This document shows positions 1-64,000 of a DNA stretch of 64,000 nucleotides, piece after piece (position 1 is the stretch's first letter; the number at the start of each line of letters is the position of its first letter). The position numbers and the translations under genes are program-made. The DNA lies in contig CALVHL010000001.1 in NCBI GenBank assembly GCA_944327625.1, positions 1 to 64,000 on the forward strand, in the 5' to 3' direction. The notes beneath the pieces were generated by a model. It worked only from the letters and a program-made list of their open reading frames with translations. It made no database searches and was not told the origin of the DNA. This DNA comes from an uncultured Clostridia bacterium. GTDB lineage: Bacteria > Bacillota > Clostridia > Christensenellales > Borkfalkiaceae.

Positions 1-121
1 CTAAATTTTCACAAAAATCGCCGACGTGCATTGCGGCATATATGCGCTTTACGTCGTGTTCTATTACTTGACAATACATTATTGTTTGTCCAAGCATAAA
101 ATGAAAACCGTCTAATGTCAT
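1..121 (-). CDS. Partial small HEPN-like protein (N-terminal 40 residues)
   Basis: The minus strand is open from an ATG at 121 to the window edge with no stop, giving an N-terminus that starts MTLDGFHFMLGQ. From memory this resembles small proteins of about 130 residues that end in an R-N-x-W-A-H type HEPN motif; that diagnostic C-terminus is outside the window, so the family is inferred. It starts 1 nt after the broken gene at 123-725 and reads the same way, which suggests a two-gene unit. No clear Shine-Dalgarno is visible. Codon use is AT-rich, unlike most of the window, in keeping with acquired DNA. Confidence 0.45.
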   Translation of the reverse strand, partial: MTLDGFHFMLGQTIMYCQVIEHDVKRIYAAMHVGDFCENL

Positions 122-122
122 A

Positions 123-725
123 TTATAATGCAGCTATTTCCTTAAATAATTTTTGATTTTGCTTACGTGACCATAAGCCAAATCCTTCATTAAAACTCGT
201 GTATAGGCAATCCTTCGTATAGAACGGATAGTTTTTACAAGATGTCTTAAATCTTTTTAACAAAGTCAAATACACATCTTTATCATTGATGACTAAATTG
301 TGACAATTTTTACGCCACGCTTGCCCTGTTTCCCAACCACTATATAAGTCGTTCAATTCAGGAACAATGAAATTTATAACGCCACCAATACCGACTGCTT
401 CAAGGTCATTTTGATTTTCGGACGGATACTCACAAATTAGAATATGTAAAAATAGATGTTCTAAGTAATCGCAATAAACTATATTTTTTGCTAATTGTCA
501 CTCAAAAGGATTTTGCATTGCAAATTCCTTTGTCGATAACATAATAGCGTGGTCTTCATATTTGTGATGCGCCAATAATCCATCTTTTGTACGTGTAACT
601 TTTGAGTTTTTATTCCACGATTTTGTCATATAGTCGCTTAAACCTATACCATATTTTTGCTGCAAGTAATCACAATATTCCAAATAGGTTAGATTTTTAA
701 CCTTTTCATACTCTACCAAATTCAT
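123..725 (-). pseudogene. Hypothetical protein broken by one in-frame TGA
   Basis: Two open segments lie in one frame on the minus strand, separated only by TGA at 498-500. Conceptual translation runs from MNLVEYEKVKN (ATG at 725, preceded by GGGGAG) through GLLAHHKYEDHAIMLS and NPFE, then the stop, then QLAKNIVYCDYLEHLFLHIL, and ends near FKEIAAL at 123. Similar proteins I recall from Clostridia and phages continue NPF(E/Y) with an aromatic residue plus Q at this point, so a TGG (Trp) or comparable codon probably became TGA. TGA is an ordinary stop elsewhere in the window (thiS and bioY end with it), so recoding is unlikely. About 200 codons in total. The H-H motif hints at a metal or nuclease site, but I assign no function. 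Confidence 0.6.
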
Positions 726-740
726 AACAAATCTCCCCAT

Positions 741-1072
741 GTTTATTATTTAAAAAGCGTGTTCCATAGAGAGACACGCCGAAGAACGCATCTCTCAATG
801 TTGCTACACATTCCTTATAGTTAATGCGAGAGTACGATTTTGTCAAATACCCTCCCTAACCAAAGTGTTAAATGTACAGCATAACCAATATAGCATACTA
901 TCAAAGAAAAAGCAACCGAGAATAGACTTGATATAAGACTTTGGCACTATGGCGGGTGCTTGAATAAACGAGCGGCTCGGCTTCGCCTCGCCGCTTTGAT
1001 TGTGCTTATTTTGCAACTAATCAAAAATACATTGTCTTACGTTGAACCGCTGAATATACTTTGTTTTTCCGC
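741..1072. other. AT-rich intergenic stretch without a recognisable gene
   Basis: No convincing coding sequence is seen. A short GC-rich hairpin lies near 970-1000 (GCGGC...GCCGC around GCTTCGC). The rest is AT-rich spacer between the broken gene and the tRNA terminator. Confidence 0.5.
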
Positions 1073-1074
1073 AC

Positions 1075-1109
1075 AAAAAAAGAACTATCCGAAGTATTCG
1101 GATAGTTCC
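1075..1109 (-). terminator. Terminator after tRNA-Val
   Basis: On the minus strand GAACTATCCGAA and TTCGGATAGTTC form a perfect 12-bp stem with a 3-nt loop, followed by a run of seven T. It lies just beyond the encoded CCA of the tRNA. Confidence 0.85.
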
Positions 1110-1113
1110 ATAG

Positions 1114-1190
1114 TGGTGGAGATAGTTGGGCTCGAACCAATGACCTTTTGCATGTCAAGCAAACGCTCTAACCAACTGAGCTATACCTCC
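1114..1190 (-). tRNA. tRNA-Val (anticodon GAC)
   Basis: The minus strand folds as a full cloverleaf. Acceptor GGAGGTA pairs with TATCTCC, the D arm is GCTC/GAGC, the anticodon stem is TTTGC/GCAAA around loop TTGACAT (anticodon GAC, valine), and the T arm is ATTGG/CCAAC with loop TTCGAGC. The discriminator is A and CCA is encoded. A strong terminator follows. Confidence 0.93.
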
Positions 1191-1353
1191 GTAAGCGGTT
1201 AAGTGTGGTTATTATATCATACCGCGGGCGGGTGTGGCAAGCGTTTTTCGCCGCATTATTGAAATACGCGGACAAATTTAAAAACTTTTTTGCCCCTAAA
1301 AGTCGGCATAAAAAATATCCCCGCGCTACTCCGCGGGGATAAGCCCTGTCTTA

Positions 1354-2337
1354 TTACCAGTTGGGGTGGACGGAAGCGCGGATATACTTGTCGTAAATCG
1401 CCCGAACGCCCGCCATCTGCCCGTCGGTGAGCGGAGGGAGTTCCGCCGCGCGGATATTCGCCGAAATCTGCCCCGCCTTGCTCGCCCCGGGAATGACGGT
1501 GCTGACCGCGTCGTTCATGAGTATCCACCTGAGCGCGAGCGGCGCAAGGTCGTCCGTGCCGAACAGTTTTTTGAGTTCGTCGACGGCGGTAAGTCCGAGG
1601 TCATAGTCCACGCCAGAGAAGGTCTCGCCCTTGTCGAACGATTCGCCGTTGCGGTTAAACGTGCGGTGGTCCTTCGCGCCGAAAGTAGTATTCTTGTCGT
1701 ATTTGCCCGTCAGAAGCCCGCTTGCAAGCGGCACTCTCGCAAGTATCGCGACGTCCTTCTTTTTTGCTTCGGGGAACAGTTCTTCCTCGGGTTTGATCCT
1801 GAACATATTGTAGATGACTTCGATTGCGGAAATATTGAATTGAAGCGCGTTCATGCCGTCGACAATGCGCTCTATGCTGACGCCGTAACCCGCAATTTTG
1901 CCCTTCTTTACAAGCTTTTCAAGCCCGTCAAACATTCTCTCGTCCTTATAAACGGGGGCGGGAGGGCAGTGCAGAAGCACCATATCCAGCCGCTCGACGC
2001 CCAGGCGTTTGAGGCTGCCGTCTACGAACTTTTCCATAACTTCGGGTGTGTGCTTTTCGGGCGTGGCGGGCTCCTCGATGCCCTTGCCGCACTTGGTGAC
2101 TATATAGAAGTGGTCGGGGTGTTTGGCGATGAATTCGCCGATAGCTTTTTCGCTGTTGCCCTTATTGTAGATGTCGGCGGTATCGATGAGCGTAATGCCG
2201 CTCTCGTAAGTTTCTTCAAGTATCTTCATTGCCTCGTCGTGATTGAACGGATCGCCCCAGGTAGTGCCCAACTGCCACGTGCCCAGACCTATTTCGCTCA
2301 CCATTCTGCCCGATTTGCCGAACCTTCTTTTCTCCAT
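1354..2337 (-). CDS. Aldo/keto reductase
   Basis: NAD(P)H-dependent carbonyl reductase of the AKR superfamily, 327 residues, cytoplasmic. The catalytic set is visible: Asp52 and Tyr57 in DTADIY, Lys82 in VTKCGKG and His123 in LLHCPP. A cofactor-loop segment (ARVPLASGLLTGKY) follows around residue 200. It ends KYIRASVHPNW, the full length expected of the bacterial oxidoreductase branch. The start ATG at 2337 has AGGAGG at ideal spacing and a promoter 30-55 nt upstream. Its GC-rich codon use matches the core genes, unlike the AT-rich DNA on both sides. The substrate cannot be inferred. Confidence 0.9.
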   Translation of the reverse strand: MEKRRFGKSGRMVSEIGLGTWQLGTTWGDPFNHDEAMKILEETYESGITLIDTADIYNKGNSEKAIGEFIAKHPDHFYIVTKCGKGIEEPATPEKHTPEVMEKFVDGSLKRLGVERLDMVLLHCPPAPVYKDERMFDGLEKLVKKGKIAGYGVSIERIVDGMNALQFNISAIEVIYNMFRIKPEEELFPEAKKKDVAILARVPLASGLLTGKYDKNTTFGAKDHRTFNRNGESFDKGETFSGVDYDLGLTAVDELKKLFGTDDLAPLALRWILMNDAVSTVIPGASKAGQISANIRAAELPPLTDGQMAGVRAIYDKYIRASVHPNW

Positions 2338-2364
2338 ATAATTTGCCTCCTCATAAGTAATTCA

Positions 2365-2393
2365 ATTGTACACCGAAAAGCAAAATTATTCAA
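2365..2393 (-). promoter_or_regulatory. Promoter of the aldo/keto reductase
   Basis: On the minus strand TTGAAT, a 17-nt spacer and TACAAT precede the reductase gene. Confidence 0.6.
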
Positions 2394-2478
2394 TACTTGC
2401 CGCAAAAATTTGCAAAATAATTTATTTCGGTCAGTGCGCAGACCGAGGCAAAAATAAATGTCATAATATACGCAAAAT

Positions 2479-2511
2479 TTCAATTGCCCCCATAGTATGC
2501 CTTAACGAATG
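2479..2511 (+). repeat. Dispersed 33-bp palindromic element, copy A
   Basis: This copy has TTCAATTG at the left, a CATAGTATGCC core and CTTAACGAATG at the right. It is closest to copy E at 36521-36553. It lies 25 nt from copy B in the same orientation. Confidence 0.7.
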
Positions 2512-2536
2512 AATATATGTCAATATGTGCAAATAT

Positions 2537-2569
2537 TTCAATTGGTGCGGCAATATGCCTCAACGAACG
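2537..2569 (+). repeat. Dispersed 33-bp palindromic element, copy B
   Basis: TTCAATTGGTGC, core GGCAATATGCC, right end TCAACGAACG. It belongs to the same subtype as copies G and H near 34 kb. It begins 58 bp after the start of copy A, so the two form a tandem pair. Confidence 0.7.
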
Positions 2570-2665
2570 CAGTTTTTATTAGAAATCCCGATGAAGAAAA
2601 GCAGGAAGAGGATCGGAATATGGCAGGGTAAATGCACCAAAAGCAATAAGGTAAATTTTACAATA

Positions 2666-2742
2666 TAACAGGACAGAAAAAGGCAGGAAAAAAGTATCCG
2701 AATAAAACAGGATAGAAAAAGACGTGAAAAGCAAAAGCCGCG
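2666..2742. repeat. Imperfect direct repeat, period about 39 bp
   Basis: The segment ACAGGACAGAAAAAGG recurs 39 bp later as ACAGGATAGAAAAAGA, each followed by a G-A-rich run. The surrounding 2.57-2.83 kb is purine-rich on the plus strand and holds no convincing gene. Confidence 0.4.
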
Positions 2743-2831
2743 CACACATAATGCGTGTACGCATACAAACCCGTTATTTCTTTTGATTTTGGGATATGTA
2801 TTGCGCTTGATATGAACTGTCAAGGCATAAA

Positions 2832-2898
2832 AAAGAATTGAGTGCGACATTTTTGCCCCCGAAAATAAATTCCTTTACTTTCGTACACTCAATTCTTT
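2832..2898. repeat. 13-bp perfect inverted repeat with 41-nt spacer
   Basis: AAAGAATTGAGTG at 2832-2844 is the exact reverse complement of CACTCAATTCTTT at 2886-2898. It could be a bidirectional terminator or the remains of mobile-element ends; no transposase lies between the arms. Confidence 0.5.
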
Positions 2899-2990
2899 AT
2901 CTTTATAATTATTTGATAGCCTTTATTGTTGCCGTCACCCGCTTTCAATAATTTATTGCCGTAGTAGGGGCAAACAGTGCAGTAGTTCAT
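2889..2990 (-). CDS. Very short hypothetical protein (33 aa)
   Basis: A 33-codon frame beginning MNYCTVCPYYGN, with AAGAAG a few bases before the ATG. The C-x-x-C followed by Y-G-N recalls the first half of a small zinc ribbon, but the second cysteine pair is missing. It lies just downstream of the XRE gene, past a hairpin. It may be a gene fragment or chance. Confidence 0.22.
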   Translation of the reverse strand: MNYCTVCPYYGNKLLKAGDGNNKGYQIIIKIKN

Positions 2991-3016
2991 GTTTTCTTCT
3001 TTTAATTTTTTGAAAT

Positions 3017-3055
3017 AAGAAAACCTACTTTCTTTTATCCGAAAATAGGTTTTCT
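3017..3055 (-). terminator. Hairpin downstream of the XRE gene
   Basis: AAGAAAACCTA and TAGGTTTTCTT form an 11-bp stem around a 17-nt loop, 18 nt after the XRE stop. The T-run is better on the plus strand (TTTTGT), so it may act in both directions. Confidence 0.5.
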
Positions 3056-3072
3056 TTTGTATAAGTTTAATC

Positions 3073-3912
3073 TTATTGAATACCTGCGATCGACAAAGCA
3101 ATTTTCATAATCCACTTTAACGACGAAGGCACGGCATTATCTAAAATCGAAAGCACGGTCTTTATTTCGTAGCCAGAAAAACTATTTGGTATTCCCGTAA
3201 AGTGCGAGTAAAGCGTTCCCGTTGCTTTTGTTGCACCAAGCGCAACCATTGCTGTTGCATTATCTCCGTAAGCAAAATAGTGTCCTTGCGCCATTGCGCC
3301 TATCGCGAACATACCAATTGAAATCGCACCGCAAGACATAACGCCTATTGAAATTGCGCCGAAAGATATAATACCGATTGAAATCGCTCCGCCGCTTAAA
3401 AACCCTAACGCAAATGCTCCAAAACCGCCAATTCCTACGCCGAGCATTCCTAAACCAAGCAACCCCAATGCTAATAAGCCAAAAGAAAATAACCCTATTG
3501 ATAATAGCCCGATTGAAATAACGCCGATAGACTTGAAACCGATAGCAATTATTCCTTTTGCAGTGCGCCCTCCGCTTATGCATATATGAATCAACGGAAC
3601 ACCGCAAAATGTTCTTTTAGATTTATATTCATAATTAAAAAATTTGCTTATTGAAAAAACAAGGGGCACAACGACAGTTTGCTCGTCATTTTTTGTTTTG
3701 TTTGTTTTATCCTTAATATTTTCTTTTAGCAAATAATCAAGAGAACAATCAAATAATTCGCTCATACGAATCAGTTTGTCCGTTTCGGGATATGCAATAT
3801 CCGACTCCCATTTACTTATAGATTGTCTTGAAACGCCTAATTTATCGGCAAGTTGTTCTTGCGTTATATTATTTTCCTTGCGAGCCTTTGCAAGTTTTTC
3901 TCCTAACGTCAT
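3073..3912 (-). CDS. XRE-family regulator fused to an 18-unit glycine-pentad repeat
   Basis: 279 residues. Residues 1-62 are a canonical XRE/Cro-type helix-turn-helix (ITQEQLADKLGVSRQSISKW). A charged linker follows, then a segment TFCGVPLIHICISG. Residues 121-210 are 18 uninterrupted five-residue units, each ending in Gly (IIAIG, FKSIG, VISIG, LLSIG, AISIG, MFAIG and so on). A soluble tail of about 70 residues closes the protein. Regular hydrophobic pentads suggest a beta-solenoid or a membrane-associated sheet rather than ordinary helices; that is inference. I have seen the pentad domain in Clostridia, but its function is unknown to me. The start has GGAGG at good spacing. Base composition is AT-rich, suggesting acquisition. 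Confidence 0.8.
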   Translation of the reverse strand: MTLGEKLAKARKENNITQEQLADKLGVSRQSISKWESDIAYPETDKLIRMSELFDCSLDYLLKENIKDKTNKTKNDEQTVVVPLVFSISKFFNYEYKSKRTFCGVPLIHICISGGRTAKGIIAIGFKSIGVISIGLLSIGLFSFGLLALGLLGLGMLGVGIGGFGAFALGFLSGGAISIGIISFGAISIGVMSCGAISIGMFAIGAMAQGHYFAYGDNATAMVALGATKATGTLYSHFTGIPNSFSGYEIKTVLSILDNAVPSSLKWIMKIALSIAGIQ

Positions 3913-4060
3913 AAAAGCCTCCGAATAATAATTTTGTTTTAATTATAAAGTGTTTTTAATTAAAATGCTACTAACTTTGCAGTTCTAAATGTAAACTTCG
4001 GGTTGCATTTACTAAATAGGCGATATTAAAATACTATTTTTTCGTTTTTTATCATTTAAA

Positions 4061-4440
4061 TTTCGAAAAATTAGAAACAAAAACAAAGAATTGCAAGACA
4101 CAATCGCCACCGAAAAGGCAATGCAGATAAATTACAATTATGCCGATATTCGCAAATGGCTGTTACATTTCCGCGCATTGTACTATTCCGAAACAAAAAG
4201 CCGCAAAGCCTTGATAGACACTTTTATTTATAAAGTGATACTTTACGACGATAAAATGAAAGTGTTGTTTCACCTTAAAGGCGGGCAACAGGGCGAACTG
4301 CTCTTAAATCTGATTTTCCCCGATTATCCCGACGGACACGGCGACGACGGCGACAACGCCCAAAAAATGCCCGAAAATAAAAAAGAAACCGACAAAGCGG
4401 TTTCTAATTTTGACGTAAACGCAGAGTGTGCGTATACGTC
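4061..4440 (+). pseudogene. C-terminal remnant of a large serine recombinase
   Basis: The open frame reads ...KNKELQDTIATEKAMQ, then ADIRKWLLHFRALYYS, then RKALIDTFIYKVILYDDKMK. This is the pattern of the coiled-coil and C-terminal domain of large serine site-specific recombinases, where a W/F-L-x-x-F and a LID-x-F-[VI]-x-x-[VI]-x-[VL]-YDDK segment are typical. The catalytic N-terminal domain and the zinc domain are absent, and there is no start codon with a ribosome-binding site. The frame continues into the ssrA 3' end, so the natural terminus is also lost. This is a decayed mobile-element gene abutting tmRNA. Confidence 0.65.
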
Positions 4441-4445
4441 GCGTT

Positions 4446-4840
4446 TGGTGGAGCAGCGGGGACTTGCACCCCGGTCTTACACCGTTTCAGCGTGCTTTCT
4501 ACATACTTAGTGCAACCTATTAAATCTTTCCCTCAGACAAGCCGATTGACGGGCAAGCCCGAGGGGCAAACCGATTAGTTCACCTTACGAGGAGCGGTCA
4601 GACCTCGTCAGGTGGTCCGCAAAATTAGCGCCGAACTCAGCCCCGCGGCAGGGATGAGACGACGGACAGCTTATAAGTTAAGCTGCGCAAGCTACGCTCT
4701 GGCCGCCGAAAGCGGGGAAAGCGATAACTTTGTTAGAATTCTTAGATTCTGCATTTAAATTTAAGTTTCCGTTTTTACAAAGCCGAGCCTTTGGTATGCT
4801 TACATCGCCTCTGCGACGCAATCGAAACTGAAACTGCCCC
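4446..4840 (-). ncRNA. ssrA: Transfer-messenger RNA
   Basis: 395 nt including the encoded CCA. The 5' end GGGGCAG pairs with 3' CTGCTCC (one G-U pair); then comes discriminator A and CCA. The T arm is CGGGG/CCCCG with an unusual loop, TGCAAGT. The tag frame starts with the resume codon GCA at 4752-4750 and ends at TAA at 4680-4678, giving 24 codons that begin A-E-S-K-N-S and end S-V-A-C-A-A. A typical tag is shorter and ends A-L-A-A. The tag frame is followed by GC-rich pseudoknot-like stems. A promoter lies just upstream. Confidence 0.88.
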
Positions 4841-4862
4841 GTAAGAGGTTGTCTTTATATAG

Positions 4863-4892
4863 ATTATATACGTAAAGGCGGCAAAAATGCAA
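4863..4892 (-). promoter_or_regulatory. Promoter of ssrA
   Basis: On the minus strand TTGCAT, an 18-nt spacer and TATAAT end 22 nt before the mature 5' end, leaving a short leader for RNase P to remove. Confidence 0.65.
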
Positions 4893-5000
4893 CTAAAAAG
4901 GCAGTTAAAATTAAAAATTCGACGGCTGAGCCGATTTCGCCGAGTTTTCGTCATTTTGTATTAAATTTCTGTCAAATGCGACAAAAATCACGACAAGGTA

Positions 5001-5029
5001 TTGACATTGCGCTGCTTTCTTGCTATAAT
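5001..5029 (+). promoter_or_regulatory. Promoter of the YccF gene
   Basis: TTGACA, a 17-nt spacer and TATAAT: both boxes are perfect consensus, 32 nt before the ATG. Confidence 0.8.
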
Positions 5030-5061
5030 GTTGACTATAAATCCAAAGGAGAATATCATAT

Positions 5062-5424
5062 ATGAAGACAATCGGCAACATACTGTGGCTTATTTTTACG
5101 GGCCTCGGTTCGGCAATTGCGTACTTCTTCCTCGGCATTTTATGGTGCATTACCATAATCGGCATACCTTTCGGCAAGCAGTGTTTCAAGCTGGCAGGGT
5201 TCATAATCTGGCCCTTCGGCAGAACGGTCAACGCCGACTTTGGCAAACACCCCATACTCAACGTCATCTGGATAATCTTCGGCGGGCTCGAACTCTGCTT
5301 GGGTTTCGCGTTCGCGGGCGTTATCTGGTGCATAACCATTCTCGGCATACCCTTCGGCAAGCAGTGCTTCAAGCTGGCTAAGCTCTCGCTCATGCCCTTC
5401 GGCGCAACCATCGAGAACGCATAA
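5062..5424 (+). CDS. YccF domain protein (two tandem domains)
   Basis: A 120-residue membrane protein with two copies of the YccF (DUF307) module. Each copy has a hydrophobic helix followed by WCITI(I/L)GIPFGKQCFKLA and a W/M-PFG motif; the copies start near residues 5 and 65. The biochemical role of YccF is unknown; members are small inner-membrane proteins. The start ATG is preceded by AAAGGAG and a strong promoter. It appears monocistronic. Confidence 0.88.
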   Translation: MKTIGNILWLIFTGLGSAIAYFFLGILWCITIIGIPFGKQCFKLAGFIIWPFGRTVNADFGKHPILNVIWIIFGGLELCLGFAFAGVIWCITILGIPFGKQCFKLAKLSLMPFGATIENA

Positions 5425-5553
5425 TCTATTTGCAGTCAACGGTGAGGTTCGGCGTGTTTTCGCGTCGGACCTTATTTTTTTGCTCTTTCCCGAATAATTT
5501 TCGCGGCGATTGCCATTAACTAATTTGTGTGGGCGCGGCATATATTCAGTAGT

Positions 5554-6051
5554 ATGGGAGAGAGAATATATCTTAGGTCGGCGGCCGTCGACTATGCCCG
5601 CAAGTGGGCGTTCGGGCGCAACCCGCAATATTTCAACTTTAACTCGCTGGGCGGCGACTGCACCAATTTCGCCTCGCAGTGCATATTCGCAGGCGCGAAA
5701 GTCATGAATTTCACGCCCGTATACGGCTGGTATTACGTCGACGCGGAGGACAGGACGGCGTCCTGGACGGGCGTAGAGTTTCTGTATAATTTCCTCGTCG
5801 GCAACCGAAACGGCGCGGGCCCCTATGCCGAGGAGACCGACCTTGGCGGCTTGCAGGTCGGCGACATAGTCCAGCTCGGCAGGGCGGACGGCACGTTCTA
5901 CCACACGCCCGTCGTCGTCGGGTTTGACAGAGGAGAGCCGCTCGTCGCGGCGCACAGCTACGACGTATTCAACCGACGGCTGTCGTCCTACGACTTCGAG
6001 CGGCTGCGCTGTCTGCATATTGTCGGGGTGCGTGTCTGCGAGGGGTTATAG
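5554..6051 (+). CDS. Amidase-domain (Amidase_6 type) protein
   Basis: About 165 residues. An early YARKWAFGRNPQYF is followed by GGDCTNFASQC, where Cys and Asn fit the catalytic region of the Amidase_6 (CHAP/NlpC-like) family often found in Bacillota envelope proteins. A later TFYHTPVVVGF with His and an AHSYD segment complete the pattern. There is no signal peptide, so location is unclear. I chose ATG 5554 because TATATT at 5541-5546 sits 7 nt upstream and there is no Shine-Dalgarno, which would make a leaderless message. GTG at 5527 is the alternative and overlaps that -10. Confidence 0.75.
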   Translation: MGERIYLRSAAVDYARKWAFGRNPQYFNFNSLGGDCTNFASQCIFAGAKVMNFTPVYGWYYVDAEDRTASWTGVEFLYNFLVGNRNGAGPYAEETDLGGLQVGDIVQLGRADGTFYHTPVVVGFDRGEPLVAAHSYDVFNRRLSSYDFERLRCLHIVGVRVCEGL

Positions 6052-6055
6052 GGCA

Positions 6056-6084
6056 TTGACAAGGGTGGTAAAATATAGTAAAAT
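6056..6084 (+). promoter_or_regulatory. Promoter of the LOG-phosphatase operon
   Basis: TTGACA, a 17-nt spacer and TAAAAT, 39 nt before the first gene. Confidence 0.75.
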
Positions 6085-6123
6085 ATAAAGGAACAACTAC
6101 GAAAAGCAAGGTAATTTACATAT

Positions 6124-6708
6124 ATGAAGATCTGTGTATTCGGTGCGTCGAGCGCGCACATAGACAATAAGTATATTCAAATAGTCGAAGAATTAGGCGA
6201 AAAAATGGCAATGAGGGGACATTCCCTCGTATTCGGTGCGGGCGCCACGGGCCTGATGGGCGCGGCTGCGCGCGGCGTAAAGCGCGGCGGCGGCTACATT
6301 CACGGCGTAGTACCAAAGTTTTTCAAGCAGAACGGCGTCGAACAGCTGTATGACGAATGCGACAAGACGACCTATACAGAGACCATGCGCGAGCGCAAGG
6401 CGATAATGGAGGACGACGCGGACGCATTTATAGTTGTGCCTGGCGGCGTGGGAACTTTTGAAGAATTTTTCGAGATAGTCACTCTCAAACAGCTCAATCA
6501 GCTCGAAAAGGCGATCGCCGTGCTCAATATTGACCACTATTATGACGAGTTGGAGGCTTTCATGCTCACTGCCTGCGACAGAAAGTTCGTCACCAAGAGT
6601 TGCAAGGGATTGTATACGGTATTCGAGGACGCCGACAGCGTGCTCGACTATATCGAAAACTATGTGCCAGTGAACATACCCTTCACGCGCACCAAGCTCG
6701 GCGACTGA
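6124..6708 (+). CDS. LOG family (TIGR00730) nucleotide phosphoribohydrolase-like protein
   Basis: A 194-residue Rossmann-fold protein. The family motif PGGVGTFEE is at residues 106-114 and M-R-E-R-K at 88-92; these form the active site of LOG enzymes, which cleave ribose 5-phosphate from nucleotide 5'-monophosphates. The N-terminal MKICVFGASS and GAGATGLMGAAARG bind the nucleotide. Bacterial members are often annotated as cytokinin-activating proteins, but the physiological role in gut Clostridia is unknown. The following phosphatase gene starts 1 nt after this stop, so the two are co-transcribed. Confidence 0.87.
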   Translation: MKICVFGASSAHIDNKYIQIVEELGEKMAMRGHSLVFGAGATGLMGAAARGVKRGGGYIHGVVPKFFKQNGVEQLYDECDKTTYTETMRERKAIMEDDADAFIVVPGGVGTFEEFFEIVTLKQLNQLEKAIAVLNIDHYYDELEAFMLTACDRKFVTKSCKGLYTVFEDADSVLDYIENYVPVNIPFTRTKLGD

Positions 6709-6709
6709 C

Positions 6710-7192
6710 ATGATAGGCGTAACCTTCGTCTGCCTCGGCAATATCTGCCGTTCGCCAATGGCGGAAGCCGTGTTCAGGCGGCTCGTCGACGAGGAGGGAC
6801 TGTCCTCGTCGTTTTCGGTAAGCTCGTTCGCGACGTCCTATTGCGAGGAGGGCAACCCCGTCTATCCGCCCGTGAGGCGGCTCTTAGAGGAGAACGGCTA
6901 TAACTTTTCACACAGGGCGCAGGTGCTGACGCTCGCCGACGTCAAAAACGCGCAGTATATCCTCGTAATGGACGCGATGAACCTGAGAGACGTGGTGCGG
7001 ATGACGGGCGGCAATTACGGCGAAAAGATATTCATGCTCGGCAGTTTCGGCGAGGGCGGCGACATAGCCGATCCCTATTACAGCCGCGATTTTGCGCGTA
7101 CATACCGCGAAATACTCGCCGCCTGCAAGGGGCTTCTCAATTTCCTCAAAGAACGCCATGCGGAGGCGATTGCCTACGACAGACGGCACTGA
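6710..7192 (+). CDS. Low-molecular-weight protein tyrosine phosphatase
   Basis: 160 residues. The catalytic P-loop is C8-L-G-N-I-C-R14-S, matching C-x5-R-S, and the general-acid segment IADPYY sits in the C-terminal half. Enzymes of this class dephosphorylate tyrosine kinases, often of capsule systems, or arginine phosphate; no kinase lies nearby. The gene is translationally linked to the LOG gene. A perfect palindrome downstream probably terminates it. Confidence 0.88.
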   Translation: MIGVTFVCLGNICRSPMAEAVFRRLVDEEGLSSSFSVSSFATSYCEEGNPVYPPVRRLLEENGYNFSHRAQVLTLADVKNAQYILVMDAMNLRDVVRMTGGNYGEKIFMLGSFGEGGDIADPYYSRDFARTYREILAACKGLLNFLKERHAEAIAYDRRH

Positions 7193-7224
7193 CAAAAAAA
7201 TTTTATAAAACCGAATATTTTTAA

Positions 7225-7256
7225 AGCCGCCGCGGAAAATATTTTCCGCGGCGGCT
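7225..7256 (+). terminator. Terminator after the phosphatase gene
   Basis: A perfect 32-bp palindrome with arm AGCCGCCGCGGAAAAT. The T-rich tail is weak on the plus strand, so termination could depend on stem stability. It lies between two convergent genes. Confidence 0.6.
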
Positions 7257-7269
7257 TGCCGTCTGCACG

Positions 7270-7302
7270 AAAAGCCGCCCCCGACGGAATGTCGGGGGCG
7301 GC
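7270..7302 (-). terminator. Terminator of por
   Basis: On the minus strand GCCGCCCCCGAC and GTCGGGGGCGGC form a 12-bp stem with a 5-nt loop, followed by TTTT. Confidence 0.85.
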
Positions 7303-7330
7303 GGTTATCTGAGTTGAGGGATAGGGAATA

Positions 7331-10300
7331 TTATTCCTTTCCTGCGAGCTTCTTGTAGCCTTCGAGCCTTTCTCTTGCCGATTCCTCGGTCTTCTTGAAC
7401 AGCTCGTTAGCGACTTCTGCGCCCTGAGTCTTGACGAGGGAAGCATATCTCGTTTCGCCTGCAAGGAATGCCTGATAGTCGCCCGTAGGCTCCTTGCTGT
7501 CGAGGGTGAATACTTCGCCTTCGGGGTTGTATCTGTAAAGCTGCCAGTAACCGCAGTCAACAGCCGCCTTTTCTTCAAGCTGGCTCTTGGTCATGTTGAT
7601 GCCGTGGTTGATGCAAGGAGCGTAGCAGATGATGAGGGAAGGACCGTGGTAAGCTTCAGCCTCGGTGAGCGCTTTCAGAAGCTGTGCGGGGTTGGAGCCC
7701 ATAGCGCACTGTGCAACGTAGACGTAGCCGTAGGACTTGGCGATCATGCCGAGATCCTTCTTCTTTATTCTCTTACCTGCGGAAGCGAACTTAGCTACTG
7801 CGCCGATGTTCGTAGACTTGGAAGCCTGTCCGCCGGTGTTGGAGTAAACTTCGGTATCGAGGACGAGTACGTTTACGTCTTCGCCGGAAGCGAGTACGTG
7901 GTCAAGTCCGCCGTAGCCGATATCGTAAGCCCAGCCGTCGCCGCCGAAGATCCAGATGGACTTCTTAGCGAGGCAGTCCTTAGCCGCAAGAATTTCCTTT
8001 GCAACGGGTTCGGAGCACTTCTCGCAAGCTGCGATAAGTTCCTTGGAAGCGACCTTGGAAGCTTCTCTGTCGTTGAAGGAAGCAATCCACTTCTCGCAAG
8101 CGGGCTTGCATTCTTCGCAAGCGGCTGCAAGGGCTTCAACCTTGGCCTTGACGTGATTTCTTCTTGCGTTGTAAGCGAGGTTCATGCCATAGCCGAACTC
8201 TGCATTGTCCTCGAACAAGCTGTTAGCCCATGCGGGACCGTGGCCTTCCTTGTTGGTCGTGTAAGGGCATGTAGGGGAAGAACCGCCGTAGATGGAGGAG
8301 CAGCCCGTAGCGTTGGCGATAATCATATCCTCGCCGAACAGCTGGGTGATGACCTTGACGTAAGGGGTTTCGCCGCAGCCTGCGCAAGCGCCCGAGAACT
8401 CAAAGAGAGGGGTGCAGAACTGGCAGCCCTTGACGGTTTCCTTCTTGAACTTGGAGGTGTCGACAGCGGGAAGCTCGACAGCGTACTCCCAGTTCTCTGC
8501 TTCGCCTGCTTCGAGGGAAGTTGCGAGGGGAACCATCTTGATTGCGCCGCCGTCCTTGACGGGGCAGACCGTAGCGCAGACGCCGCAGCCCATACAGTCG
8601 AGGGGCGAAACCTGCATTCTGTACTCATAGCCGGGAAGACCGATTGCCTTCTTGGTTTCGAGCGTTGCGGGCTTTTCAGCGCCTTCCTTGACGAGAGCGG
8701 GCCTGAGGCAAGCGTGAGGGCAGACGAACGAGCAGGTGCCGCACTGGATACACTTTGCAAGGTCGATCTGAGGAACGGTAACTGCAACGCCTCTCTTTTC
8801 AAACTTGGTCGTGCCGGTGGGAACGTGGCCGTCTGCATTGAACTGCGAAGATTTAAGCTTGTCGCCTTCGAGGTAGAGGATGGGCTTGATTATCTCCTGA
8901 TAATAAGCGTCAGCGTGTCCCTTTACCATCTCTGCGCCCGTCGTAGCGGTAGCCCACGAAGCGGGAACGTCAATCTTGACGAGGTTGTCGCCTGCGGCGG
9001 AGTCGATCGCGTTGTAGTTCATCTGAACGACTGCATCGCCCTTTCTGCCGAAGGACTTTTTAGCCATGTACTTCATGTACTCGACAGCCTTGTCGTAGGG
9101 CATGATCTGAGGATTGACGCGGAAGAATGCCGACTGCAAAATGGTGTTGGTTCTGCCTTTGAGGCCGAGCTCGCCTGCAATCTTGATAGCGTCGATGACA
9201 TAGAGGTTGATGTGCTTTTTAGCGATGTCCTGCTTAACCTTTGCGGGCAGGAAGTGCTCGAGTTCTTCAACCGTAGTAGCGTTAGTATTGATGAGGAATA
9301 TGCCGCCTTCCTTGATGTCGCTCGTCATATCGTAACGGGTGATGTAGGAAGGGTTGGAGCACTGTACGAAGTCAGCGCTGTCGATGAGGTACTCGCTCTG
9401 GATGGGGGTATCGCCGAAACGGAGGTGAGATACGGTAATACCGCCGGACTTCTTACTGTCATAGAAGAAGTATGCCTGAGCGTGCTTGTCCGTGTGGTCG
9501 CCTATGATCTTGATGGAGTTCTTGTTCGCGCCAACGGTACCGTCGGAGCCGAGACCGTAGAACTTGCAGGAGGTAGAACCTGCGGGAGCGGCGTCGAACT
9601 TTTCGGAGAAGTCGAGAGAGCTGTTGGTGACATCCTCGTAAATACCGATGGTGAAGTGATTTTTGGGCGTTTTCTTTTCGAGGTTCTTGTAAACTGCAAG
9701 TACCATCGAAGGGGTGAATTCCTTAGAGCCGAGGCCGTATCTGCCGCCGACGACCTTAACGCCGCTTACGCCCTTTTCGAGTATTGCGGAGCATACGTCG
9801 AGGTAGAGAGGTTCGCCCAGCGAGCCGGGTTCCTTGGTTCTGTCGAGGACGGCGATCTTCTTCGCGGTCTTGGGAATAGCCGCAACGAATGCGTCAGCAA
9901 CGAAAGGTCTGTAAAGACGAACCTTGATGAGGCCGTATTTCTTGCCCATGGTGTTGAGCTTGTTGATGCTCTCCTCAATGGTCTCGCAGCCCGAACCCAT
10001 GCAGACGATAACTTCGGTTGCATCGGGTGCGCCGACATAGTCAAAGAGGTGATATTTTCTGCCGCACTTTGCGGAAACGACGTCCATCATCTTCTGAACG
10101 ATGGCGGGGGTAGCTTCATAGTAGCTGTTTGCCGTCTCTCTGTTCTGGAAGTAAGTATCGCCGTTCTGTGCGGTACCCTTCTGGATGGGATGCTCGGGGT
10201 TGAGCGAACGCGACTTGAAGTCGGCGATGTCAGCGGCAAGGCCTACCTCGTCGCAGATAGCCCTGATCTCGGCATAGTCGTCAGCTTCGTCCCAAACGTC

Positions 10301-10843
10301 GATCTTGGCAACTTCGTGGGAGGTTCTGAAACCGTCGAAGAAGTTAATGAAAGGCACCTTAGCTTTGAGCGTGGAAAGGTGAGCGACGAGCGCGAGGTCC
10401 ATAACTTCCTGAACGGAAGAATCGCACAGCATCGCGAAACCCGTCTGGCGGCAGGCCATAACGTCTGCGTGGTCGCCGAAGATGTTAAGCGAGTGAGCGG
10501 CAAGCGCACGTGCGGAAACGTGCATGACCATGGGCATGAGTTCGCCGGAAATCTTGTACATATTGGGAATCATGAGAAGAAGTCCCTGCGAAGCAGTGTA
10601 GGTGCTGGTAAGCGCACCTGCGCAAAGCGAACCGTGAACGGCGCCTGCGGCACCGCCTTCAGACTGCATTTCTGCAATTCTTACTTTCTGGCCCCACATA
10701 TTGGTTCTGCCGGCGGTCGCCCATTCGTCTGCAACTTCCGCCATGGGGGAAGAAGGCGTGATGGGGTAAATCGCCGCTACTTCCGAAAATGCGTAGGCGA
10801 CGTGGCTTGCGGCGGTATTGCCGTCGATAGTCAATTTTTTCAT
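7331..10843 (-). CDS. por: Pyruvate:ferredoxin (flavodoxin) oxidoreductase
   Basis: A single-chain, 1170-residue enzyme that oxidises pyruvate to acetyl-CoA and CO2 and reduces ferredoxin. In order: the pyrimidine-binding N-domain (AAIYPITPSSPMAE near residue 30), the central and gamma-type domains, two 4Fe-4S clusters (CIQCGTCSFVCP near 698 and CMGCGVCATVCP near 748), and the thiamin-diphosphate domain (GDGWAYDIGYGG near 964, then VYSNTGGQASKST). Further single cysteines (CAGCGE) fit the third cluster. I chose ATG 10843 because GGAGGT precedes it, dropping 14 upstream codons. Its own promoter and terminator make it monocistronic. This is the central fermentation enzyme of anaerobic Clostridia. 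Confidence 0.97.
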   Translation of the reverse strand: MKKLTIDGNTAASHVAYAFSEVAAIYPITPSSPMAEVADEWATAGRTNMWGQKVRIAEMQSEGGAAGAVHGSLCAGALTSTYTASQGLLLMIPNMYKISGELMPMVMHVSARALAAHSLNIFGDHADVMACRQTGFAMLCDSSVQEVMDLALVAHLSTLKAKVPFINFFDGFRTSHEVAKIDVWDEADDYAEIRAICDEVGLAADIADFKSRSLNPEHPIQKGTAQNGDTYFQNRETANSYYEATPAIVQKMMDVVSAKCGRKYHLFDYVGAPDATEVIVCMGSGCETIEESINKLNTMGKKYGLIKVRLYRPFVADAFVAAIPKTAKKIAVLDRTKEPGSLGEPLYLDVCSAILEKGVSGVKVVGGRYGLGSKEFTPSMVLAVYKNLEKKTPKNHFTIGIYEDVTNSSLDFSEKFDAAPAGSTSCKFYGLGSDGTVGANKNSIKIIGDHTDKHAQAYFFYDSKKSGGITVSHLRFGDTPIQSEYLIDSADFVQCSNPSYITRYDMTSDIKEGGIFLINTNATTVEELEHFLPAKVKQDIAKKHINLYVIDAIKIAGELGLKGRTNTILQSAFFRVNPQIMPYDKAVEYMKYMAKKSFGRKGDAVVQMNYNAIDSAAGDNLVKIDVPASWATATTGAEMVKGHADAYYQEIIKPILYLEGDKLKSSQFNADGHVPTGTTKFEKRGVAVTVPQIDLAKCIQCGTCSFVCPHACLRPALVKEGAEKPATLETKKAIGLPGYEYRMQVSPLDCMGCGVCATVCPVKDGGAIKMVPLATSLEAGEAENWEYAVELPAVDTSKFKKETVKGCQFCTPLFEFSGACAGCGETPYVKVITQLFGEDMIIANATGCSSIYGGSSPTCPYTTNKEGHGPAWANSLFEDNAEFGYGMNLAYNARRNHVKAKVEALAAACEECKPACEKWIASFNDREASKVASKELIAACEKCSEPVAKEILAAKDCLAKKSIWIFGGDGWAYDIGYGGLDHVLASGEDVNVLVLDTEVYSNTGGQASKSTNIGAVAKFASAGKRIKKKDLGMIAKSYGYVYVAQCAMGSNPAQLLKALTEAEAYHGPSLIICYAPCINHGINMTKSQLEEKAAVDCGYWQLYRYNPEGEVFTLDSKEPTGDYQAFLAGETRYASLVKTQGAEVANELFKKTEESARERLEGYKKLAGKE

Positions 10844-10892
10844 CAAAAAAACCTCCGATTTATGTTTTTTCTTTTTAGTTCTCATATCTAAT

Positions 10893-10905
10893 GTTACATA
10901 GTAAC
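10893..10905. promoter_or_regulatory. Palindromic operator candidate at the por start site
   Basis: GTTACATAGTAAC is a perfect palindrome around one base. It lies about 10-22 nt beyond the por -10 box, covering the first transcribed bases. The position fits a repressor site; the regulator is unknown. Confidence 0.4.
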
Positions 10906-10914
10906 ACCGATATA

Positions 10915-10943
10915 ATTATAAGTCACGAAGTGCAAAAAGTCAA
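10915..10943 (-). promoter_or_regulatory. Promoter of por
   Basis: On the minus strand TTGACT, a 17-nt spacer and TATAAT. Confidence 0.8.
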
Positions 10944-11141
10944 TATGAGTTTTTATATTTAATTATAATTTTTTTGCAAAAATTGCACCCGAATTTTAAT
11001 TATTCCCGACCGCGCCGCGCATATTCCGCCGCAACCTTCCGAAATAGTGGCGGCAATGCCTTTTTCGGGCGGCAAACGGCGGCAAGCGGACGCTCGGTAA
11101 AAAAATTTATGCCGCTTTCACCTAATTTTCGCTTAAAATAT

Positions 11142-11170
11142 TTGTTAAAAGCTTTATTGTTTGGTATAAT
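11142..11170 (+). promoter_or_regulatory. Promoter of the ecfA-ecfT-truA operon
   Basis: TTGTTA, a 17-nt spacer and TATAAT, 59 nt before the start codon. The rest of the 10.94-11.14 kb gap shows no gene. Confidence 0.7.
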
Positions 11171-11229
11171 CGAAATGTACGCGGCGGCACACCGTCGCAT
11201 TTATCTCTATTAAAATAAGGAAAAGACTT

Positions 11230-13107
11230 TTGAGAAGACGCGAAAACACAGCAAACCGCGAGCAAGCGGAAAATATTACTCCGCCCGAATACGCCGTGGT
11301 ATTCGACAACGTAAGCTTCACTTACGCCTCGGACGAGCCCTTCGCCGTCAAGGACCTCAGCCTGAGCGTTCGTCGGGGCGAATTTTTATCCGTGCTCGGG
11401 CATAACGGCAGCGGCAAATCGACGCTCGCAAGGCTCATTTCGGGGCTGCTCATCGCGGACAAGGGCAAAATAGGCGTCTGGGGGCTCGATCCCGCCGACA
11501 GACGGCAGGTCAACGAAGTGCGCCGCCACGCGGGCATAGTGTTCCAGAACCCCGACAACCAGATGGTCGCCTCTATCGTCGAGGACGACGTCGCTTTCGG
11601 CCCCGAGAATATCGGCGTCGGACGCGAGGAGATAGGCAACCGCATACAGTGGGCGCTCGAAACGGTGGGAATGGAAGAATACCGCAACTCCACGCCGACG
11701 CGCCTTTCGGGCGGGCAGAAGCAGAGGATTGCCATCGCCGGCGTCCTCGCCATAAAGCCCGACATAATAATATTGGACGAATCGACCGCCATGCTCGATC
11801 CGCGCGGCAGAAAGGAAGTCGTCGAGGTTGTCAGAAAGCTCAATAAAGAGCAGGGCATGACCGTAATACTCATCACGCACTTCATGGAGGAGGCGCTTCT
11901 CGCCGACAGGGCGGTCGTAATGAACCGCGGCGAGCTGGTAGCCGAGGGCACTCCCGAGCACATATTCGAGATGGGCGACATGCTCGAAACGTACAATCTC
12001 ACGCTGCCCGAAATAGGCATAATCAGGAAAAATCTCGCCGAAAACGGCATACCGCTCGCGCCCTGCCTGCGCGCGGACGAGTTCGCGGACGAGCTTGCAA
12101 AATACGTTGAAGAAAATCACATACATTTCAATTGCCCCGCATATATGCCCCAACGAACGCCTTATACGGGCGGTAAAGAGTGGGATATTTCTATAAATAA
12201 TCTCGTCTACACCTACTCTAAAAAATCGCCTTTCGCCGCCCACGCGCTCAAAGGCGTCGACCTCTCTATCGCCGAGGGCGAGTTCTTCGGCATAATCGGT
12301 CATACGGGCAGCGGCAAGTCGACGCTCGTGCAGCACCTCAACGCGCTCATCAAGCTCCCGCAGGCGGAGAAAAAATATAAAGAATCCAAGGTAAAGAAGG
12401 GCGAACAGCCCCCCGCAAAGTCGGAAATATATGTCGGCAAATATAATCTCGGCGACAGAAAGTGCGCCTGGAAGGAGCTGAGGTGCGACGTGGGAATGGT
12501 CTTCCAGTACCCCGAATATCAGCTCTTTGCCGAAACGGTGTTCGACGACGTGGCGTTCGGCCTCAAAAATTTCAGACCGGATATGCCCGCCGAGGAAGTA
12601 AAAAAGGCGGTCAGGGACAGCCTCGAAGTCGTCGGGCTCAACTATGACGAAATCGCCGAAAAGTCGCCCTTCGACCTGTCGGGCGGGCAGAAAAGGCGCG
12701 TCGCGATAGCCGGCGTAATCGTCACCCGTCCCAAAATACTCATTCTCGACGAACCCGCCGCGGGGCTCGATCCCCTCGGCAAGCGCGAAATAATGTCGCT
12801 CCTTCATTCGCTTCACGGCGATTGGTGCAGCACGGTAATAATCGTCTCCCACGATATGGACGAAGTCGTCGAAAACTGCACCCGCGCCTGCGTAGTGTCG
12901 GATGGCAAGATCTTCGACTGCGCCCGCCCGTCCGAACTTTTCAGGCGCGGCGACGATTTAAGGGCGCTCGGGCTCGACGTGCCGCTGACGGCAAAGATTT
13001 GCGAAAGCCTTGCGGAGCGCGGGCTAAAAGTCGACTGCGACCTTACGGCGAAAGGGCTGTGTGAGGCGATAATCGCGGCGACGCGCGGAGGTCAAGCCAA
13101 TGCTTAA
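11230..13107 (+). CDS. ecfA1A2: Fused ECF transporter ATPase EcfA1-EcfA2
   Basis: A 625-residue protein carrying both ATPases of an energy-coupling factor transporter, normally two genes. The first half has Walker A GHNGSGKST (about 57-65), signature LSGGQKQR (about 159) and Walker B LDESTAMLDP, the EcfA1 form. The second half has GHTGSGKST (about 357-365), LSGGQKRR (about 483) and LDEPAAGLDP, the EcfA2 form. The linker contains an in-frame copy of the dispersed repeat at residues 300-310. The start is TTG with AAGGAA upstream. It overlaps ecfT by 8 nt. With EcfT it would energise S components such as BioY (33 kb) and the corrinoid candidate (32 kb). Confidence 0.93.
   Translation: MRRRENTANREQAENITPPEYAVVFDNVSFTYASDEPFAVKDLSLSVRRGEFLSVLGHNGSGKSTLARLISGLLIADKGKIGVWGLDPADRRQVNEVRRHAGIVFQNPDNQMVASIVEDDVAFGPENIGVGREEIGNRIQWALETVGMEEYRNSTPTRLSGGQKQRIAIAGVLAIKPDIIILDESTAMLDPRGRKEVVEVVRKLNKEQGMTVILITHFMEEALLADRAVVMNRGELVAEGTPEHIFEMGDMLETYNLTLPEIGIIRKNLAENGIPLAPCLRADEFADELAKYVEENHIHFNCPAYMPQRTPYTGGKEWDISINNLVYTYSKKSPFAAHALKGVDLSIAEGEFFGIIGHTGSGKSTLVQHLNALIKLPQAEKKYKESKVKKGEQPPAKSEIYVGKYNLGDRKCAWKELRCDVGMVFQYPEYQLFAETVFDDVAFGLKNFRPDMPAEEVKKAVRDSLEVVGLNYDEIAEKSPFDLSGGQKRRVAIAGVIVTRPKILILDEPAAGLDPLGKREIMSLLHSLHGDWCSTVIIVSHDMDEVVENCTRACVVSDGKIFDCARPSELFRRGDDLRALGLDVPLTAKICESLAERGLKVDCDLTAKGLCEAIIAATRGGQANA
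12127..12159 (+). repeat. Dispersed 33-bp palindromic element, copy C (inside ecfA1A2)
   Basis: TTCAATTGCCCC, GCATATATGCC and CCAACGAACG, nearly identical to copy D. It is translated in frame as F-N-C-P-A-Y-M-P-Q-R-T between the two ATPase halves. The insertion preserved the frame because the element is 33 bp (11 codons) and open in this frame. Confidence 0.75.
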
Positions 13108-13945
13108 AGACGTAACCTTCGGTCAGTATTATCCCGTCGAATCGTTCGTGCACAGGCTCGATCCCCGCGTCAAGCTGCTCGGGCTGATTGCCTATATAGT
13201 AATGCTTTTCGTCGCAAAGTCGTTCTATTCGCTCGCGCTCGGCGCGCTCGTGCTCGCGTTCGTCATAACCGTTTCGGGCGTACCCGCCAAATCGGTGTTC
13301 CGCTCGGTGCGCGGCATACTCTTTCTTCTGGCGTTCACATCGCTCCTCAACGTATTCTTTCACGGCGGCGAAATGCTGCTTGCCGAGTGGGGAATAATCA
13401 AAATCTACGTAGAGGGCATAATATTTGCGATATTCCTCATGTTCAGGCTGGTCTTCATCGTCATGGCTTCGGCAATACTGACCTTGACCACCACGCCCGT
13501 GTCGCTCACCGACGCATTTGAAAGCCTTTTATTCCCGCTCACCCTCATAAAAGTGCCCGTGCACGTGTTCGCGCTCATAATGTCCATCGCGCTCAGGTTT
13601 ATTCCCACGCTCATGGACGAAACCAACCGCATAATCAACGCGCAGAAGGCGAGGGGAGCCGACTTCGAGTCGGGCAATATCTTCAAGCGCGTCAGGGCGA
13701 TAGTGCCCATTTTAATACCGCTCATCATAAGCGCGCTTCGCCGCGCCGACGAGTTGGGCGATGCAATGGACGCGAGGTGCTATTCGGGCGCAACCAAGCG
13801 CACGAAGTATAAGAAATTGCGGTTCGGCTGGCGCGACGCCGTCGCCGTGCTCGTCCTCGCCGTGCTCATAGCGGGCGTTATACTTCTCAATATCTACGCC
13901 GCGGCAATCTGGCCGGCTGCCGCGCCCTATATGGTGATATCGTGA
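13100..13945 (+). CDS. ecfT: ECF transporter transmembrane subunit EcfT
   Basis: 281 residues. The hydrophobic core starts near residue 25, and the coupling helices carry the A-R-G motif in NAQKARGADF (about 180) and a second MDARCYSG segment (about 222), the usual docking sites for the EcfA ATPases. HRLDPRVKL near residue 20 is also typical. It overlaps ecfA1A2 by 8 nt and truA by 4 nt, the classical Bacillota order ecfA1-ecfA2-ecfT-truA. Confidence 0.93.
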   Translation: MLKDVTFGQYYPVESFVHRLDPRVKLLGLIAYIVMLFVAKSFYSLALGALVLAFVITVSGVPAKSVFRSVRGILFLLAFTSLLNVFFHGGEMLLAEWGIIKIYVEGIIFAIFLMFRLVFIVMASAILTLTTTPVSLTDAFESLLFPLTLIKVPVHVFALIMSIALRFIPTLMDETNRIINAQKARGADFESGNIFKRVRAIVPILIPLIISALRRADELGDAMDARCYSGATKRTKYKKLRFGWRDAVAVLVLAVLIAGVILLNIYAAAIWPAAAPYMVIS

Positions 13946-14691
13946 GATACGCATTGAAAGTCGCCTACGACGGCACCGACTACTGCGGCTGGCAGATTCA
14001 GCCCAACGGCATAACCGTCCAACAGCGCCTGCAGGAGGCGGTGTTCGCCGCTTTCGGCGTCGAATGTACGGTGACTGCGAGCGGCAGGACGGATTCGGGC
14101 GTGCACGCGGCAGGTCAGGTCTGCCACGTCGATATTCCCGTAAACATTGCGGGCGAGCGGCTTGCCGACGCGCTCAACGTGCGGCTGCCGCAGGATATAA
14201 GCGTCCTTAAATCGGCTGTCGCCCCCGACGGCTTCGACGCTAACCGTTCGGCAAAGCGCAAGACCTATCGCTATTCCATGTACTTTTCCTCCCGCAGAAA
14301 TCCCCTGCTCGACAGGTATTGTGCGCGGGTGGACGCGCCGTATAACATTGAGGCAATGCGCCGCGCGGCGGCCCTTTTCGTCGGCGAACACGACTTTGCG
14401 GCTTACTGCTCGTCGGGTTCGCAGGTAAAGACGACGGTAAGGGAGGTCTATTCCGTCAACGTGTCGGGCGACGGTTACAGGGCGGACATAGAGGTCTGCG
14501 GCGGCGGATTTCTCTACAATATGGTCAGGACAATGGTCGGGACGATGCTCTGGTACTCGCTCGGAAAGCTCGGCGAGAAAGAAATTTGCCTTTCGCTTGC
14601 CGAGGGTAGAAGGGAGCTCGTCGGCAAGACCATGCCCGCGCGGGGGCTGACGCTTCTTTCGGTCGAATATTCCCCCGATCCGTTCGCTTAA
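13942..14691 (+). CDS. truA: tRNA pseudouridine synthase A
   Basis: 249 residues; makes pseudouridine at positions 38-40 of tRNA anticodon arms. The family start YALKVAYDGTDYCGWQ and the catalytic-Asp motif SGRTDSGVHAAGQ (Asp near residue 52) are intact, and FLYNMVR is present near 195. The start is GTG overlapping the ecfT stop. Last gene of the operon. Confidence 0.95.
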   Translation: MRYALKVAYDGTDYCGWQIQPNGITVQQRLQEAVFAAFGVECTVTASGRTDSGVHAAGQVCHVDIPVNIAGERLADALNVRLPQDISVLKSAVAPDGFDANRSAKRKTYRYSMYFSSRRNPLLDRYCARVDAPYNIEAMRRAAALFVGEHDFAAYCSSGSQVKTTVREVYSVNVSGDGYRADIEVCGGGFLYNMVRTMVGTMLWYSLGKLGEKEICLSLAEGRRELVGKTMPARGLTLLSVEYSPDPFA

Positions 14692-14716
14692 AACCGAGTG
14701 CAAATTTTACATATTT

Positions 14717-14746
14717 TTCACATAACTATTTTACAGATTATATAAT
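14717..14746 (+). promoter_or_regulatory. Promoter of the 14.8-kb membrane protein gene
   Basis: TTCACA, an 18-nt spacer and TATAAT, in the gap after truA. Confidence 0.55.
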
Positions 14747-14806
14747 GTCGTTATACAATCTGTTAAGATAAAACCTTTGCGTTGCAGGGGAGGAGCATTT
14801 TCTTGC

Positions 14807-15703
14807 ATGGAATTCTTTAAGTTTTCGATGTTTTTTGAATATATGCACGGCGTATTCGCGCAGTCCGTCGAAAGAGATAATCCCATACACACGAGCTATG
14901 CCTATAAGCAGTTTCTGTGGCTTTACCTCTTGGCGGGCGGCGTCTGCTTTGCCGTATTCTACGCGCTTGAAGCGGCCGCGCTCTATAAGATAGCCGTGCG
15001 CAACGGCTATTCCCGCAAGTGGATGGCGTTCGTGCCCGTCCTCAATACCTACTATATCGGCGTAGTCTCCGAAAAGAACAGGGTTTACAACATAAAGCCC
15101 ACGACGATAAGCACGATCGCGGCTACGCTCGAGGGCGCATTCATCGCGCTCTACGTTCTATACTACCTCGCCACTTTCATCATCTTCGGCAACGGCTATT
15201 CAGAGCCGATTTATACCCCGCAGATCTACGGCAACATAACCATCGACGTGCTCGACGGCTATAAGCTCGTCGGCATGCCGGAGTCGCTCAGTTGGACGGT
15301 CTGGGTATTCGATAACCTCTATTATATAATCGAGCCCGTAAATCTCCTGCTGCTCCTTGCCGACATAATGCTGCTCATTTCGTTCTTTCAGACATATTCT
15401 CCCAAGCAGTATTTCCTCTATTCGCTGCTCTCCGTGCTGTTCCCTATCAAGGGTGCGTTCATGTTCGCGGCTCGCAAGGGCGTGGCAGTCAACTACCGCG
15501 ACTATCTCATTGAGAGGCAGAAATCGCGTTACAGAATGTATCAGGAATATATGCGCGACAGCGGTCAGCCGCCGTTCAACGGCTATAATCCCCAGGGCGG
15601 CGCGCCTTCGGGCGGCAGGGCGGACGAACCCTTCTCCGAATACGGCAACCGCGGCGGCAAGGACGACGCCGACGAAGATCCCTTCGACGGGTTGGGCAAA
15701 TAA
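14807..15703 (+). CDS. Multi-pass membrane protein of unknown function
   Basis: About 298 residues. Hydrophobic segments lie near 32-55 (LWLYLLAGGVCFAVFYALEA), 65-85, 105-130, 165-200 and 205-225. The hydrophilic C-terminus of about 70 residues is rich in Gly, Pro, Asp and Glu and ends DPFDGLGK. A repeated theme NGYSRKWMAFVPVLNTYYIG recalls small membrane proteins with a conserved P-x-x-N-x-Y segment. I recognise no family with confidence. ATG 14807 was chosen because GGGGAGGAG lies 11 nt upstream. It has its own promoter and terminator. Confidence 0.8.
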   Translation: MEFFKFSMFFEYMHGVFAQSVERDNPIHTSYAYKQFLWLYLLAGGVCFAVFYALEAAALYKIAVRNGYSRKWMAFVPVLNTYYIGVVSEKNRVYNIKPTTISTIAATLEGAFIALYVLYYLATFIIFGNGYSEPIYTPQIYGNITIDVLDGYKLVGMPESLSWTVWVFDNLYYIIEPVNLLLLLADIMLLISFFQTYSPKQYFLYSLLSVLFPIKGAFMFAARKGVAVNYRDYLIERQKSRYRMYQEYMRDSGQPPFNGYNPQGGAPSGGRADEPFSEYGNRGGKDDADEDPFDGLGK

Positions 15704-15718
15704 GGCAATTCAATTGAG

Positions 15719-15746
15719 GTCGGTGAAAAAAATTTCACCGACTTTT
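15719..15746 (+). terminator. Terminator
   Basis: GTCGGTGAAA and TTTCACCGAC form a 10-bp stem with a 4-nt loop followed by TTTT, 16 nt after the membrane protein gene. Confidence 0.85.
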
Positions 15747-15749
15747 ATA

Positions 15750-15778
15750 TTGCATTTATAAGCGATAAGTGGTATAAT
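15750..15778 (+). promoter_or_regulatory. Promoter of mnmE
   Basis: TTGCAT, a 17-nt spacer and TATAAT, just after the previous terminator. Confidence 0.75.
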
Positions 15779-15822
15779 CGTATTGTAAATATAAGTAATT
15801 GTTATAGCATACAGAGAGAATT

Positions 15823-17136
15823 ATGGAACAGGTCATAACAGCCATAAGCACCCCCTCGGGCACGGGCGGGGTGGCAATAATACGCCTCAGCGGGGCGGGT
15901 GCGCTCGGCATAGCCGAAAAGGTATTCGCGCCCGTCGGCAGGACGCCCGTCGCACGTTTCGTGCCGCGCATGATGTACGCGGGCAGAATACTCTGCGACG
16001 GCTTTACGGATTTCGGCTATTGCGTATATTTCAAAGCTCCGCACTCGTTCACGGGCGAGGACATAGTCGAACTGCATTGTCACGGCGGCGCGGAAATATC
16101 CCGCGCGGTGCTTGCCGCAACCGAGAGCGCGGGCGCGCGCCTTGCAGACAGGGGCGAATTTACCAAACGCGCATTCGTCAACGGCAAACTTTCGCTGTCT
16201 TCCGCCGAGGGAATGATTGCCATGATAAACGCCGAAAGCCTTGCCGAGGTACGCGCGGGCAGTATGCTCTACGCCGAGCGGCTGACGCGCGAAGTCATAG
16301 CGTTGCAGGACGAACTCAAAGACATTCTCGCGGGCATTGCCGCCGATATTGACTATCCCGAGGAGGACGTCGCGGCGACAGACCTTAGCGACGCGGGGCA
16401 GCGGCTTGAAGAAATTGACAAAAAACTCAAAAGACTTGCGGGCGGCTATTCGGCGGGCAGAATGATAAAGAGCGGCGTAACCGTCGCCATCTGCGGCGCG
16501 CCCAACGTCGGCAAATCCAGTCTGCTCAACGCGCTCATCGGCAGCGACAAGGCAATCGTCTCGCCCGTCGCGGGTACGACGAGGGACATTGTCGAGGGCA
16601 CGGTCATAATCGACGGAGTAAAATACAACCTCTACGACACCGCGGGCATAAGGGAGCAGGCGGAGGAGATAGAGGCGATAGGCATCGAACGGGCGAAAAA
16701 GCTGCTTTCTTCGTCCGACCTCGTCGTCTGCGTGTCCGAAAAGGGCGACTTTTCGGCGGCTGAGGGCGTGGAGGAGGAGCGGCTCATCCGCGTATTCGGC
16801 AAGAGCGACGACGCCCGTCCGTTCGGCAAGTACGACGTAGCCGTCTCGGTGGTGACGGGCGAGGGCATAGAGCGGCTTAAACAGCTCATGCGCGACAGAT
16901 CTATCGGCGGCAAGGCGCTCGACGCGGCTTACGTCATCGAGGCGAGGCACTATGCGGCGCTCGTCCGCGCAGAGCGCAAGCTTGCGGAGGCGATTGCGGG
17001 GCTCAATAATTTCCCGCTCGACCTCATCTCGCTCGACCTGCGCGAAGCGTGGCGAATACTCGGCGAAATTACGGGCGAAACGGCCGACGAGGACATCGTC
17101 TCGACGGTGTTCGCAAAATTCTGCGTCGGCAAATAA
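15823..17136 (+). CDS. mnmE: tRNA modification GTPase MnmE
   Basis: 437 residues; with MnmG it installs the carboxymethylaminomethyl group on U34 of tRNAs. The N-terminal folate-binding domain starts ITAISTPSGTGGVAIIRLSG. The G domain has GAPNVGKSS (about 225), a DTAG switch (about 270) and an N/TKxD-like region that is diverged (FGKSDD). The C-terminal helical domain ends FCVGK, with the catalytic Cys in place of the usual FCIGK. mnmG, often adjacent, is not in this window. It is monocistronic from its own promoter. Confidence 0.95.
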   Translation: MEQVITAISTPSGTGGVAIIRLSGAGALGIAEKVFAPVGRTPVARFVPRMMYAGRILCDGFTDFGYCVYFKAPHSFTGEDIVELHCHGGAEISRAVLAATESAGARLADRGEFTKRAFVNGKLSLSSAEGMIAMINAESLAEVRAGSMLYAERLTREVIALQDELKDILAGIAADIDYPEEDVAATDLSDAGQRLEEIDKKLKRLAGGYSAGRMIKSGVTVAICGAPNVGKSSLLNALIGSDKAIVSPVAGTTRDIVEGTVIIDGVKYNLYDTAGIREQAEEIEAIGIERAKKLLSSSDLVVCVSEKGDFSAAEGVEEERLIRVFGKSDDARPFGKYDVAVSVVTGEGIERLKQLMRDRSIGGKALDAAYVIEARHYAALVRAERKLAEAIAGLNNFPLDLISLDLREAWRILGEITGETADEDIVSTVFAKFCVGK

Positions 17137-17191
17137 TACCGAATACAGTACAAAAATCTTTTAATAAATCGGCAAATAAGGAGAAGCATTT

Positions 17192-18070
17192 ATGGTAAAA
17201 CTTGAACTTTACAGGGTATTCTATACCGTTGCCCGATGCGGCAGTCTGACGCGCGCGGCAGAGGAACTGTTCATCTCCCAGCCTGCCGTATCCCAGGCGA
17301 TAAAACAGCTTGAAAGTCAGTTCGGCATTTCGCTTTTCAACCGCACCCACAGGGGAATGGAACTTTCCGTTCACGGCAAAATGGTGTTCAAACAGGTGGA
17401 GGAGGCGCTCGCCCTGCTCGACGACGCCGAAAATAAGCTGCTCGAACTAAAAACGACCGCCACGGGAATGATAAGGATAGGCGCGACCGACGCAATCTTC
17501 TCCAACCTGCTCGCCGATAAAATAGTGCAGTACAACCGCAAATATCCGGGCGTAAAGATAGAGCTTATAACGGGCACGACGCCCGAAACGGTCGATCAGC
17601 TCAAAGAGAATAAGTGCGACATAGGCTTTCTCAATCTGCCCGTAGACGACAAGGACGTAAACTTCACCCGCACGGTCTCACACCTTTCCGACGTGTTCGT
17701 GGCGGGCGAAAAATATTCGCACCTCAAAGACAGACAGCTCTCGCTTTCGGACTTGCAGGAATTTCCGCTCCTCATGATTGAGAGCAACACCGTCGCCCGC
17801 AGGGCGCTGTCGACGTTCACACAGACGATTGGCATACAGCTCAACCCCGACATAGAGGTAGAGAATTGGGATCTCATGCTCAAATTCGCGCGGGCAGGCA
17901 TGGGAATAGGTTGCGTTCCGAGGGAGTACGCAAAGACGTTCCTCGACAGCGGAGAGCTGTTTGAAGTCAACGTCACCCCGTCGCTTCCCGTCAGGGGTGT
18001 GGGCATAGCCCTGCCGAGGAATATGCCCGTACCCTTCGCGCTGAGGGAATTCATGGCGCTTTTCAACTAA
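17192..18070 (+). CDS. LysR-family transcriptional regulator
   Basis: 292 residues. An N-terminal winged helix-turn-helix (residues 1-60: SLTRAAEELFISQPAVSQAIKQLE type) is followed by a periplasmic-binding-like effector domain from about residue 90. AAGGAG precedes the ATG and a strong terminator follows. Neighbours are mnmE upstream and the convergent dapB; LysR proteins often act on divergent genes, but none is divergent here, so the target is not evident. Confidence 0.93.
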   Translation: MVKLELYRVFYTVARCGSLTRAAEELFISQPAVSQAIKQLESQFGISLFNRTHRGMELSVHGKMVFKQVEEALALLDDAENKLLELKTTATGMIRIGATDAIFSNLLADKIVQYNRKYPGVKIELITGTTPETVDQLKENKCDIGFLNLPVDDKDVNFTRTVSHLSDVFVAGEKYSHLKDRQLSLSDLQEFPLLMIESNTVARRALSTFTQTIGIQLNPDIEVENWDLMLKFARAGMGIGCVPREYAKTFLDSGELFEVNVTPSLPVRGVGIALPRNMPVPFALREFMALFN

Positions 18071-18079
18071 AAATTAAAA

Positions 18080-18116
18080 GGGCGTAAGCAAGTCAGCTTA
18101 CGCCCGTATTTTTTTG
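18080..18116 (+). terminator. Terminator of the LysR gene
   Basis: GGGCGTAAGC and GCTTACGCCC with a 6-nt loop, then a T-run. Confidence 0.9.
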
Positions 18117-18137
18117 TGTCGCGGAACGGCTTAAAAA

Positions 18138-18170
18138 GTCAATTGCCCCGCATATATGCCTCAACCAACG
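18138..18170 (+). repeat. Dispersed 33-bp palindromic element, copy D
   Basis: TCAATTGCCCC, GCATATATGCC and TCAACCAACG, one base from consensus in the right arm. It fills the gap between the LysR terminator and the dapB stop codon (convergent 3' ends). Confidence 0.75.
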
Positions 18171-18175
18171 CACTT

Positions 18176-18928
18176 TCAGTCGGCAAGCATATCCTTCATT
18201 TCATAGTGTCCCGCACCCTTTCCGACAAGCCATTTCGCCGCCTTGATCGCGCCCGCCGCAAAGACCTTTTTGCTCCTTGCCGAGTGCGAGAGGGTGATTA
18301 TTTCGTCCTCGCCGCAGAACAGCACTTCGTGTTCGCCGACTATCGTGCCGCCGCGCACGGCGTGTATGCCTATTTCGTTTCCGCGCTTACCCACAATGCC
18401 CTCTCTGCCGTTGAGATAGGGCTTTTTGCCGTCGAATACTGAATTTGCGCTGTCTGCAAGCATCAGCGCCGTTCCGCTGGGAGCGTCGACCTTCTGTGAG
18501 TGGTGCTTTTCGACTATTTCAATGTCGAATTTCTCGCCGAGCGTCTCCGCCGCGCGCTTGACGAGCTCGCACAGTAGGTTTACGCCGAGCGAGAAGTTGG
18601 CGGTGCGGAATACGGCTATTTTTTCCGACGCCGCCCTGATCTGGTCAAGCTGTTCGGGGGTATAACCCGTCGAAGCGAGCACGACGGGAACGCCGTTTTC
18701 GGTTGCGTATTCAAGTTCGTCCGAAAGGGCGGCGGGGGAGGAAAAGTCTATAATTACGTCGGGCTTTTGGGCGACCTTGTCAAAGGACGGGTAGACGGGG
18801 AAATCGCCCTTGCCGTCGCCTCTCGGATCGATGCCGCAGACGGCTTGCGCCTGACCGTCGCCGCTCAGAAGTTCCCTTATGTTTGCGCCCATTTTGCCGA
18901 GTGCGCCGCAGATGAGTACTTTAATCAT
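18176..18928 (-). CDS. dapB: 4-hydroxy-tetrahydrodipicolinate reductase
   Basis: 250 residues; NAD(P)H-dependent second step of the diaminopimelate branch after DapA. The Rossmann start ICGALGKMGANI, the FSSPAA segment, ANFSLGVNLL, the active-site EKHHSQKVDAPSGTA and the GGTIVGEHEV region match the family. Its ATG overlaps the dapA stop (ATGA), so it is the last gene of the asd-dapA-dapB operon controlled by the lysine riboswitch. Confidence 0.96.
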   Translation of the reverse strand: MIKVLICGALGKMGANIRELLSGDGQAQAVCGIDPRGDGKGDFPVYPSFDKVAQKPDVIIDFSSPAALSDELEYATENGVPVVLASTGYTPEQLDQIRAASEKIAVFRTANFSLGVNLLCELVKRAAETLGEKFDIEIVEKHHSQKVDAPSGTALMLADSANSVFDGKKPYLNGREGIVGKRGNEIGIHAVRGGTIVGEHEVLFCGEDEIITLSHSARSKKVFAAGAIKAAKWLVGKGAGHYEMKDMLAD

Positions 18929-19815
18929 AAACTCTTAATCCCCGCTGACTTAATGCAGTTTCTCATGATTTCCTTGTGCGCGTCTTCAAGCTCGGTGAGC
19001 GGCGCTCTCGGAATGCCCGCGTCCAGACCGATCATGTTGCAACCCTCCTTGACGGGTATGGGGTTGACCTCCGTGAAGCAGGCGTCGATGAGCGGAAGAA
19101 GTCTGTCCTGAAGCTCGTTGGCTTCGTCCAGCTTGTGCTGCTGCATGAGCACGGCAAGCTGCTTGACTTCCTTGGGCGCGATGTTGCCGACGACCGAGAT
19201 AAGTCCCTTGCCGCCGATAGCGAGTATGGGCAGATTGAGGTTGTCGTCGCCCGAATAGAGGTCCATTCTCGGACGAATTCTCCTCATCGTTTCGCAAATC
19301 TGCTCCATATTGCCGCAGGCCTCCTTAATGCCCGCCATATTGTCTATGTACGACAGTTCTTCGGCGGTGGGGGGAAGGATATTGACGCCCGTCCTTGCAG
19401 GCACGTTATAGGCTATGACGGGTATTTTAACCGCCCCGCAGATTGCCTTATAGTAAGCGACTATGCCCTTCTGGGTGCACTTGTTGTAGTAGGGCGTAAC
19501 GGCAAGCAGACCGTCCGCGCCCATCTTTTCTGCCTTAATGCTCGCCTCTACGGCGTGCGCGGTGCAGTTGCTGCCCGTGCCGAAGATGACCTTCGCCCTG
19601 CCGTTTATCTTTTCGAGCGCAAACTGCATGACCGCCGTCTTTTCTTCCTCGGTCATTGTGGCGGGCTCGCCCGTAGTGCCCAGCACTACCAGCGCGTCCG
19701 TGCCGTTTGCTATCTGATATTCTATCATTCTGCCGAAGGCGTCGAAGTTAATGCCTCCGTCTGCGGAGAACGGCGTAATCATCGCCGTCGCGCTTCCCTT
19801 GAAAAATCCCGTCAT
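18925..19815 (-). CDS. dapA: 4-hydroxy-tetrahydrodipicolinate synthase
   Basis: 296 residues; condenses pyruvate with aspartate semialdehyde. The TIM-barrel motifs GTTGEPATMTEEE, the YNVPARTGVN Tyr/Arg motif and the Schiff-base lysine in AGIKEACGN are all present. AGGAGG precedes the ATG. It lies 99 nt downstream of asd. Confidence 0.96.
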   Translation of the reverse strand: MTGFFKGSATAMITPFSADGGINFDAFGRMIEYQIANGTDALVVLGTTGEPATMTEEEKTAVMQFALEKINGRAKVIFGTGSNCTAHAVEASIKAEKMGADGLLAVTPYYNKCTQKGIVAYYKAICGAVKIPVIAYNVPARTGVNILPPTAEELSYIDNMAGIKEACGNMEQICETMRRIRPRMDLYSGDDNLNLPILAIGGKGLISVVGNIAPKEVKQLAVLMQQHKLDEANELQDRLLPLIDACFTEVNPIPVKEGCNMIGLDAGIPRAPLTELEDAHKEIMRNCIKSAGIKSL

Positions 19816-19914
19816 TTCAACCTCCTGATCGGTAAGACAGCCAAGCTGCCGAAGTTTAAAAAATTTAATCTTGTTCGGGGTATTTTGTAGTTATCGTAGA
19901 GACATGCAGCGCCG

Positions 19915-20991
19915 TCAGTCGAAATAACCCTTCGCCGCAAGCAGTTCGGCAAGCAGCACCGCGCCGCCCGCCGCGCCTCTCAGCGTGTTGTGCGAAAGCC
20001 CGATGAACTTATAGTCGAAAAGAGCGTCCTCTCTCAGCCTGCCCGCGCAGACTGCCATTCCGTTTTCGGTATTGCGGTCAAGCTTTGCCTGCGGGCGGTT
20101 GTCTTCCTCGAAATAGTGAATGAAGCGGGAGGGAGCGGAGGGCAGATTGAGCTTCTGCGGCTGACCTTCAAAGGTGCTCCACGCGCTTAAAATTTCCTCT
20201 TTCGAGGGCTTGTTTTCAAAACTTACGAAGCAGGCGGCGGTATGTCCGTCGGAAACGGGCACTCTCAGGCACTGCGCCGTGATGACGGGGCCGTCGGCGG
20301 GCACTATTTTGTCGCCTTCGACCTTGCCCCATATTTTAAGCGGCTCTCTTTCGCTCTTTTCTTCCTCGCCGCCGATATAGGGTATGACGTTGTCGACTAT
20401 TTCGGGCATAGTCTCAAATACCTTGCCCGCGCCGGAAATTGCCTGGTAGGTGGTGACTGCCGCGCACTTTATGCCGTATTTTCTCAGCGGCTCTAAAAGG
20501 GGTACGTAAGATTGAAGCGAACAGTTGCTCTTGACGGCGATGAAACCGCGCTTTGTGCCGAGGCGCTTTCTCTGTGCGGCGATTACGTCGAGGTGATCGG
20601 CGTTGATCTCGGGTATTACCATGGGCACGTCGTCGGTGAAACGGTGTGCCGAGTTGTTGGACACGATGGGACATTCGAGCTTTGCGTAGGCGTATTCAAG
20701 CTCCTTTATCTCATCCTTTTTCATATTGACCGCGCAGAAGCAGAAGTCGACGAGGGAAGCGATCTTTTCCTTGTCGGCGGTGGCGTCCATGACTACCATA
20801 TCCCGATATTTTTCGGGCATATCGTCAGTCATCAGCCATTTTCTGACGGCGTCCTTATATTTCTTGCCTGCGGAGGCAGAGCTTGCCGCAAGGCATACTA
20901 CGTCGAACCAGGGGTGATTTGCAAGCAGGGTGAGGAAACGCTGACCTACCATGCCGGTGGCGCCAATGACGCCGACTTTGTACTTTTTCAT
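19915..20991 (-). CDS. asd: Aspartate-semialdehyde dehydrogenase
   Basis: 358 residues; reduces aspartyl phosphate to the semialdehyde. This is the archaeal/fungal-like ASADH branch: start VGVIGATGMVGQRFL, catalytic Cys in VKSNCSLQ, active-site His in RVPVSDGHTA and a long C-terminal lobe. First gene of the lysine-controlled operon; GGAGAA lies upstream of the ATG. A lysine-riboswitch leader with an intrinsic terminator precedes it. Confidence 0.95.
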   Translation of the reverse strand: MKKYKVGVIGATGMVGQRFLTLLANHPWFDVVCLAASSASAGKKYKDAVRKWLMTDDMPEKYRDMVVMDATADKEKIASLVDFCFCAVNMKKDEIKELEYAYAKLECPIVSNNSAHRFTDDVPMVIPEINADHLDVIAAQRKRLGTKRGFIAVKSNCSLQSYVPLLEPLRKYGIKCAAVTTYQAISGAGKVFETMPEIVDNVIPYIGGEEEKSEREPLKIWGKVEGDKIVPADGPVITAQCLRVPVSDGHTAACFVSFENKPSKEEILSAWSTFEGQPQKLNLPSAPSRFIHYFEEDNRPQAKLDRNTENGMAVCAGRLREDALFDYKFIGLSHNTLRGAAGGAVLLAELLAAKGYFD

Positions 20992-21040
20992 AATAGTCTA
21001 TTCTCCGAAAATAAAATAAGTTACCTGATAAGAAATTATC

Positions 21041-21068
21041 AAAAACGGCGCCGAAAAAAACCAGCGCC
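21041..21068 (-). terminator. Lysine-riboswitch terminator
   Basis: On the minus strand GGCGC and GCGCC pair, followed by GTTTTTGAT, between the aptamer and asd. It likely forms when lysine is bound. Confidence 0.65.
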
Positions 21069-21096
21069 GCAAACTAACTTCGATATAAAGCTAACA

Positions 21097-21264
21097 AGCA
21101 AATAGCGCAACACTTTCAAGTGACAGTCGCACGAATATTATCCCGTGCGCCCAGCGCAAGGCATAACGGCTTAACCCTGCACTTCGGCGGCGATGCCCTT
21201 TTTCAGCGGAAAAATTTGCCGTAATTCTGACTTCCGCGGATACTCATGCTCGGCCGCTCCTCTA
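21097..21264 (-). promoter_or_regulatory. Lysine riboswitch (L box)
   Basis: The minus strand carries the L-box landmarks in order: GAGGAGCGG, ATGAGTA, GGAAG, AAAGGGCATCGCCGCCGAAG, GCGCTGGGC and ACTGTCAC, ending GCGCTATTTGC. With the downstream hairpin it should switch off asd-dapA-dapB by premature termination when lysine is plentiful. Confidence 0.92.
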
Positions 21265-21276
21265 TTTTGCATACTG

Positions 21277-21305
21277 ATAATAGCATAACGCGCCCCGAAT
21301 GTCAA
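21277..21305 (-). promoter_or_regulatory. Promoter of the asd-dapA-dapB operon
   Basis: On the minus strand TTGACA, a 17-nt spacer and TATTAT, ending 13 nt before the riboswitch. Confidence 0.8.
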
Positions 21306-21346
21306 AGAAAATTATATTCTTTTTTACAATCGCCCGCTCAAAATAA

Positions 21347-21375
21347 TTGAAAAAATTACGCCTATACTGTATAAT
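21347..21375 (+). promoter_or_regulatory. Promoter of the 21.4-26.8 kb operon
   Basis: TTGAAA, a 17-nt spacer and TATAAT, 58 nt before the first gene. Confidence 0.75.
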
Positions 21376-21432
21376 ATTAGAAAAACCGCGAAAGGCAATG
21401 CCGCGCGGCACAGTTTTAAGGAACAGGTTTAA

Positions 21433-22701
21433 ATGGCACAATCAAAAGTTAGCTCTTTGGAAGGAAAGGACATAGCCGACGATTATCTCCGCACCAGTCT
21501 GCCCGAAAGTCGCTGGGGGGATACGTGGGATATTCTGAAAAACTGCTTCGGCAAGCTCGTCATCATCAACGTGCTTACGTTGCTCTTTTTCGTTCCCGGC
21601 ATAGCTCTCATAATCTTCCGCAACGCTTACGTCACGCAGATGGGCAACGTATATCCCTTCTCGTCTAACGCGTTCGGCAGTTATCCCGTAACGCCCGGTA
21701 TGCAGGGCGTGGCAGAGAGAATAGTTCTCTCGACCGATATGCTGTTCTATTCGGCGCTCATAATCGTCGGGTTCATCGCGGCGGTCGGGCTCGCGGGCGG
21801 TTCGTATTCGGTCAAGAAGCTCATCAACACCCACGGTCAGTTCACCGTAAAGGGCTTCTTCCGCGGCGTTAAGCTCTGCTATTTCAACGTAGTGCTCGCG
21901 CTTACGATATTCCTCGTGTTCGTATTCGCGTCGGTATGTATTTCCGACTGGGCGGCGCTCCAGATAGCCCTCGGCTATTCCGCGGCAGGTCCGATAACGG
22001 CAAAGGTATTCATCATAATAGCTACCGTAATCGTCGGCATAATCTGTTTGTGGCTGCTCGCCGTCGGCGTAAGCTATAAGGTGGGAATAGGTCACCTTTT
22101 CAAAAACTCGATGGTACTCATGTTCGGCACCATAATACAGACGGTATTCATGGTCGCGTTCATGCTCCTGCCGCTCTGGCTTACCCTGCTTCTCGGCAAC
22201 ATTCAGATACTCAACCTGTTCGTATATGCTCTGCTCATTCTGCTCGGTCTGTCGTTCCCGCTTCTCTGCTGGTTCGCCTATACTCAGTGGGTGTTCGATA
22301 TGTACATCACCCCCGCAATCAAGACCGAAAAGGAAGCTAAGCGCGCCAAGATGACGCCCAAACAGCTCGAAGCCGAGAAAGAGGAGGAAGAAAAGGCGCT
22401 CGCGAGGGAACTTCTCGCCGCAGGCAAGAGCGAACTCATCGGCAGACCTCTGCGCCCCATCGAGGGTGCAAGCCGCATAACCGTCGTCGGCGAAGCTTAC
22501 GGCAGGGCGGACATAGCCGCCGCAGCCGACGCGAGGGCGGTAATCGAGGGCGAAGTCAAGGAATATTACGAACAGCACAAGGGCGACACGCGCTATGTCG
22601 AGTATGAAAAGCTGTTCGCCGAAAGGGAAAAGGCGCTCAAAACCCCCGAAGGCAAGAAGGGCAAAAAGAAGAAGGTCAGCTCCGACAATCTGTTGAGATA
22701 A
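21433..22701 (+). CDS. Membrane protein with charged C-terminal tail, unknown
   Basis: 422 residues. About six hydrophobic segments lie between residues 35 and 295 (for example LVIINVLTLLFFVPGIALII and VFIIIATVIVGIICLWLL). The cytoplasmic tail of about 125 residues is rich in Glu, Lys and Ala and ends KKGKKKKVSSDNLLR. A WGDTWDILKNCFGKLVIIN entry and the length recall YesL/DUF624-like proteins, but the match is too loose to assign. It opens a five-gene operon; AAGGAA precedes the ATG and the next gene starts 9 nt after its stop. Confidence 0.8.
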   Translation: MAQSKVSSLEGKDIADDYLRTSLPESRWGDTWDILKNCFGKLVIINVLTLLFFVPGIALIIFRNAYVTQMGNVYPFSSNAFGSYPVTPGMQGVAERIVLSTDMLFYSALIIVGFIAAVGLAGGSYSVKKLINTHGQFTVKGFFRGVKLCYFNVVLALTIFLVFVFASVCISDWAALQIALGYSAAGPITAKVFIIIATVIVGIICLWLLAVGVSYKVGIGHLFKNSMVLMFGTIIQTVFMVAFMLLPLWLTLLLGNIQILNLFVYALLILLGLSFPLLCWFAYTQWVFDMYITPAIKTEKEAKRAKMTPKQLEAEKEEEEKALARELLAAGKSELIGRPLRPIEGASRITVVGEAYGRADIAAAADARAVIEGEVKEYYEQHKGDTRYVEYEKLFAEREKALKTPEGKKGKKKKVSSDNLLR

Positions 22702-22710
22702 GGTAAATCT

Positions 22711-23436
22711 ATGGCGGAAAGTTATTTCGCACTCGGCGGATGGTTTGAATATTTAAACGCAGACTGCGACTATGAAACATGGTCGCAGTATTTGTTAAAT
22801 AAGCTTAAAAGCTCAGGCGCGGGGCAGACGGGGCTGGATATAGGCTGCGGCAACGGCTATTTCACCCGCGCGTTCAACAGGGCGGGTTACAGCGTTTCGG
22901 GCATGGATATTTCCCCCTCGATGCTGACCGTCGCCCGCGAGAAAGCCGCAAAAGAGGGTATCCGCTGTGAATTTTTACTCGGCGATATAACCAAACTTAA
23001 AGTGTGCGGCAAGGTAAATTTCATAACCGCCGTCAACGACTGCATCAACTATGTGCGCCCCGACGCGCTCGTCAGGACGTTTTCCAAGGCCTATTCCGCG
23101 CTGACTTCGGACGGAATGTTCTTCTTCGATATCAGTTCGGCTAATAAGATAAGAAATATCCTTGCGGACAATATGTTCGGCGAGGACGGCGAGGACATAT
23201 CCTATCTCTGGTTCAATACCCCCATAGAGGGCGGCGTAAGAATGGACTTGACGTTCTTCGTCAGGCGCGCAGACGGCGCTTACGACAGGTTCGAGGAGAC
23301 GCATATCCAGTATGCCCACGAGGAGGCGGACATAGTCGCCGCGCTCAGGCAGGCGGGCTTTGCCCGCGTCGAAACCGAGGGGCATCTCGGCGGCGAAAAG
23401 ACCGAGAGGATAAATTTCTTTGCATATAAAAGGTGA
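22711..23436 (+). CDS. Class I SAM-dependent methyltransferase
   Basis: 241 residues. The SAM-binding motif LDIGCGNGYFTRAF (about 48-61) is followed by motif II GMDISPSML and motif III FLLGDITKL. The N-terminal segment YFALGGWFEYLNADCDYETWSQY is typical of small unassigned methyltransferases of Bacillota. The substrate is unknown. It overlaps the hslO region, so translation is coupled. Confidence 0.9.
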   Translation: MAESYFALGGWFEYLNADCDYETWSQYLLNKLKSSGAGQTGLDIGCGNGYFTRAFNRAGYSVSGMDISPSMLTVAREKAAKEGIRCEFLLGDITKLKVCGKVNFITAVNDCINYVRPDALVRTFSKAYSALTSDGMFFFDISSANKIRNILADNMFGEDGEDISYLWFNTPIEGGVRMDLTFFVRRADGAYDRFEETHIQYAHEEADIVAALRQAGFARVETEGHLGGEKTERINFFAYKR

Positions 23437-23444
23437 AATCTCAA

Positions 23445-24287
23445 ATGAATAAAATTTTTCGTTCGCTCATCTGCGAAGGTCAGGCTTCGCTTGCGGTAAT
23501 CGACGCAACAGCGCTCGTCAACGACGCCATTAAAATTCACGGTCTCGACGACAAGGCGGCGGAAATACTCGGCGGGCTGTTGGTATGCGGCGCGTACTGC
23601 GCGTCCTGCCTCAAAGAAAAGAGCGGCAGCCTGTCCATTACCGTCAAGGCAAAGGACGGCGACGGCGCCGTGTCGGTGTCTGCCGATGCCGATCTGCATG
23701 TCAGGGGCTATGCCGACGGCAGCTGTGCCCAGTCGCTCGTCGGCGGCACGTTCACGGTCGTGAGGGAGGACGGCTATTCCATGCCCTTCGTCGGCGCCTG
23801 CGAGATAGCGTCCGACGATATAAGCGATCTTCTCGCCATGTATTTCCAGACGAGCGAGCAGATCCCCACGGCAGTAAAACTCGTCGTGGAGATTGCCGAA
23901 GACGGCAGCTGTTCGGTAGCGGGCGGCGTCATAATCCAGCTTCTTCCCGACGCTTCGGACGAACAGATCGACCGCGCAACCGAGGCGTTTGAAAACTATT
24001 GCAAAGACGCCCGCTCGGTAGGCGAGCTTGGCGTGGACGGCGTTGCTCAAAAGTATTTCGGCGCTCTCATCTCGGGCGTCACTTACGAGCTCTTTCCCGA
24101 CTATATCTGCAACTGTTCAGAGCAGAAAATACGCGACAACGTATTGAAGGCGGTCGGCAGGGATGAGCTGTTGAAGATAGTTGCCGAACTCGGCAAAGTC
24201 AGCGTACATTGCCATTACTGCAACAGAGATTACGAATACGACGAAAAGGACATCAGGAGTATTTTCGATAAAAAAACAGATGAATAA
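23445..24287 (+). CDS. hslO: Hsp33 redox-regulated chaperone
   Basis: About 280 residues; a holdase activated by oxidation of a zinc-bound cysteine set. The C-terminal redox switch is intact as C-x-C (ICNCSE) and C-x-x-C (CHYCNRDYE). ATG 23445 is preceded by AAAGGTG; a GTG at 23433 is the alternative start and overlaps the methyltransferase stop. The TPR gene begins inside its last codons. Confidence 0.94.
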   Translation: MNKIFRSLICEGQASLAVIDATALVNDAIKIHGLDDKAAEILGGLLVCGAYCASCLKEKSGSLSITVKAKDGDGAVSVSADADLHVRGYADGSCAQSLVGGTFTVVREDGYSMPFVGACEIASDDISDLLAMYFQTSEQIPTAVKLVVEIAEDGSCSVAGGVIIQLLPDASDEQIDRATEAFENYCKDARSVGELGVDGVAQKYFGALISGVTYELFPDYICNCSEQKIRDNVLKAVGRDELLKIVAELGKVSVHCHYCNRDYEYDEKDIRSIFDKKTDE

Positions 24288-25947
24288 GACAAGCGCTATA
24301 GATCTCAGCGCGGACAGGCTCATAGCCATCGCCGCTGACTATATAGAAGACCATAACTACATCGGGGCGCTTAAAATGCTCAACAAGAACGCAGTCCTCA
24401 ACGGCAATGACGAGGACTCGTTCATGCTGTATGCCGAGGCTTTCGACGATATGGGGCTGCACGAAAAGTGCATAAACGGCTGGTTCAGGTATATCGACTA
24501 TGCCGGCGAGGGCGCAAATCTCGCCGAAGCGTACGAGGGGCTTGCCGTCAACTACATGAACCTCGGTCAGGAAAATTTTGCCGCTTACTACTACAACAAA
24601 CTGCTCATCGAGACCAATGCCGAACTCACGCCCGAAAATCGGCGGGAGATAATAAACAGCTTTGTCAAAGAGGAGAAAAGGACGCTTAAATTCGCCTATC
24701 CTCCGCGCCTTGCCGACTTTTCGGACGAGATAGACGCGGGCATAAAGTGTATGCGCGACAGCCAATACGCCGAGGCGATAAAGCACTTCAACGCCGTCGA
24801 CAAGGGCAGCGACAAATACTATGCCGCCCGCAACTATATCGCAATGTGCGACATAATCACCGACGATCTCGACCTCGCCGAGGCAGAATGCAACGCCGTG
24901 CTGTCCGATAAACCCGACGACGTGCAGGCGCTCACTTCGCTGGCGGCAATCCGCTCCCAGCAGAACCTCAGGGAGGAGTCGGTTGAAATAGCCAAAAGGC
25001 TGTTGTCGCTCGATCTGACCTCGACGGAGGACATCTACAAGACGGCGACCGTCTGCTGCGAAAATCATCTGCACGACGACGCTTACAGGCTTTTCTGTAT
25101 TCTCGAAGAACGCGAAGAACTGCAATACGACTGTTCTCTGCTCTTTTTCAAGGCAATTTCCGCCCACAACAGCGGCAGGGACGAAGTCGCGCTCGACACC
25201 TTCGACAAGCTTCTGACTATCTACAACAACGCGATAGCCGCCAACTATTGGAAGTATGAGGTGCAGTACCTCAAAAAGCACAAGAAGACCAAGGAGCTCG
25301 AATATTTCTACCGCCTGCCCGCTTCCGAGCGCGAGGTGAACGTCACCTGTCTTTCGACTTTCTGTTCGATGAGCGACAAGGAGGCGCAGAAACTTGGCGG
25401 CGATACGCTCGTCGAGGACTGCGTGCGCTGGTGCTTCGACGAGGGCGAAGCGCCCACTTCTTACGAGTTGCACCTTTTAGGCGCGCTTGCGGCGGTCAAG
25501 GCAAAGCTCGACGATATGGTCAGGGATATTCTGCTCGACGCGTTTTTGGAAGACGGGCTCAAAATGGAGACGCTCAGCGCGCTCATTCAGGACAACACCG
25601 ACGGCGATTACGGCGTGGTCGTCTGCAATATTTTAAGAAACCTGCGCCTCATTCCCCTGAACGTCGGCAAGCTCAAACGCAAGGCGTTTTTAAAGGCTTA
25701 CGCCTTCACGTTCTCGCGCTTTGCCATGCTCTCCGAGGAGTACGGGGCAAAATTCAATCTCTCGGCGACAAACCTCTACAACAAGCTGGAGGCGGAGGGT
25801 AGGCTCAAAGATGTAAAGAGCGTGCCCGCCCTCGCCGCGGCAATACTCATCGGCGCGGGGGTAAAGGAGAGTGCGCTCGACGATGAAATGCTCTCCTCGT
25901 TCTTCGGCGTAACAAGACAAAAAGTAAATGCAATTTTGGGTATCTGA
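24280..25947 (+). CDS. TPR-like repeat protein
   Basis: About 555 residues, entirely helical in appearance. Consecutive 30-40-residue units (DYIEDHNYIGALKMLNKNA, AEAYEGLAVNYMNLGQENF, CMRDSQYAEAIKHFNAVDK, VQALTSLAAIRSQQNLREES) have tetratricopeptide spacing over roughly residues 10-330. The C-terminal 200 residues are helical without recognisable repeats and end FFGVTRQKVNAILGI. There is no signal peptide. It overlaps hslO by 8 nt and lies 2 nt before the next gene. Probably a scaffold protein; partner unknown. Confidence 0.85.
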   Translation: MNKTSAIDLSADRLIAIAADYIEDHNYIGALKMLNKNAVLNGNDEDSFMLYAEAFDDMGLHEKCINGWFRYIDYAGEGANLAEAYEGLAVNYMNLGQENFAAYYYNKLLIETNAELTPENRREIINSFVKEEKRTLKFAYPPRLADFSDEIDAGIKCMRDSQYAEAIKHFNAVDKGSDKYYAARNYIAMCDIITDDLDLAEAECNAVLSDKPDDVQALTSLAAIRSQQNLREESVEIAKRLLSLDLTSTEDIYKTATVCCENHLHDDAYRLFCILEEREELQYDCSLLFFKAISAHNSGRDEVALDTFDKLLTIYNNAIAANYWKYEVQYLKKHKKTKELEYFYRLPASEREVNVTCLSTFCSMSDKEAQKLGGDTLVEDCVRWCFDEGEAPTSYELHLLGALAAVKAKLDDMVRDILLDAFLEDGLKMETLSALIQDNTDGDYGVVVCNILRNLRLIPLNVGKLKRKAFLKAYAFTFSRFAMLSEEYGAKFNLSATNLYNKLEAEGRLKDVKSVPALAAAILIGAGVKESALDDEMLSSFFGVTRQKVNAILGI

Positions 25948-25949
25948 CT

Positions 25950-26789
25950 ATGAAACTCTATGATTTTGACGGAATGTTCGACGAAAAACTCGCCGAATAC
26001 ATAAAGAAAAATTCTGACAAGTACCGCGAAAACGAGTGGGAGGACATTATTCCCGCAATGTACGCCCGCTTCGGCGACACCAAGATAAAGTCGCTCGGCC
26101 AATCGCCCAACGAATACTATGCCTCGCTGTCCGACGAGGAGCTCATAAAGTGCCTCAGGGCGCACCTCAAACAGGGCGTACCCGTCAGCGAATTTCTCTG
26201 CAACGCAATCGAGGCGAGGAACGCGGACGAACTGCTCATTCCCCTGCTTTCGGGCACGGACGACGAAGTGGCGTACGCGCTCAACCTCTTGGGCGAAAGC
26301 AAGGCGGCGGTCGGCGAATATATGCGCCTTCTCACCACCTCTGACGACGTGGACGTGCGCAATACCTGCGTCGACAACGTCAAGGCGTTCGCGGACGACG
26401 TAAAGGAACAGGCGCTTGCCTTCTACGAAAAGGGCGTTCAGCGCGAATATATGCTGGAAATTCTCTCCCGCTGCGTCATCAAGGACGACAAGATTTTCGA
26501 TCTCCTCATCAGGGCTTTCCGCAGCGACGACGAAAATCTGCCCATGCACGCCAGCTATCTCGCGGCGTACGGCGACGAACGCGCCCTCAGCTATCTTCTC
26601 GACAAGATTGACGAGGAGGGCATATCGTACATCGAGTATCAGGAACTCAAATACGCCATAGAAAGTCTGGGCGGCAGCTACGACAAGGAGCGCGATTTCT
26701 CCTCCGATCCCTACTATCAGGCGATCAAGGCGCACTCTGAAAGCCAAGTAAATCTTTTCGAGCAGTTCGGCGTAAAACCCGAAGATTAA
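25950..26789 (+). CDS. Helical-repeat (HEAT-like) protein, unknown
   Basis: 279 residues with regular short acidic helices (DDEVAYALNLLGESKAAVGEYMR, VDVRNTCVDNVKAFADDVK, DERALSYLLDKIDEEG), suggesting a HEAT/ARM-type solenoid. No catalytic motif is seen. It is the last gene of the operon with the TPR protein; a hairpin follows directly. Confidence 0.8.
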   Translation: MKLYDFDGMFDEKLAEYIKKNSDKYRENEWEDIIPAMYARFGDTKIKSLGQSPNEYYASLSDEELIKCLRAHLKQGVPVSEFLCNAIEARNADELLIPLLSGTDDEVAYALNLLGESKAAVGEYMRLLTTSDDVDVRNTCVDNVKAFADDVKEQALAFYEKGVQREYMLEILSRCVIKDDKIFDLLIRAFRSDDENLPMHASYLAAYGDERALSYLLDKIDEEGISYIEYQELKYAIESLGGSYDKERDFSSDPYYQAIKAHSESQVNLFEQFGVKPED

Positions 26790-26796
26790 ATGAATT

Positions 26797-26834
26797 AAAC
26801 CTCCTTGTAAGGGCAATAACCTTAAAGGAGGTTT
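26797..26834 (+). terminator. Hairpin whose 3' arm contains the next gene's ribosome-binding site
   Basis: AAACCTCCTT and AAGGAGGTTT form a 10-bp stem followed by a T-run. AAGGAGG in the 3' arm is also the Shine-Dalgarno of the coat gene starting at 26840. The structure could terminate the upstream operon and mask coat-gene translation in readthrough RNA. Confidence 0.7.
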
Positions 26835-26839
26835 TTATT

Positions 26840-27028
26840 ATGACTCAATTGACATCAAAAGAACTTACTATGATCTCCGACGCCCTGACTTTCGAGGGGC
26901 TGATCTGCAAAAAGGCGAGGGCGTATTCGCATACGCTTACTGACACCGACCTCGCAGAGTGCATGACGGCGATTGCCGACGAGCATGAGCGCCGCTATAC
27001 CAGACTGCTCGAAATGATAGGAGGTTGA
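26840..27028 (+). CDS. Small spore coat-like protein (CotF-associated)
   Basis: A 62-residue helical protein starting MTQLTSKELTMISDALTFEGL and ending with a heptad-like EHERRYTRLLEMIGG. Short proteins of this pattern sit beside CotF-type coat genes in Clostridia, as here. The start is fixed by AAGGAGG 8-12 nt upstream. A CotF-family gene follows after 2 nt. Confidence 0.7.
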   Translation: MTQLTSKELTMISDALTFEGLICKKARAYSHTLTDTDLAECMTAIADEHERRYTRLLEMIGG

Positions 27029-27030
27029 CA

Positions 27031-27318
27031 ATGAAGACAGCAAAAAGCCAGACCACGCTCAACGAAAAGGACGCAATTCAGGATATGCTCGAAAGCGAAA
27101 AACAGCTCATATCGTTCTATGCTACCGCGCTTTTCGAGGGCAGCTCCAAGAGCGTCCGCAAGGAATTTTCGACAAATCTTCAATCGGTTGCCGAAAATCA
27201 GTATTGCCTTTACAACCAGATGAGCACTCGCGGCTATTACAAGCCCGCGCCCGCCGAAAAGGGACAGATCGACCAGATCAACGAAACCTACAAAAAGCAG
27301 CTCAAACAGCTCGGATAA
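27031..27318 (+). CDS. CotF-family spore coat protein
   Basis: A 95-residue protein with the CotF-like pattern LNEKDAIQDMLESEKQLISFY...ALFEGSS...NQMSTRGYYKPAPAEKGQID, a four-helix ferritin-like fold in known members. Deposited on the forespore surface in relatives. ATG 27031 is preceded by GGAGG inside the end of the previous gene, so the two are translated together. Confidence 0.82.
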   Translation: MKTAKSQTTLNEKDAIQDMLESEKQLISFYATALFEGSSKSVRKEFSTNLQSVAENQYCLYNQMSTRGYYKPAPAEKGQIDQINETYKKQLKQLG

Positions 27319-27343
27319 AATTTAATCGACCAAGAAAAAAGTT

Positions 27344-27374
27344 GCGCCCTGCAGGGCTCTGCCCTGCAGGGCGC
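27344..27374 (-). terminator. Convergent terminator between coat genes and apgM
   Basis: GCGCCCTGCAGGGC and its exact complement with a 3-nt loop. The minus strand has the T-run (ACTTTTTT), so it mainly serves apgM; the stem is symmetric and may also stop the coat transcript. Confidence 0.8.
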
Positions 27375-27401
27375 ATTACACGTATTACACTATTATATAA
27401 T

Positions 27402-28616
27402 TTACTTGATGGCAAACAGCCTGTCGATGAGCTTGTATCCGTCCTCGATTAAAAGCCCCGTCTTTGCCGCCTCGTCCTCGGTATATCGCACCGCGCCGTT
27501 GGAGAGGTTTTTCTTGTTGGTATAGATGAGGTAGGGCACGGGTTCGGAAACGTGCGTCTTGCAGGCGCAGGGGGTGGGGTGATCGGGCGTGACGAGTATT
27601 GCATAATCCTCGCCCGCCTTCTCCATTCTCTCGATGAAGGTGGGTATGACCTTGCCGTCGATCTGCTCTATCGAATAGACCTTGTGTTTGGGATCGCCGT
27701 GGTGACCGCATTCGTCGGGCGCTTCCATGTGCACATAGACGAAGTCCAGCCCGCCGAGCAGCGCGTCTGCCGCGGCGTTTGCCTTGCCCGTCCAGTTGGT
27801 GTCATAGTTGCCCGTAATGCCCTCGACGGGAATAATCTTCATATCCGCAAGCATGCCAATGCCCCTTACGAGGTCGACGGCGGAGATTATTCCGCCTTTC
27901 AGCCCGCGCTCGCTCTCGAAGGGCGCAAGTCCGGGCTTAGTGCCCTCGCCCCACAGCCAGACGGAGTTTGCGGGACGCTTGCCCTCGGCAATTCTCTTTA
28001 AATTGACGGGGTGCGCTTTGAGCAGTTCATAGCTCTTTTTCATCATGTCGAGATAGAGCGTGCCGCACTCGCCCTCGGGAAGATAAGCGGTAATCTTTCT
28101 GTCCGAGATGTCGTGGGGAGGGGTGAGCTTATGCCCTTTCGCGCCGTTCTTTATGACCATGCAGTGCCTGTACGACACGCCGGGATAGAGGGTGAACCTG
28201 TCGTTGTCGAGGTATTTTTTGAGATAGTTTATAAGTTCTGCCGCCTCCTCGGTGCTTATGTCGCCCGCAGAGTAGTCGACCATGGTCTTGTCCTCATAGT
28301 TGACTTCGTCCGAAAGCGTGACGAGGTTGCAGCGCAGCGTGACGTCGGTATCCGAAAGTTTAATGCCCATAGCCACGGCTTCGAGGGGCGAACGCCCAGT
28401 ATAGTATTTCTTGGGGTTGAAGCCGAGCACGGACATATTAGCCACGTCGCTCCCGGGTTTCAGCCCTTCGGGTACGGTCTTGCACAGCCCTACTTCGGCA
28501 GCGGGCGCAAGCCTGTCAAGCGTAGCCGTGTACGCGGCTTCGAGGCAGGTCTTCCCGCCGAGGCTGTCTATTTTCCAATCTGACATTCCGTCGCCTAAAA
28601 TTACGGCGTATTTCAT
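27402..28616 (-). CDS. ApgM-type 2,3-bisphosphoglycerate-independent phosphoglycerate mutase / proposed homoserine kinase
   Basis: 404 residues in the alkaline-phosphatase-like fold. The N-terminus YAVILGDGMSDW has the metal-binding Asp. The segment SPLEAVAMGI, the HMEAPDECGHHGD motif with His/Asp ligands and the later VTPDHPTPC are family signatures. Bacterial members of this clade (TIGR02535) were proposed to be homoserine kinases because they neighbour threonine genes; no such neighbour is here, so phosphoglycerate mutase remains the default. ATG 28616 has GAGGAG upstream, so the upstream TTG is not the start. Confidence 0.85.
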   Translation of the reverse strand: MKYAVILGDGMSDWKIDSLGGKTCLEAAYTATLDRLAPAAEVGLCKTVPEGLKPGSDVANMSVLGFNPKKYYTGRSPLEAVAMGIKLSDTDVTLRCNLVTLSDEVNYEDKTMVDYSAGDISTEEAAELINYLKKYLDNDRFTLYPGVSYRHCMVIKNGAKGHKLTPPHDISDRKITAYLPEGECGTLYLDMMKKSYELLKAHPVNLKRIAEGKRPANSVWLWGEGTKPGLAPFESERGLKGGIISAVDLVRGIGMLADMKIIPVEGITGNYDTNWTGKANAAADALLGGLDFVYVHMEAPDECGHHGDPKHKVYSIEQIDGKVIPTFIERMEKAGEDYAILVTPDHPTPCACKTHVSEPVPYLIYTNKKNLSNGAVRYTEDEAAKTGLLIEDGYKLIDRLFAIK

Positions 28617-28637
28617 AGTATTATATCTCCTCAAAAG

Positions 28638-29315
28638 TTATGTATCAGAATTAAGGTCCCAGTCTATCGGCTGTCTGTCGTGCGCCGCGAGGTAATAGTT
28701 GGCGCGGGAGAAGAATTTACAGCCGAAAAAGCCGTTATAGGCAGACAGGGGCGAGGGGTGGGCGCATTGCAGAATGAGGTGCTTATTTCCGTCGATAAGC
28801 GGGGCTTTGCTCCTCGCGTTCGCGCCCCAGAGCATGAATACAACGTGGTTGCAGTGCTCCGAAATTATGCTTATAACGCTGTCGGTAAACCACGCCCAGC
28901 CGCACTTTGAATGGCTGTTGGCAAGGTGTTCCCTGACTGTCAATGTGGTATTTAAAAGCAGTACGCCGCGCTTTGCCCACTTGGTAAGGTCGCCGCAGTC
29001 GGGCTCGATAATCCCGAGGTCGCTTTTCAGCTCCTTGAATATGTTTTGGAGCGAGGGGGGAATGGCTACGCCCTTCTGCACCGAAAAGCACAGTCCGTGC
29101 GCCTGCCCGGGTTCGTGATAGGGATCCTGCCCCAAAATTACTACCTTGACCTCGTCTATCGGCGTATATCTGAAACAGTTATATAGGTCGTACATATCGG
29201 GGTAGATCACCCGCGTCGAATATTCCTGCTTTAAAAATTCTCTTATCTTTTTGTATCTCTCGTCGGCAAACAGCGGCGCAAGCGCCTCGTCCCAACCTCC
29301 GCCAAGCGCTATCAT
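28638..29315 (-). CDS. ung: Uracil-DNA glycosylase (family 1)
   Basis: 225 residues; excises uracil from DNA. The catalytic water-activating motif GQDPYHEPGQAHGL, the uracil-binding LLLNTTLTV and the DNA-intercalation HPSPLSAYNGFFG are all intact. It follows luxS by 15 nt on the same strand and probably shares its transcript. Confidence 0.97.
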   Translation of the reverse strand: MIALGGGWDEALAPLFADERYKKIREFLKQEYSTRVIYPDMYDLYNCFRYTPIDEVKVVILGQDPYHEPGQAHGLCFSVQKGVAIPPSLQNIFKELKSDLGIIEPDCGDLTKWAKRGVLLLNTTLTVREHLANSHSKCGWAWFTDSVISIISEHCNHVVFMLWGANARSKAPLIDGNKHLILQCAHPSPLSAYNGFFGCKFFSRANYYLAAHDRQPIDWDLNSDT

Positions 29316-29330
29316 AATCTTCGTCCTCGG

Positions 29331-29759
29331 TCAAAGTCTTTCAAGTATCTCGGCGTAAGATTTAAGCTCCGCCTTTGCTCCGTCGAGGTCGTGTTCAAAG
29401 TAATTTCCGCACTCCTCGCGCTTATTGCCCGGCACTTCGTCAAGTTTCATCGCCTCGGCAATGCACTCTTTCAAGAGCGGAAGGACTTCTTCGCGCCCGA
29501 GATTGACGGTCAGAAGGTAAAAACCCGTCCTGCAACCCATCGGCCCGAAATATATGACGTCGTCCTTTTTCGCCGAATTTCTCAGCGTGGTGGCAAGCAG
29601 GTGCTCGATAGTGTGCAGGGCTTTGGGCGAGATATAGTCGCCCGCGTTGGGCTTTTTGAAGCGCAGATCCCACGTCGTTATGCCGTGCATTTGCATGCTG
29701 ACGTGCAGCCCGCATTCAAGCGTATCGTGATTTTTAGAAAAAGAGGGTATTCTATCCAT
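29331..29759 (-). CDS. luxS: S-ribosylhomocysteine lyase
   Basis: 142 residues; converts S-ribosylhomocysteine to homocysteine and the AI-2 precursor DPD. The metal ligands H-T-I-E-H and the later Cys of E-E-C-G-N-Y are present, as are PMGCRTGFYL and the N-terminal SFSKNHDTL. It overlaps mtnN by 8 nt, so the two consecutive steps from S-adenosylhomocysteine are translated together. Confidence 0.97.
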   Translation of the reverse strand: MDRIPSFSKNHDTLECGLHVSMQMHGITTWDLRFKKPNAGDYISPKALHTIEHLLATTLRNSAKKDDVIYFGPMGCRTGFYLLTVNLGREEVLPLLKECIAEAMKLDEVPGNKREECGNYFEHDLDGAKAELKSYAEILERL

Positions 29760-30411
29760 TTACCGCCTCGAAGATATGCTCGGCTTCCTGCCCGAGCTTT
29801 TTGCCGCACAGTTCAAGATTATGTAAAAATTGTTCGGTAGTGCTGCCAAGCCCCGCCACGTCGGATATTACCTTAAAGCTGTAACAGGGTATGTCCGCGT
29901 GTCTGCAAACGTGCGCAATCGCGCCGCCTTCCATATCCCTTATATCGGCGCCGAGCGTCTTTGTAAGCAGCTCGAAGTCGGACTTGTCGTCATTGAACCT
30001 GTCGCCCGTCGCAAGCTTTCTTGCGGGATAGATAGGGGAGACGGAGAGCGGAAGGTAGGGCCGGTCATATTCGTTGAGCGTGCCGATGGGCGTATTGTTG
30101 ATCTGCACGAGGTCGAAGTCGTACTGCACGACGCTGTCAATGCCGTAAATTTCGGCGATCTCACAGCCGTCGTTCAGTCCGCCCGCAACGCCGATATTGA
30201 CTATCGCCGTCGCGCCCAGGCAGTCAATGGCGTATTGAGCGCCCGCCGCGGCGTTGACCTTGCCCACGCCGCATACAACTACGGCGGTATCTCTGCCGCA
30301 CAGCCTGCCCGTCAGAATTTTTCTGCCGTGTACGCATTTTTCTGTCCTTTCTTCAAGTTTATCGGTCAGCGGCTTTGCCTCGCTGTCCATTGCAATGACG
30401 AAAACTATCAT
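29752..30411 (-). CDS. mtnN: 5'-methylthioadenosine/S-adenosylhomocysteine nucleosidase
   Basis: 219 residues; releases adenine from SAH and MTA. The family start IVFVIAMDSEAKPL, the phosphorylase-like GVGKVNAAAGAQYAI, GVAGGL and the catalytic region DMEGGAIAHVC are present; ISDVAG with the catalytic Asp follows. The ATG is the only possible start because an in-frame stop lies two codons upstream. No Shine-Dalgarno exists, and TATAAT ends exactly 6 nt before the ATG, so this mRNA is probably leaderless. Confidence 0.95.
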   Translation of the reverse strand: MIVFVIAMDSEAKPLTDKLEERTEKCVHGRKILTGRLCGRDTAVVVCGVGKVNAAAGAQYAIDCLGATAIVNIGVAGGLNDGCEIAEIYGIDSVVQYDFDLVQINNTPIGTLNEYDRPYLPLSVSPIYPARKLATGDRFNDDKSDFELLTKTLGADIRDMEGGAIAHVCRHADIPCYSFKVISDVAGLGSTTEQFLHNLELCGKKLGQEAEHIFEAVNG

Positions 30412-30417
30412 ATTTTA

Positions 30418-30447
30418 ATTATATCACGCCGCCGCCCGTCTTTGCAA
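30418..30447 (-). promoter_or_regulatory. Promoter of mtnN-luxS-ung (leaderless)
   Basis: On the minus strand TTGCAA, an 18-nt spacer and TATAAT, with 6 nt (TAAAAT) to the mtnN ATG. Transcription would start at or next to the start codon. Confidence 0.6.
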
Positions 30448-30501
30448 ATATTTGTACTCGGGTTATGCGTGAAATATTGCTTATTCGCGGCAAATTCATG
30501 C

Positions 30502-30517
30502 AAATATGCGCATATTT
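30502..30517. repeat. 16-bp perfect palindrome
   Basis: AAATATGCGCATATTT lies in the gap between fruK and mtnN, outside the promoter. It could be an operator or chance. Confidence 0.3.
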
Positions 30518-30528
30518 TCCAAGTTATA

Positions 30529-30558
30529 CAAAAAAAACCGCACCCTTCATGGGTGCGG
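30529..30558 (-). terminator. Terminator of fruK
   Basis: On the minus strand CCGCACCC and GGGTGCGG with a 5-nt loop, then a run of T. Confidence 0.9.
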
Positions 30559-30572
30559 ATATTTACTGATAG

Positions 30573-31484
30573 TCATAACATTAAACTTTCGACATATTCT
30601 ATCTGTTCTCTCGTCGCAAGACTCTCGGTGAACGCACACGCGCTGCCTGCTGCCGTCGCGAAATTGAGCGCCTTGAAACAGTTGCTCGTCCTTATGTATT
30701 CGTGGATAAAGCCCGCTACCATACAGTCGCCTGCGCCGACAGAATTGACAAGCTGCCCGACCGCTGCCCTGACGTACATTGCCTGCTGCGTCTCGGTCAC
30801 CATAAGCGCCCCCATAGAACCGAGCGAAACTATGACGTTTCTCGCGCCCATCTTCTGCAACTTGCGGGCGTATTCGGCAATCTGTTTGGTGTCGAGCGAG
30901 GTGGAGACGTTGAATATCTCGCACAGCTCAAAGAGGTTGGGCTTGATGAGGAAGGGCTTGTATCTCAGCGTCTCTAAAAGCAGATCGCCGCTCGCGTCGA
31001 CGACGAAGTTAATGCCCTTTATGTCGCGCAGGTCGTCGATGAGGTGGGCGTAGACCTTGTCGTCAAGGTTATTGGGTACGCTTCCGCTTATTATAACCCA
31101 ATCGCCCTCGCGCAGTTTTTCGCGCAGTTTATCGCGGAGCGCGTCGACGTCCTCGGCGGTAATGAGTGCGCCGCTGCCGTTTATGTCGGTCTCCGTATTG
31201 CTCTTTATTTTGACGTTAATGCGGCTTCTGCCTTTAACCTCGATAAAGTCGTGTCTGAGCCCGAGGTTTTCGGCTTCGTCCTTGATTGCCTTACCCGTAA
31301 AACCCGCGACAAACCCCAGCGCCTCGGTCTCGTCGCCCAACTCCATTAGTTCGAGCGAGACGTTAATTCCCTTTCCGCCGATTGCCAGCCTCTCCTGCGC
31401 CGTGCGGTTGACCGCGCCCGATTTGAGGTTGGGTACTTTTACGTGATAATCCAATGATGGGTTAAAAGTAACAGTATATAGCAT
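30573..31484 (-). CDS. PfkB-family 1-phosphofructokinase
   Basis: 303 residues. The ribokinase-fold motifs IGGKGINVSLELMELG (about 36-51) and the C-terminal SVGAGDCMVAGF catalytic Asp match the 1-phosphofructokinase/tagatose-6-phosphate kinase subfamily, as does the N-terminus LYTVTFNPSLDY. Specificity between fructose 1-phosphate and tagatose 6-phosphate cannot be read from sequence, and no fructose PTS or FruR gene is adjacent. The start has no strong Shine-Dalgarno. Confidence 0.88.
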   Translation of the reverse strand: MLYTVTFNPSLDYHVKVPNLKSGAVNRTAQERLAIGGKGINVSLELMELGDETEALGFVAGFTGKAIKDEAENLGLRHDFIEVKGRSRINVKIKSNTETDINGSGALITAEDVDALRDKLREKLREGDWVIISGSVPNNLDDKVYAHLIDDLRDIKGINFVVDASGDLLLETLRYKPFLIKPNLFELCEIFNVSTSLDTKQIAEYARKLQKMGARNVIVSLGSMGALMVTETQQAMYVRAAVGQLVNSVGAGDCMVAGFIHEYIRTSNCFKALNFATAAGSACAFTESLATREQIEYVESLML

Positions 31485-31513
31485 ATATGCACCAAATTAT
31501 ATTAAACATATAT

Positions 31514-31542
31514 ACTTTATAACTTTTTTCGTCATTTGTCAA
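31514..31542 (-). promoter_or_regulatory. Promoter of fruK
   Basis: On the minus strand TTGACA, a 17-nt spacer and TAAAGT. A second TATAAT lies 11 nt before the ATG. Confidence 0.45.
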
Positions 31543-31548
31543 TAATTT

Positions 31549-32316
31549 TTACCGCCGTATATGCGCCCGCATTATGGCAAGAAGCGGCGGCGACAGTAGC
31601 GACACCGTCGCAAGCGTGCATATCGTCTGCGGCAGCATTGCGATAAAGGACGAATAAAAGTAGCCGAGCGCCGTCCTCGCCGTCATTCCGAGCATGAGCG
31701 GCGTGATTATATCGTCGAGCAGGGTGAAACAGATTGTCATTATGCAGGCGACGGAGGTATAGAGAAAGGTTGCAAGTATTCTGCCGCGGCACTTTCCCTT
31801 CTTTACGGCAATAAAGACGGCATTAAAGGCGATTATTAGCGCCGCGCTTATGCCGAATATCGCCCAGGTCAGCGCGTAGGCCGTCGCCTGATACAGTTTG
31901 GAAACCTTGATAAGCTCAAACAGGCAACAGCACAGCGATAAGGCGCAGACGGCGGCAAGCAGGATATTGACGGCAACGGCAATGCTCGCCCTGCCCTCGT
32001 CGAAAGTCTGTTCCTTAATCTTGCCGAGCAGCCCGAAGACGAGCGCGAGCAGGGGATAATAAATGAGGTATAAAACTATGGCAGTCGGGTAAAATCCCCA
32101 GATAAAGCACCTAAGAAGCGTAAAGCTCAGGGCGGTAACCACCCCGCAGATCACGCCCGCGCAGGCAGAAAAGCAGACGAAAAGCAGGGTAACAACTTCA
32201 ACGCCCGAAATAAAGCCGAGCGCCGCCTGTGCCCCCGTAATCAGCGCGGTCATAACAGCGCAGTATGCAATTTTTCTCGCGGTCATCGCCGCGTAGCCGT
32301 GCGCGTCGCCTTTCAT
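31549..32316 (-). CDS. ECF transporter S component, probable corrinoid uptake
   Basis: 255 residues with about six hydrophobic helices. IAYCAVMTALITGAQAALGFISGVE is typical of ECF S components, and FYPTAIVLYLIYYPLLAL and LPQTICTLATVSLLSP continue the pattern. It begins 2 nt after the stop of the DUF4430 lipoprotein and shares its cobalamin-riboswitch leader, so corrinoid or precursor import is the best inference. The shared EcfA1A2/EcfT at 11-14 kb would energise it. ATG 32316 is chosen because the upstream frame is a shadow of the neighbour. Confidence 0.82.
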   Translation of the reverse strand: MKGDAHGYAAMTARKIAYCAVMTALITGAQAALGFISGVEVVTLLFVCFSACAGVICGVVTALSFTLLRCFIWGFYPTAIVLYLIYYPLLALVFGLLGKIKEQTFDEGRASIAVAVNILLAAVCALSLCCCLFELIKVSKLYQATAYALTWAIFGISAALIIAFNAVFIAVKKGKCRGRILATFLYTSVACIMTICFTLLDDIITPLMLGMTARTALGYFYSSFIAMLPQTICTLATVSLLSPPLLAIMRAHIRR

Positions 32317-32318
32317 CT

Positions 32319-32819
32319 TTACCAGGTCATCTCGTTTAGCTGATAGACGAGCGCATAGCTCTGCCCTTCGACGCAGGGCAGGCCGCTTGCGCCGTAGAGC
32401 GCGCTGTAAAGTGTAAGTCCGCCCACTTCGATAGCGTCGTCGCCCGAATAAATCACGCCTTCGTAAGTAGTGAGGGTGGTGTAAATCATCCAATCCCAGC
32501 CGCAGTAAGAATTTTCGGTCAAGCTGACCGTCTTGCTCGTTATTCCCATCACCGAGGTTATGTAAAAGCCGTATTCGTCCGAATACCCGTCGAATACGAG
32601 GTCGCCGTCCTCTTTAAGCGCGCACATATAGTCGTACATGCTGCTGTCGTCGGTAATGTCCGCAACGCCTGCATCCGCCGTGAACGCATACACGATTAAA
32701 TGCCCGTTTTCAATGCCGTCTGCGTTGTCGGTCGTATTGCCGAGGCTCCCGCACGCGCTGAATAATAGGGCGCAGGCAATAACCGTTGCCGACAGGGCAA
32801 GAGCAAATAATTTCTTCAT
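32319..32819 (-). CDS. DUF4430 lipoprotein, predicted corrinoid-binding
   Basis: 166 residues. A lipoprotein signal peptide ends in lipobox LFSAC (Cys23). The mature part carries a DUF4430 domain with YDYMCALKEDG, GFYITSVMGI, NSYCGWDWMIYTT and GQSYALVYQ; this family is related to the C-terminal domain of transcobalamin/intrinsic factor. Anchored outside, it would capture corrinoid and pass it to the S component. The cobalamin riboswitch upstream supports this. Confidence 0.85.
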   Translation of the reverse strand: MKKLFALALSATVIACALLFSACGSLGNTTDNADGIENGHLIVYAFTADAGVADITDDSSMYDYMCALKEDGDLVFDGYSDEYGFYITSVMGITSKTVSLTENSYCGWDWMIYTTLTTYEGVIYSGDDAIEVGGLTLYSALYGASGLPCVEGQSYALVYQLNEMTW

Positions 32820-32834
32820 ATAAAAACTCCTTTA

Positions 32835-32868
32835 AATAAAAATAACCGCTCGGATATTCCTCGGGCGG
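32835..32868 (-). terminator. Cobalamin-riboswitch terminator
   Basis: On the minus strand CCGCCCGAGG and CCGAGCGG form an imperfect stem followed by a T-rich stretch just before the DUF4430 gene. A second hairpin (GCAAGGG/CCCTTGC) lies just upstream and may be its antiterminator partner. Confidence 0.6.
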
Positions 32869-32935
32869 CGCAAAATGGCAAGGGCAGGCTGCACCCTTGC
32901 AAAAGAAAATTCCGCGTCCCCTCGGAATGTTGCAA

Positions 32936-33113
32936 TCTTAAACCCTCTCGGCAGGTCTTCCGGCTTAAAATGCGGCAACTTTTCTCTATGGCGCGTTCTT
33001 CCCGAAATTTTCAGTGAACGCGTCTGTTGCGGCAACGGCAGCGGGGGCTGCGGGGCTATTGGCCCAGACTTCCCTATTGAACGCCCTTATCTTGTCGGGG
33101 CGTACCGAAAAGG
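32936..33113 (-). promoter_or_regulatory. Cobalamin (adenosylcobalamin) riboswitch
   Basis: The minus strand shows the B12-box landmarks: AATAGGGAAG, then CCGCAGCCCCCGCTGCC, later AGCCGGAAGACCTGCC. Length and order fit the class. It lies directly upstream of the DUF4430 lipoprotein and ECF S component. Confidence 0.9.
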
Positions 33114-33130
33114 TCTATTTATTTTTATTG

Positions 33131-33160
33131 AGTATATTATCAATTCGCGCCGCTTGTCAA
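33131..33160 (-). promoter_or_regulatory. Promoter of the B12-riboswitch operon
   Basis: On the minus strand TTGACA, an 18-nt spacer and TATACT, ending 18 nt before the aptamer. Confidence 0.75.
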
Positions 33161-33199
33161 GCGCTTTTGAGGAAATATTTGCCTGCAAAATTTCGACAA

Positions 33200-33233
33200 A
33201 TTGTGAACTAAAATATAAAAAATGGTTGACAAT
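33200..33233. promoter_or_regulatory. BirA-like operator of bioY
   Basis: ATTGTGAAC and GTTGACAAT are inverted half-sites separated by 16 nt, close to the BirA operator (TTGT-x-AAC...GTT-x-ACAA). The right half overlaps the bioY -35 box, so binding would block transcription. Confidence 0.6.
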
Positions 33234-33255
33234 AGGGGCAAATCGGCGATAAAAT
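33226..33255 (+). promoter_or_regulatory. Promoter of bioY (leaderless)
   Basis: TTGACA, an 18-nt spacer and TAAAAT, with 6 nt to the ATG. Confidence 0.7.
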
Positions 33256-33261
33256 TGAGGT

Positions 33262-33864
33262 ATGAACAGAGCAAAGATGATCTCGGCAGACATAGCCGAA
33301 TGTGCGCTTTTCTGTGCGCTGATGATAGCGGGCGCATACATAAGAATACCCTTTCCGCTCGTGCCGCTGACCTTTCAGACGGTATTTGCCACGCTTGCGG
33401 GGCTGCTGCTCGGGTGGAAGAAGGGCATAATTTCAACTGCGGCGTATATGGTGCTCGGGCTTGCGGGACTGCCCGTATTCACTTCGGGCGGAGGAATTGC
33501 CTACGTCGTAATGCCGTCTTTCGGCTTCGTCGTCGGCTTTATCGCCGCGGCGGGGGTGGGGGGAATAATGTGGTCCGCCGAAAAGAAGCTCTGGAAGCTT
33601 ATCGTAATTTCGCTCTCCGCCTGCGCCGCAAACTATGTAATCGGCGGCGTCTTCGTCTGGTGCTGGCTGAATATCAACGGCGGCTATGACATAGCTTCTT
33701 CTATGGTCAGCTGGGTGTTCATCTACATTCCCAAGGATATAATTCTCTGCCTCATTGCGGCTGTAACCGCGTGGAAAGTGCTACCCGCGTTGAAGAAAAT
33801 GCGCTCTGCCCGCGGCGTCAAAAAGTTAAAAGAGCCCGACGGCGAAACCGCAAAGACCGATTGA
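33262..33864 (+). CDS. bioY: Biotin ECF transporter S component BioY
   Basis: 200 residues with six hydrophobic helices. Family signatures are AYIRIPFPLVPLTFQTVFATLAG, LLGWKKGIISTAAYMVLGLAGLPVF, GGGIAYVVMPSFGFVVGF and WVFIYIPKD. It imports biotin, energised by the shared EcfA1A2/EcfT. The message should start at the ATG itself; a GAGGT directly adjoins the ATG, too close to be a normal ribosome-binding site. The BirA-like operator fits repression by biotin. Confidence 0.95.
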   Translation: MNRAKMISADIAECALFCALMIAGAYIRIPFPLVPLTFQTVFATLAGLLLGWKKGIISTAAYMVLGLAGLPVFTSGGGIAYVVMPSFGFVVGFIAAAGVGGIMWSAEKKLWKLIVISLSACAANYVIGGVFVWCWLNINGGYDIASSMVSWVFIYIPKDIILCLIAAVTAWKVLPALKKMRSARGVKKLKEPDGETAKTD

Positions 33865-33880
33865 TTTTAAAGAATTTACA

Positions 33881-33925
33881 GCCGTTGCTAAGCAAAGAAA
33901 TAATTTCTGCAACGGCAGTATTTTT
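33881..33925 (+). terminator. Terminator of bioY
   Basis: GCCGTTGC and GCAACGGC flank a 20-nt loop, followed by AGTATTTTT. Confidence 0.7.
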
Positions 33926-34010
33926 CTGTCGCAGTATAACTTTCGCAGAGCATAATTGCAATTATTTAATAAATCGTTTTAGCGTAAAACAAATTTCTAA
34001 ACTATTTGAA

Positions 34011-34062
34011 AACCTCATTCGTCAGGGCATATTCCCGCCCCGATTGACTGAATGAGGTTTTT
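34011..34062 (+). terminator. Hairpin with T-run enclosing repeat copy G
   Basis: AACCTCATTC and GAATGAGGTT pair and are followed by TTTCTTTT. The loop is a full copy of the dispersed element. No gene lies directly upstream, so a second or backup terminator is possible. Confidence 0.5.
34016..34048 (-). repeat. Dispersed 33-bp palindromic element, copy G
   Basis: On the minus strand TCAATCGGGGCGG, AATATGCC and CTGACGAATG; subtype of copies B and H. It sits in the loop of the hairpin above. Confidence 0.65.
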
Positions 34063-34081
34063 CTTTTGCATATAAAAACTT

Positions 34082-34114
34082 AATTCGTTGCGGCATATTC
34101 CCGCACCAATTATA
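34082..34114 (-). repeat. Dispersed 33-bp palindromic element, copy H
   Basis: On the minus strand AATTGGTGCGG, GAATATGCC and GCAACGAAT; very close to copy B. It is 66 bp from copy G in the same orientation, so G-H mirror the A-B pair. Confidence 0.7.
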
Positions 34115-34178
34115 AATTTACATACTAATTTATTACCTCATATACAAGCCCGAGCTAAAATATAATTCGACTTTCACA

Positions 34179-34216
34179 TTATTCGTATTCCCGTATCTTA
34201 TTCGTATTCCCGTATC
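34179..34216. repeat. Direct repeat of 16 bp
   Basis: ATTCGTATTCCCGTAT occurs twice, separated by 3 nt. Confidence 0.6.
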
Positions 34217-34235
34217 AGCCCGCAATTTCTCCCTC

Positions 34236-34435
34236 GTTTTTCAGCCGATTTTTCTGAATTTCCCGATGAAGCCCTATTTCCTTGACACTTAGTCGTTGCC
34301 TTTTTAATTCCTCGATAAAATATTATTTCCTTAACACTTCTCTGTTGCTTTTTTCCTGATTTCCCTATAAAGTCTTTTCCCTTAACACCTAAATTTTATC
34401 TTTTTCCCTAATTCCCCGATAGAGCAATTCAAAAT
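34236..34435. repeat. Degenerate tandem repeat, about four units of 49-52 bp
   Basis: Units share TTTTTC, ATTTCCCGAT, TTTCC, TTAACACTT and GTTGC blocks in fixed order. The strand is strongly pyrimidine-rich. No gene is seen from 33865 to 34617. Confidence 0.55.
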
Positions 34436-34512
34436 GCCTGCGTTTGCCCCAAATCGGACGAAATTGCCTATATTTCACGCCAAAAACGACGATTTACGAC
34501 ATAAAAATATAC

Positions 34513-34553
34513 AACTCTACTGGCGGTAGAGTGAATATTTTTGCGGTAGAGCG
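34513..34553. promoter_or_regulatory. CTCTACCG-type three-half-site module, upstream of hemolysin III gene
   Basis: CTCTAC-TGG-CGGTAGAG forms one inverted pair (34515-34531), with a third half-site CGGTAGAG at 34544-34551. A matching module lies at 62622-62663. It is probably a regulator's binding site. Confidence 0.5.
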
Positions 34554-34677
34554 GCAAAAATTAAGGGAGAATTTCAAAAAAATATTAGAGAATTGAGTTT
34601 CAGAGGTGTAGGTAGCAATGAGCAAGGCAATCGTATATAATAAAGGCGTAAAGGTTGCAGACAAGGAGGAACAACTG

Positions 34678-35445
34678 ATGACAGGCGAAGAATGTATTAT
34701 GACAAATGAATATATAATCGCATCCGAGGATAGCGAGCGCAACGCTAAGGCGGCAGCCAAAGCCGCGGCAAAGGCGGAAAGACGCGCCCGCAGGCAAGCA
34801 AAGCCCATGCCCGTCTACACCAAGGGTGAGGAGCTGTTCAACGCCATATCCCATATAGTCGGCGGTGCGCTCGGCATAATATTTGCGATAGCGTCCTATA
34901 TCGTCGTTTCGTTCAACCCCACGCCGATGAAGTATGCGGCGGTGACGATATACTCGTTTGCAATGATTACGCTCTACACGATGAGCGCGCTCTACCACTT
35001 TCTCAGGCAGGGCACGGCAAAGCGCGTATTCCGCATATTCGACCATTGCACGATATTCCTGCTCATCGCTGGCTGCTATACGCCGTTCTGCATGATCCCG
35101 CTCTGGGATCTCGCGCTCGGCAAAATTATCTTCGGCATAGAGTGGGGGCTTGCCGTCTTAGGCATAACCTTCAACGCCATAAATATGCACTGGAAGGCCG
35201 TAAAAATACTTAGTCAGGCGAGCTATGTGATAATGGGCTGGCTCGTGGTAATAGCCATTCCCCAGCTCATAGCCAGCGTGCCTGCCGCCTGCCTTATATG
35301 GCTCATCGCGGGCGGCGTAAGCTACACCGTGGGCATAATCTTCTTCGCCTGCGGCAAGAAGGTCAAATATATGCACTGTATCTGGCACGTATTCGTCCTT
35401 CTCGGCAGCGTATTGCAGTTCATAAGCATACTCTGCATTCTCTGA
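34678..35445 (+). CDS. Hemolysin III / PAQR family membrane protein
   Basis: About 255 residues. The N-terminus is charged and Ala/Lys-rich (AKAAAKAAAKAERRARRQAK); seven helices follow. Family motifs are EELFNAISHIVGGALGI, the metal-binding SALYH and IFDHCTIFLLIAGCYTP, and the C-terminal YMHCIWHVFVLLGS with His ligands. Despite the name, the activity in bacteria is unclear. I chose ATG 34678 because AAGGAGG lies exactly 8 nt upstream; ATG 34618 is a longer alternative. The CTCTACCG module lies upstream. Confidence 0.9.
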   Translation: MTGEECIMTNEYIIASEDSERNAKAAAKAAAKAERRARRQAKPMPVYTKGEELFNAISHIVGGALGIIFAIASYIVVSFNPTPMKYAAVTIYSFAMITLYTMSALYHFLRQGTAKRVFRIFDHCTIFLLIAGCYTPFCMIPLWDLALGKIIFGIEWGLAVLGITFNAINMHWKAVKILSQASYVIMGWLVVIAIPQLIASVPAACLIWLIAGGVSYTVGIIFFACGKKVKYMHCIWHVFVLLGSVLQFISILCIL

Positions 35446-35463
35446 TTTAAAAATTACGCATAA

Positions 35464-35503
35464 AATCCCCGACGCTTACAGACAATAATAGCGCTCGGGG
35501 ATT
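35464..35503 (+). terminator. Hairpin whose 3' arm contains the spoVAD ribosome-binding site
   Basis: AATCCCCGA and TCGGGGATT pair around a 22-nt loop, then a run of seven T. GGGG in the 3' arm is 8 nt from the spoVAD ATG and is its only Shine-Dalgarno candidate. Confidence 0.65.
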
Positions 35504-35508
35504 TTTTT

Positions 35509-36516
35509 ATGAGAAATTGCAATCATCGCGGACATACAATATTTTTCGGCAACCGCCCGAAGATAATAGCGTCGGCTACCGTCGCGGGGCCGAAGGAGTG
35601 CGCGGGCATAGTCGGTCAATACGTCGACCGCCCGATTTCGGACGATATGTTCGGCGAGGACACCTTTGAAAAGGCAGAGTGCAAAATGCTCTCGGTCGCC
35701 ATAGATCAGGCAATACGCAACGCCGCGCTCGAAAGAAAGCAGATAGACGTTCTGTTTTCGGGAGACCTATTAAACCAGATTATTTCCGCGTCGTTTGCCG
35801 CGCGTGACTTCGATATACCCTTTCTCGGCGTATATTCTGCCTGCTCTACTATGTCGGAGAGTATACTTCTTGCCGCTTCAATGGTAAATGCGGGCTATGC
35901 CGTCCGCGCAGTCGCCGCGACGGGCAGTCATTTCGCCAGCGCAGAGCGGCAGTACAGATATCCCCTTGAACAGGGCACAACCCGTCCGCCACAATCGCAG
36001 TGGACGGTCACGGGCGCGGGCGGGTGCGTTATTTCCTCCGAGGGAGAGGGGATTGCCATCGTCAGCGGTACTATGGGCAAGGTCGTCGACTTCGGCGTGA
36101 CCGACGTCAACAATATGGGCGCGGCAATGGCGCCCGCCTGCGCGGATACGCTCATAAGGCATTTCCGCGACACCGACACACAGCCCGAGGACTATGATCT
36201 TATTGTTTCGGGCGACCTCGGCGCGCTCGGCTCGCGCATACTCAAAGATCTGACGTGGGAGAAGGGGTTTGACGTTTCGTCAAATCACGTCGACTGCGGC
36301 GAGATAATCTATAAGGTAATCGAGGACGAATTTCAGGGCGGAAGCGGCGCGGGCTGCTCGGCGGTGGTGTTCAATTCGTATATAATGTCAAAGCTAATTT
36401 CGGGGCAGTTCAGACGGGTATTATTTGCCGCGACGGGCGCGCTTCTTTCGACCGTTTCTTCGGGGCAGGGAGAGTCCATTCCCTGCATATCCCACGCCGT
36501 CGAGCTCGTCCGCTGA
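35509..36516 (+). CDS. spoVAD: Stage V sporulation protein AD
   Basis: 335 residues, a thiolase-like fold (GVYSACSTMSESILLA, GGSGAGCSAVVFNS) that binds dipicolinic acid and is needed for its uptake into the forespore and release in germination. The family start TIFFGNRPKIIASATVAGPKE and the middle DDMFGEDTFEKAECKML match. It is followed by spoVAEb and yunB. spoVAC, usually directly upstream, is absent; hemolysin III takes that position. Confidence 0.96.
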   Translation: MRNCNHRGHTIFFGNRPKIIASATVAGPKECAGIVGQYVDRPISDDMFGEDTFEKAECKMLSVAIDQAIRNAALERKQIDVLFSGDLLNQIISASFAARDFDIPFLGVYSACSTMSESILLAASMVNAGYAVRAVAATGSHFASAERQYRYPLEQGTTRPPQSQWTVTGAGGCVISSEGEGIAIVSGTMGKVVDFGVTDVNNMGAAMAPACADTLIRHFRDTDTQPEDYDLIVSGDLGALGSRILKDLTWEKGFDVSSNHVDCGEIIYKVIEDEFQGGSGAGCSAVVFNSYIMSKLISGQFRRVLFAATGALLSTVSSGQGESIPCISHAVELVR

Positions 36517-36520
36517 AATA

Positions 36521-36553
36521 CGTTCGTTAAGGCATAGTATGGGGGTAATTGTA
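36521..36553 (-). repeat. Dispersed 33-bp palindromic element, copy E
   Basis: On the minus strand ACAATTACCCCC, ATACTATGCC and TTAACGAACG; closest to copy A. It fills the spoVAD-spoVAEb gap and supplies GGGGG 7 nt before the spoVAEb ATG; its last base is the A of that ATG. Confidence 0.75.
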
Positions 36554-36936
36554 TGTCAGAGGCTGTAATTTCAATAGTTCTAATGTATATAAAGGCGTTC
36601 GCCGTCGGCGGTACTATCTGCCTTATCGCACAGGTAATCATCAACTTCACGTCGATAACGGCGGGCAAAATACTTGTCTACTTTATGCTCGCGGGCGTAG
36701 TGCTCACCGCGCTCGGGCTCTATCAGCCGCTCGTCGACTTTGCGGGGGCGGGCGCGACCGTGCCCATTTCGGGCTTCGGGTACCTGCTTGCCAACGGTGC
36801 GATCAAGGGTGCGGAGAGGGGGCTGTATTACGCCGTCACGGGCTCGCTTGCGGCGGCAAGCGCGGGCATAACCGCCGCCGTCGTGTTCTCGTTCCTCATG
36901 GCGGTCATTTTCAGGGCGCACTCCAAGCGCAACTGA
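36553..36936 (+). CDS. spoVAE: Stage V sporulation protein AE (SpoVAEb)
   Basis: A 127-residue membrane protein with family signatures KAFAVGGTICLIAQV, TAGKILVYFMLAGVVLTALGLYQPL, FAGAGATVPISGFG and LLANGAIKGA. Part of the SpoVA channel for dipicolinic acid. Its ribosome-binding site comes from repeat copy E. Probably co-transcribed with spoVAD in the forespore. Confidence 0.95.
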   Translation: MSEAVISIVLMYIKAFAVGGTICLIAQVIINFTSITAGKILVYFMLAGVVLTALGLYQPLVDFAGAGATVPISGFGYLLANGAIKGAERGLYYAVTGSLAAASAGITAAVVFSFLMAVIFRAHSKRN

Positions 36937-36965
36937 GCATAAACCAAGGCGCGCGGTCATAATAT
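36937..36965 (+). promoter_or_regulatory. Possible sporulation-sigma (SigE-like) promoter of yunB
   Basis: GCATAAA, a 14-nt spacer and CATAATAT resemble the mother-cell SigE consensus, with two mismatches in the -10. The -10 ends 5 nt before the ATG. Confidence 0.35.
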
Positions 36966-36970
36966 TATGT

Positions 36971-37630
36971 ATGAAAGTGCGCAGAAAACATAAAAGATTA
37001 AAGATAATTCTCGCTGCGGCGGGCATTCTTATAATTGCCGTATTGCTCTTTCTGCAACGCAACGTCACGAATATAATCATTTCGATAAGCGAAGCGACTA
37101 TCCGCTCGGTGACTACCGTCGCGGTCAACGACGCAATTTACTATACGCTCAACGACAATCTGCGGTATGAAGATCTCATAACTCTCAAATACGACGCCGA
37201 CGGCAATATCTCGACGATAACGACCGACAGCTTGAAGATAAACCGAATAGCGAGGGATACGGCATATCTCTCGCAGGAAAATCTGACGAGAATGAGCGCC
37301 GAGGGCATAGAAGTGCCGCTCGGCGCGTTTACGGGCATAGAGGCGCTTGCGGGCTTCGGCGCAAAGGTCAACATTAAGATTATCCCCATTTCCAACGTCG
37401 AATGTCGCTTCGTCTCGAAGTTCGAGGAGGCGGGGATAAACCAGACCAAACACTCGCTGTACCTCGAAATAGTCTCCGATATATCGATTATTATGCCGGA
37501 GCGCACTTCCAACCTCGCCTCGACAATAGAGGTACTGATATGCGAGAGCATTATAAACGGCAAAATTCCCGACGCGTACCTGCAAGCTACCGTCGCGGGC
37601 AGCGGCGGAACGCTCGTTCCCAAGGAATAG
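36971..37630 (+). CDS. yunB: Sporulation protein YunB
   Basis: 219 residues. One N-terminal membrane helix (IILAAAGILIIAVLLFL) is followed by an extracytoplasmic domain with the YunB pattern: VPLGAFTGIEALAGFGAKVNI, KIIPISNVECRFVSKFEEAGINQTKHSLYLE and ICESIINGKIPDAY. In Bacillus it is a SigE-controlled gene needed for full spore maturation. No Shine-Dalgarno is visible. Confidence 0.92.
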   Translation: MKVRRKHKRLKIILAAAGILIIAVLLFLQRNVTNIIISISEATIRSVTTVAVNDAIYYTLNDNLRYEDLITLKYDADGNISTITTDSLKINRIARDTAYLSQENLTRMSAEGIEVPLGAFTGIEALAGFGAKVNIKIIPISNVECRFVSKFEEAGINQTKHSLYLEIVSDISIIMPERTSNLASTIEVLICESIINGKIPDAYLQATVAGSGGTLVPKE

Positions 37631-37702
37631 AACGCACCAGCCGATAAGCAGTCGATAAGCCGCCGAGCAAGCCTTTGGGTAAGCCAAGTCAGATACCCCG
37701 CA

Positions 37703-37741
37703 TAAAAATTTAGCCCCGCGCAGTTCTCTGCGCGGGGCTAA
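37703..37741 (-). terminator. Terminator of pheT
   Basis: TTAGCCCCGCGCAG and its complement form a 14-bp stem with a 4-nt loop, then ATTTTTA on the minus strand. Confidence 0.85.
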
Positions 37742-37746
37742 GTCAA

Positions 37747-40158
37747 TTATCTGAGGTCTATGTCGAGGTCGCGTTTTAAGGTTTTAAGTATCTTCTTGAC
37801 GAGCGAGTCCGTCTTTTCGGGCGTTATCGCCTCATCGTCGGGCGTGAACGTCACGGTGAACGCCATGCTCTTTTTGCCCTCGCCGATCTGGTTGCCCACA
37901 TAGATGTCGAAAAGTTTTACGTCCGTCACGTACTTGCAGGCGGAATAAATCGCCTTTTCAATCCGCCCGCAGGTTATGTCCATACCCGAAACGAGCGCAA
38001 GGTCGCGGCTGACCTCGGGGAACTTGGGCAGCGGGCGGTACCTGAACGGCTTTGCGTGCGAGACCATCTTTGCATAGTCAATCTCGGCAATAAACGCCTT
38101 TTTCTCCATCGCAAGGCTCTCCGCAATTGCGGGATCGAGGCGGCCGACATAGCCGATAACCTCGCCTTCGCAGCTTATTTCCGCCGTAATTCCGGGGTGC
38201 AGGAAGCTCTTTTCGGCGGGCGCATAGTCGAACTTGGTGTTGAGGAAGTCCGCAACGTCCTCGATAATTCCCTTAATGTCGTAGAAAGTGCCGTTGCCGA
38301 ACGTACCTATGCACAGCGTGGGCAGTTCGTCGGGGAAATCGCTGAGCGGAAGCGAGCGGGGAATGTACCTGTTGGCAATCTCAAACAGCTTGCCCTCGGT
38401 GTTGCCCTTTCTTAGGTTTCTGACAATCGTATTGACCATGGACGGGGCGAGCGTCGTGCGCATTACCGAAAGGTCCTCGCCGATGGGGTTGAGTATCTTT
38501 ATGAATTTTCTCTCCTCCGCGTCCTCGGGTATGCGCAGCATATCGAGGTCCTTTTCGGAATAGAAGGAGTAGGTGGAGATCTCATAGAGACCGTCGGCTA
38601 CAAGCCTGTCTTTGAGCGAATTTTCAAGCTTCTGGCTCTCGGTATAGCCGCCGTTGGTCACCCTTGCGGAGGTGAGGAACGTGCCGTTGACGTGCTCGTA
38701 GCCGTATTCCCTTATCAGCTCCTCGGCGATGTCGGGATAGCTGTCGATGTCCTCGCGGTAGGGGGGAACGAGAAGTTTGAGTTTGTCGCCTTTAAGCTCC
38801 GCGCCGAAGTTGAGCCTTTTAAGTATTGCAACGGCAGTCTCGGCGGGAATGTCTATGCCGAGCAGGGCGCAGATTTTTTTGAGGCTTACGGTCATCTCCT
38901 TGCTGCCGTCGTGCGAATATTCGGTTTTGACGTCGACGTGCACGTCGGTGATAGTGCCGCAATCGAGCTCCTCGATGAGGTGCAGAGCCCTCGACATTGC
39001 GCGTTCGGTGGTGTATTCGTTAACGCCCTTTTCAAAGAGCGCGGACGAGTCGGAGTGCTGTCCGAGCGAGCGCGCCGTCTTTCTGACGCTGTCCCTTGCA
39101 AACTTAGCCGCTTCAAACAGCAGTTCGCGGGTATTGTCGGTAATTTCGCTGTTCTCGCCGCCCATAATTCCCGCAAGCGCGCAGGGCTTGTCGCCGTCGC
39201 AGATTACGAGGTTATCGCTGCTGAGCTTAAAGCTCTTGCTGTCGAGCGTGACGATTTCCTCGCCGTCGCGGGCGCGGCGCACGACTATTTCCCTGCCTGC
39301 AAGCATTCCGCAGTCGAATGCGTGCATGGGCTGACCGAGTTCAAGCAATATGAAATTTGTGATGTCGACGAGGTTATTTATCGAGCGCAGTCCGCAAAGA
39401 GACAGGCGCTTTTTCATCCACATGGGGGAGGGCGCAATCTTTACGTCCTTTACATAGTGCGCGATGTACCTCGGGCAGAGTTCGGGCGCAAGCACTTCAA
39501 CTTTAACGGGCTCGCCCGAAACCTTGGGGGTGAATGAATAGTCGGGCTCTTTCAGGGGCTTGCCGAGTATTGCGGCAACCTCTCTCGCCATGCCGAGTAT
39601 GCTCTGGCAGTCGGGGCGGTTGGCGGTCAGCCCGATGTCGAAGATATAGTCGTCAAGCCCGACGAGCGGCTTTATGTCCGCGCCGTTTTCAAACGACGAG
39701 GGGAGGAGCAGCAGCCCGCAATAGTCGCCGCCCTCGAACATATCGCCGTTGACGCCTATTTCCACGCCAGAGCAGAGCATACCGTTGGACTCTATGCCCC
39801 TCAGTTTGCCCTTTTTGATAGTCATGACGCCTTCGATAGTGACGTGGTCTTTCGCCGTGGCGTAGACGGTTGCGCCGGGCAGGGCGACGGGCGCTTTAAT
39901 GCCATTTGCGACGTTGTCCGCGCCGCAGCATATCTGCATTACTCCGTATTTGCCGCAGTCCACCTGACATACGTGTAGGTGAGTGCCTTCGACGGGCTGA
40001 CAGTCGACAACTTCGCCGACGACGACGCCGGAAATGTCCTTGCCGATGTCAATAAGTTCTTCAACTTCAAATCCGCAGCCGAAAAGTTTTTTCTGTAACT
40101 CCTCGGCGGAGATGTCTATATCAACATAATCTTTTAACCAACTTAAAGGTGCTTTCAT
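37747..40158 (-). CDS. pheT: Phenylalanine--tRNA ligase beta subunit
   Basis: 803 residues with all domains: the start MKAPLSWLKDYVDIDI, tRNA-binding B1 fold (GVVVGEVV...HVCQVDCG), B3/B4 editing domain (PMHAFDCGML), B5, the catalytic-like core (PSMVNTIVRNLRKGNT) and the C-terminal anticodon-binding RRM (PKFPEVSRDLALV). ATG 40158 with GGAG upstream replaces a longer frame. Downstream of pheS in one T-box-controlled unit, with a 72-nt gap holding a small hairpin. Confidence 0.97.
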   Translation of the reverse strand: MKAPLSWLKDYVDIDISAEELQKKLFGCGFEVEELIDIGKDISGVVVGEVVDCQPVEGTHLHVCQVDCGKYGVMQICCGADNVANGIKAPVALPGATVYATAKDHVTIEGVMTIKKGKLRGIESNGMLCSGVEIGVNGDMFEGGDYCGLLLLPSSFENGADIKPLVGLDDYIFDIGLTANRPDCQSILGMAREVAAILGKPLKEPDYSFTPKVSGEPVKVEVLAPELCPRYIAHYVKDVKIAPSPMWMKKRLSLCGLRSINNLVDITNFILLELGQPMHAFDCGMLAGREIVVRRARDGEEIVTLDSKSFKLSSDNLVICDGDKPCALAGIMGGENSEITDNTRELLFEAAKFARDSVRKTARSLGQHSDSSALFEKGVNEYTTERAMSRALHLIEELDCGTITDVHVDVKTEYSHDGSKEMTVSLKKICALLGIDIPAETAVAILKRLNFGAELKGDKLKLLVPPYREDIDSYPDIAEELIREYGYEHVNGTFLTSARVTNGGYTESQKLENSLKDRLVADGLYEISTYSFYSEKDLDMLRIPEDAEERKFIKILNPIGEDLSVMRTTLAPSMVNTIVRNLRKGNTEGKLFEIANRYIPRSLPLSDFPDELPTLCIGTFGNGTFYDIKGIIEDVADFLNTKFDYAPAEKSFLHPGITAEISCEGEVIGYVGRLDPAIAESLAMEKKAFIAEIDYAKMVSHAKPFRYRPLPKFPEVSRDLALVSGMDITCGRIEKAIYSACKYVTDVKLFDIYVGNQIGEGKKSMAFTVTFTPDDEAITPEKTDSLVKKILKTLKRDLDIDLR

Positions 40159-40190
40159 TGTAAAACTCCATAACACTTTGTTTTTCGATG

Positions 40191-40219
40191 AATTTGTCGC
40201 TTGGTGACAGCGACAAAAT
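40191..40219 (-). other. Hairpin between pheS and pheT
   Basis: On the minus strand TTTGTCGC and GCGACAAA pair around a short loop; there is no T-run, so it may be a processing or stability element. Confidence 0.4.
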
Positions 40220-40230
40220 TACGAAACCTG

Positions 40231-41271
40231 TCAGTTCATCTTAAACTGTCTCAAAAACTTGACGTCGCCTTCAAAGAGCATCTTCATGTTGTTGATGCCG
40301 TATTTGAGCATGGCAATTCTCTCTATGCCCATTCCGAAGGCAAAGCCGGAATATTCGTCGGGATCGATGCCGCACCCTTCGAGGACGTGCCTGTTTACCA
40401 TTCCCGCGCCGAGCACTTCAATCCAGCCCGTGCCCTTGCACAGCTTGCAGCCCTTGCCGCCGCACTCGAAACAGCTGACGTCGACTTCGACGGAGGGTTC
40501 GGTGAAGGGGAAGTAGGAGGGGCGCAGTCTGGTCTTTACGCCGCTTCCGAAAATCTTTGCGGCAAACTCGTCCAGCATGCCTTTAAGGTCGCAGAGCGTT
40601 ATTCCCTTGTCGACTACCAGCCCTTCCATCTGCGAGAACATTGGCGAATGCGTCGCGTCGTCGTCGCTTCTGTAAACCTTGCCGGGCGAAAGTATCTTGA
40701 TGGGCGGCTTCTGCTTTTCCATGACGCGGATCTGTCCCGCCGAGGTCTGCGTCCTTAAAAGCAAGTCGCTGTTGACGTAGAAAGTATCCTGCATATCGCG
40801 CGCGGGGTGGTCCTTGGGCGTATTGAGCGCGGTGAAGTTGTAATAATCGTTCTCGATTTCAGGCCCCTCGAACACGGTGAAGCCCATTCCCGCGAAGACG
40901 GATATTAGCTCTCTCCTTATAAGGGTGTTGGGGTGATAAGCGCCCGTTTCGCCCTTGTTCCCGGGTAAAGTCACGTCGATCTTCTCGTTTTTGTACTGTT
41001 CTTTGAGTTCGGAAATCTTAATGATAGATTCGAGAACGCCGAACCTCTCCTCGGCCCAGTCGCGGAGGGCGTTGATTATTTTGCCCGCCCTGGGACGGTC
41101 CTCCTTGGGTATGTCGCGCATACCCTTCATCAGGTCGGAAATTTCGCCCGTCCTGCCGAGGAACTTGCTTTTCAGTTCGTAGAGCGACTTTGAGGTTTTA
41201 AGGTCTTTGGCGCTCTCCTCGATCTTAGCTTTAAGTTCTTCGATTTTTTCTTCGATGCTGTTGTCCTGCAT
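40231..41271 (-). CDS. pheS: Phenylalanine--tRNA ligase alpha subunit
   Basis: 346 residues. An N-terminal coiled coil ([18 protein letters not shown]) is followed by class II motifs: [19 protein letters not shown], the motif-2 loop [26 protein letters not shown] and motif 3 [15 protein letters not shown]. The insertion [17 protein letters not shown] is the Cys-rich strand pair common in Bacillota. AGGAG precedes the ATG. A T-box leader lies upstream. Confidence 0.97.
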
Positions 41272-41298
41272 AAGCTTCTCCTGACAATAAAATCAAAA

Positions 41299-41556
41299 TA
41301 AAAAAACTCCCTGCATTGCACAGGGAGTAAATGTTACAATATTACTCGGTACCACCTGAATTTACGGGGGAAAGCCCCCGCCTCGATAACCCGTTTACGC
41401 AGGGCGTCGCGGGGCGAATTACTCGGCAAAAGCAGCCTTTTACGCGCCCGACTCGTGAGTGAATACCGCAGATTAACCGCACGGGCGTCCTTTCAGCCGT
41501 TTTCGGGGCGCTCTCTCTGGTTGCGGCGAAAAATCTGCGTCTGTCTCAGTCATCGC
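41299..41556 (-). promoter_or_regulatory. T-box leader of pheST (tRNA-Phe responsive)
   Basis: The minus strand shows AGAGAG in stem I, a TTC (Phe) triplet in the GTATTCAC specifier region, the T-box sequence GGTGGTACCGAG (41345-41356), and a terminator ACTCCCTG...CAGGGAGT followed by seven T (41299-41329). Uncharged tRNA-Phe would stabilise the antiterminator and switch on pheST. Confidence 0.92.
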
Positions 41557-41570
41557 CTTTAATGATCAAT

Positions 41571-41599
41571 ATTATATAGTCAAAAATTTGCCTTGTCAA
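41571..41599 (-). promoter_or_regulatory. Promoter of pheST
   Basis: On the minus strand TTGACA, a 17-nt spacer and TATAAT. Confidence 0.85.
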
Positions 41600-41627
41600 T
41601 TGTTTTTGGCAGGGTAAACGCGCCCTC

Positions 41628-42146
41628 TCAATAAATGCTTCCGCCGCGGCAGTCGTATGCGACCACGCAGGGGAAGTCGACGACGGTCAGCCGCCTTACC
41701 GCCTCGCTTAAAAGTTCGGGGAAGGCGACGAGCTCGCTCTTTATTATAGAATTTCCGTAAATCGCGCCCGCGCCGCCTATCGCGGCAAAATATACGCCCT
41801 CGTTGCGGCAAATCGCCTTGCGCACCTCGTCGGACATTTCGCCCTTTCCGATCATTCCGCCCAGCCCGAGGTCGAGAAGTACGGGCGCATACACGTCCAT
41901 TCTCGACGAAGTGGTGGGGCCGCAGCTTCCGCTTGCCATTCCGGGCTTAGCGGGGCAGGGGCCTGCATAGTAGATTATAGCGTCTTTGAGGTCGAAGGGC
42001 AGTTCCTCGCCCGATTTTATCATGTCGGTCAGGCGCTTGTGCGCGCAGTCGCGGGCGGTGAGTATTTCGCCCGAAATAAGCACGCTGTCGCCTGCTTTAA
42101 GTTGTCTTACAGTCTCTTTGTCAAGCGGTAAAGTCAATTTTTTCAT
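41628..42146 (-). CDS. Fumarate hydratase class I, beta (C-terminal) subunit
   Basis: 172 residues. The pattern LKAGDSVLISGEILTARDCAHKRL, YYAGPCPAKPGMASGSCGPTTSSRMD and GVYFAAIGGAGA is that of the Fe-S-dependent hydro-lyase beta domain (fumarase/tartrate dehydratase). With the alpha subunit it would interconvert fumarate and malate. ATG 42146 has AGGAT upstream. The separate-subunit form is typical of anaerobes and archaea. Tartrate dehydratase is the alternative. Confidence 0.93.
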   Translation of the reverse strand: MKKLTLPLDKETVRQLKAGDSVLISGEILTARDCAHKRLTDMIKSGEELPFDLKDAIIYYAGPCPAKPGMASGSCGPTTSSRMDVYAPVLLDLGLGGMIGKGEMSDEVRKAICRNEGVYFAAIGGAGAIYGNSIIKSELVAFPELLSEAVRRLTVVDFPCVVAYDCRGGSIY

Positions 42147-42179
42147 AGCTTTTATCCTGCGGCTTTTTCTCCGCAAAAG

Positions 42180-43019
42180 TCAGATCGTCGCCTTGCGGCA
42201 TCTTACGCAGTGGCATTGAATGTTTACGGCAACGGGCAGCCCCGCAATGTGCGTATAAGCCCATTCGCAGTTTACGCCTATCGCCGTCGTCTTGCCGTGG
42301 AAGCCCTGACAGCCGATGTCGAGCGCGTTAATCTTTTCGAGTGCGACCTTCTCAATCTCCGCAATGTCCGCCCGCTCGCTGTGCGTGCCGACGTCGCGCG
42401 TCAGCGCCTTCTTCGCGAGGAATGCCGAGGTGTCGAAGCTTCCGCCTATTCCCACGCCGACAAGGACGGGGGGACAGGGGCGCGAACCCGCCTTTTTAAC
42501 CGTTCCGACTATCGCGTCGACTATTCCGTCGACGCCCTGCGCGGGTTTGAGCATATACATTGCGCTCATATTCTCGCTGCCGAAGCCCTTTGGAAGATAT
42601 GTAATGCCAACTCTGTCGCCCGCGACGATATGCGTGTGAATGGCGGCGGGGGTATTGTCGCCCGTGTTCTCCCTCGTTATGGGATCGCATATCGATTTGC
42701 GGAAATAGCCGTCCTTGTACGCGCGGCGCACCGCGTCGTTGACCGCGTCTTCGAGAAGATCGCCGACGAGGCAGACCTCCTGACCGATATCCAATATGAC
42801 GACCGCCATTCCCGTATCCTGGCAGACGGGCAAAGCCCGCTCTTTTGCAAGTTCGGCGTTGTCGATAAGCGTGGACAGCGCAAATTTCGCCGCGCCCTCG
42901 TCCTCGCCGTCGCGCGCCTTTTTCAGTGCGTCCATGCACGACGGGGTGAGCGTCACGCCCGCGGAGAGCGCCAATTCATAAATTTTATCTGCAATCTCTT
43001 TTGTGTCGACAGTTCTCAT
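42180..43019 (-). CDS. Fumarate hydratase class I, alpha (N-terminal) subunit
   Basis: 279 residues. Cluster-binding cysteines lie in PVCQDTGMAVV and later segments; NTPAAIHTHIVAG, PKGFGSENMSAMYML, VGVGIGGSFDTSAFLAKKAL and GFHGKTTAIGV match the alpha domain. Translated 33 nt before the beta subunit. A TAAAAT box ends 9 nt before the ATG and no Shine-Dalgarno is seen, so the leader is at most a few nucleotides. It is divergent from the CPBP gene. Confidence 0.93.
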   Translation of the reverse strand: MRTVDTKEIADKIYELALSAGVTLTPSCMDALKKARDGEDEGAAKFALSTLIDNAELAKERALPVCQDTGMAVVILDIGQEVCLVGDLLEDAVNDAVRRAYKDGYFRKSICDPITRENTGDNTPAAIHTHIVAGDRVGITYLPKGFGSENMSAMYMLKPAQGVDGIVDAIVGTVKKAGSRPCPPVLVGVGIGGSFDTSAFLAKKALTRDVGTHSERADIAEIEKVALEKINALDIGCQGFHGKTTAIGVNCEWAYTHIAGLPVAVNIQCHCVRCRKATI

Positions 43020-43028
43020 ACATAACAA

Positions 43029-43057
43029 ATTTTAATATATTTCGCTCCAAAAGTAAA
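43029..43057 (-). promoter_or_regulatory. Promoter of the fumarase genes (near-leaderless)
   Basis: On the minus strand TTTACT, a 17-nt spacer and TAAAAT, 9 nt from the ATG. Confidence 0.55.
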
Positions 43058-43066
43058 ACGATTTTA

Positions 43067-43096
43067 TTTACTTTATATCTTTAAATAATGTATAAT
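43067..43096 (+). promoter_or_regulatory. Promoter of the CPBP gene (leaderless)
   Basis: TTTACT, an 18-nt spacer and TATAAT, with 6 nt to ATG 43103. Confidence 0.6.
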
Positions 43097-43102
43097 GTAC
43101 GC

Positions 43103-43993
43103 ATGGAATTTAAAAAACCCTGTCGCCCGACCGCGCTCAGCGGCGGTATGGCTTTTTCGCTGTGCGTTCTGGTGTTCGTCGTGCTCTCGCTCGTCGCGTC
43201 GGCGGTCATGCTTGCGCTTTCGGGCACTGAGGCGGCAAAATACATTTCCTATCTCGTGTCGCCCGTCGCAATACTCATAACGCTCATCGTAATGTATTAC
43301 TATTGCGGCGTTCCCAAAAAGACGCTCTTTCCCGTGCGCACTTCCCCGAAATACATACTCTTAGGGGTATGTCTTATTTTCGGGCTTATGTTTTCGCTCG
43401 GCTCGCTCAACGACCTTTTCATAAGCCTGCTCGAAAAGTTCGGCTACGTCAGGCAGCAGTCGTCGCTTCCCGACATGACGGGCTGGAAGATAGTGCCCGT
43501 GCTCTTTGTCGTCGCCGTTCTTCCCGCGGTGTTTGAGGAACTGCTGTTCCGCGCGCTCATTCTCAACAATATTTCGGGGGAGGCGGGCGAAACCCGCGCC
43601 GTGCTGCTCGTCGGAATGTGCTTTTCGCTCTACCACGGCTCGGTCGAGCAGACCATATATCAGTTCATCTGCGGCTGTATGTTCGCCCTGCTCGCCGTGC
43701 GTTCGGGCTCTGTGCTGCCCTCGGTCATAATACATTTCCTCAACAACGCCCTTATAATAGTGCTTTCGGCGGTCGGCGCGTTCGATGAAGCGGGTGCGCT
43801 GAATATCTCTTATGCGGCAAATATCGCCGTCACCGTATTGTCCGCCGTCAGCCTCGTCGCGTCGTCCGCCGTGCTCATCTTCTGCGGCAGAAAGCAGCAA
43901 AAGTACGAAAAGGGCGCAATAAAGCAATTTTTTATGGGCGCGTCCGTCGGCATTGCAGTAATGGCTGTGCTGTGGATTGCGAGCGTGTTTTAA
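43103..43993 (+). CDS. CPBP family intramembrane glutamic endopeptidase
   Basis: About 296 residues with eight hydrophobic segments. Motif 1 FEELLFRALILNN (E-E-x-x-x-R), motif 2 FSLYHGSVEQ (His) and motif 3 IIHFLNNALI (H-x-x-x-N) are the Abi/CAAX-protease active site. Substrates in Clostridia are unknown. I chose ATG 43103 because TATAAT at 43091-43096 is 6 nt away; the in-frame ATG at 43088 would overlap that box. The rlmH ATG overlaps the stop by one base. Confidence 0.9.
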   Translation: MEFKKPCRPTALSGGMAFSLCVLVFVVLSLVASAVMLALSGTEAAKYISYLVSPVAILITLIVMYYYCGVPKKTLFPVRTSPKYILLGVCLIFGLMFSLGSLNDLFISLLEKFGYVRQQSSLPDMTGWKIVPVLFVVAVLPAVFEELLFRALILNNISGEAGETRAVLLVGMCFSLYHGSVEQTIYQFICGCMFALLAVRSGSVLPSVIIHFLNNALIIVLSAVGAFDEAGALNISYAANIAVTVLSAVSLVASSAVLIFCGRKQQKYEKGAIKQFFMGASVGIAVMAVLWIASVF

Positions 43994-44430
43994 TGATTAA
44001 GGTAAACATTGTCTGCGTCGGCAAAATCAAGGAGAGTTTTTACAGGGAAGCGGTCGACGAATACCGCAAGCGGCTGTCGCGTTTCTGCAAGTTCGAGATA
44101 AAGGAGCTTGCCGAGGGCAAAAATCCCGAGGACGAAGCCGACGCGATTTTAAGAAATTTAAAGGGCTTTGTTATTGCGCTCTGCATAGAGGGCAGGGAGC
44201 TTTCGAGCACCGGGCTCGCCGCAAAGGTCAAAGAGCTGTGCGACAGGGGCGAGGAGATAACCTTCGTAATCGGCAGTTCCTGCGGCTTGTCCGACAGGGT
44301 GAAGGAGGCGGCGGATATGCGGCTGTCCTTTTCGCCGATGACCTTCCCGCACCAGCTGATGCGGGTGGTGCTCGCAGAGCAGATTTATCGCGCGTTTATG
44401 ATAAATTCAGGCGCGGAATACCATAAATAG
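43993..44430 (+). CDS. rlmH: 23S rRNA (pseudouridine1915-N3)-methyltransferase
   Basis: 145 residues, a SPOUT methyltransferase. The family markers VNIVCVGKIKESFYREAV, ALCIEGRELSS, FVIGSSCGLSDRVKEAAD and the C-terminal PHQLMRVVLAEQIYRAF...YHK are intact. Translationally coupled to the CPBP gene. ATG 43993 rather than the upstream TTG. Confidence 0.96.
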   Translation: MIKVNIVCVGKIKESFYREAVDEYRKRLSRFCKFEIKELAEGKNPEDEADAILRNLKGFVIALCIEGRELSSTGLAAKVKELCDRGEEITFVIGSSCGLSDRVKEAADMRLSFSPMTFPHQLMRVVLAEQIYRAFMINSGAEYHK

Positions 44431-44455
44431 ACGGACTTAACGGCGCACTGCGGCG

Positions 44456-44461
44456 TATAAT
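44456..44461 (+). promoter_or_regulatory. -10 box of the M14 peptidase gene (leaderless)
   Basis: TATAAT ends 6 nt before the GTG start. The -35 is weak. Confidence 0.45.
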
Positions 44462-44467
44462 AACGGT

Positions 44468-45220
44468 GTGATATACAGCGAAGTCAGAAATTTCTACTTG
44501 CAATACAGGGGCAAAAAGTGCGTCATCGGCTATTCCTTTCTCGGCAGGGAAATCTATGCCTTTCATACGGGCAGTCCGTTCGGCAGACAGTTCATCGCCG
44601 TCTACGCCGTCCACGGTCGGGAATGGATCTGCGCCCGCCTCGCGCTCGAACACATAAGGCGGGGCACGACGGTCGGCGGCTTCGTCATTCCGCTTGTCAA
44701 TCCCGACGGGGCAACCATATCTGAGACGCGCGACGCAATGTGGAAAGCCAACGCCCGCGGCGTCGACCTCAACTGCAACTTCCCCGCCGATTGGGGGCAG
44801 GGCAGGCTGAATACGCGCGTACGCGGCGCTGAGAACTGCATAGGCGACTATCCGCTGTCCGAATGCGAAAGCGCGGCGCTCGCTCGGTTTACTCTGCGCG
44901 TAAAGCCCTATACGACGCTCGCCTTCCATACCAAAGGCGGCGAAATCTATTGGGAATACGGCGGGCGCGGCGACAAAAAAGGGGCGGAGATAATCGCACA
45001 GAGCTGCGGCTATACGCCCAAGCGCATTGCGGGCAGTTCGGGCGGCTATAAAGATTGGTGCATAAGCGCGCTCGGCATACCCGCCTACACGGTAGAGTGC
45101 GGCGACGACAAGCTTGCTCATCCCATAACTTCGCTCGGCGACATTGCGGAATGTCGCGACATATTAAAGTACTTTACGGATAACTATGGCAGAAAAGAAA
45201 TTCATGAAAAGCGCGCTTAA
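44468..45220 (+). CDS. M14 family zinc carboxypeptidase, possibly a murein peptide peptidase
   Basis: 250 residues. Zinc-site HGREW (H-x-x-E), NPDG, the substrate-binding N-A-R-G-V-D-L-N-C-N and the catalytic Glu in YTVECG match M14 metallopeptidases, closest to the gamma-D-glutamyl-diaminopimelate type. There is no signal peptide, so it could act on recycled muropeptides. Start GTG 44468; no other start fits the N-terminus, and TATAAT lies 6 nt upstream. The end overlaps tadA by 35 nt. Confidence 0.87.
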   Translation: MIYSEVRNFYLQYRGKKCVIGYSFLGREIYAFHTGSPFGRQFIAVYAVHGREWICARLALEHIRRGTTVGGFVIPLVNPDGATISETRDAMWKANARGVDLNCNFPADWGQGRLNTRVRGAENCIGDYPLSECESAALARFTLRVKPYTTLAFHTKGGEIYWEYGGRGDKKGAEIIAQSCGYTPKRIAGSSGGYKDWCISALGIPAYTVECGDDKLAHPITSLGDIAECRDILKYFTDNYGRKEIHEKRA

Positions 45221-45674
45221 ATGCGCAAGAAAGGCGTTCGACGAGGGCGAAGTGCCCATCGGCGCGGTGGTCGTTCTCGACGGCAAGGTCATTGCCCGCG
45301 GGCATAACAGGCGCACGAAAAGGCAGATGGCGACGGCTCACGCCGAAATCGAGGCGATCGAAAAGGCGTGCAGAAAGCTTCACAGCTGGCGCATACCCGA
45401 ATGCGAGCTGTACGTAACCCTCGAACCCTGCCCTATGTGCATGGGCGCGGCGCTCAACGCCAGAATAAGAAAAATCTATTTCGGCGCACCCGAGGACAAG
45501 GGCAGATCGCTTACTTCCGAGATAGCCAACGCCAATCTCCTCAACCACAAAGTCGAGGTCGAGGGCGGCGTAATGGAGGAGGAGTGCAGGGCGATTTTAA
45601 GCGAATTTTTCTCCTCCATGCGTCAGAGGGAAAAGGCGAAAAAGCAGGGCGAAAACCCGCAGTCGGACGAATGA
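45186..45674 (+). CDS. tadA: tRNA-specific adenosine deaminase
   Basis: 162 residues; makes inosine at position 34 of tRNA-Arg. Zinc-site H-A-E (ATAHAEIEAI) and P-C-P-M-C (LEPCPMCMGA) are intact, with the RKIYFGAPEDKG segment. It overlaps the M14 gene by 35 nt. The 230 nt after it contain no SRP RNA, though many Bacillota carry one there. Confidence 0.95.
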   Translation: MAEKKFMKSALKCARKAFDEGEVPIGAVVVLDGKVIARGHNRRTKRQMATAHAEIEAIEKACRKLHSWRIPECELYVTLEPCPMCMGAALNARIRKIYFGAPEDKGRSLTSEIANANLLNHKVEVEGGVMEEECRAILSEFFSSMRQREKAKKQGENPQSDE

Positions 45675-45766
45675 TTTTGCCTAATTTTTCTCCTTTTTCT
45701 GGCAAAAGAAAGTATTTAACATTTTGCCGTCAAATAAATTACAATTTTATTTCAAGTAATTATTGA

Positions 45767-45795
45767 TTGACTTTACGCGAGATAGCGGGTAAAAT
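45767..45795 (+). promoter_or_regulatory. Promoter of prs
   Basis: TTGACT, a 17-nt spacer and TAAAAT; about 100 nt of leader follow. Confidence 0.7.
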
Positions 45796-45904
45796 TAAGT
45801 TGACCGTGCAAGCGGCGGTAAAAATTTCTCTGTAAAAAAAATTGTGCTCGGCGGAAAAGCCGACATAAAAAATATACGAATGAAATCGGAGGTAATAAAA
45901 CCTA

Positions 45905-46852
45905 ATGATCAATCACGGCAGCGAGATTAAAATCTTTTCGGGCAACTCCAACAGACCTTTGGCTGAAAAGATCGCAGCGCAACTCAACACCACGCTCGGC
46001 GAGATGGAGGTAACTCACTTCTCCGACGGCGAAATCTACGTCCGCTATGACGAGACGGTAAGAGGCAAGGACGTGTTCCTCGTTCAGTCGACCAGCAATC
46101 CCGTAAATACCAACCTCATGGAACTGCTCATAATGATTGACGCGGCAAAGCGCGCCAGCGCAGGCCGTATAACCGCCGTAATGCCCTACTTCGGCTATGC
46201 CCGTCAGGACAGAAAGGCGCGTTCGAGAGAGCCCATAACCGCCAAGCTCGTTGCAAATCTTCTGACCAGCGCTGGTGCGGACAGGGTGCTCACCATGGAT
46301 CTCCATTGCCTCCAGATTCAGGGCTTCTTCGATATTCCGCTCGACAACCTCGTCGGCGGCCCTACGCTCTATAACTATTTCAAACCCAAGGTAGACGAAA
46401 ACTTCGTCGTCGTTTCGCCCGACATCGGCTCTGTCGCGAGGGCGAGAAAGGTTGCCGCAAGAATGGACGCCAAGATGGCAATCATCGACAAGCGCCGTCC
46501 CAAGGCAAACGTAATGGAAGTAATGAACATAATCGGCGACGTCGAGGGCAAGAACTGCCTCATGGTCGACGACATGATAGATACCGCAGGCACTATCGTG
46601 CAGGGCGCAAAGGCGCTCAAAGAGGCGGGCGCTAAGGAAATATATGCCTGCTGTTCGCACGGCGTACTGTCCGGTCCCGCAATCGAAAGGCTTGCCGCTT
46701 CGCCCATAACCGAGCTTGCAATGCTCGACACCATCAATATTCCCGAAGAAAAGATGCTGCCCATCTTCAAGATGATCTCCACGGCAAACATCTTCGCCGC
46801 GGCAATTGAGAACGTGTACATGGACAGACCTATGTCCAAGATCTACGACTGA
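45905..46852 (+). CDS. prs: Ribose-phosphate pyrophosphokinase
   Basis: 315 residues; makes PRPP for nucleotides, histidine and tryptophan. Markers: IKIFSGNSNRPLAEKIA, GEIYVRYDETVRGKDVF, RQDRKARSREPITAKL, the DLH...QGFF site and the PRPP loop MVDDMIDTAGTI. GGAGG lies upstream. First of the prs-pth-mfd group. Confidence 0.97.
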   Translation: MINHGSEIKIFSGNSNRPLAEKIAAQLNTTLGEMEVTHFSDGEIYVRYDETVRGKDVFLVQSTSNPVNTNLMELLIMIDAAKRASAGRITAVMPYFGYARQDRKARSREPITAKLVANLLTSAGADRVLTMDLHCLQIQGFFDIPLDNLVGGPTLYNYFKPKVDENFVVVSPDIGSVARARKVAARMDAKMAIIDKRRPKANVMEVMNIIGDVEGKNCLMVDDMIDTAGTIVQGAKALKEAGAKEIYACCSHGVLSGPAIERLAASPITELAMLDTINIPEEKMLPIFKMISTANIFAAAIENVYMDRPMSKIYD

Positions 46853-46880
46853 TAAGCCGTACAACAAGATAAACTGATTA

Positions 46881-46904
46881 TATAACGTGCCTCGGCACGT
46901 TATA
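46881..46904 (+). terminator. Weak hairpin after prs
   Basis: TATAACGTGC and GCACGTTATA with a 4-nt loop, then TTTATG. It may only attenuate readthrough into pth. Confidence 0.5.
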
Positions 46905-46920
46905 TTTATGAAGGAAAGAA

Positions 46921-47484
46921 ATGTATATTATTGTCGGTTTGGGAAACCCCGAAGAAAAGTACGCAAAGACCTTTCACAATATGGGCTTTCTCGCCGTCGG
47001 GGATGCGGCAAACATTCTCGGCGTAAAATTCAAGAAAAAGGAATGTGAGGCGGTGACCGCCGAAGCCAACGTCGGCGGCGAAAAGGTCATTCTCGCCAAG
47101 CCCGTGACCTATATGAACAATTCGGGCAGGGCGGTAAAACAACTTCTCGCAAAGTACAAAACCGACGCCTCGCACCTCGTTGTCATCTACGACGATTTCG
47201 ACCTGCCCAAGGGCAAGGTTAGGATACGCCCCGACGGCAGCGCGGGCACGCATAACGGAATGCGCTCGGTAATTGCCGAGATAGGCACTTCGGCTTTCGC
47301 CCGCATAAGGGTGGGCATAAAAGATCCCGATGTCAGTATGCCCATAATCAACTACGTGCTGTCGAACGTCAGACCGGAAGATTACGATCTGTTTATTTCC
47401 GCCTGCAACCGCGCGGCGGAGGCGGCAATATCGCTCGCCAAAGGTACCCCGTGCGAACTTGTAATGACGGCGTTCAACGGGTAA
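46921..47484 (+). CDS. pth: Peptidyl-tRNA hydrolase
   Basis: 187 residues; frees tRNA from peptidyl-tRNA. The start YIIVGLGNPEEKYAKTFHNMGF has the catalytic His, and KPVTYMNNSGRAV, YDDFDLPKGKVRIRPDGSAGTHNG are intact. GAAGGA lies upstream. mfd starts 9 nt after its stop, a conserved Bacillota order. Confidence 0.97.
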   Translation: MYIIVGLGNPEEKYAKTFHNMGFLAVGDAANILGVKFKKKECEAVTAEANVGGEKVILAKPVTYMNNSGRAVKQLLAKYKTDASHLVVIYDDFDLPKGKVRIRPDGSAGTHNGMRSVIAEIGTSAFARIRVGIKDPDVSMPIINYVLSNVRPEDYDLFISACNRAAEAAISLAKGTPCELVMTAFNG

Positions 47485-47493
47485 AGATATAAG

Positions 47494-50400
47494 GTGAACA
47501 GAAACTTTTTCACTGCCGAAAACTTAAAGGGCGACTATCCGTCGCTTAAAGAAGATATCCGCCTCGGTACTCCGACGGCGGTTTTCGGCGTGTCCGACAG
47601 TCAGAAATATCTGACGGCGGGCGTGCTCGGTTGCAGGGTTTTGTATATCGTCGCCGACTCGGTCGCGGCGAACAGGGCATATCAGGCGCTTACCGTGCTC
47701 TCGGGCAAAAAATGCGCCCTGCTAACGCCCAAGGACGACGTGCTTTTATTCAAGGAAGCCTCGTCTAAGGACGCGCTTTTCAGGAGGATAGAGGGCATAC
47801 GCGCCATGTTCGGCGGGGCGGAGATAATCGTCGCCGAAGTCGAAGCGCTTTTGCAATATTTCCCCGACAAGCTCGACTGCATACATCTCTACACGGGCGA
47901 GGAATTCGACTTCTCGTCGCTGCCCGCCCGCCTTGCCGAAATGGGCTACGTCCGCGAATATTCGGTCGAGAGCAAGGGCTCTTTCGCGGTCAGGGGCGAC
48001 ATAATCGACATATTCCCCGTCGGCGCGGAAAACCCCGTCAGGATAGACTTTTTCGGAGACGAAGTCGAAAAGATACGCCCCTACGACTTCGCGAGCGGCG
48101 AACGCCTTTCGGAGGTCAGCGGGGTGGAGATTATTCCCGCCCTCGACTGCCGCATTGACGAGAGCGAAAAGCCCGGGATTATCTCCCTGCTAAAAGTAAA
48201 TCTCAGGGAATGTCCGACTACGCAGTGCTACAACCGAATGAGCGCGGTATTTTCGGCAATCGAAGAAAAACTTGCCGCAGGCGCGCCCTTTGCGGGGCAG
48301 GACTTTCTCTTTCCCGTCCTTGGCTGCGCCCGCAGCATATTCGACATATTGCCGCCAGACACGCTCATTGCATTCGACGAATGTAAGAGCATTTACGACA
48401 GGCTCGTCGCGGCGGAAAAGGAGCACTGCGAGAGGTATGAAGAACTCCGCTCGGGCGGCGAAGTGTGCGATTTTTCGCTCATGCAGCAGATGTCGTCTGA
48501 CGCCTTCATGGAGGGCGTAAAGCGGTTCAGAAACCTCGCCTTGCAGACCTTTACGACCGAATTGCGCTTTTTCAGCCCGCTGAAAACTTATAATTTCCGC
48601 TCCGTGCCCTCGCCGACCTATCTCAATTCCCTGCCCGCGCTCGCGCAGGATATCAAAAATTGGCTGTCGGGCGGGTACAGGATACTCGTATTTTCTGGCG
48701 GCGTAAAGCGGTACGAAAAGCTCAACGAATTTTTCGGCGAAGAATACATTTCCCCCGATATATTGCCCGACAGGCTCGACGCGCTCGTCACCGTCGCGCT
48801 GTCGTCGGAGGAGCTGGCGCACGGCTTCATTCTGCACGAAAGCAGGCTCGCCGTCGTCGGCAGCGGCGACATATTCACCAAGCCCGTCACCAAGCGCATA
48901 AGGCGCAGGCGCGGCGATATGTTCTCCGCGCCAGAGATAGGCGACTACGCCGTCCATGAAAAGCACGGCGTGGGCAAGATTACGGGTACTAAAAAGATAG
49001 AGACGGGCGACGGAATAAAGGAATACGTCGCCGTCGAATACCGCGGCGGGGATATGCTCTATCTGCCCGTCGAGCAGATGGACACCCTCTCGAAGTACGT
49101 CGGCGAAGGTCAGCCCACGCTCTCCAAGATAGGCGGTGCGGAGTTTGAAAGGGTAAAGGAGCGCGTAAAGGCTTCCATAAAGAAGCTCGCTTTCGACCTC
49201 AAACTGCTGTACGCCGAGCGCAGCGAGAGAAAGGGCTTCCGCTTCCCCGAAAACGCCGCGATGATGGAGGAGTTCGAGCAGGCGTTTGCCTATGAGGAAA
49301 CGCCCGACCAGCTTGCCAGCATTGAGGAAATCAAGGCGGATATGTGCTCCGACAAGGTAATGGACAGACTGCTGTGCGGCGACGTCGGCTACGGCAAGAC
49401 GGAGGTCGCGCTCCGCGCCATATATCTGTGCGTGCTCGGCGGCAAGCAGGCGGCGCTCATGTGCCCCAGCACCATACTCTCCGAACAGCACTTCAACACC
49501 GCAAAGGAGCGGTTTGCCGAATTCGGCGTGCGCGTCGAAAAGCTCAACCGCTTCAAGACGCCCAAAGAGCAGGAAAAGACGCTCAAAGAGCTTGCCGATG
49601 GCAAAATTGACCTCATAATAGGCACTCACCGCCTGCTTTCGGACGACGTAAAGTTCTTCGACCTCGGGCTGCTCGTCCTAGACGAGGAACAGCGCTTCGG
49701 CGTCGAGCACAAGGAAAAGATCAAGCACGTCAAGAACACCGTCGACTGCCTTACGATGACGGCGACGCCCATACCCCGAACGCTTCACATGTCGCTTGCG
49801 GGCATAAGGGACATAAGCACGATAAACACCCCGCCGACCAAGCGCCTGCCCGTGCAGACCTACGTCGTCGAGGAGACCGAAACGCTCATAAGGGACGCGG
49901 CAGTCAGGGAGATAACGCGCGGCGGTCAGGTATTCATCCTCTATAACCGCGTGGAGAGCATTTCGGCTTTCGCTGGCAGAATAGCCGAGATTATTCCCGA
50001 AGGCAAGGTTACTTACGCCCACGGCAGAATGGAAAAGAGCCTGCTTGAAGCAAACGTATTCGGCTTCTACCGCGGCGAAAAGAATATCCTCGTCACGACG
50101 ACGATAATCGAAAACGGCATAGACCTGCCCAACGCCAACACGATAATAGTCATAGACGCGGACAGACTGGGCATATCCCAGCTCTATCAGCTCAGGGGCA
50201 GGGTGGGCAGAGGCACCCGCCTCGCTTCGGCATACTTTACGTTCAAGCCCGACAAGGTAATGACAAGCGACGCCGCCGAAAGGCTCAAAGCCATAATGCA
50301 GTTCACCGAACTCGGCTCGGGCTATAAGATAGCCATGCGCGACCTCGAAATAAGGGGAGCGGGCAACGTGCTCGGCCCCGAACAGCACGGGCACATGGAT

Positions 50401-50916
50401 AAGGTCGGCTACGAGCTCTATTCCAAGCTCCTCAAAGAGGAGCTGACGGGCGAAAGGCAGTTTTCGCCCGAGCTCGACATTCGCGTCGAGGCGTATATCC
50501 CCGAGAACTATATCGAGAGCAGCGCGGGCAGAATGGACTGCTATAAGGAGATTGCCGAAATCCGCAACGTCGCCGACTATAAGCGCGTAATGCGCTCTGT
50601 CATAGACAACTATGGCGAGCTGCCCGACGAGGTGCACAGCCTGATGATGATAGCCGTGCTCAAATCCTATTCGACGGCGTTCGGCGTGAGAAAGATAGCG
50701 ATAAATTCGGAGGGCGGCGTGCTCGAACTTTCGGGCGTGAACGCGCTCAACGACGGCAGACTTATGGCGGCTCTTGCCAAATATGGCAATCAGGCGACGC
50801 TCTCCATGACCAAGGCGCCCGAAATAATATTCGCTCCCGCGCGAAGTCCGCGCTCGACCATGCTTGCAATGACCAAATTTTTGAAAAATGCGGTAAGTTT
50901 CACGCAAAATCCATAA
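47494..50916 (+). CDS. mfd: Transcription-repair coupling factor
   Basis: 1140 residues; removes stalled RNA polymerase and recruits UvrA. In order: the UvrB-like N-terminus, the RNA-polymerase-interacting (CarD-like) domain near EIGDYAVHEKHGVGKITG, the translocase with LLCGDVGYGKTEVALRA (Walker A), DEEQRFGVEHKEKIK (DEEQ box), TATPIPRTL and the LRGRVGRG motif, and the C-terminal D7 domain. Start GTG. Confidence 0.97.
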   Translation: MNRNFFTAENLKGDYPSLKEDIRLGTPTAVFGVSDSQKYLTAGVLGCRVLYIVADSVAANRAYQALTVLSGKKCALLTPKDDVLLFKEASSKDALFRRIEGIRAMFGGAEIIVAEVEALLQYFPDKLDCIHLYTGEEFDFSSLPARLAEMGYVREYSVESKGSFAVRGDIIDIFPVGAENPVRIDFFGDEVEKIRPYDFASGERLSEVSGVEIIPALDCRIDESEKPGIISLLKVNLRECPTTQCYNRMSAVFSAIEEKLAAGAPFAGQDFLFPVLGCARSIFDILPPDTLIAFDECKSIYDRLVAAEKEHCERYEELRSGGEVCDFSLMQQMSSDAFMEGVKRFRNLALQTFTTELRFFSPLKTYNFRSVPSPTYLNSLPALAQDIKNWLSGGYRILVFSGGVKRYEKLNEFFGEEYISPDILPDRLDALVTVALSSEELAHGFILHESRLAVVGSGDIFTKPVTKRIRRRRGDMFSAPEIGDYAVHEKHGVGKITGTKKIETGDGIKEYVAVEYRGGDMLYLPVEQMDTLSKYVGEGQPTLSKIGGAEFERVKERVKASIKKLAFDLKLLYAERSERKGFRFPENAAMMEEFEQAFAYEETPDQLASIEEIKADMCSDKVMDRLLCGDVGYGKTEVALRAIYLCVLGGKQAALMCPSTILSEQHFNTAKERFAEFGVRVEKLNRFKTPKEQEKTLKELADGKIDLIIGTHRLLSDDVKFFDLGLLVLDEEQRFGVEHKEKIKHVKNTVDCLTMTATPIPRTLHMSLAGIRDISTINTPPTKRLPVQTYVVEETETLIRDAAVREITRGGQVFILYNRVESISAFAGRIAEIIPEGKVTYAHGRMEKSLLEANVFGFYRGEKNILVTTTIIENGIDLPNANTIIVIDADRLGISQLYQLRGRVGRGTRLASAYFTFKPDKVMTSDAAERLKAIMQFTELGSGYKIAMRDLEIRGAGNVLGPEQHGHMDKVGYELYSKLLKEELTGERQFSPELDIRVEAYIPENYIESSAGRMDCYKEIAEIRNVADYKRVMRSVIDNYGELPDEVHSLMMIAVLKSYSTAFGVRKIAINSEGGVLELSGVNALNDGRLMAALAKYGNQATLSMTKAPEIIFAPARSPRSTMLAMTKFLKNAVSFTQNP

Positions 50917-50924
50917 AAAATGAT

Positions 50925-50953
50925 TTGTCATTGCCGATAAAATATTATATAAT
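50925..50953 (+). promoter_or_regulatory. Promoter of the PrsA-like gene
   Basis: TTGTCA, a 17-nt spacer and TATAAT, so the gene can be read independently of mfd. Confidence 0.7.
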
Positions 50954-51004
50954 TATTTAAACTGCCTAATATGCGGAAGACATATCTCACGGAGATGTAA
51001 TTAA

Positions 51005-53167
51005 ATGAAAAGTAAAAAGCTCATCTGCGGCGCGGTAGCTGCGGCAATAACCCTGACGGCAACTTTTTCGGGTTGCGTAACCATCAACGAAAAGGATATG
51101 AAGCAGGTAATCGCCACCGTAGACATTACCAAAAGCGAGTCACTTGCCGAGGAATTCGGCGAATACACTTCGGCGATAACCGAAGAGTCCATTATCAAGC
51201 GCGACCTCATCGCCGCTTTCATTAACATGGGTTCGTCCTATGTCAGCAGCGGTTACAGCTATGCAGAGACGTTTGAACTTCTCGTCGACGCCCTCGTCGC
51301 AAACTCTGTAATTACCCAGTATTCCATACTCTACATCATAAAGGACAAGGTGGAGAGCGGGGAGATAAGCTTCGCGGAATATACCGCCAAGGAAACCGAG
51401 ATCGAAAAGCTTGAATATCTGCTCGGCGGAGAACAGTCTGAGGGTGTGCTTGCCGCAAAGTACAATCTCTATTATTCGCTCAACAGCCTGCTCGACAGCT
51501 ATGAGACCGACTATCTTACGGACAGCGAAGAATACGTCGGCACCGATACCCGCACGACGCCCGGTAACGTCGACACCTACGACGAGGACTATCTGCCCCT
51601 CGACGAGGACGGCAATCTCGACTATTACGTGTACACCGGCTACGGCGACTATCTCCTTGAAAATGCGGGCGTATATGAAGCGCAGGACGGCACGACCAAG
51701 CTCTCCCGCCGCAAGGCATACTCCAAACTCATAACCTATCTCAAAGGCAACTATATGCTGACGGAGGAGGACGAGAATACGCTTGACGTGCTCGAACTCT
51801 CCTACGCCCGCGACCAGTATATCGCACAGCTTCAGCAGTCGGTTGCCGAAGAATTCAGCGACATATATAACGAAAATCAGCAGAAGATCATAGACAGCGT
51901 CGACGAAAACGGCGTCTACACCTTCATCAAGGATAAGTATGACGGCGTTGACGGCTTGCTTACCGAGCAGACCAATACCTATTCTTCGACCTCTACTTTC
52001 GAGTCGGCGCTCGGCAACATCTCCGACACGTCTTTCATACTCTACGCTCCAAGTACCGAGGGCGACACGCAGGAAATAGACGGCACTTACGGCACTTACG
52101 GCTACGTCTACAACATTCTGCTTCCCTTCGACGCCGCACAGCAGACGCAGCTCAACACCATTCAGGACGCGCTTGAAAGCGGTCTCATCACCGACAGCCA
52201 GTACTATGCAGAGCGCAACAGCCTGCTCAAAAATATAGTCACCACCGACCAGCGTTCGGCGTGGTTCAACGGCGAAACCGACTATTCCTTCAACGCCAAC
52301 GAGGCAGGGCTCGACTATTACGGCAAGGACAGCGGCAGAGACTATCTGTTCTTTGAAAACAATCTCACCAAGACCGACGAATACGAGGAACTGACCAACT
52401 ATATCGGGCTCTATTCCTATAACGGCAAGGTCAAGGAGAACGAGAACGGCAGTTACAGCCTCGTCGCCAACAAGCTGACTATCGACGATATGCTTGACGA
52501 GTTCGTATCTTACGTCAACTACGTGCTCGGCGGCGAAAAGGTAGAAGTACACGCGGGCGACAGCCTTACGGGCAGCACGAGCGATTTCAGCGGATATTAC
52601 GCCGTTACCGACTTCACCAAGGACGGCGACGACAAGGAAATAGACTATTCCAAGCTCGTATATGCAACGGGCAAGGTAAGCCTTACCGACACATCCAAGG
52701 AAAATATGTATGTGTCGACCTCCGACAGGTATAAGGCAATGGCGGCAGTCAACGAGCTGCAGTTTGCCTACACCACCGATACGGGCATACTTTCCAACTA
52801 TCTCGGCTATTCCATCTCGGCTTATGAAACGAGCTATATCAAGGAGTTCGAGTACGCGGCACAGCAGGCGCTCAGAATGGGCGTCGGCGCGTTCAAGGTC
52901 TGCGCGGGCGACTATGGCTGGCACCTCATCTATGTCGTTGATACCTTCTCGTGGGAGGGCGGCAACGTCTATTCCCCTGAATGGACCAAGGAGAGAATAG
53001 AGACCGAGGGCACATTTGAAAATAAGTTCTACGAGTGGATAAAGGATTCTACGCTCAGCAACGAAGTTTCCATCAAGCGTTCGGAGATAATCGAGGGCTA
53101 TTCCAACGACACGACCGTCGTCAAGTTTGAAAAGACCTATCAGGACCTTCTGGAGCTTGACAGCTGA
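51005..53167 (+). CDS. PrsA/SurA-like secreted foldase lipoprotein
   Basis: 720 residues. The lipoprotein signal ends at TFSGC (Cys near 23). A helical N-terminal part follows (INEKDMKQVIATVDITKSES; YSYAETFELLVDALVANSVI), like SurA/PrsA chaperone arms. The C-terminal part ends in MGVGAFKVCAGDYGWHLIYVVD, the last strand pattern of a parvulin prolyl isomerase, though a full parvulin core is not clear. The middle 350 residues are Asp/Tyr-rich without known domains. In Clostridia a PrsA-like gene often follows mfd. Its stop overlaps the uppP ATG. Confidence 0.8.
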   Translation: MKSKKLICGAVAAAITLTATFSGCVTINEKDMKQVIATVDITKSESLAEEFGEYTSAITEESIIKRDLIAAFINMGSSYVSSGYSYAETFELLVDALVANSVITQYSILYIIKDKVESGEISFAEYTAKETEIEKLEYLLGGEQSEGVLAAKYNLYYSLNSLLDSYETDYLTDSEEYVGTDTRTTPGNVDTYDEDYLPLDEDGNLDYYVYTGYGDYLLENAGVYEAQDGTTKLSRRKAYSKLITYLKGNYMLTEEDENTLDVLELSYARDQYIAQLQQSVAEEFSDIYNENQQKIIDSVDENGVYTFIKDKYDGVDGLLTEQTNTYSSTSTFESALGNISDTSFILYAPSTEGDTQEIDGTYGTYGYVYNILLPFDAAQQTQLNTIQDALESGLITDSQYYAERNSLLKNIVTTDQRSAWFNGETDYSFNANEAGLDYYGKDSGRDYLFFENNLTKTDEYEELTNYIGLYSYNGKVKENENGSYSLVANKLTIDDMLDEFVSYVNYVLGGEKVEVHAGDSLTGSTSDFSGYYAVTDFTKDGDDKEIDYSKLVYATGKVSLTDTSKENMYVSTSDRYKAMAAVNELQFAYTTDTGILSNYLGYSISAYETSYIKEFEYAAQQALRMGVGAFKVCAGDYGWHLIYVVDTFSWEGGNVYSPEWTKERIETEGTFENKFYEWIKDSTLSNEVSIKRSEIIEGYSNDTTVVKFEKTYQDLLELDS

Positions 53168-53994
53168 TGCAGTGGTGGCAGGCGATAGTTCTGGGGCTTA
53201 CCCAGGGACTTACTGAATTTTTACCCGTATCGTCGAGCGGACACCTGACCTTTTTGCAGAGGGTGCTCGGCATAGATATAGGCGGGGCGGAACTGTTCTT
53301 CAATATTATTCTGCACCTCGGCACGCTCATCGCCGTCTGCATTATCTTCTGGCGGGACATTCTCGACCTGTTCAAAAAGCCCTTCAAAACGCTGCTCTAT
53401 CTCATCGTCGCGACTATTCCCGCGGCGATAGCGGGGTTGCTGCTCGACGACATAATCGAGGAAAACATAATGCACGGCGACTACGCCGCCATATTCCTCG
53501 GCTGTTTCTTCATAGTCACGGCGTGTGTGCTCTTTGCGACCGAACTCTACGTAAAGCGCCGAAAAAAGACCTATCCGCTGTGCTGGCGCACGACCATTCC
53601 CATGGGACTTGCCCAGGCGATAGCCATTGTCCCCGGGATTTCGAGGAGCGGCTCGACTATCTGTGCGGGTACTTTCGCGGGCGCAGATTCCGAAAGCGTT
53701 TCAAAGTTCTCGTTCCTCATGAGCATACCCGTCATTCTGGGCAGCTTCGTCGTCGAACTCGCCAAGGGGCTTCTCGACACGGAGGAGGGCTTTGCCTATT
53801 CTTTCAGCGTCGCAGGTCCGCAGTTCGGCTGGTGCATTGCGATAGGACTTATCGTCTCGGCGGTTTCGGGGCTCTTTGCCATAAAGGTAATGCTCGCGGC
53901 GATAAAGAAAGCCAACTATAAGTGGTTCAGCTTATATCTCGTGCTCCTTGCAATTACCTGCTTCGTGCTTTACAGCCAGGGGCTTTTCAACTGA
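53167..53994 (+). CDS. uppP: Undecaprenyl-diphosphatase
   Basis: 275 residues, eight membrane helices. Motifs LGLTQGLTEFLPVSSSGHL and PGISRSGSTI hold the catalytic residues. It recycles undecaprenyl diphosphate for peptidoglycan synthesis and confers bacitracin tolerance. Start overlaps the previous stop by one base. Confidence 0.96.
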   Translation: MQWWQAIVLGLTQGLTEFLPVSSSGHLTFLQRVLGIDIGGAELFFNIILHLGTLIAVCIIFWRDILDLFKKPFKTLLYLIVATIPAAIAGLLLDDIIEENIMHGDYAAIFLGCFFIVTACVLFATELYVKRRKKTYPLCWRTTIPMGLAQAIAIVPGISRSGSTICAGTFAGADSESVSKFSFLMSIPVILGSFVVELAKGLLDTEEGFAYSFSVAGPQFGWCIAIGLIVSAVSGLFAIKVMLAAIKKANYKWFSLYLVLLAITCFVLYSQGLFN

Positions 53995-54011
53995 TTTAAT
54001 CAAAACTGACT

Positions 54012-54045
54012 GCGGCGGAAATACATTCCGCCGCTTTTGCTTTTT
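54012..54045 (+). terminator. Terminator of uppP
   Basis: GCGGCGGAA and TTCCGCCGC with a 5-nt loop, then TTTTGCTTTTT. Confidence 0.88.
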
Positions 54046-54101
54046 GCGATGAAAAAAATCAAAAAAAGCAATAAAATCGGCGTGAAATTTTAATTCATCT
54101 A

Positions 54102-54130
54102 TTGCAATTTCGCCCGAAAAGATATATAAT
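54102..54130 (+). promoter_or_regulatory. Promoter of the thi operon
   Basis: TTGCAA, a 17-nt spacer and TATAAT. Confidence 0.75.
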
Positions 54131-54137
54131 AATGTGT

Positions 54138-54237
54138 GACAATACGGGAGCTTGTTGGCTATGCCGCACGGGCTGAGAGGGAGGTGACGCCTCCGACCGT
54201 CAATCTGATTTGGGTAATGCCAACGTAGAGAAATTTG
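54138..54237 (+). promoter_or_regulatory. TPP riboswitch (THI element)
   Basis: Landmarks in order: ACGGGAGC, GGGCTGAGAGGGAGG, CCTCCGACCG, CAATCTGATTTGGGTAATGCC and AACGTAGAGAA. It lies 65 nt upstream of thiS and before a terminator. Confidence 0.93.
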
Positions 54238-54251
54238 TTTTGAAATCATGC

Positions 54252-54288
54252 GGGAAGTTACCTATCGGGGCAACTTCCCATTTTTTTT
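54252..54288 (+). terminator. TPP-riboswitch terminator
   Basis: GGGAAGTT and AACTTCCC with a 12-nt loop, then A and eight T. It should form when TPP is bound. Confidence 0.88.
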
Positions 54289-54300
54289 GGCAGGTATAAA

Positions 54301-54495
54301 GTGATCAAGGTAAATGAAAGCTATGTCGACATGGCGGGCAGAACGCTTGCCGAATACTTCTCGACGACTTCCTACGACGTGCGTCGCATTGCCGTCGAAC
54401 TCAACGGACAGATAGTTCCCAAGGCAAAGTATGCCGAAACCGTGCTCCGCGACGGCGACGTCGTCGAAGTAGTCAGCTTTGTGGGCGGCGGTTGA
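54301..54495 (+). CDS. thiS: Sulfur carrier protein ThiS
   Basis: A 64-residue ubiquitin-like protein ending VSFVGGG, the C-terminal Gly-Gly to which sulfur is added for thiazole synthesis. Start GTG with AGG upstream. First gene of the operon; the thiF-like ATG is 1 nt after its stop. Confidence 0.92.
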
Positions 54496-54496
54496 T

Positions 54497-55135
54497 ATGG
54501 GCGTTCCGACGAGGGAGGAGATGCTCGCCGCGGCGACCGCGCGGCACGGCAGGGAAAATCAGCAAAAGCTCTCCCGCGCGACGGTTGCCGTCTGCGGGCT
54601 GGGCGGACTGGGTAGCAATACGGCGATAGCCCTCGCCCGCGCGGGTGTGGGCAAGCTCATCTTAATCGACTTCGACAGGGTGGACGTCTCAAATCTTCAC
54701 CGTCAGCAGTATAAGGCAGGTCAGGTCGGAATGTTCAAGATCGAGGCTCTCGCCGAAAATCTCGCCGAAATTGCCCCCTATATCGTCGTCGAAAAGGTCT
54801 GCGAGCGCATAACCGAGGACAACGTCCTGCGCCTTGTTGAGGGCGCGGATATAGTCTGCGAGGCGCTCGACAATGCCGAGAGCAAGGCAATGCTCGTCGA
54901 AAACGTGCTTGCCGCTTACCCATCGAAATATATCGTCGCGTGTTCGGGAATGGCGGGCTTCGGCTCGGTAAACGCCATAAAGACGCGCCGCGTATCGCCA
55001 AAATTCTATCTCTGCGGCGACGGGCAGAGCGACGTCGGCGACGGCGTTGGGCTTGTCGCTTCGCGCGTAATGCTGTGCGCCGCGCATCAGGCGCATACGG
55101 TCGTGCGCATAATCACGGGACAAACAGAGGTCTGA
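54497..55135 (+). CDS. thiF: ThiS adenylyltransferase ThiF (family 2)
   Basis: 212 residues. The nucleotide motif VCGLGGLGSNTAIALARAGVG, the IDFDRVDVSNLHRQQY site and the adenylation Asp in EALDNAESK match the short ThiF form (TIGR02354). It activates the ThiS C-terminus with ATP. This form lacks the zinc-cysteine extension, so the sulfur donor relies on another protein. Confidence 0.92.
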   Translation: MGVPTREEMLAAATARHGRENQQKLSRATVAVCGLGGLGSNTAIALARAGVGKLILIDFDRVDVSNLHRQQYKAGQVGMFKIEALAENLAEIAPYIVVEKVCERITEDNVLRLVEGADIVCEALDNAESKAMLVENVLAAYPSKYIVACSGMAGFGSVNAIKTRRVSPKFYLCGDGQSDVGDGVGLVASRVMLCAAHQAHTVVRIITGQTEV

Positions 55136-55176
55136 AAATATAAGCGCCGAAAGCTATTCGGCAAGGAAGTAAAGAT

Positions 55177-55950
55177 ATGGAAAATCAGGATAAATTTGTT
55201 TTAGGCGGCAGGGAATTTTCCTCCCGCTTCATACTCGGCTCGGGCAAGTATTCGATGAAGCTCATCGAGGCGGCGGTTAAAGACGCGGGGGCGGAGATAA
55301 TCACGCTCGCCGTGCGCAGGGCGAACACCAAGGAGCAGGAGAATATACTCGACTATATTCCCAAGGGCGTAACCCTGCTCCCCAACACTTCGGGCGCGAG
55401 GACGGCGGAAGAAGCCGTCAGAATAGCCCGCCTCGCCCGCGAGCTGGGTTGCGGCGACTTCGTAAAGATCGAGATAATGCGCGACACCAAATATCTCCTG
55501 CCCGACAATCAGGCAACCATAAAGGCGACCGAAATACTCGCCAGAGAGGGCTTCGTGGTATTGCCCTATATGTACCCCGACCTCAACGTCGCCCGCGACC
55601 TCGTTAATGCAGGCGCGGCGGCGGTAATGCCGCTCGCATCGCCCATCGGCTCTAACCGCGGGCTTGCAACGCGCGACTTCATACAGATACTCATCGACGA
55701 GAGCGACCTGCCCGTAATTGTCGACGCAGGCATCGGCAAGCCCTCGCAGGCGTGTGAGGCAATGGAGATTGGTGCGGCGGCGATAATGGCAAATACCGCG
55801 CTCGCTACGGCGGGCAATCTGCCTTTAATGGCTTCGGCGTTCCGTCAGGCAATCGAGGCGGGCAGAAAGGCATATCTTTCAGGGCTTGGCAGGGTGCTCG
55901 TCAGGGGCGCGTCGGCTTCCGATCCGCTCACGGGCTTCCTCGGCGAGTGA
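55177..55950 (+). CDS. thiG: Thiazole synthase
   Basis: 257 residues. [19 protein letters not shown] start, Schiff-base lysine in [33 protein letters not shown] and [19 protein letters not shown] are the family set. It builds the thiazole phosphate from DXP, ThiS thiocarboxylate and dehydroglycine. Confidence 0.97.
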
Positions 55951-55958
55951 GGCGGAGC

Positions 55959-57212
55959 ATGGAAAATAAATTTTTCGTTGATTCGGAATTTCTCTCCCCC
56001 GCCGCGCTCGAAAAGAAGCACAGGCTTGAAACCGATCCCTCGTCGCGTACCGACTGCATGCAGTACATGGAGGGAATGGAGCAGATAAAGTCCGACGTGC
56101 GGGAAAACGTAATGAGCCACGTCGACGCCTATGACTATGACAGCTACACCGCCGCCGACGTCGAGGCGGCGCTCGGCAGGGAACGCTGTACGATAGAGGA
56201 CTTCAAGGCGCTCTTGTCGCCTGCGGCAATGCCCTATCTCGAACGCATGGCACAGCGGGCGAGGATAGAGACAAGTCGGCATTTCGGCAATACCGTCTAT
56301 ATGTTCACGCCGCTCTACATAGCCAACTACTGCGAAAATTACTGCGTCTATTGCGGCTTCAACTGCTATAACCACATACGCAGAATGAAGCTTTCGATGG
56401 AGCAGATAGAGCACGAAATGAAGGTCATTGCCGACAGCGGAATGGAGGAAATACTCATTCTTACGGGCGAAAGCAGGGCAAAGAGCGATGTAAAATATAT
56501 CGGCGAAGCCTGCAAGCTCGCCAGAAAATATTTTCGTATGGTCGGGCTGGAAATCTATCCCGTCAATACTGACGAATACGCTTACCTTCACGAATGCGGC
56601 GCGGATTACGTCACGGTCTTTCAGGAGACTTACGACAGCGTCAAGTACGAGACGCTTCATCTTCTCGGGCATAAGCGCGTCTGGCCGTACAGGTTCGACT
56701 CGCAGGAGCGCGCACTCCGCGGCGGTATGCGCGGCGTGGCGTTCTCGGCGCTTCTCGGGCTGTCCGATTTCAGAAAAGACGCGCTCGCGACGGGGCTTCA
56801 CGCCTATTTCTTACAGCGCAAATACCCCTCGGCGGAGATGTCTCTATCCTGCCCGAGGCTTCGCCCTATCATCAATAACGACAAGATCAACCCCCTCGAC
56901 GTGGGCGAAAAACAGCTCTGTCAGGTGCTGTGCGCGTACAGGATATTCCTGCCTTACGTCGGCATAACCGTATCTTCGAGGGAGAGCGCGTCATTCCGCA
57001 ACGGCATTGTCAAGATAGCCGCAACCAAGGTCTCGGCGGGCGTATCCACGGGCATAGGCGACCACGAGAGCAAGTACACGGGCAAACAGTCCGAGGGCGA
57101 GGAGGGCGACGAACAGTTCGAGATAAGCGACAGCCGCAGCCTCGAAAGAATGTACGACGACATGAGTAAGGAGGGGCTTCAGCCCGTGCTGAACGACTAT
57201 ATCGATGTCTGA
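55959..57212 (+). CDS. thiH: 2-iminoacetate synthase
   Basis: 417 residues, radical SAM. The cluster motif C-E-N-Y-C-V-Y-C fits C-x3-C-x2-C, after FTPLYIANY. It splits tyrosine to dehydroglycine for ThiG, the anaerobic route instead of ThiO. ATG 55959 preceded by GGCGGAG. It overlaps the next gene by 8 nt. Confidence 0.96.
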   Translation: MENKFFVDSEFLSPAALEKKHRLETDPSSRTDCMQYMEGMEQIKSDVRENVMSHVDAYDYDSYTAADVEAALGRERCTIEDFKALLSPAAMPYLERMAQRARIETSRHFGNTVYMFTPLYIANYCENYCVYCGFNCYNHIRRMKLSMEQIEHEMKVIADSGMEEILILTGESRAKSDVKYIGEACKLARKYFRMVGLEIYPVNTDEYAYLHECGADYVTVFQETYDSVKYETLHLLGHKRVWPYRFDSQERALRGGMRGVAFSALLGLSDFRKDALATGLHAYFLQRKYPSAEMSLSCPRLRPIINNDKINPLDVGEKQLCQVLCAYRIFLPYVGITVSSRESASFRNGIVKIAATKVSAGVSTGIGDHESKYTGKQSEGEEGDEQFEISDSRSLERMYDDMSKEGLQPVLNDYIDV

Positions 57213-57804
57213 CATAGTCGTCGTCACCTCGTCACAGCTCTGCAAGTGCGATTTTTTGAAGCGCATTGAAAGCATTGCCGCCGCCCGCCCCCGCGCAGTA
57301 ATTCTGCGCGAGAAGCAGCTCTCCGAGGAGGAGTATTTCCGCCTTGCCCAAAGGGTAAAGGACATACTCTTGCCGAGCGGAATAAAGCTCATCTGCCATA
57401 ACTTCGTCGACGCGGCGATAAGGCTCAAGGTCAAAAGTATTCATCTCCCGCTTGCCGTGCTCAAAAATACGCCGAGGGAAAAGCTATTATTCTTTGAAGA
57501 AATCGGCGCGTCCTGCCATTCGATTGAGGATATTGCCGAGGCAAAGGCGGCGGGCTGCACCTACGCGACAATCGGAAATATATTTGAAACCGACTGCAAA
57601 AAGGGGCTCAAAGGCAGGGGAACGGACTTCCTCGAAAGGTGTTGCAGACAGAATATTCTGCCCTTATGGGCGATAGGCGGCATAACGGCGGAAAATATTG
57701 CCTCCGTCCGCGCGGCGGGCGCACAATGTTGCTGCATAATGAGCGCATTCATGCGCTGCGACGATCCCAAAATACTTTTATCGTCGCTTGAAAGGGGAAA
57801 ATAA
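57205..57804 (+). CDS. tenI: TenI/ThiE-like protein, probable thiazole tautomerase
   Basis: 199 residues of the ThiE fold. VILREKQL, ICHNF, the TenI-type IFETDCKKGLKGRG loop and AIGGITAEN are present. In TenI a His precedes the F of this loop; here it is Asn (IGNIF), so tautomerase activity may be altered. Placed between thiH and thiE, its stop and the thiE start overlap by one base. Confidence 0.82.
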   Translation: MSDIVVVTSSQLCKCDFLKRIESIAAARPRAVILREKQLSEEEYFRLAQRVKDILLPSGIKLICHNFVDAAIRLKVKSIHLPLAVLKNTPREKLLFFEEIGASCHSIEDIAEAKAAGCTYATIGNIFETDCKKGLKGRGTDFLERCCRQNILPLWAIGGITAENIASVRAAGAQCCCIMSAFMRCDDPKILLSSLERGK

Positions 57805-58493
57805 TGGCAATTGACAGAAAAGAACTTACGCTCTACGCGATAACCGACAGGGCGTGGACGGGCAAGCGCACGTTGGAGGAGCAGATAGCCCTCGCAATAG
57901 AGGGCGGCGCAACCATAGTGCAGCTGCGCGAAAAGGGTATTCCCGACGAAATTTACGAAGCCCGCGCCCGCTCGGCAAAGGCGGCTTGCGCACCATACGG
58001 TGTAAAGCTCATCATAGACGACAATGTTCAGGTCGCGCTCAGAAGCGGCGCTGACGGCGTTCACGTCGGCATAGAGGATATGCCCGTCGACGAGATAAGG
58101 TCGGCGGTAGTTCAGTATTGGCTCGAACGCGGCAAACTGCTGTCCGTCGCAATGGAACGCGCCAAAAAATTCATAATAGGCGCGACGGCAAAGACGGTCG
58201 AACAGGCGCGGGAGGCGCAGTCCGCAGGCGCAGACTATCTCGGCGTGGGCGCGGTTTTCCCCTCGCCAACTAAGACAAACGCCATAAGAATAACAAAGGA
58301 AATGCTCGCCGAAATAACTTCGTCCGTTACCATTCCCGTAGTGGCGATAGGCGGCATAACGGCGGAAAATATGCGCGAAATAGCGCACAGCGGAATAAGC
58401 GGAGTTGCCGTCGTCTCAGCGATATTCGCAAGCGACGACGTGTATAACGCCGCAAAACTTCTGCGCCGCACGGCAGAGGAGATAATTAAGTGA
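57804..58493 (+). CDS. thiE: Thiamine-phosphate synthase
   Basis: 229 residues. QLREKGIP, IIDDNVQVALRSGADGVHVG and the pyrophosphate loop VFPSPTKTNA are intact, as is VAIGGITAEN. It joins HMP-PP and thiazole phosphate to thiamin phosphate. The following gene overlaps by 4 nt. Confidence 0.95.
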   Translation: MAIDRKELTLYAITDRAWTGKRTLEEQIALAIEGGATIVQLREKGIPDEIYEARARSAKAACAPYGVKLIIDDNVQVALRSGADGVHVGIEDMPVDEIRSAVVQYWLERGKLLSVAMERAKKFIIGATAKTVEQAREAQSAGADYLGVGAVFPSPTKTNAIRITKEMLAEITSSVTIPVVAIGGITAENMREIAHSGISGVAVVSAIFASDDVYNAAKLLRRTAEEIIK

Positions 58494-59152
58494 GTGCCTT
58501 CGGCATAATCTTTGACCTTGACGGCACTATCTTAGACTCTATGAGTGTGTGGAACGGCGTTGCCGAGAAGTACCTCGGCACACTTTCGGTCGTTCCCGAA
58601 AGCGGGCTGTCGGCAAAACTTGACAGAATGTCCTTTGCCGAGGGCGTAAAGTATGTGCGCTGCACATATCTTCCAGACAGGACCGAAAGCCAGATCTCGG
58701 ACGGCATTTTTGCCATAATCGAGCGCGCTTACAGGTATGAAATACCGCTCAAAGCGGGCATGGGCGAATTTATAGAAAAGCTCAGTCTTGCGGGCATACC
58801 GATGAGCGTCGCCACTTCCAATATGAAAAAGACGGCCTGCGCCGCGCTCGAAAGGCTGGGTATTTTGTCGTATTTCAGCCATATAATAACCTCCGACGAG
58901 GTCTCGGCGGGCAAGGACAGCCCAGAAATCTATTTCCGCGCGGCAAAGCTCATGAACGTCGCCGCCGCAAACAGCTGGGTTATCGAGGACGCGCCCCACG
59001 CAGTCAACTGCGCTAAATCGGCAGGCTTTAAAGTGGCTGCCGTCCGCGAGAGAAAGTGGGCGGGGGAGTGGGGCAATATCGCCCGCCTTGCCGACTTTTC
59101 GGTAAGCCGTGCAGACGACCTTAAAACGCTGTACGAAATAATCAGTAATTAA
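58490..59152 (+). CDS. HAD-superfamily phosphatase in the thi operon
   Basis: 220 residues. Motif I FDLDGTILDSM, motif II VATSNMKKT and motif III-IV GKDSPEIYFRAAKLM...VIEDAPHA are the beta-phosphoglucomutase-like HAD set. It lies between thiE and thiD and could be a thiamin phosphate phosphatase or remove phosphate from a pathway intermediate; this is inference from position. Start GTG in an ATGA-type overlap. Confidence 0.88.
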   Translation: MSAFGIIFDLDGTILDSMSVWNGVAEKYLGTLSVVPESGLSAKLDRMSFAEGVKYVRCTYLPDRTESQISDGIFAIIERAYRYEIPLKAGMGEFIEKLSLAGIPMSVATSNMKKTACAALERLGILSYFSHIITSDEVSAGKDSPEIYFRAAKLMNVAAANSWVIEDAPHAVNCAKSAGFKVAAVRERKWAGEWGNIARLADFSVSRADDLKTLYEIISN

Positions 59153-59221
59153 ATTAAAAATAACGGCAGATTGAGGGCACCGCCTTCTGTCGTTCAATAA
59201 AACAATGCGAGGTAAAAATAA

Positions 59222-60037
59222 ATGAAAACAGCATTGACAATCGCAGGGAGCGATTCCTGCGGAGGCGCCGGAATTCAGGCAGATATCAAGACGATGACCG
59301 CACACGGCGTATATGCCATGTCGGTCATAACGTCCATGACTGCGCAGAATACTACCGGCGTATATGCTATCCAACCGAGTACGCCGCAATTTCTCGACGC
59401 GCAGCTCAAAGCCGTATTTGAAGATATCACGCCTGACGCTGTAAAGATAGGTATGATTTCAACGGCAGAGCAGGCGGAGGTTATCGCCCGCTCTCTTTGC
59501 TTATACGGCGCAAGACACATCGTGCTCGATCCCGTAATGGTCGCGTCCAGCGGCAGTACGCTGTCGGGCGAAAGCGCGCTTTCTGCAAGCGAGCGGCTGC
59601 TCTTTCCGTCGGCGGAGATAATAACGCCCAACCTTCCCGAGGCGGCGGCGCTCGTCCGTAACGCTAAGAATATGCCCGAAAAGATTGAGACGGTCGAGGA
59701 TATGACCGCCGTCGGCGAGTACCTCGTCGGAAAATACGGCTGCAACGCGCTCATCAAGGGCGGGCATCTCAGCGGCGACGCGGTCGACGTGCTCATCGAG
59801 GCAAAGAGCGGTAAACGGCACATATTGCGGGGGCAACGGGTGAATAACCTCAACAATCACGGCACGGGCTGCACGCTTTCGAGCGCGATAGCCTCGGGGC
59901 TTGCGAACGGCAAAGAACTTGTCGACGCGGTGGTTGCCGCAAAGCAATACGTTACGGGCTGTCTTATGGCAATGCTTGCGCTCGGCAAGGGCGTCGGCCC
60001 CGTAAATCATCTATGGAACATAAAAACAGCAAATTAA
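59222..60037 (+). CDS. thiD: Hydroxymethylpyrimidine / phosphomethylpyrimidine kinase
   Basis: 271 residues, ribokinase fold. TIAGSDSCGGAGIQADIKT, the DPVMVASSG motif and HGTGCTLSSAIASGLA (catalytic Asp region) match. It phosphorylates HMP twice. GCGAGG precedes the ATG in a 69-nt gap after the HAD gene. Confidence 0.96.
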   Translation: MKTALTIAGSDSCGGAGIQADIKTMTAHGVYAMSVITSMTAQNTTGVYAIQPSTPQFLDAQLKAVFEDITPDAVKIGMISTAEQAEVIARSLCLYGARHIVLDPVMVASSGSTLSGESALSASERLLFPSAEIITPNLPEAAALVRNAKNMPEKIETVEDMTAVGEYLVGKYGCNALIKGGHLSGDAVDVLIEAKSGKRHILRGQRVNNLNNHGTGCTLSSAIASGLANGKELVDAVVAAKQYVTGCLMAMLALGKGVGPVNHLWNIKTAN

Positions 60038-60052
60038 AAGGGAGAGATTAAA

Positions 60053-61357
60053 ATGAGAAATTATGCAACTCAGATGGAAGCCGCAAGAAAGGGCATCGTC
60101 ACCGAACAGCTTAAAATAGTCGCCGAAAAGGAGCGCATGACCGTAGAGGAGCTTATGCCCCTCGTCGCTTCGGGCAAAGTGGTAATCTGCGCCAACAAGA
60201 ACCACAAGTGCCTCAACCCCGAGGGCGTCGGCTCTATGCTCAAAACCAAAATCAACGTCAATCTCGGCGTTTCGAGGGACTGCAAGGACTATGACATAGA
60301 GATGAAAAAGGTCATGGCGGCGGTCGATATGGGCGCACACGCCATAATGGATCTGTCCTCGCACGGCAATACCGAACCTTTCCGCTGCAAGCTCACTTCC
60401 GAATGTCCCGCAATGATAGGAACCGTGCCCGTGTACGATTCGGTCATTCACTATCAGCGCGACCTCGACACGCTTACCGCCAAGGACTTCATAGACGTCG
60501 TCAGGCTTCACGCCGAAAACGGCGTCGATTTCGTAACGCTGCATTGCGGCATAACGCGCAAGACCATAGACCAGATAAGAAAGCACAAGCGCAAGATGAA
60601 CATAGTCAGCCGCGGCGGTTCGCTCGTGTTCGCGTGGATGTGCATGACGGGCAACGAAAACCCCTTCTATGAGTACTATGACGAAATTCTCGATATCTGC
60701 CGCGAATACGACGTAACCATATCGCTCGGCGACGCCTGCCGCCCCGGCTGTCTTGCCGACGCTACCGACGTCTGCCAGATTGAGGAACTCGTAAGGCTGG
60801 GCGAACTGACGAAGCGCGCGTGGGCTAAGGATGTTCAGGTAATGGTGGAGGGCCCCGGTCACGTCCCCATGGATCAGGTCGCCGCAAATATGAAGGTTCA
60901 GCAGACAATCTGCTGCGGCGCACCTTTCTATGTGCTCGGTCCGATAGTCACCGACATTGCGCCCGGCTACGACCATATAACCTCGGCGATAGGCGGCGCT
61001 ATTGCCGCAATGAACGGCGCGGCATTCCTCTGCTACGTCACCCCCGCCGAACACCTCGCTCTGCCCAACGTCGAGGACGTAAAGCAGGGTATAATCGCCT
61101 CCAAGATAGCCGCTCACGCCGCAGATATTGCAAAGGGAGTGAGAGGCGCGAGGGAGATTGACGACAAGATGGCGGACGCCCGCCGCAAGCTCGATTGGGA
61201 AGGTCAGTGGGCGTGCGCGATAGATCCCGAAACGGCAAAGGCGATACGCGCCGACAGAAGTCCGGAGCACGACGACACCTGCTCTATGTGCGGCAAGTTC
61301 TGCGCCGTAAGGAGCATGAATAAGGCGCTTGCAGGCGAGCATATTGACATACTGTAA
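60053..61357 (+). CDS. thiC: Phosphomethylpyrimidine synthase
   Basis: 434 residues; turns aminoimidazole ribotide to HMP-P. The barrel motif [21 protein letters not shown] and the C-terminal radical-SAM cluster C-S-M-C-G-K-F-C are intact. Last gene of the operon. Confidence 0.97.
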
Positions 61358-61383
61358 TAAGGTTATTGCCAAACATAGATTGA

Positions 61384-61414
61384 GGGGCGCAGACGGTTGG
61401 TCTGCGCCCCTTTT
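61384..61414 (+). terminator. Terminator of the thi operon
   Basis: GGGGCGCAGA and TCTGCGCCCC around a 7-nt loop, then TTTT. Confidence 0.9.
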
Positions 61415-61438
61415 CTCATTAAAATGAAAGCCGCATCA

Positions 61439-61474
61439 AAATGAAAGCCGCCGAAGCGACAGAGCTTCGGCGGC
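61439..61474 (-). terminator. Terminator of degV
   Basis: On the minus strand GCCGCCGAAGC and GCTTCGGCGGC with a 6-nt loop, then TTTCATTTT. The flank AAAATGAAAGCCGC occurs twice in tandem. Confidence 0.75.
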
Positions 61475-61510
61475 AACTTTATGCACTAATATTTTGACTT
61501 AAAAACGCAA

Positions 61511-62449
61511 TTACGGCTTTTTCTTGAACATAGCAAGCGCCTTTGCAAGGGCAGAGCTCTTTTTCTCCTCCTTGCCGCGCTCGCTGCCGAGGTAGAACAG
61601 CGCAAGGCTTCCGGGGCCTACGTGCGAGCCCGTGCAGATCTCGAACATGGCAATTTCCACCTGCTTTGCGCCGTGCTCCATAACCATATCGCGCAGAAGA
61701 AGCGCGTCTTCGAGACAGTCGGCGTGGGATATTGCGACAATCTGATTATCGGGGTGTTCAACCCTCTGAGCAAAGGTCTCGGCAAGCTTAGCTATTGCCT
61801 TCTTTCTGCCCCTTTCAACGCCCATGGAAACTATCTTGCCGTTTTCGTCCGCCCACAGTATGGGCTTAATGTTGAGCAGCGTTCCCGCAATAGCGAGCGT
61901 AGCTGAAATTCTGCCGCCGCGTTTGAGGTATTTGAGCGAGGATACCGTGAATACAGAGTTTAATCTGAACTTGTTGGACTCCATCCATTCGTAACATTCG
62001 TCTATCGAATAGTCCATATCCCTGAGTTTTGCGGCATACAGCGCGAAAAGTCCTTCGCCGAGCCCGGCGTTATAGCTGTCGAATATGAGCATTTTCCTGT
62101 CGGGATAGGTCTTTGCAAGTTCCTCTGCGGCGAATTTTGCCTGCGAATATGTGCCGCTTATCGTCGAGGAGAGCGATACGAACAGCACGTCTCTGCCCGC
62201 CTCGAAGCAGGGGGTGACGGCGTCTATTATCTTGCCCGCATTGACGAGTGTTGTCTTGGTGTTCTTGTCCTCGCGCATTGCGTCGTAGAACTTCTTTGCT
62301 ATCTCCTCAGAGTCTGCGCCCTTGACGTAAGACTCCATCTCCGTGCCGTCAATGTTGACCGAATAGGAGACGACGCCTATATCGTAGGTCTCAATCATCT
62401 CGTCGGTGAGGTTTGCGGCAGAGTCTGCAATAATGTCAAAACTTCTCAT
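61511..62449 (-). CDS. DegV family fatty-acid-binding protein
   Basis: 312 residues. DIIADSAANLTDEM, SLSSTISGTYSQAKFA and LKRGGRISATLAI hold the two lobes that bind a fatty acid. In FakAB systems such proteins present fatty acid to the kinase FakA, which is not in this window. A second member lies at 63399. Confidence 0.92.
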   Translation of the reverse strand: MRSFDIIADSAANLTDEMIETYDIGVVSYSVNIDGTEMESYVKGADSEEIAKKFYDAMREDKNTKTTLVNAGKIIDAVTPCFEAGRDVLFVSLSSTISGTYSQAKFAAEELAKTYPDRKMLIFDSYNAGLGEGLFALYAAKLRDMDYSIDECYEWMESNKFRLNSVFTVSSLKYLKRGGRISATLAIAGTLLNIKPILWADENGKIVSMGVERGRKKAIAKLAETFAQRVEHPDNQIVAISHADCLEDALLLRDMVMEHGAKQVEIAMFEICTGSHVGPGSLALFYLGSERGKEEKKSSALAKALAMFKKKP

Positions 62450-62621
62450 AAATCACCCTATAAAAATGAACGCGCGATAAAGCCCGCGCGCGGCTGCCGC
62501 AATCTTGCGGCGTGTGTCTTTATCTGCATTTTAGTATAATGCTAATTTGCTTTAATTACAACAGACGGCGGCGTTTAATCGCTCTCTTTGTTGTAAAAAA
62601 TGCTAAACGGATTGAGAAAAC

Positions 62622-62663
62622 AACTCTACCGCGCGAAAAATCGGCTCTACTGTCGGTAGAGTT
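62622..62663. promoter_or_regulatory. CTCTACCG-type three-half-site module, upstream of XRE membrane gene
   Basis: Half-sites CTCTACCG (62624), CTCTAC (62645) and CGGTAGAG (62654), the last two as an inverted pair. It mirrors the module at 34513-34553. It lies 70-110 nt before the XRE gene, a place for autoregulation. Confidence 0.5.
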
Positions 62664-62698
62664 CATCAAAAAACAATAAAAAATCCCTCTGTTTTGCA

Positions 62699-62727
62699 TT
62701 GATTTTGCTTACAGTATATGGTATACT
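62699..62727 (+). promoter_or_regulatory. Promoter of the XRE membrane gene (leaderless)
   Basis: TTGATT, a 17-nt spacer and TATACT, with 6 nt to the ATG. Confidence 0.6.
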
Positions 62728-62733
62728 TTAATT

Positions 62734-63345
62734 ATGAAGGACATCAAAGAGATAATTGCCGAAAACCTCATAAGGCTGAGGCAACAGGCGGGGCTGACGC
62801 AGTTACAGCTCGCCGAAATGCTCAACTATTCGGACAAAGCCGTCTCGAAGTGGGAACGGGGGGAGTCGGTTCCCGACCTCCGCGTGCTCATTCAGCTTGC
62901 CGACATATACCACATAACGCTTGACGACATTGTCAGGGAACAGACCGAAAAGGTCGTAAAGCCCCGTCTCAACCTCTTTAAGCGCCATTTTCTCGTGACG
63001 CTGCTGTCGATAGGGCTCGTATGGGTGATTGCGACGGGCGCGTTCATGATCGTTTTTTACACGTCTGCAAGTAAGTATGCCTATCTTGCCTACGTCGTCG
63101 CGCCGTTTGTCTCGGCAATAGTTCTTACGGTATTTTCCGCGCTCTGGTACAGCAGGATAGTATTGACGATTGCGGCTTCGGCGATTGTCTGGTCAATAAC
63201 GCTGATAGTCTACGTCTTTGTCACAATCTTCTGCGGAAGCGTCACACTCTGGCCGTTCTACATAGTTGCGGGCGGCGTGCAGATCATGATAATCGTGTGG
63301 TTCATTCTGCGCAAAATACAGAAGCCCACGCTCAAGAAAAAATGA
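62734..63345 (+). CDS. XRE-family regulator with four membrane helices
   Basis: 203 residues. Residues 7-62 are a helix-turn-helix (GLTQLQLAEMLNYSDKAVSKWERGESVPDL). After a linker, four hydrophobic helices span about 85-195. Such membrane-bound XRE proteins often sense envelope or cell-state cues; the ligand is unknown. The start has no Shine-Dalgarno and a -10 exactly 6 nt upstream. The CTCTACCG module lies upstream. Confidence 0.88.
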   Translation: MKDIKEIIAENLIRLRQQAGLTQLQLAEMLNYSDKAVSKWERGESVPDLRVLIQLADIYHITLDDIVREQTEKVVKPRLNLFKRHFLVTLLSIGLVWVIATGAFMIVFYTSASKYAYLAYVVAPFVSAIVLTVFSALWYSRIVLTIAASAIVWSITLIVYVFVTIFCGSVTLWPFYIVAGGVQIMIIVWFILRKIQKPTLKKK

Positions 63346-63376
63346 TAATTCGGCGGCATATATGCCCCGACGAATA
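63344..63376 (+). repeat. Dispersed 33-bp palindromic element, copy F
   Basis: GATAATTCGGCG, GCATATATGCC and CCGACGAATA. The left arm diverges from copies C and D but keeps AATT; this copy is the most palindromic. It lies between the XRE stop and the next degV gene. Confidence 0.65.
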
Positions 63377-63398
63377 CATATCAGTGAGGTAAATTAAA

Positions 63399-64000
63399 AT
63401 GTATCAGTTATTCTGTGACTCCAACTGTGAGCTGTGGTATACGCAGGTCAGGGAACTCGGCCTCAACGTCATACGTATGCCCTATACGCTGGCAGGCGAA
63501 GAATATTTTTACGATATGGGCGAAAAGACCGATCTCAAAGCGTTCTTCGATGCGATGAAGGGCGGCGAAGTGCCCAAGACCAGCGCGCTCAACGAAGCTA
63601 TCTACATTGACTATTTCGAGCCCGTGCTCAAACGCGGCGAGGACATTCTCTACGTCAGCTTTTCGCACAAGATGAGCAAGACCTTCGACGCCATGGACAG
63701 GGCGATCGCCACGCTCAAAGAGCAGTACCCCGAAAGGCAGATTCGCTGCGTGGATACTCTTTCTATCTCCATGGGCTGCGGCTTCGTCGTCTACTATGCG
63801 GCTCTCAAATATAAAGAGGGCGCGACCATGGACGAGCTTGAAGCTTACGTAAAGGAGCTCGCCGAGCATACCGCAACTTATTTCGCCGTGGACGACCTCA
63901 CCTATCTTTACAGGGGCGGCAGGGTGTCGGGCGTTTCCAAAGTCGTCGGCAACCTGCTCAACATAAAGCCCGTCCTGCATTTCGACGAGGAGGGCAGAAT
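63399..64000 (+). CDS. DegV family protein (partial, runs off the window)
   Basis: The first 200 residues. Start MYQLFCDSNCELWYT, with SFSHKMSKTFDAM and YLYRGGRVSGVSKVVGNLLNIKP matching the DegV lobes and the fatty-acid site. GTGAGGT precedes the ATG. It is a paralogue of the gene at 61511; the C-terminus lies beyond 64000. Confidence 0.9.
   Translation, partial: MYQLFCDSNCELWYTQVRELGLNVIRMPYTLAGEEYFYDMGEKTDLKAFFDAMKGGEVPKTSALNEAIYIDYFEPVLKRGEDILYVSFSHKMSKTFDAMDRAIATLKEQYPERQIRCVDTLSISMGCGFVVYYAALKYKEGATMDELEAYVKELAEHTATYFAVDDLTYLYRGGRVSGVSKVVGNLLNIKPVLHFDEEGR

Follow-up and report, generated by a model that had tools for sequence, protein, structure and literature searches.

A cobalamin-riboswitch operon encoding a transcobalamin-like lipoprotein and an ECF S-component-like protein as a probable corrinoid importer in uncultured Clostridia

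The window, a stretch of 64,000 nucleotides from an uncultured Clostridia bacterium, carries a cobalamin riboswitch followed by adjacent genes for a lipoprotein and a membrane protein. This operon is probably a corrinoid (B12) importer of a B12-auxotrophic cell, in which the lipoprotein would capture the ligand or hand it over, the membrane protein would act as S component, and a shared EcfA1A2–EcfT module would complete a transporter feeding mainly MetH. That the gene pair imports B12 is very probable, and homology together with a predicted fold makes the lipoprotein a plausible capture or hand-over protein.

The riboswitch-headed gene pair and its conservation

The operon opens with a promoter (TTGACA-18-TATACT, 33160–33131, minus strand) that agrees with 11 of 12 consensus positions, a consensus match only, and lies directly 5′ of the riboswitch aptamer. 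The aptamer (33124–32933, minus strand) matches the RF00174 covariance model over its full length (model positions 1–189 of 189) and scores 69.5 bits (E-value 4.3e-15), the gathering cut-off being 31.5; it is the only RF00174 match in the 1.83 Mb genome. An earlier note, made from the letters of the window, had named both the promoter and the cobalamin riboswitch, and both are borne out. The lipoprotein gene (32819–32319, minus strand), which encodes 166 aa with a lipobox cysteine at position 23 and is transcobalamin beta-domain (DUF4430)-like on the basis of its reading frame, family profile, and fold, begins with an ATG at 32819, 113 nt 3′ of the aptamer. A spacing of 2 nt separates it from the gene for the membrane protein (32316–31549, minus strand), an ECF S-component-like product of 255 aa with eight predicted helices, assigned from its reading frame and predicted fold. 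The 1-phosphofructokinase gene downstream of the pair (31484–30573) has a promoter-like site of its own at 31542–31514, so the operon probably comprises two genes.

On the other side of the leader, the gene for the biotin S component BioY (33262–33864, plus strand) is divergent from the operon and has its own promoter (TTGACA-18-TAAAAT); BioY is likewise divergent in three related loci (L002, L003, and L007). The window also contains a lysine riboswitch (21272–21095, minus strand), a TPP riboswitch scoring just above cut-off (54134–54248, plus strand), and a tmRNA (4840–4446, minus strand).

Two terminator-like hairpins with U-rich tails follow the aptamer on the minus strand. The first (32928–32909) has six pairs, three of them G–C, followed by TTTTCTTTT; its energy is −7.2 kcal/mol (32905–32933), and it is weak alone. 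The second (32868–32846) has one mismatch and an energy of −9.4 kcal/mol (32832–32870), and its tail, UUAUUUUUAUUU, immediately precedes the ribosome-binding site. Taken from the window alone, these hairpins have no clear advantage over shuffled sequence, and the leader's own fold was rejected as proof of a terminator (131 nt against shuffles, z −0.44). Among 24 related leaders, 16 contain a strict terminator pattern in the stretch from the aptamer to the start codon, where 3.8 would be expected; this pattern misses the imperfect hairpins of the window itself. Transcription termination is therefore the likely output of the riboswitch, as read from these leaders. The terminator proposed in the earlier note thus gains support from the related leaders, whereas the hairpins of the window remain weak against shuffles.

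The conservation of the pair was examined from both of its members. The lipoprotein-based search matched 61 of 201 genomes, and the resulting set comprises 29 distinct relatives (L002, L003, and L007–L033), including two loci from a separate contig search; L005 and L006 were left out as repeats of L002 and L003. A B12-class riboswitch lies upstream at gathering score in 27 of the 28 loci with upstream sequence, 23 of them belonging to RF00174 and four to AdoCbl-II (RF01689). The loci without a riboswitch are L019 and L020, the latter cut by the contig end. The S-component-based search, which was blind to the other parts, matched 127 of 201 genomes, and 40 loci were drawn from these matches across many genera. 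The lipoprotein is encoded directly upstream in 39 of the 40, and a B12 riboswitch at gathering score, from the same two families (RF00174 and RF01689), is present in 23 (38 loci have upstream sequence; L083 and L093 stop short of the leader). Five further leaders score just below threshold with E ≤0.008 (L075, L081, L091, L100, and L106), and about one-quarter of the loci with upstream sequence have no recognisable riboswitch. The two genes stay adjacent in almost every one of about 70 loci. The earlier note had called for a search for the same pair behind B12 riboswitches and would have counted pairs mostly under other regulators against its reading; with 27 of 28 lipoprotein-selected and 23–28 of 38 S-selected loci preceded by such a riboswitch, the pairs are mostly under B12 control. 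A MetH-type reading frame adjoins the pair in 11 of 75 loci. In one locus, a gene for a PatB-family C–S lyase (L031:90–1259) lies 5′ of the AdoCbl-II riboswitch and the gene pair.

Identity of the lipoprotein and the membrane protein

Searched singly against Pfam, NCBIfam, and the PDB, the two window proteins return nothing meaningful, and family profiles are needed. The window lipoprotein gives no match to DUF4430 (PF14478) up to E = 10, and a PF14478 search of its genome finds no match either; the model is matched, however, by 17 of 30 lipoprotein relatives, with a best E-value of 9.8e-6. The designation of the protein as a DUF4430 lipoprotein consequently holds at the level of the family and not for the window protein itself. 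The family profile reaches the transcobalamin-2 beta domain (5NO0) at E 8.5e-4, the bacterial DUF4430 structure 3U7Z at E 0.008, and, weakly, intrinsic factor at E 0.17. The AF2 model of the lipoprotein has a confident core (blocks from residue 41 onward at least 94), and with it the best 16 PDB matches in Foldseek are all transcobalamin or 3U7Z (probability 0.92–1.0), the TM-score against the transcobalamin beta domain being a modest 0.54 by target length (E 8e-3). By profile and modelled fold, the family is distantly related to the beta domain of transcobalamin, which upholds the previously suggested kinship to the C-terminal domain of that carrier.

Four residues (C23, W110, G143, and Y155) are invariant across the 30 lipoprotein relatives. 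The family stretch YGfyitsvng...W ([YF]G...NG...W) aligns on transcobalamin residues 359–377, a numbering read off the alignment, and thus neighbours L358, whose backbone binds the ligand phosphate in holo-transcobalamin. The sub-picomolar affinity of transcobalamin needs both of its domains. No alpha-domain-like partner was found in the window's genome, in a search run without a positive control. Both CNCbl and cobinamide are ligands of the isolated human transcobalamin beta domain (PMC5599065). A tblastn search of the lipoprotein against plasmids gave no match.

The membrane protein matches none of the Pfam S-component models, and PF12822 is matched by 2 of 29 of its relatives (best E-value 1.9e-6). 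Its AF2 model (pLDDT 90.5) contains eight long helices, the norm for S components being six, and in Foldseek it matches RibU (5KBW; probability 1.0, TM 0.60 by target) and ThiT (probability 0.97), both with E above 0.2. Judged from this model, the protein has the ECF S-component fold with two helices beyond the usual six, and its earlier assignment as an S component is retained. Helix 1 carries an AxxxA motif (A20 and A24), which we take to be the EcfT-docking motif of S components.

The relatives of this protein occur in a long form, with 230–285 aa matched, and a short form of 172–191 aa that lacks about 70 residues, which hold two helices. A tree built on the common core places the long form, L079 excepted, in a single branch with a support of 97/98, and L068 is a short sequence nested within it; L068 has therefore apparently lost the lipoprotein as well as the extra helices. 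At that locus the S component (L068:822–1343, minus strand) lies directly behind MetH without a lipoprotein. The S-component frames of L056, L059, and L064 contain one or two in-frame stops, owing to decay or assembly errors.

No sequence match links the window S component to CbrT in the PDB. At the level of profiles, an alignment of 173 columns with a probability of 91% connects the family to S components from wider Cbr-like operons, the gap in the alignment falling at the extra helices, whereas BioY as a control reaches 62 columns only with a probability of 85%. Against the single L. plantarum CbrT, the profile gives 21% identity over 66 columns and a probability of 21%.

The shared ECF module, B12 metabolism, and competing explanations

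The window also encodes a fused EcfA1–EcfA2 ATPase of 625 aa with two ABC_tran domains (11230–13107, plus strand) and an EcfT (13100–13945, plus strand) that matches CbiQ (PF02361) at E 1e-49 as the sole match in the genome; a truA-like gene follows them. This module lies 18 kb from the operon, which itself holds no ECF module genes. No FecCD (BtuC-type) permease was matched genome-wide, in a search that was positive in 13 of 14 control genomes, and BtuFCD was on this ground rejected as the importer. The reliance of the earlier note on EcfA1A2/EcfT, and its report of no BtuFCD genes, agree with these results. Among B12-binding matches in the genome, MetH alone scores above cut-off; it has homocysteine, pterin, and B12 domains. 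Since MetH is present and MetE, CbiD, CobS, and CobA/BtuR find no match there, the gene content suggests a B12-auxotrophic cell that depends on B12 to make methionine. The absences rest on single-family searches and, with a draft assembly of 96.9% completeness, are provisional. Cobinamide was judged unlikely as the main useful ligand, given that CobS was not found.

In the proposed mechanism, low intracellular corrinoid would lead the riboswitch to permit expression of both genes. The lipid-anchored protein would then capture corrinoid on the outside of the membrane, or pass it on to the S component, which would bind it within the membrane and dock on the shared EcfA1A2–EcfT. ATP hydrolysis would release the corrinoid inside the cell, mainly for MetH.

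The role of the lipoprotein is where the most substantial rival departs from this scheme. The S component might import corrinoids alone, with the lipoprotein as a non-binding accessory that, for example, stabilises it, as would befit ECF-CbrT of L. delbrueckii, which restores B12-dependent growth and transports cobalamin without added lipoprotein and is proven to import cobinamide as well (PMC5997447), and L068, where an S component stands directly behind MetH with no lipoprotein. This reading is unlikely, if deserving of real weight, because the lipoprotein is kept in 39 of 40 S-selected loci and its conserved [YF]G...NG...W stretch aligns beside a ligand-contacting residue of transcobalamin. 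The ligand itself could also be questioned, as B12 riboswitches also control B12-independent alternatives, a PatB-family C–S lyase lies upstream in L031, and the S component lacks a sequence match to the solved CbrT; the pair would then import another compound of B12-linked metabolism, such as a methionine precursor, and the riboswitch would merely tie it to B12 status. A transcobalamin-like partner protein, a MetH-dependent genome without any FecCD permease, and a single B12 riboswitch in that genome argue against such a ligand and render it quite improbable. Finally, neither protein singly matches a named family, as could be expected of two genes with separate functions and only a leader in common, but the 2-nt spacing and the adjacency in nearly all of about 70 loci leave hardly any room for this interpretation, which synteny largely refutes. 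Corrinoid import by the S component, with the lipoprotein as putative capture or hand-over protein, is therefore preferred.

If this is right, many uncultured Clostridia gain a named B12 importer, a BtuC-type permease being absent at least from the window's genome, and the B12 carriers of animals gain a bacterial relative of their beta domain. It also becomes testable whether a transcobalamin beta domain on its own can do the work of a capture subunit for an ECF transporter; we know of no ECF transporter proven to need such a subunit.

Wider clostridial systems and known transporters

DUF4430 is present in 112 of 245 genomes of the class Clostridia, and many of these genes are followed by an EcfT gene. 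Some clostridial operons encode a squalene-cyclase-type toroid protein, a DUF4430 protein, EcfT, a fused ATPase, and an S component (L138–L150, e.g., L147:1504–9468 and L145:1113–5767), in some cases with SLH anchors. A cobalamin riboswitch is found in 6 of 13 of these larger regions versus 2 of 20 smaller 1.5-kb flanks. In L145, a toroid-like part and DUF4430 are joined in one chain, as in transcobalamin. On L. plantarum pMF1298-5, the CbrVUT locus (locus: PMC6722938) includes a DUF4430 protein and a toroid-like protein. The latter, annotated as “fucose-binding lectin II” (L151:8266–9318), adjoins CbrT and DUF4430 and resembles the toroid proteins of the clostridial operons, with 24% identity in the alignment.

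The profile of the window lipoproteins matches the class-wide DUF4430 proteins weakly (probability 40%) and the single L. plantarum DUF4430 protein with a probability of 1%. Close kinship with the class-wide proteins is not claimed at this profile probability, and because the link is weak, a common history is put forward only as a proposal. For the bacterial family as a whole, it is tentatively suggested that the B12 importer consists of a lipid-anchored, beta-domain-only transcobalamin homologue and an S component (of eight helices in one clade), and that it may be a reduced form of the wider clostridial system, in which a terpenoid-cyclase-like toroid protein would act with DUF4430 proteins, in the manner of the two transcobalamin domains of animals, to capture the B12 that a dedicated ECF transporter takes up.

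The general idea pre-exists in the Lactobacillus annotation literature (PMC9963975, PMC6722938). The annotation of L. rhamnosus already lists an “additional lipoprotein component of putative cobalamin ECF transporter”, and in that species the DUF4430 gene LGG_02295 adjoins the B12-dependent rtpR (PMC9963975). The L. delbrueckii gene cluster is nrdJ-cbrS-cbrT-pduO (PMC5997447), and its CbrS may be the same lipoprotein as that of the window. What seems to be new is the diverged lipoprotein family, direct B12-riboswitch control across a Clostridia family, and the eight-helix S component.

The window system resembles ECF-CbrT and CbrTUV in its predicted ECF-type B12 import, in a genome without BtuCDF, and in the placement of its S component near B12-dependent genes, and it resembles CbrVUT of L. 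plantarum pMF1298-5 in having a DUF4430-type protein in the locus. By sequence, its S component is not recognisable as CbrT, and it has two extra helices; unlike CbrTUV, the operon is headed by a B12 riboswitch and is devoid of ECF genes. Here, as in the L. rhamnosus annotation, the lipoprotein is viewed as belonging to a cobalamin ECF transporter as an additional component, yet the window protein has diverged beyond Pfam detection. Profile, fold, and conserved G, NG, and W positions relate it to the beta domain of transcobalamin and intrinsic factor; unlike these carriers, it is a beta domain only, without an alpha domain, and is lipid-anchored. B12 import with an external binding protein, as predicted here, is a trait in common with BtuFCD; the window's genome, however, has no match to a FecCD permease, and an ECF-type mechanism is proposed for it instead.
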